From NCBI GenBank assembly GCA_012840385.1, contig DULK01000063.1, forward strand, positions 1 through 60,901: a stretch of 60,901 bases of DNA. The letters run 5' to 3'. The notes under the pieces were generated by a model that saw only the letters and a program-made list of their open reading frames with translations, had not been told where the DNA came from and did no database searches. Origin of the DNA: Syntrophomonadaceae bacterium. GTDB taxonomy: Bacteria > Bacillota > DSM-12270 > Thermacetogeniales > Thermacetogeniaceae. This document shows positions 1-60,901 of the stretch, in pieces. Made by a program: the position numbers and the translations under genes. Position 1 is the stretch's first letter. Each line of letters begins with the position of its first letter.

Positions 1-79
1 AGCCCCCAAGAGTAATCGTTTATTTTGACTATTTTCCATTGCCAGGGTGCGGTGATCAATTATTTAGCCCAATTTCATG

Positions 80-1420
80 CTAAAATAACGTGACGTTTTG
101 ATGTGCATTTATTGTGACGAATAACACTCTCCCACGCAGTGTTGCTTTGGCCAATCCTAAGGGCCCTTTCAGTTCAGCAAAGGCAGTTTCAACCCGGTGG
201 GGACGCTCCTTCAAGCTCTGTTTCGCATAACCAGTCGCCAGATGTCCATTGACCCATTTCATGAGTTCATCATTGTAACTGGTCTTTATTGAAGGCCGTT
301 TTGCTTTACAGAGTGTCCCGTGATAAACACATTCCCGGCAGGCATGGCGGCCGACCCGGTAAAGGGCGGTGCCATCGGAAAATTTGCCCATGCAGTACAT
401 TTTCTTTCCCTGCGGACAGTAGTAAACGTCCTCTTTTTCATCGTAAACAAAGCCGGCTTCGAGCTTCTTCCTGCGCATTGTCTTGCGGGGCTTAGGATAA
501 GGAATGCTGGGCAGGATCCCTGCCTGCTTGAGAAAAGCGTAAAGATACCGTCTCCCGTAGCCTTTGTCTGCAACTGCTTCCTGAGGTAAGAGATGTGTAT
601 TCCAGATGTGCCTGCCGATGAGGCCTGCAGCTACCCTGGCTTCTGGAACACATCCAGATGTGGTTTCCACCGCTGTTACAATCCTTCCCGGACCTCCGGC
701 TACAACAATGTGCACCTTATGGGCAAGCAAGACGCCTTTGGAATTGTTGTGCGTAACAAGGGCGGCATCCGGATCTGTTCTGCTGACTAGGCGCTCGTTG
801 GTTTTCGGCTTGCCTTTTCCTTTTTTGCTCTCGTTCTTGTCTGAAGGAGCGGTATGGCTGCCTTCCTCTTCTTCAGGCGCCTTGTTCTCTGCCCAAACCT
901 GGTCAAGGTACTGTTCCGGCGTTTGCAGTTCCTGATAAGGCCGGCGTTCTGTGAGGGAGTCCAGGGAGGCGTTTGCTTTCAGGAGAGTGGCATCGAGGAA
1001 GACCTTGTTGCCTTCTATCAGGCCTGCCTTTTCGCAGAGCATGACGACGTGGTTGAAAAACTGCTCATATACATCCCGCCCGAAACGTGACCTTGCCTTG
1101 GAGAGGATGCTGTGGTCTGGTGGAGTTTCATCTATGTCATAGCCCAGAAACCACATGAAGGCCATGTTCAGCCGGCATTCCTCCGCCAGTTTCCGCTCGC
1201 TGGTGATCCCGTAAAGGTAGCCCAACAGGGCCATTTTAAAGACAACTACCGGATCGACGGAAGGAGCGCCGGTGTGGCTGTAGTAGGGCTGGACTAAGTC
1301 GTAGATAAAGCTGAAGTCAACTGCTCTGCTTACCTGTCTTAAAAGATGGTCTTCGGGCACACGCTTGTCGATGTCGAACATGTAAAAGATCTTGCGCCCT
1401 GGGGATTTTCGACCCATCAT
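80..1420 (-). CDS. IS1182-family DDE transposase
   Basis: A 446-residue transposase of the IS1182 type, which cuts and joins the ends of its own insertion sequence. The N-terminal part (about residues 1-110) is the usual DUF772-like domain with the DHSILSKAR motif. Candidate catalytic acidic residues lie in KVFLDATLLKAN, AVADKGYGRRYL and RVETAFAELKG, in DDE order. A CxxC-type pair near the C terminus (YYCPQGKKMYC, ACRECVYHGTLC) is common in this family. The frame is open from ATG to TAG and near family length, so it may be active. A short match (GCGGTGAT) occurs near both outer ends, at about 50-57 and, inverted, 1427-1434. I could not define full terminal repeats or a target duplication. No passenger gene is visible. 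Confidence 0.88.
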   Translation of the reverse strand: MMGRKSPGRKIFYMFDIDKRVPEDHLLRQVSRAVDFSFIYDLVQPYYSHTGAPSVDPVVVFKMALLGYLYGITSERKLAEECRLNMAFMWFLGYDIDETPPDHSILSKARSRFGRDVYEQFFNHVVMLCEKAGLIEGNKVFLDATLLKANASLDSLTERRPYQELQTPEQYLDQVWAENKAPEEEEGSHTAPSDKNESKKGKGKPKTNERLVSRTDPDAALVTHNNSKGVLLAHKVHIVVAGGPGRIVTAVETTSGCVPEARVAAGLIGRHIWNTHLLPQEAVADKGYGRRYLYAFLKQAGILPSIPYPKPRKTMRRKKLEAGFVYDEKEDVYYCPQGKKMYCMGKFSDGTALYRVGRHACRECVYHGTLCKAKRPSIKTSYNDELMKWVNGHLATGYAKQSLKERPHRVETAFAELKGPLGLAKATLRGRVLFVTINAHQNVTLF

Positions 1421-1555
1421 TATCTGGAATCACCGCCCAGATTGAGGTTTGTCATTTATAATGATTAATTCTCCATAAAGGATTCAATCTCCTGGCCCGA
1501 TTTGGCATGAGTTTGGCAACAGACCCTTGTGGATCAACACATGGTTCAAGGAAAA

Positions 1556-1609
1556 AAGAGATAAGTGGTGTAAGCCCTGTATTTTTCGAGGCTTTGCACT
1601 TATCCCTTT
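1556..1609. other. Stem-loop in the 313-base spacer between the transposase and glmS
   Basis: The spacer 1421-1733 holds no convincing gene; an open frame at 1484-1711 on the minus strand has no start signal or recognisable motif. It does hold an inverted repeat: a GATAAGTG...AAGCC left arm pairs with a GGCTT..CACTTATC right arm around a loop of about 13 bases. There is no T-run after either side, so it is not a clear terminator. It could be a small structured RNA or a leftover transposon end. Confidence 0.35.
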
Positions 1610-1733
1610 GTTACTTCTTATGGACTTGAACCTTACTCCTTTTCCCTTTTTCCTCTCCAAACGAAACCACTTTTTTCGCATGGGGAAAAGGAATAGATGA
1701 AAAATACACATTATAAAGAGTGATTGTCAGCCT

Positions 1734-3563
1734 CTATTCCACCGTTACAGATTTTGCCAAATTCCTCGGCTTATCAATGTCGCAGCCGCGGGCGGCGGCC
1801 ATATAGTAGGCGAAGAGCTGCAGGGGCACCACCGACAGGATTGGCGCCACCAGGGACGGTGATTCCGGAAGCCTGATGACGTGATCGGAGGTGCCGTCAA
1901 CAAGTTCATTATTTCCCAGGCAGATTCCGATTACCGTGCCTTCCCGTGCCTTGACCTCCTTCACATTGCTGACCAGCTTCTCCAGCACGTCAGCCTGGGT
2001 GGCCAGAGCAACGACAGGCACTCCCTCGACGATGAGTGCAAGGGTGCCGTGTTTCAATTCCCCTGCTGCGTAGGCCTCGGCATGGATGTAGGAGATCTCT
2101 TTCAGCTTGAGTGCGCCCTCCATCGCCACGGCGTAGTCGAGGCCGCGGCCGAGGAAAAAGACGTCCTCACAGGCATGGTACTTATCCGCCAGTTCCTTAA
2201 TGAGATCCTGCTGTTCCAGAACCTGCTCCATTTGTCCGGGAAGCTTCTGGAGGGCGGCAATGATTTCGGCGATCTCCGCAGGGGTTTTCGTCCCCCGCTC
2301 CCTGGCAAAGAGCAGACCGAGCAGGTACATCACCAGAACCTGCGTGGTGTAGGCCTTGGTGGAGGCCACCGCGATCTCCGGCCCCGCCCAGGTGTAAATT
2401 ACCTCGTCCGCCTCACGCGCCACGCTGCTGCCGACCACATTGGTTACGGCCAGCACCCGGCACCCTCTTGCCCGGGCTTCCCGCAGGGCTGCCAGGGTAT
2501 CGGCAGTCTCACCCGACTGGCTGATGACGATCACCAGGTTGCGGGGATCGAGCAGTGGGTCCCGGTACCGGAATTCCGAGGCCAGATCCACCTCCACCGG
2601 AAGCCGGGCGAGCTTCTCAATCACATACTTTCCGACCAGCCCGGCATGGTAGGCCGTGCCGCAGGCAACGATGGTAATCTTGGTGAAGCTGCGGATATCC
2701 TCAGGTGACAGGCTGATTTCCTTGAGAACAACATCGTCTCCCCAGGGGGTGATCCTGCTCCGAAGGGTATCCCGCAGCGCCCGGGGCTGTTCAAAGATCT
2801 CCTTCAGCATGAAGTGTGGATACCCCCCACGCTCGGCAGCGTCTGCATCCCAGCTAACGTGAAATACCTCCTTCGCCACCGGCTCTCCCTTGCTGTTCAC
2901 AATCCGGACGCCGTCCAGGGTGAGCTCCGCCACTTCACCCTCAGAGATCAGGTAAACATTCCTGGTGTAAGGCAGGATGGCCGGAATGTCCGAGGCCAGG
3001 AAGTATTCCCCGTCGCCCAGCCCCACGACAAGGGGGCTGTCCTTGCGGGCCGCCACCAGCCGGTCGGGATGGTATTCGCTCAGCACCACCACGGCATAAG
3101 AGCCGCGCACCTGTCTGACAGCATCCCTCAATGCAGTGCAGAGGTCACCCCGGTAGGCTTCCTCAATGAGGTGTGCCAGCACCTCCGTATCCGTCTCGGA
3201 GGCAAACCGGTGCCCGCGGGCCTGGAGCTGCTCCCGCAGTTCCGCGTAGTTTTCAATTATCCCATTGTGAACGACTGCAAATTTCTTCGTGCAGTCATAG
3301 TGGGGATGGGCATTCTCGTCCGAGGGGCGTCCATGGGTCGCCCAGCGGGTGTGCCCGATTCCGATGGTGGTCCTCTTGTTCTGAGAATTCAGGGATTCCT
3401 CAAGAACGGCGATTCTTCCTTTTTTCTTTTTAACCTTGAGAGATCCGTCGTTTAAAAACGCTACTCCGGCGGAATCATAACCGCGGTACTCCAACCGCTT
3501 CAAGCCGTTAAGCAATACGGAAACCGCGTCCTGGTTGCCCAGGTAACCGACGATGCCGCACAT
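1734..3563 (-). CDS. glmS: Glutamine:fructose-6-phosphate aminotransferase (GlmS)
   Basis: Makes glucosamine-6-phosphate from fructose-6-phosphate and glutamine, the first step towards UDP-GlcNAc for peptidoglycan. The 609 residues match the family. The N-terminal glutaminase domain starts MCGIVGYLG, with the catalytic Cys2 exposed after Met removal, and has the IGHTRWATHG motif. Two SIS sugar-isomerase domains follow (about 285-430 and 455-600; TIVACGTAYHAG, SQSGETADT). The C terminus ends KPRNLAKSVTVE, as expected. A strong AGGAGGAG site sits about 8-15 bases before the ATG. It is the last gene of the cdaA-cdaR-glmM-glmS set but has its own leader with a glmS ribozyme, so product feedback is expected at the mRNA level. 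Confidence 0.97.
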   Translation of the reverse strand: MCGIVGYLGNQDAVSVLLNGLKRLEYRGYDSAGVAFLNDGSLKVKKKKGRIAVLEESLNSQNKRTTIGIGHTRWATHGRPSDENAHPHYDCTKKFAVVHNGIIENYAELREQLQARGHRFASETDTEVLAHLIEEAYRGDLCTALRDAVRQVRGSYAVVVLSEYHPDRLVAARKDSPLVVGLGDGEYFLASDIPAILPYTRNVYLISEGEVAELTLDGVRIVNSKGEPVAKEVFHVSWDADAAERGGYPHFMLKEIFEQPRALRDTLRSRITPWGDDVVLKEISLSPEDIRSFTKITIVACGTAYHAGLVGKYVIEKLARLPVEVDLASEFRYRDPLLDPRNLVIVISQSGETADTLAALREARARGCRVLAVTNVVGSSVAREADEVIYTWAGPEIAVASTKAYTTQVLVMYLLGLLFARERGTKTPAEIAEIIAALQKLPGQMEQVLEQQDLIKELADKYHACEDVFFLGRGLDYAVAMEGALKLKEISYIHAEAYAAGELKHGTLALIVEGVPVVALATQADVLEKLVSNVKEVKAREGTVIGICLGNNELVDGTSDHVIRLPESPSLVAPILSVVPLQLFAYYMAAARGCDIDKPRNLAKSVTVE

Positions 3564-3599
3564 TACGAATGTCTCCTCCTCTTCTGCCTCCCACGCGGT

Positions 3600-3742
3600 T
3601 CCATCTCACCAGATACCCCTTTGTCCCGGAAATTGCTCTCCGGATTTAAAGGCATCCTTACGGTGGTGAGCCACCGAGGGGCACCCGCCGAAAACTTCGA
3701 TAAACCCCTTCCTCGTCAACCGGCAAAACCGGTTCTGGCGCT
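3600..3742 (-). ncRNA. glmS ribozyme (GlcN6P-responsive self-cleaving riboswitch)
   Basis: On the minus strand just upstream of glmS the sequence follows the glmS ribozyme consensus. It begins with AGCGCCAGAAC, with the cleavage point expected between A at 3742 and G at 3741. It continues through GTTGACGAGG, GGGGTTTATCGAAG, TTCGGCGGGTGCCCC and ACCGTAAGGATGCC, with P3/P4-like pairing down to about 3600. In this family glucosamine-6-phosphate acts as a cofactor for cleavage, and the cut mRNA is degraded. The ribozyme ends roughly 35 bases before the glmS start codon and leaves the ribosome site free. Confidence 0.95.
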
Positions 3743-3792
3743 GCACATGTTATTTGCGTGGGAAAGCTGACATTTGTACTTCCGAAAATCGA

Positions 3793-5133
3793 TCAACCCA
3801 GCTCCGATTTTATAAGCTCCGCTAGCTCACCAACCACCTCCCTGAGTTCATCCTCGTCCATGGCCTCGCCCATGACCCGCACCAGCGGTTCGGTGCCCGA
3901 CGGGCGCACCAGGATCCGGCCGCGACCTGCGAGACGCCTCTCGGCCTTCCGCACCGCCTCGGCTACGGTGGCATTATCATAAAGGCCCTGCTTGTTCTCC
4001 ACCCGCACGTTCACCAGGACCTGCGGAAACCGGGTCATCTGAGCGGCAAGCCGGGATAGGGGAGCCTTTGTCTCCCGGACAACCTTGAGGAGTTCCAGGG
4101 CTGTGACCAGCCCGTCGCCTGTGGTTGTCCGATCAAGGAAGATGATATGGCCGGACTGTTCCCCTCCGAACTTTCCGCCGTTTTTCAGCATCTCCTCCAT
4201 TATGTAACGGTCGCCCACCCTGGTCTCGGTCACCTTCACGCCTGCTTTTTTGAAGGCTTCACGCAGGCCGAGGTTGCTCATGACCGTGACGACCACCTTG
4301 TTTCCTTCCAGGGCACCCTTGTTCTTGCGGAACAGCCCGCAGATTACCATAATCTGGTCTCCGTCCACCAGGTTCCCCTTTTCGTCAACCGCGATCAGCC
4401 GATCGGCGTCGCCGTCAAAGGCAAGACCCAGGTCCGCCCCCAGGTTCCGGACGGCTTCCTGGAGGGACTCGGTATGGGTGGAGCCGCATTTTTCGTTGAT
4501 GTTCACTCCGTTCGGCTCGCCGTGAAGCACGGTCAGATCGGCTCCCAGGCCGGAAAACAGACGCGGGGCAATATACGAGGATGCACCATTGGCGCAGTCG
4601 ATCACGATTTTCAAGCCGCTCAGGTCGATGTCCCCCACTTCCTTTAAAAAGGAGAGATACCTGTCGGCCGCGCCCCTTTCCTCAAAGGCTCTGCCAACGG
4701 CTTTTCCGGTGGGTTTCGGGAAGTCATAACCCTCACTTAAGACCAGTTCTTCGATCTCTTTCTCGATTTCATCGGGGAGCTTGAAGCCGTCCCCCCCGAA
4801 AAACTTGATGCCGTTGTCCTCCACCGGATTGTGGGAGGCGGAAATCACGGCGCCGGCGCAGCAGTCCAGGGCCCTGGTGAGATATGCAAGGCCCGGTGTT
4901 GGTATTACCCCGGCCTTTATACAATCTCCCCCGACGGACAGAATACCTGCGGTCAGAGCGGCCTCCAGCAGGTCGCCGGAGATCCGGGTATCCTTTCCCA
5001 CAACTATGCGGGGGCGCCTGCCCTCCCGGTTCAGAACATAGGCCCCGGCCCTCCCCAGGCGAAATGCCAGTTCCGGGGTCAGGTCCCGGTTGGCGATTCC
5101 CCGGACGCCGTCGGTGCCGAAAAGAACACCCAT
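3793..5133 (-). CDS. glmM: Phosphoglucosamine mutase (GlmM)
   Basis: Converts glucosamine-6-phosphate to glucosamine-1-phosphate, the step after GlmS. It is an alpha-D-phosphohexomutase of 446 residues from the start chosen here. The phosphoserine loop is [20 protein letters not shown] (Ser about 100), the metal loop is FDGDADR, the sugar-binding loop is GGEQSGHI, and the phosphate-binding loop is [13 protein letters not shown] longer frame begins at 5169, but the family N terminus is [15 protein letters not shown] and a purine-rich AAAGGGGGTGGA lies just before ATG 5133, so that start is preferred. In Bacillota, GlmM binds and inhibits CdaA, which fits its place after cdaA-cdaR. Confidence 0.95.
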
Positions 5134-5181
5134 TTGCTGTCCACCCCCTTTCCTGATAACATGAACCATTATATCATTATT

Positions 5182-6132
5182 CTACTCATTTGGTAATTGA
5201 TCTGTTTCCGCACTGCCGATCTCAACGGTCACTTTGACCTTGTCATCGCGAACAGGATAGATGTCGGGTGGAAGGACCAGTTCGGTTTGCCTGATTACCT
5301 GGCCGTCCGCCCCGGAAATGTCCACCGGTTTCGTGAGCACCTGCGAGAGGTTGGCTATAGCCTGAGGGGTGCCCGTGACATCGATCTTTGCGGGATCCAC
5401 ATGAACATCTTTCACTTTAAAATCAGGCTTCGGTTTTCCAATCAGATCTGCCACAACAGAAACGGTTTTGATCGGCCCCCGGGATACCACGGGAAGCAAG
5501 ACGTCGACGGTGCCGGGACGGATTTCCAGCTTCCAGCTCGTTTCCTGTGCGACCTTAACCCGGACCTTCTGGCTGATGTTGTCTCTGGCGCCGTTCACCG
5601 CCAGGGTGGCCTGCGCCTCCTGGATTCCGCCGAGCACACGGCTGGGTCCCTTGATAACTACCTGGTCCGGTCTAATCACCGGGGTTAGGGTTGTGAAGCC
5701 CGGAGCGGCCTCCCCTGATACCGAAACACGCACGGGGACCTTTTTTTCTTCCAGGTAATCCAGGCTGACCCGGATCGTGTCAGGTTCGACTTTGACCAGC
5801 TGGATGCCTGACGGGACCTTTACTTTGACCGGAATAAAGCTGACCCCATCTTCCCTGCCGCCCAGATCCACGTAAGCGTCAACATCTTCTTCGGACATGC
5901 TCTGTACGATGCTTCGGAATCCCCTGACCGTGACCTTGATGTCGGGGAGGGGTGAAGCCAGCACCATCTGGGCTGAAAGGGAGCGGGCTTCCACCGGCCT
6001 GGTGAAGGTGCGATCTACAATCGGATTGCGCTGTCCCGCCACGAAATACCAGAGCAGGACGGCCAGAAGCAGTGCCAGGGCTCTGTAGCCGAAGTTGTAG
6101 CGAACAAACCACTTCGCCCGTTCTTCGTTCAT
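5182..6132 (-). CDS. cdaR: YbbR-domain regulator of c-di-AMP synthase (CdaR)
   Basis: A membrane-anchored extracytoplasmic protein of 316 residues. It has a short cytoplasmic N terminus, one transmembrane segment (about residues 17-35, ALALLLAVLLWYFVA), then three or four YbbR repeats rich in beta strands (for example LPDIKVTVRGFRSIV, VRPDQVVIKGPSRVLGGI, AKIDVTGTPQAIANL). CdaR binds CdaA and tunes its cyclase activity. The start overlaps the cdaA stop by four bases (ATGA), which implies coupled translation. The order cdaA-cdaR-glmM is conserved across Bacillota. Confidence 0.92.
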   Translation of the reverse strand: MNEERAKWFVRYNFGYRALALLLAVLLWYFVAGQRNPIVDRTFTRPVEARSLSAQMVLASPLPDIKVTVRGFRSIVQSMSEEDVDAYVDLGGREDGVSFIPVKVKVPSGIQLVKVEPDTIRVSLDYLEEKKVPVRVSVSGEAAPGFTTLTPVIRPDQVVIKGPSRVLGGIQEAQATLAVNGARDNISQKVRVKVAQETSWKLEIRPGTVDVLLPVVSRGPIKTVSVVADLIGKPKPDFKVKDVHVDPAKIDVTGTPQAIANLSQVLTKPVDISGADGQVIRQTELVLPPDIYPVRDDKVKVTVEIGSAETDQLPNE

Positions 6133-6941
6133 TTTTCCCGACCCCCCGTTCCCCTGTTGCCTCCAGTCATAAAATCGATCAGCCGGGTCTCAATGCCCTG
6201 GGTGGTCAAACCCCTGATCAGTTTTCCCCCCTGAACAAGGGAGATTATACCCGTCTCCTCGGATACCACAACCGCAAGGGCGTCGCTCTGCTCGGTAATC
6301 CCGAGAGCGGCACGGTGCCTCGTCCCGAACTCCTTGCTTAACAAGGTGTTCTCCTGGGTCAGGGGAAGGTAACAGGCCGCTGCCAGGATCCGGTTGCCGC
6401 GGATGATCACCGCCCCGTCGTGCAGGGGGGTGTTCGGCTCAAAAATGTTCAGGAGAGCCTCGGCGGATACAAGGGCGTCCAGCTCGATCCCGCTCTCAAC
6501 GTACTCCTTCAAACCGGTCTCGCCCATAAAGACGAGCAGCGCGCCAACACGCCGCCTGGAAAAGATCTCAGCCGCCCGGGCAACCTCGCGTGCCGTCCGT
6601 CTGGCATCTTCCTCGACGAGGAAGAAGTGACGGCCGAAAAAGCCTCCCCGGCCCAACTGCTCCAGGGCGCGGCGCAGCTCCGGCCAGAAGACTATGGGTA
6701 GAGCCACAAACAGCATCGTCCAGGTTTTTTCCAGGATCCAGTTCATGGTATAAAGATGAAGCCGGTCGCTCAAGGCGGAAGCAACCACAAGCACCGCCAG
6801 CCCCTTGAGGAGCTGGACCGCCCGGGTTCCCTTGATCAGCATCAACAACTTGTAAATAACATAGGCTACAAGGAGAATGTCGACGATTGTTCTCAGGTCA
6901 AAGTAATTGATGTAGGCCAGTATCCTGGACACGGCGTTCAC
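6129..6941 (-). CDS. cdaA: Diadenylate cyclase CdaA
   Basis: Synthesises cyclic di-AMP from two ATP. The 270 residues start with three hydrophobic helices (about 18-35, 44-58 and 68-88), followed by the DAC domain. The catalytic motifs are present: DGA in LHDGAVII (about 175-177) and RHR in FGTRHRAALG (about 208-210). The start is GTG 6941; an upstream ATG at 6952 is in another frame. The gene leads cdaR and glmM. This second messenger controls potassium and osmolyte balance and cell wall homeostasis, which fits the glm genes downstream. I found no clear sigma-A promoter in the divergent 140-base spacer. Confidence 0.95.
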   Translation of the reverse strand: MNAVSRILAYINYFDLRTIVDILLVAYVIYKLLMLIKGTRAVQLLKGLAVLVVASALSDRLHLYTMNWILEKTWTMLFVALPIVFWPELRRALEQLGRGGFFGRHFFLVEEDARRTAREVARAAEIFSRRRVGALLVFMGETGLKEYVESGIELDALVSAEALLNIFEPNTPLHDGAVIIRGNRILAAACYLPLTQENTLLSKEFGTRHRAALGITEQSDALAVVVSEETGIISLVQGGKLIRGLTTQGIETRLIDFMTGGNRGTGGREK

Positions 6942-7098
6942 CTGCCATTAACCTCTCCAAAAAATATACACGAAAAAAAAGTGAGATGCTAGATATGGAA
7001 CTTCAGAAAATGTTTGTTCAAAGGGGGAAACAAGTTTATTATTAATTATCGGGAATATTACTCGGGAAGCTCAGGCAGAATTGGAAAGAGGCGGTCAC

Positions 7099-8355
7099 GT
7101 GGAAGACAGGGCCGACGCGGCTGCAAGCCCCGGACTGATGAGGGCGGTTGCCGCACTCAAACACCGTAACTTCCGGCTGTTCTGGTCGGGGCAGCTGATC
7201 TCCCTGATGGGCACCTGGATGCAGAACATGGCCCAGGGCTGGCTGGTTCTGCAACTGACCAACTCACCTTTTCTCCTGGGGCTGGTCAGCGCCGTCCAGT
7301 TTTTGCCCCTGCTCCTCTTCTCACTGGTGGCAGGAGTGGCAGCTGACCGGACACCCAAAAGACTCATGCTGCTGGCGACACAGTGCGGCTCGCTGATCCT
7401 TGCCCTGATCCTGGGACTCCTGACCCTGTTTAACGTTGTTCGCTACTGGCACGTGGTGATCCTGGCCGGGCTCCTGGGCACCATCAACGCCTTTGATACA
7501 CCTACCCGCCAGTCCTTCGTGATTGAGTTGGTTGGAAAAAAGGACCTGATGAACGCCATCGTCCTGAACTCCTCCGCATTTAACGCCGCCCGGGTAATCG
7601 GGCCGGCGCTGGCAGGGCTGGCCATCGGGAAGCTGGGCATGGCCACCTGCTTTTTGTTGAACGCCGCCAGCTTCCTGGCGGTGATCGCCGGCCTGCTGCT
7701 GATGAGCGTCCCTGACGTGGCCTACGACAGCCCGGAAGAAAAAATGGTATTGAAAAAGATCGGAGAGGGGCTGTGCTACATCTGGAAGACCCCTCTGATT
7801 CTAAGGACCATTACCCTGACCGCCCTGTTGAGTATCTTCTCCATGAATTTCAGCGTTCTGATTCCGGTGCTGGCACGCAACACCCTGGGACGGCAGGCAG
7901 AGGGCTACGGCTACCTGATGTCGGCGATGGGAATCGGGGCCTTTGCCGGTTCCCTCGTGCTCGCCCTGCTCAGCCACCGGGGACCCCGGCGCAGGCTGCT
8001 TCTGAGCGGCGCTTTGGGACTATGCGTCTTTCAGCTGTTCCTTTCCCTCAACCGCTCTTATCCGCTCGCCCTGCTGTTTCTGGGGCTGATGGGCTGGTCG
8101 ATGATCACCTTCGTTTCTACCGTCAACACCACCCTGCAGTTGAACGTTCCTGACAACCTGCGGGGGCGGGTGATGAGCGTGTACTCTCTGGTCTTCCTGG
8201 GGGTAACACCACTGGGGAGTCTTTTCAGTGGAGGCATCGCCCACATGGGGGGAGCGCCCGCCGGACTGGCGGCGGGCGCGGGGATGGGACTGCTCAGCCT
8301 GGCTGTGGTCATGTTCTGGGAGTGGCGCCAAACGCGGGCAGGCAAGGACGCTTAA
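7099..8355 (+). CDS. MFS transporter, EntS/DHA3-like exporter
   Basis: A multi-pass membrane exporter of about 418 residues with the MFS_3 (enterobactin exporter-like) pattern. It opens with LKHRNFRLFWSGQLISLMGTWMQNMAQGWLVLQLT, has an A-like motif between helices 2 and 3 (GVAADRTPKR), and shows about 11-12 hydrophobic helices. The substrate cannot be read from the sequence. GTG 7099 is chosen because AGAGGCGG lies six bases before it; an in-frame TTG at 7081 and ATG at 7138 are alternatives. It is divergent from cdaA and its end nearly meets the convergent methyltransferase gene, so it is probably monocistronic. Confidence 0.85.
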   Translation: MEDRADAAASPGLMRAVAALKHRNFRLFWSGQLISLMGTWMQNMAQGWLVLQLTNSPFLLGLVSAVQFLPLLLFSLVAGVAADRTPKRLMLLATQCGSLILALILGLLTLFNVVRYWHVVILAGLLGTINAFDTPTRQSFVIELVGKKDLMNAIVLNSSAFNAARVIGPALAGLAIGKLGMATCFLLNAASFLAVIAGLLLMSVPDVAYDSPEEKMVLKKIGEGLCYIWKTPLILRTITLTALLSIFSMNFSVLIPVLARNTLGRQAEGYGYLMSAMGIGAFAGSLVLALLSHRGPRRRLLLSGALGLCVFQLFLSLNRSYPLALLFLGLMGWSMITFVSTVNTTLQLNVPDNLRGRVMSVYSLVFLGVTPLGSLFSGGIAHMGGAPAGLAAGAGMGLLSLAVVMFWEWRQTRAGKDA

Positions 8356-8367
8356 AAAGCAACTGTA

Positions 8368-9258
8368 TCAACCCACGGATTTATAAATTTCAATCAGCCT
8401 GCCGAGGTCAATCCCTTTGAAAAGACCGCTATTCGTACCTAAAATAAAACCGTTCCTCGAGTTGAGCAAACGTATATTCTCAAGCAAATCATTGAAATAC
8501 ACCGGATCGGCGGCTCTCGCAAGATCATCCGAACCCAGCGTCCCCCAAAGGCACAGCTTCTCGCCATACGCCTGCTGCAGCTTAAATACGTCCATTCCGG
8601 AATTACGGTCAATACAGTGCAAGCCTTGAAATCCGATACGGATCAGGTCGGGGATGATTTCGTTATAATTTCCGTCCGAATGAAAAAAGACGGAAACTCC
8701 TTTTCCGGCGATTTTCTCAAACTGACGCGCCAGCGAGGGGATAAAGTATTCTCTCATAATTTTCGGGCCGGTGAGCAGCCCCCTGTTATAAGCGATGTCG
8801 TCCGCGATGATAATCCCGTCAATCCCCCGTCCTGCCAGACGCCCGGAGAGTTCCACGTTCAGGGCTTCAACCTTTTTAACCAGGTCTGCCAGGCTTAAGG
8901 GAGAGCGGGCGGGGAGTGTCAAAAACTCCTTAAACCCCAGGGTGCGAACCCCCCACCCGAAAACTCCATCTATTACAGCAAAACTGAAAAACGGGGTATC
9001 CGCCACCCACCTGTCGAGGTCCTCCCAGACAATATCACCGGGCTCGGGTATGACCCGGGGATCCGGGTAGCTGGGGGAAAGGCAGATGATATCAAGGCCC
9101 AGCCTGTCAACAAACTCAAGCCTTTCTTCAAATCCCACACTCCCGCATCCCAACTCCTGCTTTACTACCGCATCGTCGATACACAACTCGCCCTTGGGAA
9201 CCCTGTTCACCGGCCGGTGCCGGATTGCCGCAAAAATCCGATCTTTTGACGGATACAA
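8368..9258 (-). CDS. Uroporphyrinogen decarboxylase-family (MtaA/CmuA-like) methyltransferase
   Basis: A TIM-barrel protein of the URO-D family, about 296 residues. These proteins decarboxylate uroporphyrinogen or, in the MtaA/CmuA branch, move methyl groups to and from corrinoid proteins. The neighbouring corrinoid gene makes the second role likely. Visible features are an N-terminal RIFAAIRHRPVNRVPKGE, a central GIIIADDIAYNRGLLTGP, and VFFHSDGNYNEIIPDLIRIGFQGLHCID, where His/Asp and Cys/His are candidate zinc ligands. It is shorter than true HemE (~340-350). TTG 9258 is preferred because GAGGTGA lies eight bases upstream; GTG 9270 overlaps that site. It is the last gene of the GntR-corrinoid operon. 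Confidence 0.8.
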   Translation of the reverse strand: MYPSKDRIFAAIRHRPVNRVPKGELCIDDAVVKQELGCGSVGFEERLEFVDRLGLDIICLSPSYPDPRVIPEPGDIVWEDLDRWVADTPFFSFAVIDGVFGWGVRTLGFKEFLTLPARSPLSLADLVKKVEALNVELSGRLAGRGIDGIIIADDIAYNRGLLTGPKIMREYFIPSLARQFEKIAGKGVSVFFHSDGNYNEIIPDLIRIGFQGLHCIDRNSGMDVFKLQQAYGEKLCLWGTLGSDDLARAADPVYFNDLLENIRLLNSRNGFILGTNSGLFKGIDLGRLIEIYKSVG

Positions 9259-9385
9259 GAGATGTCTCACCTCTACTGAAGCGCAAATGTAAAAGGGTAG
9301 GCCCGGATTTAATTACCGGGTTCTACCCTCCCAAGCTCTACAGAAAACCAGAACAGGTAGATGATACTCCTTTTTCGTATTCTTT

Positions 9386-10039
9386 CTATCTCCTTTTATC
9401 TTTTTCTAAAGAGATCTGCTTAAAAATCTCCAATCCTCTTGCCGCATCGTTTGCATAATAATCAGCTCCAGTATACTCTTTGATTAGTTGGTTTACAGGA
9501 TACCCGCCGAGCACGACAACAACATCGTCCCTCAAACCTGTCTCTTTTAAGAGGTCGACAACCTTCTTGATGGAACCGATACAAAAAGTAAGCAGGACAC
9601 AAATCCCCAAAATTGAGGCCCCGGTTTCTTTAATAGCCTTGATAAACCTTTCAGGCGGCACGTCAACTCCCAAATCAATAACATTGAAACCTACCGAACG
9701 CAAAAGGTAGGTTACGATGTTTTTCCCCAGATCGTGAATATCTCCTTCAATGGTTCCCATTATAATCTTTGTTCCATGTTCGGTGATTTCTTGTGGGAAG
9801 TGAGGCTCGACAATCTCCATGACACCCCGGAATATTTCTTCTGACATAATCAGGTCCGAAAGATAATAAATCCCCTCGCTGTACCTTTGCCCTACGATCT
9901 CTACTCCCTTTCTGCACTGTTCCACTATTTCAAAGGCGGTCTCTCCCGCTTTAAGCTTTTCTTTCACCAAGGCGAGGGCTCTTTCCTCATCCAGGTCTGC
10001 CATGGCGATAATCAAATCATCCTTCAACTGAATCCCCAC
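9386..10039 (-). CDS. Corrinoid (B12-binding) methyl carrier protein, MtaC/MttC-like
   Basis: Carries a methyl group on cobalamin between two methyltransferases. The 217 residues have a helical B12-binding cap (about 1-88) followed by a Rossmann-like B12 domain. The cobalt-ligand motif is GTIEGDIHDLGKNIV, with DxHxxG at about 100-105 (His 102), and SILGICVLLTF and VVVVLGGYPVN form the later loops. It sits between the GntR regulator (15-base gap) and the URO-D methyltransferase (about 130-base gap). No MttB/MtaB-type substrate methyltransferase is visible here, so the methyl donor is unknown. Confidence 0.9.
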   Translation of the reverse strand: MGIQLKDDLIIAMADLDEERALALVKEKLKAGETAFEIVEQCRKGVEIVGQRYSEGIYYLSDLIMSEEIFRGVMEIVEPHFPQEITEHGTKIIMGTIEGDIHDLGKNIVTYLLRSVGFNVIDLGVDVPPERFIKAIKETGASILGICVLLTFCIGSIKKVVDLLKETGLRDDVVVVLGGYPVNQLIKEYTGADYYANDAARGLEIFKQISLEKDKRR

Positions 10040-10054
10040 CCCCCATTAAAGTAT

Positions 10055-10825
10055 TTATTCATCATACCATCCGTCGTAGCTGGTCAGCTTGTACCGGTCA
10101 CCCCGGAAGATGGATAATCCCCAGGCGATCGGCTTCCGTTCGAGATCGTAGAGCGTCTGGACCATGAGAAATACCGGTGTGCCGCGGCTCACTCCCAAAA
10201 TGAGGGATTCTTCTTCGGTGGTTTTGGAAACCATAAGCACCTTTTTCGAACTTACGGGAAGGCTGTCACTGTGAGCAGCAGCCAAAGAAGACAGAGAGGG
10301 ATCTTTCAACTCCGATTCCAGGATGGGCTTCTGCTTGGCATAGACAGTGTACTTCCTTTCATAAGCCAGAGGCTCGTCGTTCGCCGTGACCACAATGCGG
10401 AAAAACAGACACCTGGTGTTTAAAGGAATCCCCAACCTCTTTGAAAGAAGCTCATCCGATCTAACTATCTTTGCTTCCAGGAGCTTGGAGTTTGGCTTCA
10501 TCCCTTTTTGTTTGATTTCTTCATAAAAGTTGTTAAGATCAAAGACAATGTTATCCAGCTTGGGCATCGCAACAAAGGTGCCTTTGCCCTTTTGAGCATA
10601 TACCATGCCCGCTGCCACAAGTTCGGATATTGCCCTGCGTACGGTCATACGACTGATACCAAAGTGGGAAGCAATTTCTGCCTCCGTCGGTAGGGCTTCT
10701 CCAGGCAGGAGATTGCGCTGCCGGATCTGTTTTTCGAAGAATTTGGCAAGCTGGTAGTAGATCGGAATTACAGAGTTTTTGTCAATTTCGGCCTGATCCA
10801 AACTAAAAGAACCTTGTTCGCTCAT
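10055..10825 (-). CDS. GntR-family (HutC subfamily, UTRA) transcriptional repressor
   Basis: A 256-residue regulator. The N-terminal winged helix-turn-helix (about 15-85) contains LLPGEALPTEAEIASHFGISRMTVRRAI and GMVYAQKGKGTFVA. A UTRA effector-binding domain follows (about 100-250). It heads the corrinoid/methyltransferase operon, so it probably senses the methylated substrate or a product of it. Its own start is preceded by a sigma-A promoter and a HutC-type site lying between the -10 and the start codon, which points to autorepression of the whole operon. Confidence 0.92.
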   Translation of the reverse strand: MSEQGSFSLDQAEIDKNSVIPIYYQLAKFFEKQIRQRNLLPGEALPTEAEIASHFGISRMTVRRAISELVAAGMVYAQKGKGTFVAMPKLDNIVFDLNNFYEEIKQKGMKPNSKLLEAKIVRSDELLSKRLGIPLNTRCLFFRIVVTANDEPLAYERKYTVYAKQKPILESELKDPSLSSLAAAHSDSLPVSSKKVLMVSKTTEEESLILGVSRGTPVFLMVQTLYDLERKPIAWGLSIFRGDRYKLTSYDGWYDE

Positions 10826-10834
10826 AATAACCTT

Positions 10835-10849
10835 GTCTATACATATAGA
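10835..10849. promoter_or_regulatory. Candidate HutC-type GntR operator
   Basis: Contains GTCTATAC (10835-10842), an exact match to the HutC-subfamily consensus GTxTAxAC. It overlaps a perfect inverted repeat, TCTATA-CA-TATAGA (10836-10849). It lies just downstream of the -10 box, at about +1 to +15, where a bound repressor would block transcription. Confidence 0.65.
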
Positions 10850-10857
10850 TTTGCTTT

Positions 10858-10886
10858 ATAGTAACACGAAGAAAGAAAAACGTCAA
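10858..10886 (-). promoter_or_regulatory. Sigma-A promoter of the GntR-corrinoid operon
   Basis: On the minus strand: TTGACG (10886-10881), a 17-base spacer, TACTAT (10863-10858). Transcription should start near 10851, about 25 bases before the GntR start codon. Confidence 0.75.
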
Positions 10887-10988
10887 CACCATATCTTTTT
10901 TATAGTAATGAATTGAAAATTATTACAGCAGGAGTTTTCCTGTAACGTCTCGAAAAAATAAAAGGTTACCCCATGGAGGTTATGCAGG

Positions 10989-11723
10989 ATGAAACTTCAA
11001 AAATGGCATATCCCGATAACCATTGTCTTGTTCATCTCCGGCGTGCTGCTGGCGACGGCCCTGCGCGCCCTCGCTGCCAACAATGCTACTCCATGGCACC
11101 AGAAGAACGAAAACCTGGTAGCCATGATCAAGACTCAAGAGGCTGAGATCAAAAAACTGGAGAACAGCATCGAATCAAAAAGGACATCCCTCGATCGCTT
11201 TCAAAGGGACGTATCGCTGGGGAAAAAGGAGCTTGAAAAGCTGCAGCAACAACTCCAGAAGCTCAAAACCCTGTCCGGCATGACAGAGGTGAAGGGGCCG
11301 GGATTGACAATCACCCTGGACGACAATATAAAGGAATATGAGGCCGCCCAGAATAAAAATCCGGGTCTTAAGCCGGATGACTACTTGATTCACGATAAAC
11401 ATATACTCTATATCGTCAATGAGCTGCGGGTGGGCGGGGCCGAAGCGATCTCCGTAAATGACCAGCGGATCGTCAATTCTTCAGACATCAGGTGCGTGGG
11501 GCCGCTGATTTTGGTAAACACCACCCGGCTTGGGCCGCCTTACGTCATCAAAGCAATCGGGAACCCGGACAGTCTGGCCCGGGTCCTGGCTCTTCCGGAA
11601 AGCGAATACAACATTCTTAAAATGGCAGGTTACCCGGTAAAGTATGAAAAAAGCACCAGACTTGTGATTCCTCCGTTCAAGGGGAGTTACCAGTTCACCT
11701 ATGCTCGTCCAAAGGAGGAATAA
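10989..11723 (+). CDS. DUF881 membrane-anchored coiled-coil protein
   Basis: A 244-residue DUF881 protein with an N-terminal membrane anchor (about residues 9-29), a coiled coil (about 35-85, EAEIKKLENSIESK...LEKLQQQLQKLK) and a C-terminal alpha/beta domain with the family signatures VKGPGLTITLDD, IVNELRVGGAEAISVNDQRI and VIKAIGNPDSLA. DUF881 proteins usually sit in the Bacillota cell division cluster beside sbp and ftsA/ftsZ; their molecular role is not settled. Here the gene starts a three-gene module and the stop is three bases from the next start. The start codon follows GGAGGTTATGCAGG. Confidence 0.88.
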   Translation: MKLQKWHIPITIVLFISGVLLATALRALAANNATPWHQKNENLVAMIKTQEAEIKKLENSIESKRTSLDRFQRDVSLGKKELEKLQQQLQKLKTLSGMTEVKGPGLTITLDDNIKEYEAAQNKNPGLKPDDYLIHDKHILYIVNELRVGGAEAISVNDQRIVNSSDIRCVGPLILVNTTRLGPPYVIKAIGNPDSLARVLALPESEYNILKMAGYPVKYEKSTRLVIPPFKGSYQFTYARPKEE

Positions 11724-11726
11724 GAA

Positions 11727-12110
11727 ATGTGGCTGCCTCTCCTGGGGCTTTTGCTAGGAATCGCGATCGGATCTGCTCTGTATATCCCGATTCCGGGAGC
11801 CTTTGCAAAGTATCTTTCGGTGGCGGTGCTTGCCTCTCTCGACTCGGTATTCGGCGGGCTCAAATCCATTCTCGAAGATAATTTCGACGGCACCATACTT
11901 CTCACAGGCTTTTTCACAAACGCACTGCTGGCCGCCCTGCTTGCCTACCTGGGAGACCGGTTGGGGGTCGATCTGTATCTTGCGGCTGTTTTCGCTTTCG
12001 GCGTGCGCCTCTTCCAAAACCTGGCTATCATCAGACGGGAGTTTCTGGCCGGTTGGCTCAAGAAACGTTACCTGGCGGCAGCGAGGGAAGACAAAAATGG
12101 ACAATGCTAA
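11727..12110 (+). CDS. sbp: Small basic protein Sbp (DUF1290)
   Basis: An integral membrane protein of 127 residues with three or four hydrophobic segments (MWLPLLGLLLGIAIGSALYIPI, YLSVAVLASLDSVFGGL, GFFTNALLAALLAYLGDRLGV, LYLAAVFAFGVRLFQNLA) and a basic tail. It matches the Sbp/DUF1290 family encoded next to cell-division genes in Bacillota. Its function is unproven. It lies between two DUF881 genes and overlaps the second by 14 bases, which suggests coupled translation. Confidence 0.88.
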   Translation: MWLPLLGLLLGIAIGSALYIPIPGAFAKYLSVAVLASLDSVFGGLKSILEDNFDGTILLTGFFTNALLAALLAYLGDRLGVDLYLAAVFAFGVRLFQNLAIIRREFLAGWLKKRYLAAAREDKNGQC

Positions 12111-12786
12111 GAAGTGGCGAATCCCCGTCTTTATTACCTTTCTCCTGCTGGGTTTTCTTCTTTCGGTGCAGTTTCGCACCCAGCAGATCTTCTTAAGTGA
12201 TCTATCCCTGCAGAAAACCGACGACCTCGTTCTGATGTTGAAAAAGCTCCACGACAAGCGGGCGGAGCTTACAAAAGAACTCTCCGAACTCGAAAAACAG
12301 CAGCACACTTTCAACGCGGACGCCAACGCCGGGGAGACGCTTATAAAGGGCCTGCGCCAGGATTACCAGAGGCAGCAGATCGCCCTGGGATTGCTCCCCG
12401 TGCAGGGGCCGGGCATTACTATAACAATAAACACCGACTCTTCGGTTGTTTACCTTGATCTGGTTGACATCATCAACGAACTCTGGGCCTCCCAGGCGGA
12501 GGCCATTGCCGTCAATGACCAGCGGGTTACCCCGTGGACGTACATTTTCTGGAACAAACAAAATCTCTCCCTTATGATGAACGGGGTAGAGATTACCTTC
12601 CCCTGCACCATCAAGGCAATCGGGAATCCGGATCAGCTGGAATCCGGTCTGCGGCTGCTGGGTGGAGTGCTTGACCACCTGGCCGTTTACAAGGTCTACC
12701 CCGTAATCAAGCGCCATCAGAATTTGGAACTGCCTGCGGCATCTCCGCCGGAAATACGATATCTGAAGGGGGAAAATAACGGTTAA
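12097..12786 (+). CDS. DUF881 membrane-anchored coiled-coil protein (second copy)
   Basis: A second DUF881 protein of about 229 residues, with a membrane anchor (about 9-27), coiled coil (about 40-85) and the domain signatures VQGPGITITINTDS, INELWASQAEAIAVNDQRVTPWT and TIKAIGNPDQLESGL. An open frame extends upstream to 11803, but ATG 12097 gives the expected N terminus (MDNAKKWRIPVF) and overlaps only the tail of sbp. Together the two copies flank sbp as in division clusters, yet no fts or mur gene is nearby. After the stop, a short frame runs to about 12933 without a standard start codon and is not called. Confidence 0.87.
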   Translation: MDNAKKWRIPVFITFLLLGFLLSVQFRTQQIFLSDLSLQKTDDLVLMLKKLHDKRAELTKELSELEKQQHTFNADANAGETLIKGLRQDYQRQQIALGLLPVQGPGITITINTDSSVVYLDLVDIINELWASQAEAIAVNDQRVTPWTYIFWNKQNLSLMMNGVEITFPCTIKAIGNPDQLESGLRLLGGVLDHLAVYKVYPVIKRHQNLELPAASPPEIRYLKGENNG

Positions 12787-12939
12787 AATCCTATCCGAAA
12801 TACTACCCCATATCCTGGATCAGTTCCAGCCGTTCGCCATCCGATCCGGCAAAAAACATTATCTTTTTCATGCCCCCAAAGACCAGCCTGGGGTACTCCT
12901 GGAGAAAGGTAACCCCTTTATATTACCTGAATGAATGGT

Positions 12940-13491
12940 TTATTTCCACTCAATCGAGGAAATTATGATATCCGCTACTTCGGCCAGCTCTTTGGGGAAG
13001 CCGGCTGTTCCGGTAAAGATTGAAATGCGCAGGACTTCGTAGCTGTCATTCTTTTTCAGGAAATACTCCCTGCCCGTAGCCGGTTTTTTGTCCTGCATGA
13101 CCGCCCTCCAGTCGATTTGAAACCCCTGGCATGTTTTGAGTTTTATCTTTCTCTGTTTGAACTCTTTAAAATCGAACCGGCTGTGCTCCCTGCTGCTTGC
13201 CAGGAACTTTTCGAGATCCGTTATGTTCCAGAGCTGCAGGTACCCCTGGAAATCAAGTGTTTCGTCCCGCAAAAAAGCACTGAAGATCATCTCGTTGCTG
13301 CCGGGTGTTTCCGCCACCACCCGTGTCGTCTGCGGGAGTTTAACTGTTACAGCATATGTGCCCAAATGATAATCCTTGAAGCCGGCGGCGGTGGTAAAGG
13401 CGGTACTTCTTAAGTGCTTCGACGACCACGCCCAGAGCTGTACGGCAACCAGGAGGGCAATTACAATGAGAAAGATCGTGGATTTTTTCAA
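12940..13491 (-). CDS. Hypothetical membrane-anchored extracytoplasmic protein
   Basis: A 183-residue protein I do not recognise. It has an N-terminal hydrophobic helix (about 4-23, KSTIFLIVIALLVAVQLWAW) with no lipobox Cys, then a soluble domain with alternating beta strands, for example YHLGTYAVTVKLPQTTRVV, DFQGYLQLWNITDLEKFL and SYEVLRISIFTGTAGFPKELAEVADIIISSIEW. The pattern suggests a stress- or envelope-associated lipocalin-like or PsbP-like fold, but that is a guess. It stands alone, convergent with the DUF881 module. Confidence 0.65.
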   Translation of the reverse strand: MKKSTIFLIVIALLVAVQLWAWSSKHLRSTAFTTAAGFKDYHLGTYAVTVKLPQTTRVVAETPGSNEMIFSAFLRDETLDFQGYLQLWNITDLEKFLASSREHSRFDFKEFKQRKIKLKTCQGFQIDWRAVMQDKKPATGREYFLKKNDSYEVLRISIFTGTAGFPKELAEVADIIISSIEWK

Positions 13492-13601
13492 CTCCTACCC
13501 TCCCTTCCGGTTTTTATTAAATGCTATTCCGCACCGTCCTGAAATAAACCTGCAGGAAAAATATGGATCAGACTGATTAGGCTGCCGGGAAAGGCCCAGA
13601 C

Positions 13602-13632
13602 AAAAGCCCGGATTGGGTTAATCCCGGGCTTT
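13602..13632 (-). terminator. Intrinsic terminator after cimA
   Basis: AAAGCCCGG pairs with CCGGGCTTT (with ATT/AAT extending the stem, one bulge), and on the minus strand the stem is followed by TTTTGTCT. It lies about 30 bases after the cimA stop and so ends the branched-chain amino acid operon. Confidence 0.8.
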
Positions 13633-13663
13633 GAATTATGGACGAGGTGGCGTGTGAAAGAGA

Positions 13664-15262
13664 TTAATTTAGTCCTCCGAGGCGGCGCAGGAGGGCGTAG
13701 TTCATGCTGTCCGCCAGGGCCTGCCAGCTGGCCTCGATGATATTTTGAGAAACCCCGACGGTGCTCCAGGAACCGGTTGCGTCCGCCGATTCGATGAGGA
13801 CGCGCACCTTGGCGCTGGTTCCGTCCTTCCCGTCCAGCACGCGCACCTTGTAGTCGATCAGGTGCATCTCCTTCAAAAAGGGATAGAAGACCTCCAGCGC
13901 CTTCCTGAGGGCATTATCCACAGCGCTGACCGGCCCGTCGCCTTCGGCGGCGGTATGAATGATCTGGTCCCCCACCCGCATCTTGATGGTCGCTTCGGAG
14001 GTGATGCCGTCACCATCCCCGTTTTGAGGACGCTTATCGATCAGTATTTTCAAGCTCTCCAGGGTGAAGAACTCTGTGTATTGCCCGCAGGCTCTGCGCA
14101 GCAACAGTTCCAGGGACGCCTCCGCCCCTTCGAACTGGTAGCCGCGGTACTCCATCTCCTTGATCTGCTTGATAACCTCTTTTGCCTGGGGGCTGTCCTG
14201 CGGCAGATCCAGGTTGAGCTCCCGGGCCTTGTAGTATAAGTTGCTGGAACCTGCCAGTTCCGATACCAGGACGCGCCGCCTGTTGCCGACCAGTTCGGGC
14301 TCCATGTGTTCGTAGGTGGTCGGGTGTTTCAGGATGGCACTGACATGGATCCCGCCCTTGTGGGCAAAGGCGCTCGAACCGACAAAGGGCTGGTTGCTTT
14401 GCGGGGTCATGTTGGCAATCTCGCTGACATAGCGGGAAACCTCCGTCAGGCGGCGGAGTGCCTCAGGCTCGAGGCATCTGAATCCCGCCTTCAACTGCAG
14501 GTTGGGAATCACCGAACAGAGGTTTGCGTTGCCGCAGCGCTCGCCGTAGCCGTTTATGGTTCCCTGCACCTGGCGCACCCCGCATCTGACCGCGGTAATA
14601 CTGTTGGCCACGGCAAGATCCCCGTCATTATGGGCGTGAATCCCCAGCGGCGTAGCGATCACCGCCCGCACCTCCCCGATAATCTGCTCCACTTCGTGGG
14701 GCAGGCTGCCGCCGTTCGTGTCGCAGAGCACAATCCAGTCGGCCCCTGCCGCAGCGGCTGCCTTCAGCGTCGCCAGGGCATACCCGGCATTGGCCTTGTA
14801 GCCGTCGAAGAAGTGCTCGGCATCGTAGATCACCTCTCGCCCCTGTTCCTTGAGGTAACCTACGGTATCTTTAATCATCTGAAGGTTTTCTTCCAGTGTT
14901 GTCTGAAGAGCCTTCAGCACGTGAAAGTCCCATGTCTTGCCGAAGATGGCCACACAGGGGGTGTCCGCAGCCAGCAAAGCCCTGATATTGGCATCCTCCG
15001 CAACAGGCACCCCTGCCTTGCGGGTGGCTCCAAAGGCCACGATCCTGGCATGTTGCAAGGGAATCTCCCGCACCTGGATAAAATATTCCAGGTCCTTGGG
15101 GTTGGAACCGGGCCAGCCTCCCTCGATGTAGGCCACTCCGAGTTCGTCCAGCTTCCGGGTTATCTTCAACTTGTCCTGAACGGTCAGGCTGATCCCTTCA
15201 CCCTGCGTCCCGTCCCGAAGGGTGGTGTCGTAGATGCGAACTAAATCCCCACAGCTTCTCAT
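13664..15262 (-). CDS. cimA: (R)-Citramalate synthase
   Basis: Condenses acetyl-CoA with pyruvate to (R)-citramalate, the entry to 2-oxobutyrate and isoleucine without threonine. The 532 residues comprise an N-terminal HMGL-like TIM barrel starting [25 protein letters not shown], the metal-binding [15 protein letters not shown], a [15 protein letters not shown] loop, and a C-terminal LeuA allosteric dimer domain (about 400-525) for feedback control. The [10 protein letters not shown] loop is typical of CimA of this type and not of LeuA. It is the last gene of the operon. LeuCD and LeuB upstream can carry citramalate on to 2-oxobutyrate. No threonine dehydratase gene is present in the operon. 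Confidence 0.93.
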
Positions 15263-15301
15263 CCTTTCTTATTATTCTTATCTCCCCTGAAAATATGTCC
15301 C

Positions 15302-15354
15302 GGTTTATCCTTGCGCTTGATCCCGTACTCCGGTTGCGCCTGTAAGGATAAACC
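15302..15354. repeat. Inverted repeat in the leuB-cimA spacer
   Basis: A perfect 11-base inverted repeat (GGTTTATCCTT at 15302-15312 and AAGGATAAACC at 15344-15354) encloses 31 bases, with a further GCGC/GCGC pairing. No T-run follows on either strand, so it is probably an intercistronic mRNA hairpin or a dispersed repeat. Its left 35 bases match 60731-60763 near the window end with only a few differences. Confidence 0.7.
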
Positions 15355-15414
15355 AATATTTTCATTCTTTTGATGGTGCCGCTTGGGCGGCATGAGCATC
15401 AAACAGATTTTATA

Positions 15415-16482
15415 CTAACCGAGCAAACCTGCCACCAGGTCTCCCATCTCGGCAGTGGTCACCGGTTTCTTGCCCGGTTCCATGATATCAGGAGTCCGGT
15501 AACCCTGTTTTAAAACCTCCCGTACCGCAGCTTCGATGGCCCGGGCCTCCTCCTCAAGGTTAAAGGAATACCGGAGCATTAAGGCCGCCGAAAGAATTGT
15601 GGCCAAGGGATTCGCTTTTTGCTGGCCGGCGATGTCCGGGGCCGAGCCGTGCGCCGGCTCATACAGGGCGACCTTCCCACCGATACTGGCGGAGGCCAGC
15701 AACCCGATGGACCCGGTCAGAACACTGGATTCATCGGTTAGAATGTCGCCGAAAGTGTTCTCGGTGAGGATCACGTCAAACTGGACCGGCCTGCGTATGA
15801 GCTGCATGGCGCAGTTGTCTACGTACATGTGCTCGAGTTCCACGTCCGGGTATTCCTCACCCAATTTTTCCATAACCGCGCGCCAGAGCCGGGAGCTTTC
15901 CAGGACATTCGCCTTGTCCACAGAGGTGACTTTTCTGCGCCGCTTGCGCGCCATCTCAAAGGCCAGCCGGCCTATGCGCTCGATCTCGCTGGCCGAGTAG
16001 ATCATGGTATCCATGGCGCGCTCTTCCCCTTCCACGAATTCCCTTTTCTTCGGCCCGAAATAAAGCCCGCCGGTCAGTTCCCGGACAATGACGAAATCAA
16101 GACCGGACACCACTTCCGGTTTCAACGGGGAGGCGTCCACAAGCTCCGGAAACAGCACCACCGGCCGGAGGTTTGCATAAAGACCAAGCTTTTTCCGCAA
16201 GGGCAGGAGCGCCCCGCCTTCCGGACGCAGGGCCATGGGCAGGTTATCCCACTTGGGCCCTCCGACGGCCCCAAGCAGAATGGCGTCGCTCGCGTAGCAG
16301 AGCTGCAGCGTCTGATCGGGAAGCGGCACGCCCACCGCATCGTAGGCTGCTCCACCCACCAGGGCTTCTGTGAAATGAAAGTCTATCTGAAAACGCCTGC
16401 CTACCGCCTTCAAAACCTTTACGGCTTCAGATACGATCTCCGGTCCGATACCATCCCCTGGTAGTAGTAGAATTTTAGGCAT
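15415..16482 (-). CDS. leuB: 3-Isopropylmalate dehydrogenase
   Basis: Oxidises and decarboxylates 3-isopropylmalate to 2-oxoisocaproate with NAD+; it may also act on 3-methylmalate from the citramalate route. The 355 residues are typical. Visible features are [15 protein letters not shown], the substrate loop [44 protein letters not shown], the metal-binding [22 protein letters not shown] and the NAD loop [18 protein letters not shown]. The start overlaps the leuD stop by eight bases. Confidence 0.96.
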
Positions 16483-16975
16483 GATTCTTCATCCTTTCAC
16501 GCACATAATTGATGAGTCCTCCGGCCTGCATGATTTCCTGCATGAAGGGAGGGAAAGGCGCCGCCTGATAAAGCCCCTCCCTTGTCAGGTTCTTGATTGT
16601 CCCCGACCCCAAATCAATCTCCACAACATCCCCATCCTGCAAGGCTTCGGCGGCCTCCGGCGCTTCGAGAATCGGAAGCCCGATGTTGATGGCATTGCGA
16701 TAGAAGATCCGGGCGAAAGAGCCTGCGATCACACAGGCCACCCCCGCCCCTTTTATGGCTATCGGGGCATGTTCGCGGGAGGAGCCGCACCCGAAGTTTT
16801 TTCCTGCTACAATGATGTCCCCTGCCGCTACCTTCTTTGCAAAGCTCGGGTCGGCATCTTCCATGCAGTGAGCGGCCAGTTCCGCCGGGTCGGTCGTATT
16901 CAGGTAGCGAGCAGGGATGATCAGGTCTGTATCCACGTCATTGCCGAACTTCCAAACACGTCCTTTAACCCGCAT
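16475..16975 (-). CDS. leuD: 3-Isopropylmalate dehydratase small subunit
   Basis: The small subunit pairs with LeuC to isomerise 2-isopropylmalate (and probably citramalate) to the 3-hydroxy form. It is the short swivelling domain with [20 protein letters not shown] and [25 protein letters not shown] 16975 is preferred: a TTG at 16987 lies directly against the GGAGG ribosome site. Its start overlaps the end of leuC by 11 bases and its end overlaps leuB, so translation is coupled across the three genes. Confidence 0.95.
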
Positions 16976-18242
16976 AACTTCCGACAACCTCCTTCGGATG
17001 GGTGATACAGCCGGTTACCGCAGATGCCGCGGCCACGGCGGGACCTGCGAGGTAAACCTCGCTTTCCGGGTGTCCCATCCGGCCGACAAAGTTCCGGTTG
17101 GTAGTCGCAAGGGCCCGCTCCCCTTTTGCCAGAATCCCCATATGACCGCCCAGGCAGGGCCCACAGGTTGGTGTGCTTACGGCACCCCCGGCCTCCACAA
17201 AGATCTCCAGCAGCCCCTCCCGGAGGGCCTGCAGATAGATCTCCTGCGTTCCCGGAATCACGATCAGGCGGATGTTCGGGTGCACCTTTCGCCCCTTGAG
17301 GATGTAGGCGGCGATCCGCAGGTCCTCTATCCTGCCGTTCGTGCAGGAGCCGATCACCACCTGGTCAATGGCGACTCCCTGCGCCTCCGAAACCGGGCGT
17401 GCATTTTCCGGCAGGTGGGGAAATGCCACCTGGGGCTCAATCAGGGACGCATCGTACTGGCGCACCTCAACGTAGTGGGCATCCGGGTCGCTGGTATAGA
17501 ACCGGTAAGGCCGTTTTGCCCTATCCTTGATGTAGAGTTGCGTTTTTTCATCAGGTGAGACAATACCGTTCTTCGCACCCGCCTCGATGGCCATGTTGCA
17601 CATGGTCAGCCTTCCCTCGAGGGAGAGGGCCTTGATCGCATCCCCCGTAAACTCCATCGACCGGTAGCGGGCACCGTCAACCCCGATGTCCGCGATGCAG
17701 TGCAGAATTAGGTCCTTACCCGTTACCCAGGGGCGCAATTTCCCGTGGAAGACAAACTTCATGCTCTCCGGCACCTTGAACCAGCACTCGCCGGTGGCCA
17801 TACCTGCAGCCAGATCGGTACTGCCGACCCCTGTGGCAAAGGCTCCCAGGGCCCCGTAGGTGCATGTATGTGAATCTGCCCCGATCACGCAGTCACCGGG
17901 AACGACAAGCCCCTGCTCGGGGAGCAGGCAGTGCTCGATCCCCATCCTGCCCACTTCAAAGTAGTTGACGATTCCGAATTTTCGGGCGAACTCCCTCACC
18001 CGCTTGCTCTGTTCGGCCGATTTGATGTCCTTGTTCGGTGTAAAGTGGTCGGGAACGAGAACAACCCGGGTTGGGTCAAAAACGCGATCCAATCCGAGTT
18101 TCTCGAACTCGTTGATGGCAACGGGGGCCGTGATGTCATTGGCAAGGACGAGATCCAGGCGGCATTTGACCAGTTCTCCCGGAGTCACCCGCTCCTTCCC
18201 GGCATGGGCAGCCAGAATCTTTTCAGTAATGGTCATTCCCAT
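16965..18242 (-). CDS. leuC: 3-Isopropylmalate dehydratase large subunit
   Basis: An aconitase-family [4Fe-4S] large subunit of 425 residues, the short type found in archaea and many Clostridia. Cluster cysteines are in [11 protein letters not shown] and [12 protein letters not shown]. Substrate-binding features are [25 protein letters not shown] and [26 protein letters not shown] lies seven bases before ATG 18242. Serves both leucine and, with CimA, isoleucine synthesis. Confidence 0.96.
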
Positions 18243-18262
18243 GGTATATCCTCCTCCGGCTT

Positions 18263-19828
18263 CTACTTCTCCTGCTCCTCTTGAGGTTCACCGCCCCCCC
18301 GAAACACGGCATCTTCGCCGTATTCGTGAATAACCTTGTTGATAGCGTTAAGGTAGGCCTTGACGCTGGATTCGATAATATCGGTGCTGACCCCCCGGCC
18401 CACAAAGGTCCGCCCCCGGTAGTCCACCCTGACAACCACCTCGCCCAGAGCGTCCTTCCCACCGGTAATGGCGCTCAGGGAGTATTCGGTCAGAGACAGG
18501 TCCTGGATCCCGACGATCTTGTCAACCGCTTTGAAAGCGGCGTCCACCGGGCCATCCCCGCAGGCCGCATCCTCCAGCGTACCGCCGTTCCGCCTCAGTC
18601 CCACCGTGGCAGTGGGAACTACCGTAGTGCCGCTCGAGATGTGAAGGTAAGAAAGCTGGTACAGCTCCGGAGCTATCTTAATCTCATTTTTAACGATAGC
18701 TTCCAGGTCTAGATCGGTAATTTCCTTTTTGCGATCGGCCAGGTTTTTAAACCTCACGAACGCCCTCTCCAGCTCGTCGTCCTTGAGGATGTACCCCAGT
18801 TCGGCCAGCCTCTCCCTCAGGGCATGGCGCCCGGAGTGCTTTCCTAAAACCAGGTTGGTCTGGCTCAGCCCGATCAGTTGCGGGTTCATGATCTCGTAGG
18901 TCTGACGCTCTTTCAAAACACCGTCCTGGTGAATGCCCGATTCGTGGAGAAAGGCATTTTTGCCCACAATGGCCTTATTGGGCTGTACGGGAATGCCGGT
19001 CAGGGAACTCACCATCTTGCTGGTCCGGTAAATCTCATCGTACTTGATCGCGGTCTCGCAGTCGTAGTAGGACCGCCTGGTGTAGAGGCCCATCACGATC
19101 TCCTCCAGGGCGGCGTTTCCGGCCCGCTCGCCGAGGCCGTTCACGGCGCATTCCACCTGTTGGGCGCCGCTCTGCACTGCAGCCAGGGAATTGGCAACAG
19201 CCAGGCCGAGGTCGTTGTGGCAGTGCACGCTCAAGATAACCCGATCGATATTCTTAACCCGCTCCCGGATCCGGGTGATGAATTCCCCAAACTCGGAGGG
19301 TATGGCATACCCAACCGTATCCGGTATGTTGATCACCGTTGCTCCGGCCTCGATGGCTGCTTCGATCACCTTGCACAAAAAGTCGAGTTCGCTGCGCGAG
19401 GCATCCTCGGCGGAGAACTCCACGTCGGGGGTATACTGCCTGGCGTATTTGACCGCTGCGACCGCCTGCTCCAGAACCTCTTCCCTGGTTTTCTTAAGCT
19501 TATACTTCATATGTATATCCGAAGTGGCAATAAAGGTATGAATTCGCGGCCTTTCGGCCTCCCTCAGGGCCTCCCAGGCACGATCGATGTCCTCCCGGTT
19601 CGCCCGGGCCAGGGCGGCGATTACCGGCCCCCGCACCTCCCTGGCGATCTCCCGGACCGCAGCGAAATCCCCCGGGGAAGCGATCGGAAAACCGGCTTCG
19701 ATCACATCCACGTTTAGTGCAGCAAGCTGCAGGGCAATTTCCATCTTTTCTCTGACATTCAGGCTTACTCCGGGGGACTGCTCACCGTCCCGGAGGGTAG
19801 TATCAAAGATAAAAACCCGTCTTGCCAA
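18263..19828 (-). CDS. leuA: 2-Isopropylmalate synthase
   Basis: Condenses acetyl-CoA with 2-oxoisovalerate, the first committed step of leucine synthesis. About 521 residues: catalytic barrel ([25 protein letters not shown]; metal-binding [37 protein letters not shown]) and a C-terminal regulatory domain (about 390-510) for leucine feedback. TTG 19828 is chosen because AGGAGG lies eight bases upstream and the family N terminus is [14 protein letters not shown]; an in-frame ATG at 19849 has no such site. The gene follows ilvC with about 30 bases between. Confidence 0.96.
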
Positions 19829-19858
19829 GGCAACAACCTCCTGTTGCAAAACATGCCG

Positions 19859-20863
19859 CTATTTCACAAGCCTGTTCTGGCTCAACCAGGGCATCATCGA
19901 GCGCAGCTGCTTCCCGACTTTCTCGATCAGGTGGTCCGCTTCCTTCTTTTGCATAGCGTTAAAGACCGGCCTTCCCACCTGGTTTTCCAGGAGCCATTCC
20001 CTGGCAAAACTGCCGTCCTGGATCTCCTTCAATATTTTTTTCATCTCCCGGCGCGTTTCTTCGGTAATAATACGCTTTCCTCGGGTGAGGTCTCCGTACT
20101 CGGCGGTGTTGCTGATGGAGTAGCGCATGGTGCTGATCCCGCCCTCGTACATCAGGTCGACTATCAGCTTCAGTTCATGCAGGCATTCAAAGTAGGCGAT
20201 CTCCGGCTGGTACCCGGCCTCCACCAGGGTATCAAAACCAGCCCTGACCAGTTCGGTGACCCCGCCGCAGAGAACGGCCTGCTCCCCGAAAAGGTCGGTC
20301 TCTGTCTCTTCTTTGAATGTGGTTTCTATAACACCCGCCCGGGTGCAGCCGATCCCTTTGGCATAGGCCAGGGCAATCTGCAGGGCCTGCCCTGTGTAGT
20401 CCTGCTGGACTGCGACCAGCGCCGGCACCCCGGCGCCCTCCTCGTACATCCTCCTGACAAGGTGCCCGGGGCTCTTAGGGGCGATCATGAATACGTCTAC
20501 TTCCCCGGGAGGAATGATCTGCCCGAAGTGGATGTTAAATCCGTGTGAAAACATGAGGGCGTTCCCCGGTTTTAAGTGGGGTGCGATGTCGGTACGGTAC
20601 AGTTCCGCCTGCTTTTCGTCAGGTATCAGGATCTGGATGATGTCGGCAGCCGCTGCCGCCTCCCCTGCGGTAGCGGGTTTGAAACCGTCTTCCACAGCTC
20701 TGTTCCAGTTCTCGCTTCCGGGCACGTCGGCCACAATGACGCTAACCCCGCTGTCCCTCAGGTTCTGGGACTGGGCATGCCCCTGGCTCCCGTAACCGAT
20801 CACTGCAACCGTTTTCCCGTCCAGGTACTTGAGATCCGCATCCTGGTCGTAATAGACTTTCAT
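19859..20863 (-). CDS. ilvC: Ketol-acid reductoisomerase (class I)
   Basis: Converts acetolactate and acetohydroxybutyrate to the dihydroxy acids using NADPH and Mg2+. The 334 residues match class I. The Rossmann motif is [22 protein letters not shown], the active site includes [27 protein letters not shown], and the C-terminal knotted domain has [22 protein letters not shown] and the [18 protein letters not shown] loop. An AGAGGGAGTGG site precedes ATG 20863. Confidence 0.97.
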
Positions 20864-20881
20864 CTGTTCCCACTCCCTCTC

Positions 20882-21373
20882 TTAATCTTCTTCGTATTTC
20901 TGGCCGCGTACCATGGCTATCTTGCCCGTGCGGACCAGTTCCAAAATCCCGAAAGGCTTCAGGGATTTTTCTATTGCCCGGATCTTCCCCTCATCACCGG
21001 TGCACTCGATGATCAGGGTGTTATATCCAATATCCACAATCCTTGCCCGGAAAATGTCCACGATCTGCATGATTTCGCCGCGGATCGAGGGTTCGGCATT
21101 AACCTTGATCAGGACCAGTTCCCGGTCGACGTATTCCGCCTGAGTTACGTCCTGCACATCAATGACGTCGATGAGCTTATTCAACTGCTTCACGACCTGC
21201 TCGATCACCAGGTCATCCCCGTCGACGACGATGGTCATCCGGGAAATGGTCGGCTCGTGGGTCTCACCGACTGCCAGGCTCTCAATGTTATAACCGCGCC
21301 GGCTGAACAGCCCGGCGACACGGGTTAAAACCCCGGGTTGATTTTCCACCAAGACCGCCAGTGTATGTCTCAT
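20882..21373 (-). CDS. ilvN: Acetolactate synthase small (regulatory) subunit
   Basis: The regulatory subunit that gives the catalytic IlvB valine feedback control. The 163 residues have an N-terminal ACT domain (about 3-75, HTLAVLVENQPGVLTRVAGLFSRRGYNIESLAVG) and the C-terminal ALS_ss_C domain. It begins three bases after the ilvB stop. Confidence 0.96.
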   Translation of the reverse strand: MRHTLAVLVENQPGVLTRVAGLFSRRGYNIESLAVGETHEPTISRMTIVVDGDDLVIEQVVKQLNKLIDVIDVQDVTQAEYVDRELVLIKVNAEPSIRGEIMQIVDIFRARIVDIGYNTLIIECTGDEGKIRAIEKSLKPFGILELVRTGKIAMVRGQKYEED

Positions 21374-21376
21374 CTC

Positions 21377-23047
21377 CTAACACCCCACCATCTTTGTCAG
21401 TGATTCCCCTGCCGGAACCATCGGAAAGACATTTTCTTCCCGGGCGATCACGAAATCTATGATGACCGGTTTCGGGGTAGCAATCGCCCGCTCCAGGGCG
21501 GGACGCACCTCTTCAGAACGGGTGACCCGCATGCCAACGGCGCCGTAAGCCTCGGCCAGCTTGACAAAGTCGGGTAGATCGGGGAATTCGGTTTGCGAAT
21601 ACCTCTTGTTGTTGAACAACTCCTGCCACTGGCGCACCATTCCCAGGAAACGGTTGTTGAGAATGGCGATGTTGATCGGAAGGTTATACTGTACAGCAGT
21701 GGCCAGTTCCTGAACGGTCATCTGGATACTGCCGTCCCCGGCGATGTCAAAGACAACCGCATCCGGCCGGCCGATCTGGGCTCCGACGGCCGCCGGGAGA
21801 CCAAAGCCCATGGTCCCCAATCCGCCCGATGAGATAAATGTACGCGGCCGCAATGCCTTGTAGTACTGGGCGGCCCACATCTGGTTCTGCCCCACCTCGG
21901 TGGTGATGACGGCATTTTTATCCCTGGTTATTTCCCAGATCTGCTCTATAACATACTGGGGTTTGAGAACGCCCTCCTCATTGGTATACCTGAGCGGGTA
22001 CTCAGCCTTCCACTGCTCGATCTGCTTCAGCCATTCCCTGGTGTCCGGCACTTCGACCCGCTGGATAAGCTCCTTTAAAATGGGCTTGACATCGCCGATG
22101 AGGGGAATGTGCACCCGGACGTTCTTGCCGATTTCTGCAGGATCGATATCGATATGGATCACCCGTGCATTTGGAGCAAAGGTGTCCAGCCTCCCCGTCA
22201 CCCTGTCGTCAAACCGGGCACCGATGGCGATAATCAGATCGCTGTAGGAAACGGCATAGTTGGCATAAGCCGTGCCGTGCATCCCCACCATGCCCAGGGA
22301 CAGTGGATGTGTTTCCGGGAAAGAGCCCTTCCCAAGAAGTGTGTTGGTAACGGGTATCCGGGTTTTTTCGGCAAACTCCCGCAACTCCTCGGCGGCGTTC
22401 GAGGAGATGACCCCCCCGCCCGCGTAGATCACCGGCTTCCGGGCTTCTCCAATCGCCCTGGCAGCCTGGTAAACCTGTGCGGAGTCGCATCTACCGGGAA
22501 CCCGGTAGCCCCGGAAGGTAACCTGCGGCGGGTACTCAAATTCCGCCTGGGCGATAGTGATATCTTTCGGCAGGTCGATCAGCACCGGCCCCGGCCTGCC
22601 CGTTGTGGCAATGTGGAAAGCCGCCCGGATGGTGGCAGCAAGCTGGTTTACGTCCTTGACCAGGTAGCTGTGCTTAACGATCGGGAGGGTGATCCCTGTG
22701 ATGTCCGCCTCCTGGAAAGAATCGCGCCCGATGGCAGAAAGGTTCACCTGCCCTGTAAAAGCAATGATAGGCACCGAATCCATGTAGGCGTTGGCGATGC
22801 CGGTAACCAGATTCGTCGCCCCGGGCCCGGAAGTGGCGATACAAACGCCGGGCTTCCCCGTGGCGCGGGCGTAACCATCGGCGGCGTGGGCGGCTCCCTG
22901 TTCGTGGCGCACCAAAATGTGCCTGATCGGGGAATCGTACAGCTTGTCATAAAGGGGCAGCACTGCTCCGCCGGGATAACCAAAAACAACCTCGACCCCT
23001 TCATACTCGAGGGCCTTGCAGATGATCTCAGCTCCAGTAAGTTTCAT
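21377..23047 (-). CDS. ilvB: Acetolactate synthase large (catalytic) subunit
   Basis: A thiamine diphosphate enzyme making acetolactate from two pyruvates, or acetohydroxybutyrate from pyruvate plus 2-oxobutyrate. The 556 residues show [15 protein letters not shown], the catalytic Glu in [23 protein letters not shown], a central FAD domain, and the ThDP-binding [31 protein letters not shown]. The start overlaps the ilvD stop by four bases. Confidence 0.97.
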
Positions 23048-24729
23048 CTCCTCACCTCCTCATCTGATGACCCGAGCAACACCGCACCCCGGCTCGCCGA
23101 TGTAACCAGGGCGGCGTAGCGGGCCAGATAGCCTGTTTTAATCTTTGGTTCAGGCTGCTTCCAGTTTTGGCGCCTCCTGTTCAACTCCGTTTCATCAACC
23201 AGGACATCAAGCCTCCTGTTGGGTATATCGATCTGAATGATGTCCCCTTCTTCTACCAGGGCAAGCGGTCCTCCTTCTGCAGCCTCCGGAGAAATGTGGC
23301 CGATGGAAGCGCCCCTTGTGGCACCGGAGAAGCGCCCGTCCGTAATCAGGGCCACCTCCCTGTCGAGTCCCATACCCGCCACTGCAGAGGTGGGGGTGAG
23401 CATCTCCCTCATCCCCGGGCCTCCCTTTGGCCCTTCGTACCTGATGACGATCACCTCACCCGGTTTGATCCGGCCGCCCAGAATGGCGGCACAGGCCTCC
23501 TCCTCGCTGTTGAAGACCCGGGCCGGCCCTTTGTGCACGAGCATCTCCGGTGCAACGGCGGATTGTTTGACAACCGCCCCGTCCGGCGCCAGGTTCCCCC
23601 TCAAGATGGCCAGCCCGCCGGTGGGGCTGTAGGGATCTTCAACCTTCCTGATAACTTCTGTCTCCATCTTTTTGATACGGCTCAGGTTCTCGGAAACGCT
23701 CCGCCCGGTGACCGTCAAGGCATCCCCATGCAGGAGGCCGTGGTCGAGCAGTTCCTTCATCACTGCCGGGATACCGCCCGCCTCGTTCAGGTCCTGGATG
23801 TGGTAATGGCCGGCGGGGCTCAGCTTGCACAGGTTCGGGGTGTTTCTGCTGATCCTGTCAACAAGGTCGAGGTCAAGCTTGAACCCGGCATCACGGGCAA
23901 TGGCCGGCAGATGCAGCACCGTATTGGTGGAACCCCCCAGGGCCATATCCACCGCCAGGGCGTTCAGAAAGGCCTTTTCCGTCAGGATATCCCGCGGCCG
24001 GATATTGTTTTTTAACAACTCCATAACCTGCCTGCCGGCCTCCTTGGCAAGCCTGATCCGTGCGGCGGAGACGGCGGGAATCGTTCCGTTCCCCGGCAGG
24101 GCCAGGCCCAAGGCCTCGGACAGACAGTTCATGGTATTGGCGGTAAACATTCCGGCACAGGACCCGCAGCCGGGACAGGCCTGATCTTCCAGATCGGAGA
24201 GTTCATCGACCGTGATTTTGTTGGCCCGGCAGGCGCCAACGCCTTCGAAAACGGTATTGAGATCAACGTCGCGGCCGTTCAGCCTTCCGGCCAGCATAGG
24301 GCCGCCGCTGATGATCAGGGCAGGCAGGTTCAACCTGGCCGCCGCCATCAGCATGCCCGGCACAACCTTGTCACAGTTCGTAATTAATACAAGGGCGTCA
24401 AAGGCGTGAGCTTTTGCCATTACTTCGATGGAATCGGCGATCAGCTCGCGACTGGCAAGGGAATAGTGCATTCCTTCGTGATTCATGGCGATGCCGTCGC
24501 AGACGGCGATGGCGGGAAATTCGATGGGTGTACCCCCGTTTGCCCGGATCCCCGCCTTAACCGCTGCGGCGATCTGATCCAGGTGCAGGTGGCCCGGAAC
24601 CACCTCGTTCTGGGAGTTTACAACGCCGACAAAAGGGCGTTCTCTCTCCCAGTCGGTCAGGCCGAGGGCTTTCAACAAAGACCTGTGCGGTGCTTTTTCT
24701 ATACCGTTTTTTATTCTGCTGCTGGTCAA
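23044..24729 (-). CDS. ilvD: Dihydroxy-acid dehydratase
   Basis: An Fe-S dehydratase that makes the 2-oxo acids for valine, leucine and isoleucine. About 561 residues. Cluster cysteines are in [16 protein letters not shown] and [37 protein letters not shown] and [21 protein letters not shown] are further signatures. TTG 24729 is chosen: GAGGTGA lies five bases before it and the protein then begins [24 protein letters not shown], matching the family. Frames from 24738 (GTG) or 24807 would add an unconserved tail. Confidence 0.96.
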
Positions 24730-24776
24730 TGAACTCACCTCTCCCCTTGAATTATTCAAATGTCTTTTACCGGCGT

Positions 24777-25658
24777 TCAATCCGGAAATATCTCCGGACC
24801 ATCCCATTCGGTCAGCTTCCGGAATTCCTTGATGAGGGCTTTCGTAATCTCACCCGGCCTGCCATCGCCGATGACCCGTCCGTCCACCTTTACGACAGGC
24901 ACCAGTTCAGCGGCGGTTCCCGACAGGAAGCACTCGTCAGCAACGAAAATGTCGTGGCGGGTGAACACCTTCTCGCTGGCCCTGTAGCCGAGTTTTTCGG
25001 CCAGTTCGAGAACGGCGTTCCTGGTTACACCCTCCAGGATCCCCAAAAACGGCGGCGGTGTGATGACCTCGCCTTTCTTGACAATGAAGATATTATCACC
25101 GGTGCACTCGGTCACGTATCCCTCGCTGCTGAGCAGTATCGCCTCCGATACGCCGGCCAGGTTGGCCTCGATCTTGGCCAGGACGTTGTTCAAGTAGTTA
25201 AGGGATTTGATCCTGGGATTAACCCCCTCTACAATGTTGCGGCGGGTCGGCACCGTCACAACCTCCAGGCCCTTTTCATATAATTCCTCGGGATAAAGCT
25301 GGATCGATGCAGCAATGATGAAAATACTGGGTTCCGGGCACTTGCGCGGGTCCAGACCCAGGTCGCCCTTCCCCCTTGTTACCACAAGCCGGATGTAGGC
25401 GTCCCGCAGGTTGTTGCGCCGCAGGGTTTCTAAAACCGCCTCAAACATTTCCGACTTTGGCATCCCGATATCCAGCATGATGGATTTGGCCGATTCGTAG
25501 AGCCGGTCAATGTGCTCCTTCAAGCGAAATACCCGGTTATTGTAGGCGCGGATTCCCTCAAAAACTCCGTCGCCGTAAAGCACTCCGTGGTCAAAAACGG
25601 AAACCTTGGCCTCTTCCTCGTCAACAAATTTTCCGTTAAGATAGATGATAAGCCCCAT
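24777..25658 (-). CDS. ilvE: Branched-chain amino acid aminotransferase
   Basis: A class IV PLP aminotransferase for the last step of valine, leucine and isoleucine synthesis. About 293 residues from ATG 25658, which follows AAGGAGAGGATCAAG and gives [40 protein letters not shown]. The PLP lysine is in [36 protein letters not shown] and [11 protein letters not shown] are the cofactor-side loops. D-amino-acid transaminases look similar, but being first gene of the ilv/leu operon settles the role. It lies directly behind the T-box leader. Confidence 0.94.
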
Positions 25659-25765
25659 CTTGATCCTCTCCTTAAGATTTACTTGAGGCGCGCAGCCGTG
25701 AAAATGGTTTTTCCCGGTCACCTCCCCTGGATAGCCAGCATAATTCTTGCCCGCAAAAAGGTTAT

Positions 25766-26082
25766 AAAAAACCCCCTCGTACCAGACAGTTTTCTGTCAG
25801 GGACGAGAGGGACCCGCGGTACCACCCTGCTTGTTGCCTCCATAATTACGCCTTTCCGTAGAGTACAACCACTCCGTCCAGTAATTTTAACGGACTGAAC
25901 CTGGACTGTCCGGCACCACCTACTAGGCACAAAGGCCGTTCAGATAGCAGCTATGGGAAGAGACGACCGATCACAGGCACCGGTACTGGCTTTCAGCGAA
26001 CGCCAGCTCTCTGTAACCGGTTCTCCTGTGGGGGTATGCTCCCGTCATTGCTTTTAAACTCGATATTGAAGAAAGTGTATTT
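25766..26082 (-). promoter_or_regulatory. T-box leader of the ilv-leu-cimA operon
   Basis: The minus strand has the conserved T-box AGGGTGGTACCGCG (25828-25815), then an intrinsic terminator whose stem (CCCTCTCGT with ACGAGGGGG) ends in six Ts at 25771-25766. Upstream is a Stem I with the AGAGAG element and pairings CACAGG/CCTGTG, ACCGG/CCGGT and CTGGC/GCCAG. Uncharged tRNA binding should favour the antiterminator. The best specifier candidate is ATC (25971-25969, isoleucine), in the internal loop below CACAGG/CCTGTG between GACG and CGTC; that assignment is tentative. Confidence 0.93.
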
Positions 26083-26088
26083 CTGTCT

Positions 26089-26117
26089 AGTATAGAAAGG
26101 TTCCTATTTCATGTCAA
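26089..26117 (-). promoter_or_regulatory. Sigma-A promoter of the ilv-leu-cimA operon
   Basis: On the minus strand: TTGACA (26117-26112), a 17-base spacer, TATACT (26094-26089), an almost perfect consensus. Transcription should start near 26082, at the head of the T-box leader. Confidence 0.88.
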
Positions 26118-26204
26118 TAATTTTTTTGGTTTTTTTTAAAGAAACTTTTAACGAGACAGCCCTTGCTGCCGTCTTTATCAATCTAACAGTTTCGACAGGA
26201 TCGA

Positions 26205-26293
26205 GATTTAGAAAATTTTTGTAGCAGGGGCCCTCCATGCTGAACAAGCTTCTGCGGATGCATTCTGGATTTAGAAAATTTTAATGAAGCAGG
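26205..26293. repeat. Pair of short direct repeats
   Basis: GATTTAGAAAATTTT occurs at 26205-26219 and 26268-26282, each followed within a few bases by a (T/A)(G/A)(T/A)AGCAGG-like stretch. They lie in the divergent spacer between the ilv promoter and the Rrf2 gene and could be operator sites or a small duplication. Nothing else is evident in this spacer. Confidence 0.5.
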
Positions 26294-26299
26294 ATCTTT

Positions 26300-26328
26300 T
26301 TGTATTGTAAAATAGCCGGATATATGAT
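26300..26328 (+). promoter_or_regulatory. Possible promoter of the Rrf2 gene
   Basis: TTGTAT (26300-26305), a 17-base spacer, TATGAT (26323-26328). This lies about 40 bases before the proposed Rrf2 start. The AT-rich stretch after it could host an Rrf2 operator. Confidence 0.4.
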
Positions 26329-26368
26329 ATATTAGGTCTGTAATATCTTATAAGGGAGAGATGGTCTC

Positions 26369-26761
26369 ATTACACTCACCCGAGAAGGCGAATACGCTGT
26401 TAGATGCATGTTGGAACTGGCCAAAAATTACGGAAAGGAACGTCTTTCCACAAAGGCGGTAGCTGCCAAACAGGAGATACCGCCGGTATTCCTCACCAAG
26501 ATTCTGAAAATTTTAATTAAAGGCGGGCTGGTTGTCAGTCAAAGAGGGCCATCGGGGGGGATTATGCTCGCCAAACCCCCCTCTGAAATCACACTCCGGG
26601 AAGTTGTCGAAATCGTGGAAGGACCCTTTGCCTTAAATATCTGTCTAAGTGAGGCAGGGCAATGCACGAGAAAGCCCCATTGCAAGGTTCATCAGGTGTG
26701 GTACAAAGCCCAAGATGCCATGTTGAAAGAACTGGATGTCCCACTGGATAAACTGCTTTAG
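26369..26761 (+). CDS. Rrf2-family Fe-S transcriptional regulator, probable ATT start
   Basis: A winged-helix Rrf2/IscR-type regulator. From 26369 the product would be about 130 residues and begin (M)TLTREGEYAVRCMLELAKNYG, matching the family N terminus (MKLT.EGEYA.R). Three cysteines spaced C-x6-C-x5-C (about 92, 99 and 105, NICLSEAGQC..PHC) fit an Fe-S cluster site. The only in-frame ATG (26408) would remove most of the first helix; ATT 26369 lies exactly where the initiator is expected, ten bases after GGGAG. The in-phase codon after it is ACA, not a start. It precedes a rubrerythrin-type gene, so a redox or iron-sulfur stress role is plausible. Confidence 0.85.
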   Translation: MTLTREGEYAVRCMLELAKNYGKERLSTKAVAAKQEIPPVFLTKILKILIKGGLVVSQRGPSGGIMLAKPPSEITLREVVEIVEGPFALNICLSEAGQCTRKPHCKVHQVWYKAQDAMLKELDVPLDKLL

Positions 26762-26866
26762 AAAAGCAGGCAAACACAAAGTGTATATTTACTAAAGTCG
26801 CAGGGAAAAGAAAAACCAAGGGCGGGAAGTAATTAACAATATTAATATTTATAAGGAGGGTTTTCT

Positions 26867-27289
26867 GTGGAAGTGATTAACGAGAACAAGCTGGGTGTAG
26901 CAAAGGGAACCGCAGTCGAGGAAGAGGTCAGGCAGGAATTCCGCGGGGAAACAATGGAGGTAGGCCTTTACCTTGCCATGGCGCGCCAGGCCCAGAGAGA
27001 GGGGCTGCCTGAGGTTGCCGAGGTCCTGAAGTCCATCGCCATGGATGAGGCCTGGCATGCCGCCAGGTTTGCCGAGCTTAACGGAATGATTTCTGAGGAC
27101 ACCAAGGCAAACATTGAAAAAATGCTCAAAGGTGAGATTGAGGCGAACAACGGCAAAAAGCAGGCCGCTACGAAAGCAAAGGAAGCCGGAATCGATGAGG
27201 CTCATGATGCATTTGATGAATCATCGAGGGATGAAGCCCGGCACGCCCGTGCACTGGAAGGCCTGTTAAAGAGGTACTTCAATAAATAA
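26867..27289 (+). CDS. Rubrerythrin-like ferritin-fold diiron protein
   Basis: A four-helix-bundle protein of 140 residues with repeated diiron ligands: [32 protein letters not shown] and [18 protein letters not shown]. It lacks the C-terminal rubredoxin domain of classical rubrerythrin (about 190 residues), so it needs a separate electron donor. Such proteins reduce hydrogen peroxide in anaerobes. GTG 26867 follows a good AAGGAGGG site. It lies downstream of the Rrf2 regulator on the same strand and is followed by a terminator hairpin. Confidence 0.88.
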
Positions 27290-27314
27290 ATTATGGATAT
27301 CAAAATGTACCGAA

Positions 27315-27345
27315 GGTACTGCAGTTCCCCGCAGTACCTTCTCTT
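27315..27345 (+). terminator. Terminator after the rubrerythrin-like gene
   Basis: GGTACTGC (27315-27322) pairs with GCAGTACC (27331-27338) around an eight-base loop, followed by TTCTCTT. It lies between two convergent genes and may serve both. Confidence 0.65.
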
Positions 27346-27353
27346 GTCATCTT

Positions 27354-28190
27354 TCATTGAGCGTACGCCAGGATGCGGGCGAGGATTTCCCGGCGCTTCG
27401 CCTCCACACCGTCAAAATCCATCGCTTCGACATAATACCGCTCCATTTCGTCGTGCACCTGTTTGGCCTTCTTGATATGACGCAGGGCTCTGTCCAAACA
27501 CCTGTCGTAAATCTCCCGGGCCCAGGCAAGCTCCTCGGCGTAGTCGTTTAGCTTTCCGGCATCAAGACAGGCATTGGTATCGAATTTCTCACACATTTTC
27601 AGGTTGGGTAAAGACGCCGGTTCAAAAGCAAGTTCGGGAAAGAGATTGATAACCGCCACTCTGCGTTCGGGAAGGACAACCAGATCCACCTGGGCAGGAT
27701 CAAAGGCGCAGTGGTAAACATCTACTTTGAGCCCGGACCGGTAAGCGTACCCGGCAAGCTCGGTAAAGATAAGCTCCTTTCCCGAGCCGGGTTCTCCCTC
27801 AACCATGTAGAGAAACTCTACCTCATCCAGGACGGTCGTCAGGTGATGGACGATCCCGTTGGGGGTGATCGCCGAAGCAAACAGGTGGCGGTCTTTAGGC
27901 TGCCCGCCCCCCCACATAAGTTTCTCCCCGAATACTTTTCTGAAGAGGTCACCGGTTAGATTATTAAAGCGGCTGCAACAAAACGCTTCGCTGCGGTAGC
28001 TTTTTTCCTCTTCGCGCACCATTTTCGCCATGAGCAGGCTGCTGTAGGCAGTCGCAAAATGCCGGCCCACTCTCTCATTAACCGAAATTATGGCCTCTTT
28101 GTGTTTGGAAAGTACGGAAACATCCCAAAACTCCCCCAGATTGACTATTTCATCGACCGCCCCTGGGTTCTGGGGATCGACCACGTGCGG
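27354..28190 (-). pseudogene. PRK06851-type P-loop ATPase, C-terminal part (split by the integrated element)
   Basis: Encodes the last 276 residues of a two-domain P-loop protein, from VVDPQNPGAVDEIVNLGEFWD to the stop, including the second P-loop VEGEPGSGKELIFTE. The open frame runs on upstream to 28316, but residues before about 28190 come from the inserted element. The missing N-terminal 94 residues, with the first P-loop, are at 50793-51074 on the same strand. Joining H94 to V95 gives 370 residues, near the usual length of this family. The two parts share the codons CCG-CAC at the break. The function of the family is unknown; the present fragment is probably not functional. Confidence 0.9.
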
Positions 28191-29781
28191 GGCCGTGTCT
28201 ACCGTAGAAACCATTGCCCTCAACAGCAGTTTCGAGAATGGCTGCGGTTTCGGATATGGTGTCGGGAATTTTGGCTTTGATGTCAATGCGCTTCCCGGCA
28301 ACAGTAATCTCTTCAATCAAGAGATTAACCAGGCGCTTTTTCGCTTCAAGAGAAAGAGTGTCGAGAGCATCTCCGACCTGAGCAGCAAGCTCTTCTAACC
28401 GTTCCAGTTCCCGCGCCGCCAGATCGTGCCGGGAAAGTTCCTTTAAAACCTGCTCCCGGCGGCCCGAGAGGTACTCCCGGCGCTCCTTTATCTCCCTGAG
28501 CCGCTGTTCCATTTCAACTTCGGGTATCAAACCTTTTTGGAACATGGTTGCTACCCGTGACCGTTCTTTGGAGGTTTGAACCAATTCTTTTTCGATGGTG
28601 GCAAGTTCGATTTCCAAAGCTTTGGCGCTCTCGTCAGGGAAAGCGGCATGCAGCTCTGCGCGAAGCCTTTCCGGATTTGTCAGCCAACCTGAGACTCTTT
28701 CCCAAACGATTTCTTCTAATCCCGGAGCATTAAGATATTGGGATTTACAGCGTTCCCGCCCCGGTATGCCGGGTGATTTCGCAGTGCAGACGTAATAAGC
28801 CCTTTTCTTCCCTTTTGACGTAACAAGATTCCCGTGTATAGTCGCGCCGCATTTTCCGCAGCGCATAAGGCCCGAAAGAAGATAAGGGTAAGTGCTGTAG
28901 CTGCGCCAGCGCCTTCGAGAGTTCTCAAAACGCTTTTGGGCTGCATCCCAGGTTTGTTTATCAACAATGGCGGGGACAGAAATCGGGACCCACTCTTCGC
29001 GGGGTCTTTCTTTTCGGTTTACCCTTTCTTCAGGGGGCTTGTATTTATTGAACTTGACGTCCTTAGTATCATAGCGGCGGATATACAGGGTGCCCGCATA
29101 GGCGCTGTTGGCTAAAATACGTTTGACCGTTTGTTTGGCCCATTGTTTGCCTTTGGGACTGGGGATGCCCATGGCATTTAATCGCCGCGCTATTTCATAC
29201 GGGCTGACGTCTTCCTCGGAAACGAACCATTGATACATAAGCCGGATGATTTTAGCCTCTTCTTCGATAATGTGCAGGGTATCTGTTTCTTTATCAAATT
29301 TATAGCCGTAAAGTCCAGGGCTGTGAGTAAGTTTCCCCGCCTTTGCCTTTGCCCGCTTGCCGATAAGGGAGCGGAGCCTGGTCCTGGCCCGTTCATACTC
29401 GTCAACGGCGCTAAGTACGGTTAAGTGAAAGCGGTCTTCAGGGGTGTCGGCAAACCTGGAGTTGACAAAAATCAACTCCGCTCCCACTTTTTTAATCTCG
29501 TCAATCAGCAAAAGCTGATGGGCCACGCTGCGCGACAGACGGCTGGTATCTAAACAAACAAACCAGCGGATGCCGCCGGCTTTCAGCTTTTCCAGCGCCG
29601 CCACGAGGGCGGGGCGCTCCAGGATGGAGCCGGAGACCCCTTCGTCCACGAACTCCAGTATTTCATTCGCGCCCAGATCCCGGGCTCTAGTCCTGCATTC
29701 CTCCCTCTGGGCTGCAATGGAATAGCCGCGTTCGGCCTGTTCCTCGGTGGACACCCGTAAATATATCAGCGCAGCGCTCAC
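28150..29781 (-). CDS. Large serine recombinase (integrase)
   Basis: A site-specific integrase of 543 residues. The N-terminal resolvase domain has the nucleophile Ser11 in IYLRVSTEEQAERG and LDTSRLSRS and EYERARTRLRS. A recombinase domain follows (about 150-280, SPYEIARRLNAMGIPSPKGKQWAKQTVKRIL). The zinc ribbon is RCGKCGATIHG...YYVCTAKSPGIPGRERC, then a coiled coil (about 400-480). It starts at GTG 29781, overlapping the stop of a small gene by four bases. The last 12 codons (about GRSPEPRGGR, with the stop) are read from host DNA beyond attL, so the tail differs from that in a circular form. It probably catalysed insertion into the PRK06851-type gene. Confidence 0.95.
   Translation of the reverse strand: MSAALIYLRVSTEEQAERGYSIAAQREECRTRARDLGANEILEFVDEGVSGSILERPALVAALEKLKAGGIRWFVCLDTSRLSRSVAHQLLLIDEIKKVGAELIFVNSRFADTPEDRFHLTVLSAVDEYERARTRLRSLIGKRAKAKAGKLTHSPGLYGYKFDKETDTLHIIEEEAKIIRLMYQWFVSEEDVSPYEIARRLNAMGIPSPKGKQWAKQTVKRILANSAYAGTLYIRRYDTKDVKFNKYKPPEERVNRKERPREEWVPISVPAIVDKQTWDAAQKRFENSRRRWRSYSTYPYLLSGLMRCGKCGATIHGNLVTSKGKKRAYYVCTAKSPGIPGRERCKSQYLNAPGLEEIVWERVSGWLTNPERLRAELHAAFPDESAKALEIELATIEKELVQTSKERSRVATMFQKGLIPEVEMEQRLREIKERREYLSGRREQVLKELSRHDLAARELERLEELAAQVGDALDTLSLEAKKRLVNLLIEEITVAGKRIDIKAKIPDTISETAAILETAVEGNGFYGRHGPARGRSPEPRGGR
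28185..28210. other. attL: left junction of the integrated element
   Basis: Host-derived sequence meets the element at GTGCGG (28185-28190). The element arm GGCCGTGTCTACCGTAGAAA (28191-28210) follows and is an imperfect inverted repeat of the arm at 50771-50790. Confidence 0.8.
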
Positions 29782-29951
29782 CTTCCCTGCCCATCCTTCG
29801 GTCCGACCTTACATTGAAGTACTTGTGAGGATTTCCTGCTCTGCTCGGTAAGGCGGAACAGAAGAAAGCGAATCGCTTCCCGGTAGGCTTGTTCACGTTC
29901 ATCCTGGGAGCCGCTGCGGGTTATGATCACTTCAAATTCCCGCTTTGCCAT
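29778..29951 (-). CDS. Small basic protein coupled to the serine recombinase
   Basis: A 57-residue protein (MAKREFEVIITRSGSQDEREQ...) that I do not recognise. ATG 29951 follows AGGAGGTGGGGGC; the longer frame from 30041 has no comparable site. Its stop overlaps the recombinase start (GTGA), so the two are translationally coupled. It has one predicted helix (EREQAYREAIRFLLFRLTEQS) and a basic tail. Genes placed like this beside serine recombinases can encode accessory or directionality factors; here that is only inferred from position. Confidence 0.6.
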   Translation of the reverse strand: MAKREFEVIITRSGSQDEREQAYREAIRFLLFRLTEQSRKSSQVLQCKVGPKDGQGR

Positions 29952-30128
29952 GCCCCCACCTCCTATTAAGGCCCGATGGCCGGGCAAAAACCCTTCCACC
30001 TCCACGCCTACCGGTACCCCGAAGCAGATTCCAATTATCAAGCAAATAGCTGCACTTTTTTCATTAATTCAGTTTATGCTGGAGGCGTCTATGGACGACC
30101 CGGGGAGAAATAATTACCATTAAAGGCT

Positions 30129-30425
30129 TTGCGCTTTGGTCGACGGGAAAGAGTAGGTTCACAACACCGCAAGACAAGCAAAAGTGAACTTTTTCAGGCC
30201 GCGAACTTAAAAGCGGCTTTTAAGAAGGTAGCGGAAGCTTCTGGCAGGCGTCTGACCTCTGACGAGATCGAAAAGATCGCCAGAGAGCACAAAGTGCCCT
30301 ATCATCATGCCCACGCCGACCGAAGGTTACACATAAGCCGCTGTTGCCCCAAAATTAAACGTGATATAATGAAAGTGAAGTGTCGAGCCAGGAAGGATTT
30401 CCAATGGGCATTGAAAGGGTGGTGA
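30129..30425 (+). CDS. Hypothetical protein, possibly a fragment
   Basis: A 98-codon frame starting at TTG without a clear ribosome site. The middle (SELFQAANLKAAFKKVAEASGRRLTSDEIEKIAREHKVPYHHAH) looks like real helical protein, while the last third is rich in Cys, Arg and Lys and overlaps the promoter of the next gene. It may be a decayed gene. I do not recognise the family. Confidence 0.3.
   Translation: MRFGRRERVGSQHRKTSKSELFQAANLKAAFKKVAEASGRRLTSDEIEKIAREHKVPYHHAHADRRLHISRCCPKIKRDIMKVKCRARKDFQWALKGW
30362..30370 (+). promoter_or_regulatory. Extended -10 promoter of the tumA-like gene
   Basis: TGATATAAT (TG-N-TATAAT) at 30362-30370, about 60 bases before ATG 30433. No good -35 box is seen, which is usual for extended -10 promoters. 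Confidence 0.5.
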
Positions 30426-30432
30426 AGTCCGG

Positions 30433-30750
30433 ATGGAAAGTTTTAATTTTGACCTTAACCAGGTGATTGCCCGCACTTTGGCCGAAGGCGGCTTTGCTTC
30501 TGAGAAGGAGGCCACACGTGAGATTTCTCTAATGGTCGCCCTTGCAAAGATTAGTAGATATGAACGCGAATGTGCAAAATTCAGGAAGAAATATGGCCTG
30601 ACGTTCCAGGAATTTCAACGCAAGGTAAATAGTATTGTTGGAGCAGAAATCTTTGAAGAAGAAAACGACTTAATGGACTGGGAGTTTGCGGAAAATGCCC
30701 TCGCTTTGTGGCAGAAGCGATTAGAGGTTCTAAAAAATGCATATCGGTAA
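30433..30750 (+). CDS. TumA-type antitoxin
   Basis: A 105-residue, mostly helical protein (NFDLNQVIARTLAEGGFASEKEATREISLMVALAKISRYERECAKFRKKYGLTF) of the kind that precedes TumE/DUF6516 toxins. Its last 14 bases overlap the toxin frame, the usual gene order. The antitoxin is intact while its toxin is broken. Confidence 0.7.
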   Translation: MESFNFDLNQVIARTLAEGGFASEKEATREISLMVALAKISRYERECAKFRKKYGLTFQEFQRKVNSIVGAEIFEEENDLMDWEFAENALALWQKRLEVLKNAYR

Positions 30751-31095
30751 TATATTGAAATCGTTTTCGGATATCATTGCTCACCTGGAAGTTCTACGTT
30801 TTGAAGTTGAGGGCAATGACAGCGCTCTGCAACTGGAAATTACCTTTAATGACGGTAGTAAACTGCATGTACGGGACTACATTTTTGATGCTCAAAAACG
30901 TAAATACGCCTATCACTGGCATGATAAGAATTATTGACTACTGGTTCGAGGGGACAATGCACCGCATTGGCCAGAGATAGAAACCCACCCACATCATAAG
31001 CATGTTTATAACGAGAAAACGTACGGGCCTCGTCTGAGACTGATTTAAAAGAAGTACTTACCGCCATCCGGACCTGGATGAAAAATAACCCTTAA
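30737..31095 (+). pseudogene. TumE-type (DUF6516) toxin, broken by a stop and a frameshift
   Basis: The first 66 residues (to YAYHWHDKNY) are followed by TGA at 30935-30937. The same frame then continues with LLVRGDNAPHWPEIETHPHHKHV, the conserved TumE core. After about 31035 the family tail ETDLKEVLTAIRTWMKNNP is read in another frame, ending at TAA 31093-31095. So one nonsense change and at least one indel inactivate the toxin. Confidence 0.75.
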
Positions 31096-31129
31096 CCGTA
31101 GGCGTCAAAAGGGAGTTTTTGCGAGTGAC

Positions 31130-31207
31130 AAAGGCTATGCTTGGCCGTTGGATCCGATATTCGGCGTTCAGGGCTTCCCATTCTTTTTGCCGCTCGGCTT
31201 TGGTCAT
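31130..31207 (-). pseudogene. Short remnant resembling an IS66 accessory protein
   Basis: From ATG 31207 the minus strand reads MTKAERQKEWEALNAEYRIQ, which resembles the N terminus of IS66 Orf1/TnpA-type proteins, then loses similarity. No other IS66 gene is nearby. The assignment rests on about 20 residues. Confidence 0.3.
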
Positions 31208-31262
31208 GAAAAAATCCCCTTTGATCCGTCCTCTAGGGGGGATTATCCTATAAACCTAAAAG

Positions 31263-31457
31263 TTAAGCCAGTTGGGGTATTTTACGCTTACTTACAAAAG
31301 GCACTGTTACTACCGGGGAGGAGCCAAAATTCCAGGCAACGCCGATTTTGCAAATTAGGAAAGATAAAGACAACCGTCCGAAAACGGCATGCAGGAGGTT
31401 TACTTGCTTAATCTGGGCTAAAGCAATAAGTGGTGTCGAGTTAGAGACCACTTTCAT
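31263..31457 (-). pseudogene. PIN-domain (DUF3368-type) toxin, truncated
   Basis: The first 27 or so residues, MKVVSNSTPLIALAQIKQVNLLHAVFGR, are the N terminus of a DUF3368/VapC-like PIN nuclease. After that the frame is unrelated and stops at 64 residues, against about 150 in the family; later acidic residues of the active site are missing. It overlaps the end of the UPF0175 antitoxin gene by 17 bases, the usual arrangement. Confidence 0.7.
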
Positions 31458-31731
31458 TTTGCAAAAACTCCTTAACGGTCGCCAAGTCTTCCTCTAGCTC
31501 GTCGAGATCATAGTTGAGAGGAATATTATGTGCGGCCAAGAAATCGAGGAATTCCTGTTTGGAAACGTTGGCCAGTTCCGCCGCCTTGCCCAGGGATAAA
31601 CTCCCATCTGCGTAAAAGGTTGCCGCCAGCCTCTTCACGGCCTCCATTTTTACCCGTTGAGCCGATTCCCGGCCTTTGATGAACAGTTCTTTTGGCAACT
31701 CGAGATCAATCCTTATAGTTTGGCCCGGCAT
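31441..31731 (-). CDS. UPF0175-family antitoxin
   Basis: A protein of about 96 residues from ATG 31731, which follows GGGAGG with seven bases between; an in-frame ATG at 31761 is the alternative. The body (AVKRLAATFYADGSLSLGKAAELANVSKQEFLDFLAAHNIPLNYD) is a UPF0175 helix-turn-helix domain, commonly paired with DUF3368 PIN toxins. The antitoxin is complete but its toxin is truncated. Confidence 0.82.
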   Translation of the reverse strand: MPGQTIRIDLELPKELFIKGRESAQRVKMEAVKRLAATFYADGSLSLGKAAELANVSKQEFLDFLAAHNIPLNYDLDELEEDLATVKEFLQNESGL

Positions 31732-31806
31732 TTTATCGCCTCCCGGTAATACCAACTTCATAGGAGATACACGTCCTCAACTTTATATTATTTATTATAG
31801 TCAGTG

Positions 31807-32235
31807 TCAGGCAGATGAAGGTCGAGTTAAGCCACCCAACTGAGAAAGACCTCGTACCGCCATCACTAAAGGTGTAGTATTTGTTCCAAGCAGCGGCAGG
31901 CCTTTCCGCAGCCATGCCGCTGTATCATCCCCTGCGTACCACCGATAACGTTTCTCCGACAAACCCCTTTTCTGACTGTCTGTTTGCTTATCACGACAAC
32001 TCTCTTGTTTCAGCCACTCGCTTAATCTGCCATTGTGCCGCAATGCCACCAGATGCCCTAACCTGTTAGCTCCAGATGCGCTCCAACTCCACCGATGACG
32101 TTTAAACCGGCTCATTAATACACTGTCGATGTTGCTACTACCTTTCCGTAGAACGTCTGAGCATGTTAATGCGGGTAACCCTGGTCGGACGCCTTTTGGC
32201 TCCCAGAGGGGGCGGTCACTGACGCCACCCTGCAA
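31807..32235 (-). pseudogene. C-terminal transposase remnant (ISLre2/UPF0236-like) abutting the CRISPR array
   Basis: The minus-strand frame contains SNIDSVLMSRFKRHRWSWSASGANRLGHLVALRHNGRLSEWLKQES, resembling the C-terminal end of ISLre2/UPF0236 transposases (RMK.R.MSWS..GA). There is no start or N-terminal part: the frame runs straight into the last CRISPR repeat at 32236. It is best read as a transposase tail left when an insertion or deletion removed the old end of the array. Family assignment is moderate. Confidence 0.5.
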
Positions 32236-35200
32236 GTTCAGATTCCTCTATGGTCGATCCCAACACCCCTGCACAAGCTCCCCGGGGCCGTTGCCATTAT
32301 TCAGATTCCTCTATGGTCGATCCCAACCCGGCCGTAGGTAATTGCGCTGCCTATTCCCTGCGGCGATTCAGATTCCTCTATGGTCGATCCCAACTAATTG
32401 CAGTAAAATCTTCAGAAGAAGCAGGGGGATTCAGATTCCTCTATGGTCGATCCCAACTCCCACTGAGCTATGCGCCCATCCGCCTGGAATAGATTCAGAT
32501 TCCTCTATGGTCGATCCCAACGCTCATCGTTACCGTCAATAAGCCGGACTATTACATAATTCAGATTCCTCTATGGTCGATCCCAACCTATATTAAATCA
32601 CAAAAAAAAGGGGAGATAACTAAATTCAGATTCCTCTATGGTCGATCCCAACGTGTCCATCCCGGCGAACATAATAGAAGGGATCTTCACGTTTCAGATT
32701 CCTCTATGGTCGATCCCAACGGCTCCAGTACAGATCCATCCACCACAACGGCCCTCATTCAGATTCCTCTATGGTCGATCCCAACTTTTATGAAAAATTT
32801 TCGCTCTCGTAAGTATTACGTATTCAGATTCCTCTATGGTCGATCCCAACTTAGACGTAGCCATAAAATCAAAAGACCCTGCAAGATTCAGATTCCTCTA
32901 TGGTCGATCCCAACCGCCTCAACTGAATTTGAGTTTTTTTAAGAGACCGATTCAGATTCCTCTATGGTCGATCCCAACTGAAGTAAAAGGTAAACTGGGA
33001 GCTAGATTAAGTAAAAGATTCAGATTCCTCTATGGTCGATCCCAACATTAGCACCTTGGAGACATCGATATATCCTGCTTATAATTCAGATTCCTCTATG
33101 GTCGATCCCAACGCGTTTTGCTTCGCAAAAGCGCGGGTGACCGTCTCTTGATTCAGATTCCTCTATGGTCGATCCCAACACCCCCCGTGCAATCTCATCA
33201 GATGTGAATCTTGACCTGATTCAGATTCCTCTATGGTCGATCCCAACAATTATTTTTAAAATATTTGTCAAATTCCTTCACTCATTCAGATTCCTCTATG
33301 GTCGATCCCAACTTGCTACTCCCGAATGCGGGACTACTTACCGTTATATTCAGATTCCTCTATGGTCGATCCCAACAAACGAATCGGCGAATTAAAAATG
33401 TTCGCCATGCGGAAATTCAGATTCCTCTATGGTCGATCCCAACTCACGATGTCTTCCCGCTTGATGACCCCACCCCCGATTCAGATTCCTCTATGGTCGA
33501 TCCCAACCTTCCGGCATAACTACAGGTGCATTTGATTTATTTTATTCAGATTCCTCTATGGTCGATCCCAACGGAAGCATGTGAAAAAATCAGTTATTAC
33601 AAAAAATATATTCAGATTCCTCTATGGTCGATCCCAACTGTTTTATTAAATCTCGGTATTGATCGCTCAGGAGTTCCATTCAGATTCCTCTATGGTCGAT
33701 CCCAACTTTGAAACCGTAATTGTAAGACTTTTCTTATCCTGATTCAGATTCCTCTATGGTCGATCCCAACAATTCTAATTCATCGAAATTACATAAATTA
33801 ATTCTTATTCAGATTCCTCTATGGTCGATCCCAACATTTGCGGATAAGCCTTGATTCGGAAAATGAGATATATTCAGATTCCTCTATGGTCGATCCCAAC
33901 CGGTCTAAGGGAGGGGTGAGCAGCAAGGTTGAACGGGATTCAGATTCCTCTATGGTCGATCCCAACTGCCATGCGAGCGGAACGCCCTTCTTTTTTAAAC
34001 AGATTCAGATTCCTCTATGGTCGATCCCAACGCGGTGTTTTGGAAGCGACCGCAGTATAAGTTGTTAATTCAGATTCCTCTATGGTCGATCCCAACAGCT
34101 TCTCAACGGAATAAGCATAAGCATCATATGCTCATTCAGATTCCTCTATGGTCGATCCCAACAGTGATCGGAGAAAGCGTTCAATTCTTGGATAGAGTAT
34201 TCAGATTCCTCTATGGTCGATCCCAACGTTGTCGAAGTGGGTTTTTCCACGAATGATTTTAGTATTCAGATTCCTCTATGGTCGATCCCAACCTTATTCT
34301 TACGATTCGTGACTCTAACGGGGCTTTGTATTCAGATTCCTCTATGGTCGATCCCAACAGAAATTGCCCGGGAGGCAAACAAAGAGGCCATTGATGATTC
34401 AGATTCCTCTATGGTCGATCCCAACCCGACTGTGATCGACGTTCTCAGGCCAAATATGCGCGCCATTCAGATTCCTCTATGGTCGATCCCAACCCCACTG
34501 ATAGTCACCTCCGCGGCAGTTCTGCAACCACATTCAGATTCCTCTATGGTCGATCCCAACTGCCAGGAAAAAAGCACGATTCAGAAATGCTAGCACATTC
34601 AGATTCCTCTATGGTCGATCCCAACAAAATCCTCTTTGCTATTTTGCTTTTTATTTCTTTTTATTCAGATTCCTCTATGGTCGATCCCAACTAGACTCAC
34701 AGGTAGTCGAACAAAAAACGTCGTTCATTCAGATTCCTCTATGGTCGATCCCAACGGGAAACGAGAGGGCAGCGGGAGAGGAACAGTTAAATTCAGATTC
34801 CTCTATGGTCGATCCCAACGGGAAGCGCAAGCAAAAGTTGCTAGTTTAGGAACGCAGATTCAGATTCCTCTATGGTCGATCCCAACTACTGCGACAACTA
34901 ACAGGAAGTAACGACATAAATGTAATTCAGATTCCTCTATGGTCGATCCCAACCGCGTGTTTTGCATGTCCCAACCAGCTCTGCACCGATTCAGATTCCT
35001 CTATGGTCGATCCCAACTAATTGACTAGTCAGGTTTCCTATCGGCAACCCCCTATTCAGATTCCTCTATGGTCGATCCCAACTCATTCTGTAACTGAATC
35101 AGCTCGCTTTCCAGATTGTATTCAGATTCCTCTATGGTCGATCCCAACTGGTGAGCGTAACTGAAGCGATGCTCAGAAAGAAACATTCAGATTCCTCTAT

Positions 35201-38200
35201 GGTCGATCCCAACTTCATCTATGGCAAATCGAAGACCCACGGAAAAGGCATTCAGATTCCTCTATGGTCGATCCCAACTGTAAGAATAAAGGTTTAGGAC
35301 TTATAGAATACAAATAATTCAGATTCCTCTATGGTCGATCCCAACACAAGGATGGAGCGGGTACTTTTGGATGGATTAAAGAATTCAGATTCCTCTATGG
35401 TCGATCCCAACTTCTTTCGTTTATATTCTTTTTCGTTCTCTTCCCACATTCAGATTCCTCTATGGTCGATCCCAACGGGAGCAGGAGAAGTTCTCTAGTC
35501 CTCATCCTCCCTTATTCAGATTCCTCTATGGTCGATCCCAACGTAAATTGAGATTGCCGTCGAAGGCCAGCAGGTACGATTCAGATTCCTCTATGGTCGA
35601 TCCCAACTTACTTGAAGCAGTCCATTTGTAAGGCCACTATAACATTCAGATTCCTCTATGGTCGATCCCAACGCAGCTATATATACTTTGTCACCCTTTC
35701 GAAGAAAATTCAGATTCCTCTATGGTCGATCCCAACGGTACTTAAACCGGCAATTCGGGCCAGATATTGTGCTGATTCAGATTCCTCTATGGTCGATCCC
35801 AACGTGACCGGAAAACCGCATAACAATGCGGGTTGCGGGGATAATTCAGATTCCTCTATGGTCGATCCCAACTCATCGGTTGCCCGGTATGCGTCCAAAA
35901 CGTGCCGAAATTCAGATTCCTCTATGGTCGATCCCAACTCGATATTGTGAAAGGCACGGGCAGCTTTGTGATGAATTCAGATTCCTCTATGGTCGATCCC
36001 AACAAGAATCCCTTTCGGGCTTTTGTCATAGCCAAAGGGATTCAGATTCCTCTATGGTCGATCCCAACTAGCTTATGGGCGATGACATTCCCGGAAATGA
36101 TCAGTATTCAGATTCCTCTATGGTCGATCCCAACGCTTAAATGGTGCGATGTTTACTTCGGAAACGGGCAAGATTCAGATTCCTCTATGGTCGATCCCAA
36201 CTACATAAGCATCAACCTTACCACTTCTAACACTACCATTCAGATTCCTCTATGGTCGATCCCAACTTAGCAGTTTAAAAGGCAATTTAATCCCCCTTTT
36301 TATATTCAGATTCCTCTATGGTCGATCCCAACAACAATATTGCCTGCCCTGTTTGCTTGGCCCGGTAGGATTCAGATTCCTCTATGGTCGATCCCAACTT
36401 CTAGTTGTTGCTTTATCAGGGAGAAAAACCAGCCTGATTCAGATTCCTCTATGGTCGATCCCAACAGGGAGCAGGAGAAGTTCTCTAGTCCTCATCCTCC
36501 CTTATTCAGATTCCTCTATGGTCGATCCCAACACAATAACGTGGGCGGAATAGCTTACAGGCTCAAAAAGATTCAGATTCCTCTATGGTCGATCCCAACA
36601 GGAAACAGATAAATACTTGGGGTTTATTTAGAGGAATTCAGATTCCTCTATGGTCGATCCCAACGAGGCAGGGTTTCAACAGGAACCGAAAAACGGCGAC
36701 ATTCAGATTCCTCTATGGTCGATCCCAACTTATTATCAGGCGATATGGCCCCTCGGACGCAAAAGATTCAGATTCCTCTATGGTCGATCCCAACGAAATT
36801 CTAAACAAAATACGAGGATATTTTTTAGGCAATTCAGATTCCTCTATGGTCGATCCCAACTTGAAGAGAAAAAAATAGAGCATTTTATATGCTCTAAATG
36901 ATTCAGATTCCTCTATGGTCGATCCCAACCTTTTTGTCGAGGGCAAGGAAAGGAGAAATCATAGATTCAGATTCCTCTATGGTCGATCCCAACGGCCGGT
37001 CGGCAATTCGTTCACCGCTTACGATTTCCATTCAGATTCCTCTATGGTCGATCCCAACCGGAATCTCTTAGAAGAGTTCGGGCCTTCTTTATTATTCAGA
37101 TTCCTCTATGGTCGATCCCAACTGCGCGGCCTATAATCAATACCACTGCCGGCTTTAATTCAGATTCCTCTATGGTCGATCCCAACGGGTATTTTTAAAC
37201 CCAGTTCGTAACGGAAATAATACCATTCAGATTCCTCTATGGTCGATCCCAACCTAGTCTCAGGAATTCAGTGTGATTGATGCTTATGTGCAATTCAGAT
37301 TCCTCTATGGTCGATCCCAACTTCGGATTAAAAAGGGAGCCGTGTCTGGCAAGTCTATTCAGATTCCTCTATGGTCGATCCCAACTCCCGGAACCGTTTT
37401 TGATATTTTGACAGTTTACCGCCATTCAGATTCCTCTATGGTCGATCCCAACATTGGAGTGATTTGCGTGGCTAAGAGAGGTTCGCCAGAGATTCAGATT
37501 CCTCTATGGTCGATCCCAACTACGAAGGAAACGCTGGAAGGAACGAAAACCAGGCTATTCAGATTCCTCTATGGTCGATCCCAACAACTCAACTGCTCGA
37601 TTGGATAGGTTCATGTATTCCATTCAGATTCCTCTATGGTCGATCCCAACAACTACCTAAAGCAATACAATCCGACATCAAAAAATAATTCAGATTCCTC
37701 TATGGTCGATCCCAACCGCAGCTTGAACAGGCCCGGATTTCTCCGGTGTTTGATTCAGATTCCTCTATGGTCGATCCCAACACAAGTGATAAAATTTAAT
37801 TATAAGGAGGACTAGCTAATTCAGATTCCTCTATGGTCGATCCCAACAACTAACTAAAAGGGGGAAGTAAAAATGTTAAAAGAATTCAGATTCCTCTATG
37901 GTCGATCCCAACCTGTACTCTTTTTCTTTTCAACATCAAATCACCCCCTACATTCAGATTCCTCTATGGTCGATCCCAACGTGGATGTGGCCAGGTTCGG
38001 TGACAATGAAACAGTCCATTCAGATTCCTCTATGGTCGATCCCAACAAGAGCGAGAGCAGAAGAGAAAAATACGAGATCAGGATTCAGATTCCTCTATGG
38101 TCGATCCCAACCAGTCAAAGGACTATGAGGCCTATGAGCGGGCCTGCTTAATTCAGATTCCTCTATGGTCGATCCCAACGAGAGTTATATGATGCCATCT

Positions 38201-41069
38201 ACCGGGGCGAAAACTATATTCAGATTCCTCTATGGTCGATCCCAACTCCCAGCGGTATGCCGATATTGCCAGGAACAGCGGATTCAGATTCCTCTATGGT
38301 CGATCCCAACAGAGCTTCCAGGAGCGGGTGTGCAGGTGAGATGAATATTCAGATTCCTCTATGGTCGATCCCAACTCACAGAGTCTCCGTGTTCGGTTCC
38401 ATGAAAATGCTCATTCAGATTCCTCTATGGTCGATCCCAACATTTTGTTTATTACTTTTCGTGACACATTTTTTCTTATTCAGATTCCTCTATGGTCGAT
38501 CCCAACCAGAGTTGGCGATGTGCCGGTGAGGAGAAGGGTATAAAATTCAGATTCCTCTATGGTCGATCCCAACGGTTCCAGAACGCGCCGACGTTCTTCC
38601 CTTATACGCATTCAGATTCCTCTATGGTCGATCCCAACTTTGCCTGTAAGGGATGCCGGGCTGACAAGTATCTTGGGATTCAGATTCCTCTATGGTCGAT
38701 CCCAACCTATCGTGAATTGCCTTCATAAAAGCGGCTTTAATATATTCAGATTCCTCTATGGTCGATCCCAACGATTTCCGGGGGCGCAGGGCGGTATTCG
38801 GGCCAATCGAGATTCAGATTCCTCTATGGTCGATCCCAACCGATGAAAAAGAGAGATCGGACTTTGAGCAGATCAATTCAGATTCCTCTATGGTCGATCC
38901 CAACTATTACAGCGAGCCTGGCGAGGGAACTGTCGGCGACGCCATTCAGATTCCTCTATGGTCGATCCCAACTGAAAATTTGACTCTAACAACTCCCGAA
39001 CCTTTGATTATTCAGATTCCTCTATGGTCGATCCCAACGTATGGATACCTGACAGACCTTACCCATATGCTAGCATTCAGATTCCTCTATGGTCGATCCC
39101 AACTCGGGCGACTGATCCGGACAAAGGCGGACCGGGGGATCGATTCAGATTCCTCTATGGTCGATCCCAACTCAAGGAACTGCGGGAACTGGCGGAGAAG
39201 GCAACGAATTCAGATTCCTCTATGGTCGATCCCAACTGCTTAGAAGTGAAGTCGGGCAACTTGAAGCCACGAATTCAGATTCCTCTATGGTCGATCCCAA
39301 CTTGTCCCGAAGCCATCGGAGCACATAGAGTTGGTCGCATTCAGATTCCTCTATGGTCGATCCCAACAGGAACTGGGTTTCAAATTTATTGAGTATGAAT
39401 CTATTCAGATTCCTCTATGGTCGATCCCAACGGGAGCACAGCTTACTTTTACCCGAATAGGAGTAGGAGAATTCAGATTCCTCTATGGTCGATCCCAACT
39501 GTCCTTCAAAATGCTTTTGAGGTATGTGCTAAAAGCATTCAGATTCCTCTATGGTCGATCCCAACAACGTTGCAAAAGAACGCGAGGCCGTTAAACGAAG
39601 ATTCAGATTCCTCTATGGTCGATCCCAACTCCAAAGAGAGATTGCAAAGCGTGAAGGGATTTCAAATTCAGATTCCTCTATGGTCGATCCCAACGTAAAT
39701 GTGGATAAGGTAAAATCCTACAACGTCGAAATTCAGATTCCTCTATGGTCGATCCCAACGCTAAAGCCTATCCGATTGAACAAATTTATGACATTATTCA
39801 GATTCCTCTATGGTCGATCCCAACCAAATTCACTACTTTTGATGAGGCAGCCGCGGCAAATTCAGATTCCTCTATGGTCGATCCCAACTCTTTAGGGAAT
39901 CCGCCGATACACCCGTGGGCAGAAGACATTCAGATTCCTCTATGTTCGATCCCAACACGGCTGGCGCAATACACAGGGAAGAAGCTCACAGATTCAGATT
40001 CCTCTATGGTCGATCCCAACCTCCACGCCTGCTTGTAGAAGAGGGCGGCAAACTAATTCAGATTCCTCTATGGTCGATCCCAACTTGCCCGGATGCTGAA
40101 GGCGAAGAAGCCGGATCTGCGCCATTCAGATTCCTCTATGGTCGATCCCAACCACAGACCAGCAAGTGGCTGCAAGGGTCATGAACGCATTCAGATTCCT
40201 CTATGGTCGATCCCAACGCTATGCGCAAGGCCGATGAGCAGCAGTTGAGGTTGATTCAGATTCCTCTATGGTCGATCCCAACTCCACAATTTCAGAAACA
40301 CCGCCAGGAGAGTTTTGCAATTCAGATTCCTCTATGGTCGATCCCAACTGATCCTGAAAGCTACTTTGCGGCACACGGCAAGAGCAATTCAGATTCCTCT
40401 ATGGTCGATCCCAACCTTTTTCGGCAGGAAGCACATTCTGCTCTTTTCGTTGATTCAGATTCCTCTATGGTCGATCCCAACACACGCCGAGGCCTGCCGG
40501 TTTTTGAAATGCTCACCCATTCAGATTCCTCTATGGTCGATCCCAACTCAACCCTAAAGACCTTCAACTTGATAAAATTCCTGCATTCAGATTCCTCTAT
40601 GGTCGATCCCAACTTTTCACCTCCCTTTTTATCTTAATCAAATCTTATAATTCAGATTCCTCTATGGTCGATCCCAACTGTGCGACGCCACCGGAGCCGT
40701 CTTGTACGGGTTGATTCAGATTCCTCTATGGTCGATCCCAACATAACTTAATCACGCCAGATCAGCCCTTAGATCTCCATTCAGATTCCTCTATGGTCGA
40801 TCCCAACAATGTGCAAATCCTGTTTCCAAAAGCATGCCCAGTCTATTCAGATTCCTCTATGGTCGATCCCAACATAACAGAACTCAGACCGACCGGGACA
40901 GGTGAATAAAGATTCAGATTCCTCTATGGTCGATCCCAACATGTATGTGTTTCAGGCGGTGCCGACAGTACGGCGAATTCAGATTCCTCTATGGTCGATC
41001 CCAACAATTAATGCGAATCAGTTTGTGAATATGCCGTTATATTCAGATTCCTCTATGGTCGATCCCAAC
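32236..41069 (-). CRISPR. CRISPR array, 135 repeats (manual count), type I-B
   Basis: The 29-base repeat is ATTCAGATTCCTCTATGG followed by TCGATCCCAAC as printed. On the minus strand it begins GTTGGGATCG and ends ATCTGAAT, the likely crRNA 5' handle. I count 135 repeats and 134 spacers of about 35-39 bases (mean period 65.7). The cas operon and leader lie at the high-coordinate side, so the newest spacers should be near 41 kb. Repeats are almost invariant: the first (32236) begins with G, the one at 32692 begins with T, and that at 39928 has T for G at base 17. Spacers 35477-35513 and 36466-36503 are the same sequence, differing by one end base. Confidence 0.98.
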
Positions 41070-41167
41070 AGCAAACGAAACGGCCTGGTTATCCCGTTTT
41101 TAACAGGTATCTTTATCAATTTTGCGTCAAACCGCCGGCTGTGCAGAAACCATTTCAGATAAACATT
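41070..41167 (-). promoter_or_regulatory. CRISPR leader
   Basis: About 98 non-coding bases between the cas2 stop and the first repeat in transcript order. A TTGACG is visible but no well-spaced -10 box. The position next to cas2 and at the newest end of the array defines it as the leader. Confidence 0.65.
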
Positions 41168-41449
41168 TCAGAGAAAATTGTCAGTCGGGTCTGGTGTGTT
41201 TGTGATGATATGCCGGTTAATTTTCACCCCCTCAGCCAGTGTATAGATCACCACAAAATCGCGATCGATGTCCAACACTCTATTGAGCTCCTTTTTTAAC
41301 AAAGCGATCTTCCCTTCTGTGAGATCCCCCTCGAAAACAGATTTCTGGACATGGATCAGGTACTTCCGGCAGGTCTTTAAGGTTTTTACCAATCTTTTGC
41401 GTCCCTGTGCATCTTCAGTATTTATGTCATAGACCAGGATGACGTGCAT
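41168..41449 (-). CDS. cas2: CRISPR adaptation endonuclease Cas2
   Basis: A 93-residue ferredoxin-fold protein starting MHVILVYDINTEDAQGRKRLVKTLKTCRKYLIHVQKSVFEGDLT, with the conserved Asp in VYDIN. It forms the integration complex with Cas1. It starts one base after the cas1 stop and is the last gene before the leader. Confidence 0.96.
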   Translation of the reverse strand: MHVILVYDINTEDAQGRKRLVKTLKTCRKYLIHVQKSVFEGDLTEGKIALLKKELNRVLDIDRDFVVIYTLAEGVKINRHIITNTPDPTDNFL

Positions 41450-41450
41450 T

Positions 41451-42419
41451 TCACCACCAGACTTTCATGGGAACAAACGAGTCTTCTCCCAACAGGTGCT
41501 TTATCAGCTTATACAGGTCAAGCCTGATCAGGCTCTTGTACTTCACCTTTCGCCTGAGCTTGCGGTGGACGATGGTGTTTTCCAGCAATTGCTCGAATTC
41601 CTGGACAAAGATCTTTCTCCCCCCTTCTGTGAGATAACAACAATTTAAATTCTGATCAAAGTGGCCTTCATTCAGGGACCCCTGGTTGACCAGCCGAAAG
41701 ATCAGCCTGTCCACAAGAACCGGCTTGAAAATCTCTGAAACGTCTAATGCCAGCGAATATCTGCGTTCTGACGGCTCGTGGAGGTAGCTGATCACGGGGC
41801 TCAGGGCTGTGCGCCGGATCTCTTTGAGAACCGTGGTATAGAGCATTGAATTACCAAAAGAGATCAAGGCATTCAGGGCGTTGGCAGGAGGCCTCTTTGA
41901 ACGCTCTCCAAACTCCCACCCGGTGATCTCTTCCCATTTGGAATAATAAAGCTTGCGGACATGAGCCTCGACGCTCATCAGGTCGCTGATCTCCCCGGCT
42001 TCTTTTGCCGCCTCCCGGTACTCGTCCAGCCTCTGACACGCCTCATCCTCACCGCGCTTCTCCAGATTGCGCCTGATGTTGTGCATCGCCCCCTCGATAA
42101 AGCTGCGCGCCAAAACGATCCTTTTCTCCGCGTCCAGATAGTGCTCTACCTGCCTCACCAGGAGAACACCTGAATTGATCCCCTCCCGCGGCAAAAAAGT
42201 CCCGGTATAATTCCCATAGTAATCAAAGAAATGGATGCTAATCCCGTGCTGCCCCAGGAAATCCAGCAGCTTGCTGTTGAGATCGAGCTCACCAAAGCAG
42301 TAGATGTGGTCGATGTCCTCAACCGGGAGATACCTGCGGGAATCCGCAGTCTCAAAAGCCAGAGTGTTATCCTTGCGGCGAAGGCAGCCCGAGGAAAAAA
42401 GGTAATATGTGCGGCTCAT
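41451..42419 (-). CDS. cas1: CRISPR integrase Cas1 (type I-B)
   Basis: The integrase that inserts new spacers, about 322 residues. ATG 42419 follows GGAGGG by five bases and gives MSRTYYLFSSGCLRRKDNTLAFE; the longer frame from 42491 overlaps cas4. The metal ligands fit the Cas1 pattern: Glu in LMSVEAHVRKLYY, His in SPVISYLHEPSERRYSLALDVSEIFKP, and the Asp/Glu that follow it. It lies between cas4 and cas2, the usual I-B adaptation order. Confidence 0.95.
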   Translation of the reverse strand: MSRTYYLFSSGCLRRKDNTLAFETADSRRYLPVEDIDHIYCFGELDLNSKLLDFLGQHGISIHFFDYYGNYTGTFLPREGINSGVLLVRQVEHYLDAEKRIVLARSFIEGAMHNIRRNLEKRGEDEACQRLDEYREAAKEAGEISDLMSVEAHVRKLYYSKWEEITGWEFGERSKRPPANALNALISFGNSMLYTTVLKEIRRTALSPVISYLHEPSERRYSLALDVSEIFKPVLVDRLIFRLVNQGSLNEGHFDQNLNCCYLTEGGRKIFVQEFEQLLENTIVHRKLRRKVKYKSLIRLDLYKLIKHLLGEDSFVPMKVWW

Positions 42420-42432
42420 ATAGACCCTCCAC

Positions 42433-42954
42433 TTAGACGGCGCAAAAGTCCCAATAAGCACACTGCAGGCAGAATTTTCTCTTTTTCGCAAGAGGCGGGA
42501 TCTGCCGGTTTAATATCTCCCTGATCTCGCTTACCGCCCTTTCGATCGCTTCTTCATCCTCAGCAGTCATCTCCACCTCGACCTTTCTCATGCTGGCCGG
42601 ATAGTGAAGGATCCCCCTCCGGCAGTTAACACCCTTTTGTTTCAAAACGAAGATGTAATACTTCAGCTGCCAGAGATGGGCATCTTCGAACTTCCGGCTC
42701 TTCTTCATCTCGTGAACGACAACCTCATCCCCATACTTCAGAAAATCGATCTTGATGCTGTCTATCTGTCTCTCACGCTCGTGCTCGCGGGGAAACCTCG
42801 TCTCATGAAGGATTTTCCCTTTAATGACGTTGGCATTTCCTGTAACGTTTTCAAAATCAAGCCCCTTGGCATGCAGCCACAGCTTCCGCTGGCAGATGAA
42901 GTAGTATGAGACCAGCACCCCGGTGATGCCAATCTCCTCTGTTCCCAGCTCCAT
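42433..42954 (-). CDS. cas4: CRISPR adaptation nuclease Cas4
   Basis: A RecB-like nuclease with an Fe-S cluster, which trims prespacers and selects the PAM. The 173 residues have one N-terminal cluster Cys (YYFICQRKLWLH) and three at the C terminus (FCLQCAYWDFCAV). The nuclease core includes IKGKILHETRF, the acidic IDSIKIDFLK and VVHEMKKSRKFEDAHLWQLKYYIFVL. The start abuts the cas3 stop. Confidence 0.95.
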   Translation of the reverse strand: MELGTEEIGITGVLVSYYFICQRKLWLHAKGLDFENVTGNANVIKGKILHETRFPREHERERQIDSIKIDFLKYGDEVVVHEMKKSRKFEDAHLWQLKYYIFVLKQKGVNCRRGILHYPASMRKVEVEMTAEDEEAIERAVSEIREILNRQIPPLAKKRKFCLQCAYWDFCAV

Positions 42955-45726
42955 TCACTCATTCTCCTTTCCCAGCAACCCTCTCTCACTGTCGTAATCA
43001 AGGTCGGCCAGGTTAATACCTGAAAGCCACCTCTCCAGCTGAGAGCGCCGGCGCTCCAGGAGATCAGAGTCCAGGCCATCAACCCTCGAGAGCACATCAC
43101 CAACCTCTATTTCCCTCATCACATCCTTCACCAGGTACCAGGGGGCACTGACAACAAACCTGCTTACGGCTCCTTCTGCAATATCGTCATAAGAGAGCCT
43201 GCTGCCTCTTTCAGCTATGCATCTGGCCACGGCGTCATAGAACTCTTCTTCCAGGCAGGATGGTACGATGCTGCAGTCGCACATCTGCCTGAAGAGGCGT
43301 TGGGCATCGCTCCTCCTGTCAGAGCAGTAACCGTGATCCAGGATATCCAGGGTCTCCTCGTAGATCCTCACATATGAGCCGATCCCTGTGGGGTTTTTCT
43401 CCAGCAGCTTATAGGTGACATCTACCCAGATCTGTTTCTGGCGCTCCGTCAGGGCAAGAGTTGAAACACCTGCATCCGCCAGCCTTTCAACCAGGCGGCC
43501 GGCAAGATCCCTGGCCGTCGTTTTTTTCTTCTTCTTTTGACCTTCCTGCTTCAGATCAGCAACCAACTGCCACACACGGTTCTCTATCTCTACCTCCTGA
43601 TCAGCCGCCGAAATAGAGCCTTCAGACTGCATCTCCATCATCACCGCTAAGACGGCCAGTGACAGCAGGGTAAACTCAAAGTCATAGACGTGCCTGCTCT
43701 CGGGAGAAGTCACTTTCCCCACGCCTGAACCCAAAAGCACGCCATTCCCGCCCCCCTCAGCGGGGGACTGTACCAGGATAACCACATTGGCCTCTTCCCC
43801 GGGAGCCCATCTCCCCTCCTTCAGGGCATAGCGCCTGTAGACCCGTCCCATCCTCTGGACCAAGCTGTCAACTGGAGCTGCTTCTGTGAAGAGGATGTCT
43901 GCGTCGAGGTCGAGCGAGGCCTCCACTATCTGAGTGGCCACCACGACGCATCCGCCTGGAGGACGATCTCCGATGTTCGGCATCAGTCTAAACACGCTGT
44001 CTTCCTTCTTCCGCCGGTGCTCCATCGTAAAGCGGGAATGCAGCAGGACAGGCTCGACCTCTGCCTTCGTCTCCTCCAACTTCTTGAGCAGCCCTTCGTA
44101 GACCTCTCTGGCCGCCTTTACCGTATTCATCACAACCAAAACCTTCTTCCCCTTACGGGCTTCCCCGATCAGCTGCTCCGCAAGCCGGAAAGAGTCGCCA
44201 TCCCACTTCTCCAGCTTCACGCTGTGCCTGCTCGAGGCCGCCAGAGGCCTCAATTCTTCCACCTCTTCCAGCAGATTGAGCGTTTCGACCCCTGTCCGCT
44301 TTTCCAGCTGGGTTCTCACAAAGCCAGGCAGAGTAGCCGTCATCAGGAGAACGCTCCCGCCTATTTCCGTGACCTGCTGGACGAGGTGGGTGACGATGGC
44401 GGCTGCCCGGGGGTCATACGCCTGGACCTCATCGATCGCCACGCACGCCCCCATCAGTGCGGCGTAAATGCGCTCGAAGCCGGGATAGCGGAGCGCTGCA
44501 GGGACTATCTGGTCAGCAGTGCAGACTATATACGGGTGGCCGAGGTGCCGCGCCAACTCCACCGCCTGTCTGCTCTCCCCTTCGATCTCGTCCTCGCCTA
44601 GAAGCGGTCGCTCCTCCGGCGGCTCTTTCTCGCCTTCTTCCAGCCTCTTGAGCCTGCGGAGCGCCAAAGCTGCATCGCCGTGGAGCAGGGCTGCGTTCTT
44701 TCCCCACTCTCTTCTGATGCTGCCGAGCAGACTGCTGATGCGCTCATACATGGAGTTGGCTGCAACACGCAGGGGAAGCACGAAGAAGAGCTTCCTGCCT
44801 CCTCCCCAGAGGCTGGCAAACTCAGTTTTTCCCACGCCGGTAGGAGCGATCACGACAACGCTCCTGCCTCTGATATCAGGCATTTTTCCCAACAGGTGAG
44901 CCTGCCAGAGCCGGTTGAACCTCTTCTCCAGCGCAGCCTTGAGCTCTTCATATGATGCCACTTCCCCCATCTCGATCTGGGATGCCTGAACAAACTGGTT
45001 CTGATCCATGTAAGAGGCAAAGTGATCGGCTCTCATCAGATTTCCGGCAACAAAAATCCGCATCTCCTCATCAGAATCAGTGGCCTTCATCCTCTCAGAG
45101 AGGAAGATCATGCTGTAGGGGGGTGTGATGAGGCCTGATGCCCCGAGGTCGTTATACATCAGGTATTCCACGACATCCTCGTTGAAACCGACAGCTTCGA
45201 GGCTCAAGCCGTGCTCCTCGGCCAACTGTCTAAGCCCCTCTTTCAGCTCCATGAGCATACCTTCGTAACAGCCCCGGCATTCGGCCAACATCTTCGCCCG
45301 CTCTTTGAGACACTCGCTCAATGCGCCCAAAAGGTAGTCAGGAAAGTTCTCTCTCCAGTGGTGAAACGCCACCGCAGAGAGAACGGCATCCTTCAGGTCG
45401 TCTCCCAAAGGGAGAAATCCGGCGCCGATGAAAAACAGGGCAAACAGGCTGTGGGGAAGCGGGGATTCAGCCAGGCACTTCCTGCACTTCTTCTCGTCTG
45501 GGAGAATTTCCTTCCGTCCGCTCCGCCCTCCTCCCCGCAGCCGCGTCTGAAAAACGGGGTCGAGCTTGCCCAGGTCGTGGAGCAGCCCGGCATAGCGCAG
45601 GGCCTGCCACCAGGCGTCTGGCACACCACCACAAACACCGGAGGCTTCCAGAGCCCTGATGCACTCCAAGACCTTCTCCGTGTGCTCAGCAAGAGTGGAG
45701 CCGCTGCTCTTGGCCAGAACCTCCAT
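42955..45726 (-). CDS. cas3: CRISPR helicase-nuclease Cas3 (HD N-terminal)
   Basis: Degrades DNA marked by Cascade. The 923 residues have an HD nuclease domain (His15, H50-D51 in GLLHDLGKLDP, FHHW at about 121-124), then the SF2 helicase: Walker A APTGVGKT (about 294-301), DEVQ (432-435), motif III LMTATLP and motif VI region SLVQRMGRVYRR. The start overlaps the cas5 end by 41 bases after GGAGGGAGAAG. All expected motifs are intact, so interference should work. Confidence 0.96.
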   Translation of the reverse strand: MEVLAKSSGSTLAEHTEKVLECIRALEASGVCGGVPDAWWQALRYAGLLHDLGKLDPVFQTRLRGGGRSGRKEILPDEKKCRKCLAESPLPHSLFALFFIGAGFLPLGDDLKDAVLSAVAFHHWRENFPDYLLGALSECLKERAKMLAECRGCYEGMLMELKEGLRQLAEEHGLSLEAVGFNEDVVEYLMYNDLGASGLITPPYSMIFLSERMKATDSDEEMRIFVAGNLMRADHFASYMDQNQFVQASQIEMGEVASYEELKAALEKRFNRLWQAHLLGKMPDIRGRSVVVIAPTGVGKTEFASLWGGGRKLFFVLPLRVAANSMYERISSLLGSIRREWGKNAALLHGDAALALRRLKRLEEGEKEPPEERPLLGEDEIEGESRQAVELARHLGHPYIVCTADQIVPAALRYPGFERIYAALMGACVAIDEVQAYDPRAAAIVTHLVQQVTEIGGSVLLMTATLPGFVRTQLEKRTGVETLNLLEEVEELRPLAASSRHSVKLEKWDGDSFRLAEQLIGEARKGKKVLVVMNTVKAAREVYEGLLKKLEETKAEVEPVLLHSRFTMEHRRKKEDSVFRLMPNIGDRPPGGCVVVATQIVEASLDLDADILFTEAAPVDSLVQRMGRVYRRYALKEGRWAPGEEANVVILVQSPAEGGGNGVLLGSGVGKVTSPESRHVYDFEFTLLSLAVLAVMMEMQSEGSISAADQEVEIENRVWQLVADLKQEGQKKKKKTTARDLAGRLVERLADAGVSTLALTERQKQIWVDVTYKLLEKNPTGIGSYVRIYEETLDILDHGYCSDRRSDAQRLFRQMCDCSIVPSCLEEEFYDAVARCIAERGSRLSYDDIAEGAVSRFVVSAPWYLVKDVMREIEVGDVLSRVDGLDSDLLERRRSQLERWLSGINLADLDYDSERGLLGKENE

Positions 45727-46588
45727 CTTCTCCCTCCTCTCTGAGGCGTGAGGCGTCTATCCTGGCAAAAAATACTGGAAGCCCTTTTTCCGTGTCGAAA
45801 TAAAGCCTGGGGTATCTCCCCGGCGCCAGCCAGGGGATGTTCCCATCAAAAAGCCGCACCGGGATGTACTCGAAGTTCCGGCAACCCCCATCATCTCTTC
45901 GGGGGTAAACCGAAGCGATGAGATTCGCGCTCCCGGTCACCCGCCTGTAAACCTCATCGTAATCATCGGATCCCCTCTCCTGAGGCCTGTAAACGAAAAC
46001 GCCAGCCCTTTTGCCCGGATCGGGCATCCACTGCCTGTAGGCGGACGCATTCCTGTAGTCGCCAGGCCGGGAACCGGGCCTGATCTCTGCATCAGCGATC
46101 TCTTCCAGAACAGCCCAGTCCTCCGACCTTCCCAAATGGAGGTGGGAGATCCAGCGCTCAGGGCAAAAAGCATTTTCTTTAAGTCTGGCGTTAACTTCGC
46201 GATCAGGGTGGGCGAGATAAATCAAAACCTCCACATCGTTGAGCACAAAAAATGTCACCGGCTGCTGCCCTCCCGGGTGCTCCGGCGCATCCTGGTACAC
46301 TCTGTTCCCGAACGCGCCGAAGCGCTCCTCGTGGCTGCTGCTGCTCAGGTTTCGCAGCCAGGTGTATTCCTGAGTGACCGTTCCTGCCCGGCAGAGAACG
46401 CCGAGGCCGAAAGGCGCAGCGAGCATCCGCTCGATCTTCTCCCGGCTTCCGAGGATATTCGCCAGAAAGCCAATCACGGTCGAATAAGGCGGCACCAGGT
46501 ACGTATGGCGCGGGTTGCTCGTCTGGGGCACGCGAAAGTGAGCGCTGGGAGCCGTCACCCTTATCCTAAGCGCTGTAAACGCTCCCAT
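45686..46588 (-). CDS. cas5: Cascade subunit Cas5 (type I-B, Cas5t-like)
   Basis: Caps the crRNA 5' handle in Cascade. It is 300 residues long, with the family N terminus TALRIRVTAPSAHFRVPQTSNPRHTYLVPPYSTVIGFLANILG. The start overlaps the cas7 stop by one base. The tail (EEGEDGGSGQEQRLHSC) is low-complexity because it is read through the cas3 start. Confidence 0.92.
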   Translation of the reverse strand: MGAFTALRIRVTAPSAHFRVPQTSNPRHTYLVPPYSTVIGFLANILGSREKIERMLAAPFGLGVLCRAGTVTQEYTWLRNLSSSSHEERFGAFGNRVYQDAPEHPGGQQPVTFFVLNDVEVLIYLAHPDREVNARLKENAFCPERWISHLHLGRSEDWAVLEEIADAEIRPGSRPGDYRNASAYRQWMPDPGKRAGVFVYRPQERGSDDYDEVYRRVTGSANLIASVYPRRDDGGCRNFEYIPVRLFDGNIPWLAPGRYPRLYFDTEKGLPVFFARIDASRLREEGEDGGSGQEQRLHSC

Positions 46589-47733
46589 CAGGCACCAGCC
46601 TCTCCAGCACCGGTACCCTCTTCAGCCGGGTAAACAAAATCTACAATCCTGCCGGCATCGATCCCTCTGATGAAATCATCTTCTTTTAGCTCCTCTGACA
46701 GCGGCAGCAGCGACTTGTACCAGGCCCTGATGATGTGGCTGTTCTTCCGTGTTTCTGTGAGCAAATCTGCACTGATCTTGCCGTCTGAAAAGCTGATCGC
46801 AGAGTGGAAGAGCGGAACCGGCGCCTTGAGAGCAGCCATCACGCAAAAGAGAGGGTTCGTGCCATAGCTCTCCGTGCTCGAATGGAGGGAAAAGCCGTCA
46901 GCTATCACGGTGAGGACCTGCTTCAGTCTCTTCCTGTACTCATCATCAGCGACGACAAACAGCAGCCAGCCTCCCTCATCCTTCGAACTCTTTACACCGA
47001 CATAGCCAGGAGTGCTGTCCACCCTGCTTTCTGCGCTCGAGGCAGAGGAACCGTCACCCTGGCTCGATGGAATGGCATACCACTCCCATCCATCCTCTAC
47101 ATCCAGCCTTTTGACCCTTTCCCGGACATCATCCGCAGAAGCCTTTGCCAGGCCGCTCAGCCAATCCCTGATCTTCGGCTCAGTGACTTCCGCAGCTACC
47201 TCCTGCTGACCGAAACGGCTGAGATCAAGGGTAAAGGTGAGCCTGTAGAGAGAGTAGTGCTCTTCCTTGGAAAAGGGGTTGGGGTTGGCCTTTGTACCGC
47301 ACTTCACTGCCCTTGCCACCAGATCGTGGTTGGCGTAAAAGGCCATATCGCCCTGCCAGGGCTCCAGAGAGATCGCCTTCGTGATCCCAAGCGGGGCCTT
47401 CCGGGTGACCGTGAAGGGGTTTGTCCGCATGAAGCCGAACAAATCGAGCTCAGGAAAGTTGACGATATTCGCATCCGGAAAACCAAACTGCAAGACGGTG
47501 TTGTCCTTAACCACCGGTGCCGGCTGCCATCCATAAAGGCCGTGCAGCGCCACAAACAGGTGGTGGCGGATAAAGGCGCGGCTCATAAAGGAATAAGTGC
47601 CGTCACGGCGCGCCAGCTTCTTGATCGACTGAATGCTCTCGGCGATCTTCTCATCACGGTTTACAGCGGAACTTTCAAAAACAACGGTTGCGGTTACGCC
47701 CGCTGCCTTAAATTTATCCCTGTTCACCAACAT
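46588..47733 (-). CDS. cas7: Cascade backbone Cas7 (Cst2/DevR-like)
   Basis: The RAMP protein that polymerises along crRNA. The 381 residues contain TVVFESSAVNRDE, DGTYSFMSRAFIRHHLF and FDLFGFMRT-like (LDLFGFMRTNPFTVTRKAPLGITKAISLEPW), typical of the Cst2/DevR family of the I-B (Tneap) group. It lies 23 bases after cas8. Confidence 0.93.
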   Translation of the reverse strand: MLVNRDKFKAAGVTATVVFESSAVNRDEKIAESIQSIKKLARRDGTYSFMSRAFIRHHLFVALHGLYGWQPAPVVKDNTVLQFGFPDANIVNFPELDLFGFMRTNPFTVTRKAPLGITKAISLEPWQGDMAFYANHDLVARAVKCGTKANPNPFSKEEHYSLYRLTFTLDLSRFGQQEVAAEVTEPKIRDWLSGLAKASADDVRERVKRLDVEDGWEWYAIPSSQGDGSSASSAESRVDSTPGYVGVKSSKDEGGWLLFVVADDEYRKRLKQVLTVIADGFSLHSSTESYGTNPLFCVMAALKAPVPLFHSAISFSDGKISADLLTETRKNSHIIRAWYKSLLPLSEELKEDDFIRGIDAGRIVDFVYPAEEGTGAGEAGA

Positions 47734-47756
47734 TCTCTCTCATCCCTCTCCCTTCA

Positions 47757-49385
47757 TTATTCTCCTGACTGGTCAGAGGCACCGCCGGCAGTCACTCCTG
47801 CAATGTAGGCAAATACCCCTGTCCTGAAAAGCGAATCATCCTTCACTTCAAAGACCCTGCTCAACTCCTCAGGGAAGATCTGGCCGTTGGCGACGTAAGT
47901 CCTGAGAAGGATGTGGTAGACATCGTCCCTGCGTCCGAGCCTGGCGAGCTCAAGGATGCGAAAGACCAGGTTTTTCTTGGAATTTTCCTCAGTGTTGAGC
48001 GGCCCTCTTCTCCCCTCCTCGCGGAGCCTATCCATATTCAGGTATCTCACACTCTCACCACCCTGTCGTTTTATCTCAGCATAAAGCTTCAGCAGATCGA
48101 CTACCTTTCCGCTGTCGGCGAGCACTCCTACCTCCACCCCCTGCCTCCCCCCCATCAAGGAGTAGAGAGAAGTGTAAGCGATATCGAGAAAATCTTCGAT
48201 CCTCTCCGCAAGCAGCAGTCCCCAGATCCTTTCCTCAACTTCCTCCCTTGACGAAAAGCTGCGGAGAAGCGCAGAGGTCCTCGTGTTCAGAAGCCACCTG
48301 GCAACTGTTGCAGAGATGAAATGATATTCGACTTTACCCTTCCTCAGGCTCATCACCTCCAGCCCCGTCAGCGTCCAACCACCGAGCAGCTTCCTGAGCC
48401 TCGAGCTCGCCGCCAAAGCATCCAGGAGGTTGTAAAAGCCGTGGCTTCCGGTCAAACTTGACGAAGACTCCGCCCTGAGCAGGCGGTTGAGGTACCAGTT
48501 GGCCTTAAAAGACCCCGTATTCAGAAAGAAGCCGTAACTGCGGACGATGTGGGAGCAAAGCAGGTACGACCTGCACAGCCTGCACATCGGGAGAGAGGGC
48601 TCCCCGTTCCAGAAAAAGTTCGGGAGTTTGTTAGGTGAAGAGCCCAAGTCGCTTGAGACCGTCCGCAGGAAATAAAACTCGTAAACCCTGGGGTGTTGAT
48701 CGCCGGGGTCGAGGGAAAATCTCTTCCCGCAGAAAGCACACGTCAGATCCCCGCCCTCCTCTTCCAGAGCAAACCACTTTTCTAACACGCCTTTCAAAGT
48801 CTCGTAGCTGTCTGAAGTCGCAAGATTCTCATAATCACCGCCCTTCCTCAGCCTCTTCCTGGCAGCAACCGTCAGCCTTACCTTTGCAGCCAGATCCGGA
48901 GAAACTCCCGGAAGTTCTCCCCTCGCAGCAGAGGCAAGAAGCGCCTTTACCAGGCTGGCAGCCACCTTCTTCGCTATCCCAGTGCTCTTGATGAACTCCT
49001 CAGCCAGTTTGCCTTCTCCTTTACCACCCACGTACACCTCAAGCAGATCAGCCAGGAGTTCTTGCGGATAATCCCCAAGCTGCTCCTCAACACTGGTCTC
49101 AGGCTGAAGGGAAAAGGTCTTCCCTGCCCACCAGGAAACAATCCGTTTAATACCATCCGCGGGTTCATCCCTGCTGGGGTAGCCCGGCGGCAGGGGTCTC
49201 TCAGCGCTGCTGAAAACCGCCTCAGCGAGGTCTCCCGGGATCACCGCTGAGCCGTCATCCCTCAGAAAAGACTCGATCGTCTCCTTCCCCAGGCCCCACT
49301 CCAGCACCTCGAGGAAACCCTGGACGCAGGCGTTGAAGTACCAGTCCGCCGGATAAATTTCCAGATCATCCAAACCGCAGTTCAC
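47757..49385 (-). CDS. cas8b: Cascade large subunit Cas8 (Cst1-like, type I-B)
   Basis: The PAM-recognising large subunit, 542 residues. A central zinc-finger-like pair, CAFCGKRF (about 216-219) and MCRLCRSY (about 267-270), is typical of Cst1/Cas8. Otherwise it is assigned by its place between cas6 and cas7. GTG 49385 lies right against a GGGGG site; TTG 49373, six bases beyond it, is a plausible true start (LDDLEIYPADWYFNACVQGFLEVLE). Confidence 0.88.
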   Translation of the reverse strand: MNCGLDDLEIYPADWYFNACVQGFLEVLEWGLGKETIESFLRDDGSAVIPGDLAEAVFSSAERPLPPGYPSRDEPADGIKRIVSWWAGKTFSLQPETSVEEQLGDYPQELLADLLEVYVGGKGEGKLAEEFIKSTGIAKKVAASLVKALLASAARGELPGVSPDLAAKVRLTVAARKRLRKGGDYENLATSDSYETLKGVLEKWFALEEEGGDLTCAFCGKRFSLDPGDQHPRVYEFYFLRTVSSDLGSSPNKLPNFFWNGEPSLPMCRLCRSYLLCSHIVRSYGFFLNTGSFKANWYLNRLLRAESSSSLTGSHGFYNLLDALAASSRLRKLLGGWTLTGLEVMSLRKGKVEYHFISATVARWLLNTRTSALLRSFSSREEVEERIWGLLLAERIEDFLDIAYTSLYSLMGGRQGVEVGVLADSGKVVDLLKLYAEIKRQGGESVRYLNMDRLREEGRRGPLNTEENSKKNLVFRILELARLGRRDDVYHILLRTYVANGQIFPEELSRVFEVKDDSLFRTGVFAYIAGVTAGGASDQSGE

Positions 49386-49408
49386 CCCCTTTTGCCCTTT
49401 CCCAACGT

Positions 49409-50134
49409 TTACAGCCGTTCCAGCATTCCAAACCCCTGCCCTGTTCTCACCCCAATCCCAAAATCATAGAGGAACTGGAGAGAAGCAGGAGACCCTTGCA
49501 AGGTCATCCTCCCCTGAACAGTTGTAATCATCCCCCCATAATGGGCGCAAACCCCTTTCCGGTACGAGGACAACTCCGGAACAACAGCTACAGGAGAAAC
49601 CGCACCAGGAGGGACATAAATTGAGCTTAAGAATTCCAGCCGTTTAAACAGGTGTGTGTTGATCGCCTCCTCGATCTCCGCAGGAGTAGACGCCGAAGGG
49701 TCAAGGTATCCCTCTTTCCCCCTCAACACCGCATGGCCCTTGATCTTGAACACCGCCATCTCGTCCGTCAAACGGGTCAAAGGAGGCACAGAAAAGGCAT
49801 CTACCTCCAGCCCCAAAACCACAGGTTTTCCGTAAAGCCTCAAGACGCCGTTGGCAATAGCTGTCATCACGGAAGGGATCCCTGTAGAGATCTCCATTAG
49901 CACGGGTGGAAGGACCGTGAACCTCTGCTCCTCTTTGTCCCAATCGACAAGGCGCTTGAAGCTCACCGAAAAAACATATGGGCTGAAACCTGGCTGCTCT
50001 ACACTGAACCGCTCCGCCACCTCTGTCCCGTCAAGCACTTGCTTCAGCAGAGAGATAAAGTAACGCCTGAAATCACAGGGTATAGCGATCCTCTCTTCAC
50101 CGTTTGCCGGGAGCAAATTAACCCTCAACCGCAC
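49409..50134 (-). CDS. cas6: crRNA-processing endoribonuclease Cas6
   Basis: Cuts the array transcript within repeats. The 241 residues have the RAMP fold and end in the glycine-rich GIGVRTGQGFGMLERL. GTG 50134 is the first cas start; no clear promoter was found in the 600 bases upstream. It heads the eight-gene operon that ends with cas2 at the leader. Confidence 0.94.
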   Translation of the reverse strand: MRLRVNLLPANGEERIAIPCDFRRYFISLLKQVLDGTEVAERFSVEQPGFSPYVFSVSFKRLVDWDKEEQRFTVLPPVLMEISTGIPSVMTAIANGVLRLYGKPVVLGLEVDAFSVPPLTRLTDEMAVFKIKGHAVLRGKEGYLDPSASTPAEIEEAINTHLFKRLEFLSSIYVPPGAVSPVAVVPELSSYRKGVCAHYGGMITTVQGRMTLQGSPASLQFLYDFGIGVRTGQGFGMLERL

Positions 50135-50747
50135 AATTCATTCATCCCCTTTATCATAAATTTCTGGCAATCGACCTCGCCTTTTCACCCCCCACCATTA
50201 GTGCAGTTCGCTCCTCTAACCACCAGCCTCCAATGTTAACAATTTGACATTCTCCCTCATTTTTCCTTCCTTTCCTACATAAAACACCAGGCCTTTCATA
50301 TAAAAAAGCCCGGACAATCAGGCTATAGACAATTATAGCGATGACTATTTTCGGCGGCGCAGGCCGGAATGAGCGCCTTCCTACTCTCTTATCCTGCCGA
50401 ACATCCACATCTTTTCAGGGTCACGCTTATCAAGCTTCACGACCACCTCACCCCGGCAGAGTATTACGAAGAGGCAAAAAGAATTTCTATGAAAGCTCTA
50501 CCAGTTTGTGCTTGATGTCCAAAATTAGGGGTTTAAGCCGCCAATTCTTTGGGAAGCTGTGAAGGAGACTAAGGACGGTTTTTTATCTGTCAGCGCGTGG
50601 AAGATACCTTTGAGGAAAGGCGCAAGGACTTCGAGTTCATAGAGTTTAAGGCTCTTACACTTGAAGAATATAACAATCGGCATCTTCCAGCCGTTGGGTG
50701 AAAGATGCCGGTAATTAGGAAGTCCCACAAACCTTATTTAAAAACCA
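50135..50747. other. Right end of the element: decayed coding sequence and a palindrome
   Basis: No intact gene is seen. On the plus strand 50369-50515 encodes a 48-residue frame (MSAFLLSYPAEHPHLFRVTL...), and 50588-50701 reads RVEDTFEERRKDFEFIEFKALTLEEYNNRHLPAVG without a start; both look like fragments. On the minus strand is a perfect inverted repeat GCTATA-N6-TATAGC (50322-50339), directly followed by a weak hairpin (AGCC..GGCT) and seven Ts at about 50304-50326. It could terminate transcripts from the split host gene. I could not place the cas promoter. Confidence 0.45.
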
Positions 50748-50770
50748 CTACTTCGAAGGCTTGTCCGCTG

Positions 50771-50798
50771 TTTCTTGGGCAGACACGACCCTGTGCGG
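50771..50798. other. attR: right junction of the integrated element
   Basis: The element arm TTTCTTGGGCAGACACGACC (50771-50790) and CT are followed by GTGCGG (50793-50798), where the host gene resumes. The arm pairs with the left-end arm at 28191-28210 at 16 of 20 positions. Confidence 0.8.
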
Positions 50799-51074
50799 CG
50801 CGGTTCCATCGATCAGGGCAACACCCAGGGCGGGAGCCACGACGGCATCCAGTGAGTCATTATCGGAGGAGCAGCAGTGAAGCTCAATATCATAACCGCG
50901 GTCCCGCAGGTCCTCTCCAATCCGTCGCATGAAAGTAGACTTGCCAGTACCCGGTCCCCCCTTGATCACGAAAATTCTTTTGGCATCCGGTTCAATAATG
51001 TTATCGTAGAAGGAGTAGAATCCAAGGCAGGTATTTCCTCCCGGAAAAACCATTTTAACCTTTCCTTTTGTCAA
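50793..51074 (-). pseudogene. PRK06851-type P-loop ATPase, N-terminal part (split by the integrated element)
   Basis: Encodes the first 94 residues, MVFPGGNTCLGFYSFYDNIIEPDAKRIFVIKGGPGTGKSTFMRRIG to ALGVALIDGTAPH, with the first P-loop GGPGTGKST. Reading on, element sequence adds RVVSAQETADKPSK and a stop at 50748, so the current frame spans 50748-51074 (108 residues). The rest of the gene is at 27354-28190. TTG 51074 follows GGAGGG by six bases; ATG 51053 is an alternative start. Confidence 0.9.
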
Positions 51075-51122
51075 ACCTATCCCTCCCCTACCACAAATTA
51101 AAAAACGCTCTTTGAAAACACA

Positions 51123-51186
51123 AAGGCGCCTGCGGAGACGCCTCTGCCTCTATTTCATCTTATTTAATCATTGTCTCGATTATTCC
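51123..51186. repeat. 65-base intergenic repeat, copy A
   Basis: AAGGCGCCTGCGGAGACGCC and the 44 bases after it match 53597-53661 with about six differences and one indel. It begins with an imperfect GC-rich palindrome. Copies A and B flank the PAS-GGDEF-HD-GYP locus. The rest of the spacer 51075-51535 shows no gene and no riboswitch that I recognise. Confidence 0.75.
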
Positions 51187-51535
51187 GCCCAGGAGGGCCG
51201 GCCGAACCAATCGCCACCAATTCAAGCTGCCCACCGCATAATACGCATAATAAATTAGCTATGAACCAAATTTCCAATCCATTTCAGGAAGGAATTATCA
51301 CGTGCACAACGAATACATCCCAGAAACAACGAATACTTCCTTTATGATTCCGGGAAACGGGAGGTAGTAAAAAAATGAATGGGTTATCGGAGGGGGTAAC
51401 GTTCCCTGTTCTCCAAGATTATCCTTACCGGCAAAAGGCTCTCGACATTCCTGCCTGCGGTACATAATGGCAGGATTGTTTTGTGGGTGAAAAGCCTGTT
51501 TTATGCCTGCGGCAGGTTCGCCGGAGGTGGTGAGC

Positions 51536-51733
51536 ATGAGCTCGCGCATCGTTAACAAGGCTCTAATTGCCGGCTTGATTCTGATTTTTATCCTGCTGGT
51601 GGGCTTTATGCTGTTGCAGGCCGCCAAAGTATTGGTAAATCTAAACCTGATGTCCGTCACGGTGGACAAAGTGGTCGTGGCAGGCCGACTGCACGACTAC
51701 GTACTCAAGCAGTCGACCGGCTTATCCTTTTGA
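51536..51733 (+). CDS. Short membrane-anchor protein upstream of the GGDEF/HD-GYP gene
   Basis: A 65-residue product with one transmembrane segment (about 11-33, AGLILIFILLVGFMLLQAA) and a short helix ending DYVLKQSTGLSF. ATG 51536 follows GGAGGTGGTGAGC. The stop overlaps the next start (TTGA). In the next frame the sequence would continue STG-LILLNSRNAVIVV, so this may be the membrane anchor of one frameshifted gene. I see no further domain. Confidence 0.6.
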   Translation: MSSRIVNKALIAGLILIFILLVGFMLLQAAKVLVNLNLMSVTVDKVVVAGRLHDYVLKQSTGLSF

Positions 51734-53250
51734 ACTCCAGAAACGCCGTGATCGTGGTGCGCCGCAACGGCCGCATCTACCTTGTCAACCGGGTGGCCGA
51801 AGAGATCTTCGGTTGCAGGCGCGAAGCAGTGCGAGGGCTTCCTTTTGAGGCCGTCTTTACCGGCCGGCAACAGCCGGGAGAGGTGGCCTTCAGCTACCCG
51901 GTGGCTGCAGTTCTGGCTGCCGGTGAGGACGCCTGCAGTGTAGAGAAAAGCTACGTCACAACCGACGGCCGGCAGTATAGCCTGCTCACCGACTGCCTGC
52001 AGTTGCGCGATGAGGGCGGGAGGCCGCACGGCGTCATGCTGATAATCAGGGACATCACCGAGCAAAAGGCGTTAGAAGAAAAACTGAAGAGCCTGGCCGT
52101 GCGGGACAGCATGACCATGCTTTACAACCAATCTTACCTGAAACAGGCACTGGAACGCGAAGTTGCGCGGGCACTCGAACAGGGCGGCCGGGTAGCCTTC
52201 TTAATGATGGACGCGGACAACTTCAAAGACTACAACGACCTCTTCGGCCACCCCGCGGGTGACGAACTGCTCAAAAAACTGGCCCGCCTGCTGGAAAAAC
52301 ATGTGCGCCAGGTGGATATCGTAGGGCGCTACGGCGGGGACGAGTTTGCCGTAATCCTGCCCGGCGCGGACCAGGCAGTAGCGGTGGAAGTGGGAGAGCG
52401 TCTGCGCCGGGCGATCGCGGAATACCCCTTTCCCTATCAAGAGTTGATGCCCGGCGGCAGGATCACTGTCTCCGCCGGGGTGGCCTGTTTTCCAGATGAT
52501 GCAGCCAGCGCTGCCGAACTGATCAGGCATGCCGACGAAGCGATGTACAACGCCAAGCGCAACATCAAAAAGAGGGTGGAAGTCTGGTTTTCAGCCTTCA
52601 AGGGACTTGAGTCGGACTGGCCGGGCGAACGGGACTTGTTGTACAACATCGGCGGTCTCCTGGCCATGGTCAACAACAAGGACCGCTATACCTACGGCCA
52701 CTCCGAAATGGTGGCCCATTACGCCACCGCATTGGCTCAGGCGGCGGGACTGGCGCAGGAGGAGGTAAAAAAAATCAGATTGGCCGCCTTCCTCCACGAT
52801 CTTGGGAAAGTGGATATCCCGGAAGAAATCCTGAACAAACCCGGGCCGCTGAGCGACGCGGAGAAGAAGGTGTGCCAGCGCCATCCGGTTACCGGCGCCG
52901 ACATCGTGCGGCAGATCAAATCCTTAGAAGAGATAGTGCCCCTGATCCGGCACCACCACGAGCGCTACGACGGGCAAGGCTACCCCGACGGCCTGGCCGG
53001 CGAGGAAATCCCTTTGGGCGCCCGCATTATTGCCCTTGCCGACAGTTTTGATGCCATGATCACCAACCGCCCCTACCGCCGGGCCAGGAGGTTCCAGGAA
53101 GCCATAGAGATAGTCAAAAAAGAAGCAGGTCGACAGTTCGACCCACACCTGGCCGAGCTTTTTGTTGCCAAATGTGTTGACGTTAAAGCAATCGGCACAG
53201 GGTGGGAGACGGAGTCAGTTCAAGAGGAGCCCTCGCCGCCTGCCGGGTAG
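51730..53250 (+). CDS. PAS-GGDEF-HD-GYP c-di-GMP turnover protein
   Basis: A 506-residue signalling protein. A PAS domain (about 3-115) is followed by a GGDEF diguanylate cyclase with GRYGGDEFAV (202-206) and an RxxD inhibitory site (RQVD, 193-196) five residues before it, then an HD-GYP phosphodiesterase (HD 356-357 in FLHDLGKVDIPEEIL; HHHERYDGQGYPDGL with GYP 417-419). Both catalytic motifs are intact, so it could both make and break c-di-GMP. It starts at TTG 51730, overlapping the upstream membrane-anchor gene. Confidence 0.93.
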   Translation: MNSRNAVIVVRRNGRIYLVNRVAEEIFGCRREAVRGLPFEAVFTGRQQPGEVAFSYPVAAVLAAGEDACSVEKSYVTTDGRQYSLLTDCLQLRDEGGRPHGVMLIIRDITEQKALEEKLKSLAVRDSMTMLYNQSYLKQALEREVARALEQGGRVAFLMMDADNFKDYNDLFGHPAGDELLKKLARLLEKHVRQVDIVGRYGGDEFAVILPGADQAVAVEVGERLRRAIAEYPFPYQELMPGGRITVSAGVACFPDDAASAAELIRHADEAMYNAKRNIKKRVEVWFSAFKGLESDWPGERDLLYNIGGLLAMVNNKDRYTYGHSEMVAHYATALAQAAGLAQEEVKKIRLAAFLHDLGKVDIPEEILNKPGPLSDAEKKVCQRHPVTGADIVRQIKSLEEIVPLIRHHHERYDGQGYPDGLAGEEIPLGARIIALADSFDAMITNRPYRRARRFQEAIEIVKKEAGRQFDPHLAELFVAKCVDVKAIGTGWETESVQEEPSPPAG

Positions 53251-53275
53251 CAACCTTCATGGCCATGCCGCCTTT

Positions 53276-53515
53276 TCAATCCCGGCAGTTCGACTGCCCA
53301 CAAAAGAGCCGCCTTTCCCGGAGTAAATCTACAGGCTGCGGTTCATAGAAGGGTCGCGCTTCGAGCCCAGCGTGTTCTCCTGTGGGGAACAAGCTCTGCG
53401 ACAACTCCGGGTAGCGCAGGTACAGGCATAGATTAGCAAGGCAAGGCTCTGACCTTACGACCGCTTGCGATACCGTCTCGGCCAGCTTAATATAGCTCAT
53501 TGCTTCGGCCATCAA
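53276..53515 (-). CDS. Hypothetical small protein, weak call
   Basis: A 79-codon frame in the 437-base gap between the GGDEF gene and the ABC permease. An AGAGGG site lies before ATG (53515 or 53512). The sequence (AMSYIKLAETVSQAVVRSEPCLANLCLYLRYPELSQSLF) has no family I know and may be spurious. Confidence 0.25.
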   Translation of the reverse strand: MMAEAMSYIKLAETVSQAVVRSEPCLANLCLYLRYPELSQSLFPTGEHAGLEARPFYEPQPVDLLRERRLFCGQSNCRD

Positions 53516-53596
53516 TCGCCCTCTTTTCCAGTTGCCTAACCTTCCGGGTTAGGAACGCTGTTATGATGAAGCCGTCACCAGGACCTGTTTCCCTGT

Positions 53597-53661
53597 AAGG
53601 CGCCTCCGGAGACGCCTTTGCCCCTATTTCATCTTAATTTACTCATTGTTTCGATTATTCC
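53597..53661. repeat. 65-base intergenic repeat, copy B
   Basis: Second copy of the repeat at 51123-51186, in the same orientation. Its first 22 bases form a near-perfect palindrome (AAGGCG-c-CTCCGGAG-a-CGCCTT) that could act as a hairpin, with only a weak T-rich stretch after it. Confidence 0.75.
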
Positions 53662-53687
53662 CGCCGCAGCAGGGCCTGCCGCTTAAT

Positions 53688-54893
53688 CTAAAGCTGGCGC
53701 AGGGCCTCCGCCGGGCTCAGGGCCGCGGCGCGGCTTGCCGGGTAAAGGCCGAAGAAGAGCCCCACGCAGGCGGAAAAACCGAAGGCCAGCAGTATCGTCC
53801 AGAAGGAGATCAGCGGCGGCCAGTGGGCCAGGAGGGCGACAGCGACGGCGCCGCCAGCTCCAATAAGAACTCCCAGGGCTCCTCCTATTAAGCACAGGGC
53901 AACGGCCTCAAACAGAAACTGCTGCATGATGTCCTTCCTGCGGGCGCCGAGGGCCATCAGGAGGCCGATCTCCCGGGTGCGTTCCGTTACCGCCACCAGC
54001 ATGATATTCATCACCCCGACACCGCCCACCAGCAGGGCAATACCCGCTATGGCTCCGATGATCAGGGTCATCACCGACGTCACCTTGCCGACTATAGAAA
54101 GCTGTTCTTCCATGGAATTCCCGACGTAATGCACACCGGCACCCGGGTGCCTTTTCCTGATAATTTTCAGGCTGTCTTCGATGGCCTGGGGCAATGCCTC
54201 TTTCGAAACCGCCACCCCGCACAACTGAAAGATCACCTTGGAATTGAGGATCTCCTGGGCGAAGGTAATCGGTAGATAAACCGTTTTCAGGTTCATCATG
54301 CTCAAGATGGAGGATGGTGGTTTCTGCATGACTCCGATTACCGTGGCTGGTACGTCCTGGATAAAGATCTGCTTCCCGAGGGGGTCCGTGTCCGGAAAAA
54401 GCTCCTTCGCCAGCTCTGCGTCAAGCACCGCCACCCGGGCATGGGCGTCCACATCGATATTCGAGAGGAACCGCCCTTTTTCCACCTTCATGTTAAGGGC
54501 ATAGATCAGGTCCGGCGTCGTCCCGTAGAGTTGGGACAGGAGCGGCTTCCCCCCGGAATGCGGCCGCCGGACATCGATCATGCTGGCGTAAGACAGAGGA
54601 GCCATTTTTTCCACTGCAGGCGAGAGTTCCTCGATCAGGGTTGCGTCCTGCAGCCGGAAGGTGTCGGCGGTAGGAGCCTCACCACGCATAACGTCCACCG
54701 TAACTTCAAAATAGCGGCTGCTTCCCAGGGATTCGAGCTGGGAAATGATAACCGCCTGCCCTCCCTGCCCAATAGCCACTACTGCGATCACCGCGGCAAT
54801 CCCGATGGTTATCCCTATAATGGTCAGGGCCGCCCGCAGCCGGTGGGCAAGCAGGTTTTCGCCGACCACCTGGGCAAGGTCAGTGAACCTCAT
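53688..54893 (-). CDS. ABC transporter permease, MacB/FtsX type
   Basis: A 401-residue permease with an N-terminal helix (ALTIIGITIGIAAVIAVVAIG), a MacB_PCD extracytoplasmic domain (about 45-240), and three C-terminal helices of the FtsX fold (MTLIIGAIAGIALLVGGVGVMNIMLVAVTERTREIGLLMALGA). It pairs with the ATPase upstream (14-base overlap) and the adaptor, forming a MacAB-like exporter. In a single-membrane cell it would work without TolC. Substrate unknown; peptides or antimicrobials are typical. Confidence 0.9.
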   Translation of the reverse strand: MRFTDLAQVVGENLLAHRLRAALTIIGITIGIAAVIAVVAIGQGGQAVIISQLESLGSSRYFEVTVDVMRGEAPTADTFRLQDATLIEELSPAVEKMAPLSYASMIDVRRPHSGGKPLLSQLYGTTPDLIYALNMKVEKGRFLSNIDVDAHARVAVLDAELAKELFPDTDPLGKQIFIQDVPATVIGVMQKPPSSILSMMNLKTVYLPITFAQEILNSKVIFQLCGVAVSKEALPQAIEDSLKIIRKRHPGAGVHYVGNSMEEQLSIVGKVTSVMTLIIGAIAGIALLVGGVGVMNIMLVAVTERTREIGLLMALGARRKDIMQQFLFEAVALCLIGGALGVLIGAGGAVAVALLAHWPPLISFWTILLAFGFSACVGLFFGLYPASRAAALSPAEALRQL

Positions 54894-55569
54894 CTTCTAC
54901 CGCCTCCTCCCTGATCAACGATCCGTCCCTGAAGTACAGGATGCGACCGGCATATCTGGCGATGTCCGGTTCGTGGGTAACCAGAACAATCGTCCTTCCC
55001 GACCTGTGCATTTCCTTAAAAATTCCCATGATCTCGTGGCTGGAACGGGTGTCCAGGTTACCCGTGGGTTCGTCGGCAAAGATCACCTGGGGATCGTTGG
55101 CCAGAGCCCGGGCGATCGCCACCCGCTGCTGCTCCCCCCCGGAAAGCTCCGGCGGTTTATGCTTGAGGCGGTGCTTCAATCCCACCATTTCCAGAAGTTC
55201 CGCCGCCCGTTCCCGGCGCTCGCGGCGCGGCAGCCCCGCGTAGATCATGGGCAGTTCCACGTTGCGCAGGATGTCGTAGCGGGGCAGCAGATTGAAGCTC
55301 TGAAACACGAAGCCGAATTTCCGGTTGCGCAGTTCCGCCAACTCCTCCTCGTCGAAAGAACCGACATCCCTCCCGTCCAGATAGTACGCTCCCCCGCTGG
55401 GACGCTCCAGACAGCCCAGCAGGCTCAGGAAGGTGGACTTTCCGGAACCGGAGGGCCCCATCACTGCCACAAACTCCCCGGTCTTGATTTCCAGCGTCAC
55501 GCCGGCCAGGGCAGTTACGGCTGCCGCCCCGCTGCCGTAGATCTTCTTCAGGTCGACGACCCTGATCAC
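54880..55569 (-). CDS. ABC transporter ATP-binding protein, MacB/LolD type
   Basis: A 229-residue ATPase with Walker A GPSGSGKST, Q-loop FVFQSFNLLPRYD, signature LSGGEQQRVAIARALAN, Walker B VIFADEPTG and H-loop VTHEPD. It overlaps the adaptor gene by four bases and the permease by 14. Confidence 0.95.
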   Translation of the reverse strand: MIRVVDLKKIYGSGAAAVTALAGVTLEIKTGEFVAVMGPSGSGKSTFLSLLGCLERPSGGAYYLDGRDVGSFDEEELAELRNRKFGFVFQSFNLLPRYDILRNVELPMIYAGLPRRERRERAAELLEMVGLKHRLKHKPPELSGGEQQRVAIARALANDPQVIFADEPTGNLDTRSSHEIMGIFKEMHRSGRTIVLVTHEPDIARYAGRILYFRDGSLIREEAVEDEVH

Positions 55570-56813
55570 TTTTTTACACCGCCGGTCTCCCGCACCGGCT
55601 GCCCGTCCTTTAGCCCTTTGGGGTTCAGGATCACCCGCTTTCCGGGCTCGATGCCGGAACGGATCTCCGTGTAGAGTTCGTTGCTGTATCCCACCGTAAC
55701 CGCCCGCCTGCGGGCGCGTCCGTCTTCTATGACAAATACCGTCCTGTTGGGGCCTTTACCGACAACAGCCTCATTGGGAACAAGAACGGTCTGGTGCGGC
55801 TTGACCCGATAGATGACCGCATCCACCGTCGCCCCCGGTTTGAGTTCCTGCCGGCCTTGAATGATTTCGATATAAACCTTTACCACATTTTCCGATTCCC
55901 GGGCGCCGCTCCTCACCACCGCCGGGGAAACCCGGGAGACTTTTCCCTTAAAGGTTTTACCCGGTGCGCCTGCCCAGTTCAGATCCACGTCCTGCCCCGG
56001 GGCAATGCCGCCGATGTCCTGCTCGCTGACCTCGGCCACCACCTCCAGGGCATCCGGGTTACCGATGGTCAGAATCGGCGCCCCCGGTTGCAGATAGCTT
56101 CCCACTTCAGCACTTATTTGCAGCACGACTCCGTCAATGGGAGCGGGGAGCCTGCCCTTATCCACCATGCGACGGGCATTGTCCAGAGCGACCTGCGCCT
56201 GTTTCAGCCGGGCCTGCTGAATTTTGATGCGATCGGTATTCCCCTCCCGGAGAGCCTGGAGTCGGGCGGCAGCACCTTCTTCCTCTGCCTGCGCCCTGGA
56301 GTATGCGGCCTCCACCTCTTCGTACTCCGCCGCGGACACTGCCCCCTGGTCCAGCAAATACTTGTAGCGCTCCAGTTTCTTGCGGGCGGCCTCGGCCGCG
56401 GCCCGGCTCGCCTGGAGGGCGCTCTCCGCCTCCGCCAGCCTCTCCGGCTTCGCCTCATCATATGCCTGATCCAGTTCGGCGCGGGCGGTGTTGTAAGCCG
56501 CTTCGGCCTCCCGCAGGCTTTGCTCGCTATCGGCCAGATCCAGCTCGCCCAGCGACTGCCCGGCCGCCACCCGGTCCCCCTCTTTCACCTTGAGGCTCAC
56601 GAGTCGGGCGGCGTAAGGAGCAACCACATCTGCGGGGTTTACCGTCTCCACTTTCCCTGTGGCCAGAACCTTGTCCTCGTACACCCGCCTCTCGGCCACC
56701 CCGGCCCTTACCTCTACCGCCGAGGCGCCGTAACCCCTAAAAACGGCCGCCACCACCACGGCAACAATCAGCACCGCCCCGGAACCCATAAGCAGCAACT
56801 TGGTTTTCGGCAA
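55566..56813 (-). CDS. HlyD/MacA-type membrane fusion (adaptor) protein
   Basis: A 415-residue adaptor: N-terminal signal anchor (about 5-25), a split lipoyl domain (VVAPYAARLVSLKVKEGDRVAAGQSLGELD and APIDGVVLQISAEVGSYLQPGAPIL), a long coiled-coil hairpin (about 90-215), beta barrel and a C-terminal membrane-proximal domain. It is the first of the three export genes. Confidence 0.92.
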   Translation of the reverse strand: MPKTKLLLMGSGAVLIVAVVVAAVFRGYGASAVEVRAGVAERRVYEDKVLATGKVETVNPADVVAPYAARLVSLKVKEGDRVAAGQSLGELDLADSEQSLREAEAAYNTARAELDQAYDEAKPERLAEAESALQASRAAAEAARKKLERYKYLLDQGAVSAAEYEEVEAAYSRAQAEEEGAAARLQALREGNTDRIKIQQARLKQAQVALDNARRMVDKGRLPAPIDGVVLQISAEVGSYLQPGAPILTIGNPDALEVVAEVSEQDIGGIAPGQDVDLNWAGAPGKTFKGKVSRVSPAVVRSGARESENVVKVYIEIIQGRQELKPGATVDAVIYRVKPHQTVLVPNEAVVGKGPNRTVFVIEDGRARRRAVTVGYSNELYTEIRSGIEPGKRVILNPKGLKDGQPVRETGGVKK

Positions 56814-56840
56814 CGCAGGTTCTCCTTCCCTGATAATTGG

Positions 56841-57548
56841 TTAAAAACCGATACCGGCGGGCACTTTTGCCAGAGCATACAGGGCCATCACCACCGCATA
56901 TGCAAACCAGGAGCCGAAGAGCAGCCCGAACACCCCGCCGGAACTCCTGCTCCTCATGGCCGCCGCGCCCCCGATGCCCCACAGCGCAAGGCTCCACCAG
57001 ACAAAGGGGTTGCAACCGGTAAGGAAGAAATAGATAAAGCTTTTCTGATACGGAAGAAAGGCGGCCAGGCTCAAGCTGATCTTCCCAAAATTTTCGGCGG
57101 GGGCTCCTGCAACAACAGCAGTATGTAAGATCTTGCCGATAAGAACAGGAAGATAACCGTAAACGGCCACCGCGAAGAGGGTGCCGAATTTCGTCCCTTT
57201 GGCGCCGAACAGGTCGTAGATTTTCAGGAGACCCGCAATGACCAGCCAGAGAAGCCATGGCCCTGCCAGCGCGGCCAGGACGCTTACCGCCATGGCGGCG
57301 ATAACTGCTATATTCTGGCTCGCCGCCAACTGCTCAGGCGGGAGCTGAACCACTCCGCTTTTCAGGGTCCATAAGGTGAATTCCCGGATCTTGGGCAGCA
57401 GCACGAGGGTCAACAGCACATTAATCCCGCAGGCCCACAGGGCCGGTTTGAAAAAAGCAGGCTGCTCAACCATCTCCTTGAATACCAGCCCGGGATTCGT
57501 CAGCACGGCAAAAAACCACTTCATTACCCGCGGCCTTTTATCCTCCAT
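56841..57548 (-). CDS. Yip1-family integral membrane protein
   Basis: A 235-residue protein with about five hydrophobic helices and the Yip1 pattern (FFAVLTNPGLVFKEMVEQPAFFKPALWACGINVLLTLVLLP; VAVYGYLPVLIGKILHTAVV). It precedes the MacA-like gene by 27 bases, so it likely belongs to the export operon. The function is unknown. Confidence 0.8.
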   Translation of the reverse strand: MEDKRPRVMKWFFAVLTNPGLVFKEMVEQPAFFKPALWACGINVLLTLVLLPKIREFTLWTLKSGVVQLPPEQLAASQNIAVIAAMAVSVLAALAGPWLLWLVIAGLLKIYDLFGAKGTKFGTLFAVAVYGYLPVLIGKILHTAVVAGAPAENFGKISLSLAAFLPYQKSFIYFFLTGCNPFVWWSLALWGIGGAAAMRSRSSGGVFGLLFGSWFAYAVVMALYALAKVPAGIGF

Positions 57549-57827
57549 ATCAGCGCCCCCCGATATTTTTCTAAACTAAAGTTCTATTCGCTGAAACTCA
57601 GTTGTTCCCTTTTGGAAAAAAATAAAAATCATGAGCATCTTTTCGACATTTTTTTAAATCGACTGTGGGGGTATACCGGGGCTTTCACAACGTAGGTTCC
57701 GGGCTACACCCTGTTGAACATGTAGAATCCCCGGAAATCCGTATAGGTAATCTGTTACAAGGTTTCCAGCTCCCTTGCGTCAATCGAGTACAGGCCGACG
57801 CCAGGCCTATTCCGGAGACCATAATTT

Positions 57828-57880
57828 AAGAACAAAAACAAATGCCGGCCATTCCATCTTCTGATGGGAACCAGCCGGCG
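57828..57880 (-). terminator. Terminator after the thioredoxin-reductase-like gene
   Basis: On the minus strand GCCGGC pairs with GCCGGC, with inner CCATC/GATGG, and the stem is followed by ATTTGTTTTTGTTCTT. The rest of the 57549-57969 gap shows nothing else I can name. Confidence 0.8.
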
Positions 57881-57969
57881 GGTTTGAATTCAGTCACGCC
57901 TGGAAGATCATCCCTTATGGTCCGGTAGTGATACCGGATAAAGTCAAAGATTATGACAAAGTCCTGGCA

Positions 57970-58851
57970 TCAGTCCTTCTTCTTGCCGTCCAGGTAGCGG
58001 ACGGCGCTGAGGGCGGCGGTCAGCCCCTCCCCAACGGCCTTCCCTACCTGGTAGGGCTTTCCGGTGCAGTCTCCTGCGGCAAAGATGCCGGGGATGTTCG
58101 TCTCCATCTCCCGGTTGACGACGATGGAACCCTCTTCAATCTCCAGCCCTTCCACGAGCCGCTCTGCCGGGGCCACGTCCCTGATGATAAAAACCCCTGC
58201 CACGGGGAGTTCTCCCCCAGGCAGAGCCAGTCCCGTCACCTGCTCCCGGCCGAGAACACCCTGCGGTCTCTCATGATGGACCTCAACCGTGGGGTTAACC
58301 TCGCCAACTTCCTTGTACCAGGGGAAATAGTGCACCCTTTTGCAGATCTCCGCCAGGAAATTGACGTCCTCCTCGGCCTCCGGTATCTCCCCGATGACCG
58401 CAACCTCTTTGTCACGGTAAAGGGGGCCGTCGCAGGTGGCACAGTAGCCGAGGCCGCGCCCTAACAACTCCTTCTCGCCGGGAAGGAACCGGGCCTGCTG
58501 GCTGCCGGTTGCCAGGATCACCGACCTTGCCCTGCACATCTGGTTGCCCCGGGTGACACAGACCAACTCCTTCCCCGGATAGATGCTCTCAATGCGCTCC
58601 TGCTCGACAACCGCTCCCAGTTTGCGGGCGTGAGCCAGGAACCGGTTCTGCAGTTCCTCCCCTGAGATGCCCGGTATACCCGGGTAGTTGTTGATCTCCG
58701 GCGCCTTCTTCAGCCGCGAGGACCCGATCTCCGCGCCCAGCACGAGCACGCTCTTCTCCCGGATCCGGCCGTTGACGGCAGCGGCCAGCCCGGCAGGGCC
58801 GCTGCCTACTATCAATATATCCCAAACTACTTTCGTGTTTTGTTCGTCCAC
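57970..58851 (-). CDS. Thioredoxin-reductase-like flavoprotein
   Basis: A 293-residue FAD/NAD(P) oxidoreductase: FAD motif ILIVGSGPAGLAAAV, redox Cys pair CATC (about 137-140) in GYCATCDGPLY, second FAD motif IPGIFAAGDCTGKPYQVGKAVGEG. The NADP-binding region (EVAVIGEIPEAEEDVNFLAEI) departs from the usual GGGNSA, so the donor or partner may be unusual. GTG 58851 follows GGAGGG by eight bases. It follows the DUF1786 gene by 37 bases. Confidence 0.85.
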   Translation of the reverse strand: MDEQNTKVVWDILIVGSGPAGLAAAVNGRIREKSVLVLGAEIGSSRLKKAPEINNYPGIPGISGEELQNRFLAHARKLGAVVEQERIESIYPGKELVCVTRGNQMCRARSVILATGSQQARFLPGEKELLGRGLGYCATCDGPLYRDKEVAVIGEIPEAEEDVNFLAEICKRVHYFPWYKEVGEVNPTVEVHHERPQGVLGREQVTGLALPGGELPVAGVFIIRDVAPAERLVEGLEIEEGSIVVNREMETNIPGIFAAGDCTGKPYQVGKAVGEGLTAALSAVRYLDGKKKD

Positions 58852-58888
58852 TACTGCATCCCTCCATACAACTTGCGATCAAGCCCAG

Positions 58889-59923
58889 CTACATCTGCAA
58901 TACCTCTTTGACAGCGGCCACCAGGCCGAAACAGCCGCTCAGCATCATATCCCCAAAGGGAACCGCAAAATACCCCAGCCCTTCCGCCATTTTCCGCTGC
59001 GGGCCGGTAACGGCGATGAAGTTAAAACTATCGGGGCCAGGCGCATCGGCAAGGCGGGCACAGCCGTGCCCCCCGTCGTTGTAAACCTCTTCATTGGTCA
59101 CTTCCCCTCTGGCAAACCGGGAAAGGTAATCCCTTAGCTTATCGTGGGTCATCAATCCGGTGTGGTGCTCAAAAATGCCCCAGATGCGCTCTCCCTTCAC
59201 AAGGGCGGCGAGCACATGCTGGTTGCCCACGTTGACGACCATTACCCCCTCTTCCTGTTTGCCGCCAACCACAGGATCCAACAGGGCGCCCCGGATGGCC
59301 GCGGCACCCGTATCCATCATCAACGCCCCGGGGGCTGCTTCCTGCACCGCCAGCATTCTCGTCAGATACGGCGGCACCTCCCTGTAGATCAGGTCGGAAA
59401 TGCGGCCCCCCCGGGCAAGGAACGCTTCCCAGTGCTCAAACCGGAATTTCCTGTTGCTCTTTCCGATGGCCTCGCCGTGGTCCTGCACGGCGACGGCAAC
59501 GGTTTCGGGAATCGCCACATCAAACAGGGAGAGAGCCTGGCCCAGGCCGTCCAGGTCAAGGTCCTGCAGGTAGAGGCCGATACAGTCCTTTTGGGGCATC
59601 TTTTCGACAATCTGCACCCCCATCGCCTCCACTTCACGGATGTCGTCCCTGATCGTTTTAGCGGCGTAAGGGGTTGCATAGACACCCAACCCGGCGGCCA
59701 GGTGCTGCCGCAGGGCGCGGACGATGGGTCCACCCCCCATCAGGCTGCCGCACAGGTAGATGTCCTGCTTTTGGGCGGTGGCCCTGGCTATCCTTCCGGC
59801 CATGATCCGCGTCTGGGAAGGAAGGACGAGCTTCACACAGTTCTCCACGGGGATGCCTTCTTCATAGAGAAGAATGTCCTGGGTCCCCGCTCCGATGTCC
59901 ACAGCCAATATGGTTTCTACCAA
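58889..59923 (-). CDS. DUF1786 actin/Hsp70-fold protein
   Basis: A 344-residue DUF1786 protein. ILAVDIGAGTQDILLYE and GALMMDTGAAAIRGALLD resemble phosphate loops of the ASKHA fold, and VMVVNVGNQHVLAALV a third strand-loop. The role is unknown; these genes occur in archaea and anaerobic bacteria. An AGGAGG site precedes the start. It probably forms an operon with the reductase-like gene. Confidence 0.8.
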   Translation of the reverse strand: MVETILAVDIGAGTQDILLYEEGIPVENCVKLVLPSQTRIMAGRIARATAQKQDIYLCGSLMGGGPIVRALRQHLAAGLGVYATPYAAKTIRDDIREVEAMGVQIVEKMPQKDCIGLYLQDLDLDGLGQALSLFDVAIPETVAVAVQDHGEAIGKSNRKFRFEHWEAFLARGGRISDLIYREVPPYLTRMLAVQEAAPGALMMDTGAAAIRGALLDPVVGGKQEEGVMVVNVGNQHVLAALVKGERIWGIFEHHTGLMTHDKLRDYLSRFARGEVTNEEVYNDGGHGCARLADAPGPDSFNFIAVTGPQRKMAEGLGYFAVPFGDMMLSGCFGLVAAVKEVLQM

Positions 59924-60147
59924 TCGAACGACCTCCTCTGATTATTTTGCTGATTGTTGCGATTTTAATTCACCGAAAAGCAGGAGCATTTTATGTGAAA
60001 CAGGCGCCGCCGGCAACACAACCCGATAAAGGTTGTCTCCGTCGATTAATCTATCCCTATAAGAGCTATCTCAAAAAATATGAAGAGGTCATCCTTTTGC
60101 AGATTCGACCACACGTATCTTACTGCAATCATCGGCGGAAGGCGACT

Positions 60148-60573
60148 TTAAGGAAAAAACACCCTCTCCCCCACTTTGACGCGCCGGAAGGTAAGGTTGT
60201 AAAATACCCTGCGGTTTAACTCCTCCGGGTTTCCCCCGTGTCGCTCCACCACATCGACGCAGAGATTCCAAAAGGAATTAAAAGGCCTGAGGGACGCTCC
60301 CAGAGTGGCGTAAATGCGCCTCCCCTTGTCTGTGAGGCGAAGTCCTTCCTCTGCAATAAGCTTTTCTTTCCTGAGATCGTCTATAATGCGCTGAACACTT
60401 CTGCTGTAAGCGCCCGTCCCCGTTCTTACAAAATCGTAAAACCCCAGGTCCTGCTGCTCCATCTTTTCCGCGCTGACCAGAAACAGGAGGTTGTGCAGTG
60501 AGCGAACCGATTCAAAGTTGTAGCACATGAGCAGCCGCAAAATCAGGACATGCTGCACTGTATAGGAAATCAA
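60148..60573 (-). CDS. Hypothetical winged-helix-like protein
   Basis: A 141-residue protein I cannot name. The N-terminal part (VQHVLILRLLMCYNFESVRSLHNLLFLVSAEK...YSRSVQRIIDDLRKEKLIAEEGLRLTDKGRRIYATLG) reads like a winged helix with a wing ending LTDKGR. It resembles the phage-associated/YwgA-like type in outline. It starts at ATG 60573 and has no operon partner in view. Confidence 0.6.
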   Translation of the reverse strand: MISYTVQHVLILRLLMCYNFESVRSLHNLLFLVSAEKMEQQDLGFYDFVRTGTGAYSRSVQRIIDDLRKEKLIAEEGLRLTDKGRRIYATLGASLRPFNSFWNLCVDVVERHGGNPEELNRRVFYNLTFRRVKVGERVFFP

Positions 60574-60730
60574 AACTACCGCATCTCCCAGAACTCTGCT
60601 ATGTTACTACTTAATTTCTAGCCAATCAAATAATTTCCTGCATGCATCCAAATATAACCCAAAGGGTTATTTTTATTTACAGGGCAGACCACCACGCCTC
60701 CTCCGGCGGCACCAACAGAGTATGAAACCT

Positions 60731-60894
60731 GGTTATCCTTGCGCTTGCTCCCGGACTCCGTTGAACTCGCCCTAGGACTCGTCGCAGACGGCAGCCGACC
60801 GCCTCCTACGCTGCATCCTTGCAGCGGAGTCGGCTACTTCGGCATCCATGCCTCAGTTCGGCTGCCGTTAGCTGCTCCTTCGTCAAGGGCGAGT
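60731..60894. repeat. Structured repeat element at the window edge
   Basis: The first part (60731-60763) matches 15302-15336. It is followed by nested inverted repeats: ACTCGCCCT (60765-60773) with AGGGCGAGT (60886-60894), ACGGCAGCCGA (60788-60798) with TCGGCTGCCGT (60858-60868), and CGCTGC (60809-60814) with GCAGCG (60821-60826). This could be a structured RNA or a MITE-like element; it may extend past the window. No gene is seen from 60574 to the end. Confidence 0.65.
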
Positions 60895-60901
60895 AACAAC
60901 C

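Follow-up and report, generated by a model that had tools for sequence, protein, structure and literature searches.

Two of the 134 spacers in a type I-B CRISPR array of a Syntrophomonadaceae bacterium are identical over 37 nt and differ by a single base at one end. They are best explained as two independent captures of one protospacer by the type I-B machinery, with variable trimming at the PAM-distal end, a reading held with a probability of roughly 0.9. PAM-anchored capture with variable trimming had been proposed in the original prediction, and it is supported by the crRNA orientation, by the side on which a CCA motif lies at other protospacers, by the lack of a block duplication, and by one-sided raggedness of duplicate spacers in a survey of 90 arrays. 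Throughout, positions refer to the window, which is the whole 60,901-nt stretch of DNA that was analysed.

CRISPR array and cas locus

The array (32236..41069, minus strand) was parsed into 135 repeats, each 29 nt long, which separate 134 spacers of 34-40 nt. In crRNA sense the repeat reads GTTGGGATCGACCATAGAGGAATCTGAAT, with three single-base variants, and the exact repeat had no match in other species among GTDB contigs. The cas genes adjoin the high-coordinate end of the array on the minus strand, in the order cas2, cas1, cas4, cas3, cas5, cas7/Cst2, cas8b1/Cst1, and cas6. The cas2 gene (41168..41449, 93 aa) was identified from position and size rather than from a profile match. It is followed by cas1 (41451..42491; type I-B Cas1b, TIGR03641, 467 bits), cas4 (42433..42954; TIGR00372), cas3 (42955..45726; helicase/HD nuclease, TIGR01587 and TIGR01596), cas5b (45686..46588; TIGR01895/TIGR02593), cas7/Cst2 (46588..47733; TIGR02585), cas8b1/Cst1 (47757..49385; TIGR01908), and cas6 (49409..50134; TIGR01877, below the curated cut-off), all on the minus strand. 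With Cas8b1/Cst1, Cas7/Cst2, Cas5b, Cas3, Cas6, Cas1b, Cas4, and Cas2 (the last by position only) the locus belongs to the Cas8b1/Cst1 branch of type I-B. The product of cas4 is presumably the nuclease that processes the PAM end.

The intergenic DNA that separates cas2 from the first repeat (41070..41167, minus strand) probably marks the leader side, judging from its position relative to cas2. Spacer numbering therefore runs from 41040 downwards, with crRNAs on the minus strand, and the repeat end ...GAGGAATCTGAAT agrees with this direction. New spacers would thus enter at the high-coordinate end. Beyond the oldest end of the array, at 27354-29781, lie an ORF of 543 aa that resembles a serine recombinase and, overlapping it, one of 320 aa. 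A further type I-B cas1 is present on another contig of the same genome (C3; L279, 183-2194), along with a second array of about 30 spacers whose 30-nt repeat is different.

Spacers 70 and 85

Counted from the leader, the older copy is spacer 85 (35477..35513, minus strand), which is 37 nt long and reads AAGGGAGGATGAGGACTAGAGAACTTCTCCTGCTCCC in crRNA sense. The younger copy is spacer 70 (36466..36503, minus strand), 38 nt long, which reads AAGGGAGGATGAGGACTAGAGAACTTCTCCTGCTCCC plus a 3' T (the plus-strand A at 36466). Both sets of coordinates and lengths, and the single extra base away from the crRNA 5' side, are as originally predicted. Fourteen other spacers separate the two, which puts them 15 positions apart, and the neighbour pairs 69/84 and 71/86 are unrelated in sequence, which agrees with the earlier view that a block duplication is unlikely. 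Among the 8,911 spacer pairs of the array, compared on both strands, the longest word common to any other pair is 13 nt, and in shuffled spacers it is 11 nt; the match between spacers 70 and 85 is therefore far beyond chance. A search of the organism's own genome (2.70 Mb, up to 3 mismatches) found AAGGGAGGATGAGGACTAGAGAACTTCTCCTGCTCCC at these two sites only, with no third copy. Folding of the shared sequence into a hairpin was unremarkable (z -1.5).

The difference between the copies sits exactly at the PAM-distal spacer-repeat junction, while the common 37 nt and the repeats are unchanged. At this position the array base adjoining spacer 85 is the G of the repeat, and spacer 70 has T. The extra T does not match that G, so spacer 70 was not taken out of the array together with its flank, and the T needs an outside template.

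PAM and the shared spacer end

The array was compared with the organism's own genome, with relatives, and with viral contigs in a search for the PAM. Protospacers with a good match were found for nine distinct spacers (14, 42, 54, 60, 61, 69, 91, 92, and 93). At the best protospacer of eight of them (all except spacer 42), CCA immediately precedes the spacer's first base on the 5' side, for which the chance probability is about 3e-14. The ninth, spacer 42, has GCC/A, a register shifted by one base. At some protospacer sites in more diverged relatives CCG, CTA, CAA or GAA takes the place of CCA. The spacers with located protospacers are 35-38 nt long and CCA nevertheless keeps its place at the spacer start, so the length variation is PAM-distal. 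By the same token, the CCA found 5' of the spacer start at eight other spacers identifies the common end of spacers 70 and 85 as the PAM-proximal one. The cas-gene orientation also enters into this assignment, which had been expected from the start.

The protospacers come from several sources: those of spacers 42 and 69 from the organism's own contig C63, those of 91-93 from a relative's prophage and viral contigs, those of 54, 60, and 61 from one contig of another relative, and that of 14 from a further contig. Spacer 42 (38311-38346) is self-targeting, with a 36/36 match to C63, which is prophage-like (L020:6667); the one-base slip in register, giving GCC and not CCA, may explain why self-targeting is tolerated. 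Spacer 69 (36533-36570), which lies beside spacer 70, matches the same contig (L020:9050) at a site that has 4 mismatches and CCA as its PAM. Spacers 60 and 61 (37059-37157) and 54 (37521-37556) match the same strand of a terminase-portal region on one contig of a related genome (L022), a pattern that would follow if one element had supplied runs of spacers. The consecutive spacers 91, 92, and 93 (34954-35119) all match the same strand of one phage or prophage reverse-transcriptase gene (L021:9948-11105; L137-L143). This gene comes after a variable-looking protein of the formylglycine type, an arrangement that resembles a diversity-generating retroelement; there are viral contigs up to 98% identical in the formylglycine-type protein.

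Search for the protospacer of spacers 70 and 85

The original prediction had looked to the protospacer and its PAM for confirmation. The PAM was obtained, as CCA from the eight other spacers, but the protospacer of spacers 70 and 85 was absent from the collections searched. It was found neither in the organism's own genome nor in its family (19 relatives, up to 3 mismatches), in collections that represent each species by one genome and the genus by two other species, and 398 genomes drawn from the phylum (about 380 besides the relatives) gave no match. GTDB contigs contained no exact 22-mer. Searches of IMG/VR with an exact 20-mer, a PAM-plus-seed 18-mer, a 3' 18-mer, and two degenerate codon patterns did not recover it, and it was absent from phages and plasmids (BLASTN) and from whole records of related viruses. 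Five 18-mer matches covered the seed only or the 3' half only and were attributed to chance, and two codon-pattern candidates did not match in sequence. With no protospacer located in these collections, re-acquisition is a deduction and not a direct observation. The protospacer is predicted to carry CCA at its AAGGG end and a T (position 38) after ...CTGCTCCC.

Duplicate spacers in other arrays

The survey of duplicate spacers drew on 100 regions from the phylum, each lying downstream of a type I-B cas1 gene. These yielded 90 parsed arrays and a total of 5,674 spacers; array L298, with a badly fitted repeat, was left out. Array direction was taken from the cas1 strand, independently of the spacers. 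For each of the other arrays the PAM side was likewise deduced from the cas1 strand and the repeat end, and not from protospacers of its own.

Identical pairs comprised 83 in blocks, 32 in tandem, and 37 isolated ones. Exact pairs of unequal length numbered 16 (15 isolated and 1 tandem, with 70/85 included). In all 16 the 5' (PAM-side) end is common and the distal end differs, and none shares the 3' end only. Raggedness was seen in 0/83 block pairs and 1/33 tandem pairs. It occurs in 15/52 isolated pairs vs 1/116 block or tandem pairs (Fisher p 6e-8), with the caveat that pairs within an array are not fully independent: L291 alone contributes 5 of the 16, belonging to three spacer families, and L278, L317, and L331 contribute two each. 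The 15 ragged isolated pairs are spread over 9 arrays. Diverged pairs of unequal length were 5'-anchored in 6/6 cases, one of them a homopolymer slip inside a block. The pair 19/22 of L257 was rejected as a ragged end; it reflects a homopolymer slip inside a block duplication. In two pairs, L315 (124/139) and L294 (89/157), the whole spacer is shifted by one base, apparently through a slip of the PAM-side cut, and in one further pair one spacer is contained in the other with both ends extended. Slipped PAM-side cuts would be expected to give shifted and contained pairs of this kind.

Alternative explanations

Recombination was the outcome named beforehand as contradicting two captures. Spacer 85 would have been copied to position 70 either by gene conversion through the repeats on its two sides or by a block duplication with subsequent deletions, and a one-base insertion would have come later. 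Such duplicates are common in comparable arrays, as the block and tandem pairs of the survey show, and duplications dominate among duplicate spacers in a published reconstruction (PMC11472070). The 37 isolated pairs of equal length also mean that some isolated duplicates may arise by recombination. However, spacers 70 and 85 have neither the co-duplicated neighbours nor the equal-length copies of a recombinational duplication: their flanking spacers differ on both sides, and the inserted base would have had to land, by coincidence, precisely at the PAM-distal junction while the other 37 bases stayed unchanged. The lack of raggedness in block pairs, and its single occurrence in tandem, also argue against this route, which is unlikely.

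An assembly artefact in a repetitive array is a concern in a draft genome of 105 contigs. The two copies, however, share at most 66-67 bases (repeat plus 37-nt spacer) before they diverge at T/G, a length that ordinary read lengths should resolve, and each copy has unique neighbours; an artefact is very improbable. Self-capture, in which Cas1-Cas2 took spacer 85 from array DNA and re-inserted it, can be dismissed almost entirely: work cited in PMC8406132 describes active CRISPR loci of other systems as hot spots for acquisition, but the base beside spacer 85 is the repeat G and not T, and the repeat end before it is GAAT and not CCA.

Proposed double capture of one protospacer

On the favoured reading, a single Cas1-Cas2-Cas4 type I-B machinery would have taken the protospacer twice, at different times, from the same or related foreign elements. 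The cut on the PAM side would have been fixed next to the 5'-CCA, and the far cut set by an imprecise ruler (34-40 nt), leaving the later capture one base longer. Each insertion would have taken place at the leader end, with spacer 70 following spacer 85 after 14 intervening ones. The parts given to Cas4 and Cas1-Cas2 in the two cuts follow from general knowledge of these families.

The lengths of two random captures in this array differ 78% of the time, and by exactly one base 35% of the time. CCA provides about 1,250 sites per 40-kb element. In a rough model in which the 134 spacers come from 5-20 element types, about 0.4-1.4 same-site pairs are expected among the 8,911. The one pair found is about what unbiased capture predicts, and therefore no hot site is needed, although the figure is compatible with one.

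Spacers 70 and 85 are a clean natural example of an ordinary, known process. Their interest lies in the unequal PAM-distal ends, by which a true re-acquisition can be told from a recombinational copy on the sequence alone. A wider reading is tentative and rather doubtful: holding a spacer would not prevent its recapture, certain PAM sites would be preferentially recaptured (as hot sites, or through interference-driven capture from the cut site), and the history of repeated exposure to one element could be read from the ragged duplicates.

Comparison with known systems

In Sulfolobus (Erdmann & Garrett 2012, PMC3468723), near-identical spacers with homogeneous CCN-PAM ends and heterogeneous leader-distal ends were described. 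Their lengths vary by several bases. An imprecise ruler measured from the PAM was inferred there, and overlapping spacers are rare within natural Sulfolobus loci (PMC3468723). As in the present pair, the PAM-side end is fixed and the far end variable, but the Sulfolobus spacers were gathered from many cells in an infected culture, whereas here a single natural bacterial array contains both captures.

In Clostridioides difficile, also type I-B, new spacers are 34-40 bp long (36-37 on average) with a CCN PAM 5' of the protospacer (PMC8406132). The length range is the same as in this array and CCA fits CCN, although those data were obtained by experimental overexpression of cas1-2-4 in another lineage.

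SpacerPlacer classed 8/805 duplication candidates as reacquisitions (PMC11472070), cases in which, as proposed here, the same spacer was inserted again later. With 15 isolated ragged pairs in 9 arrays, re-acquisition may be commoner than this tree-based figure. The present pair differs from those cases in that ragged PAM-distal ends serve as a direct mark of re-acquisition.
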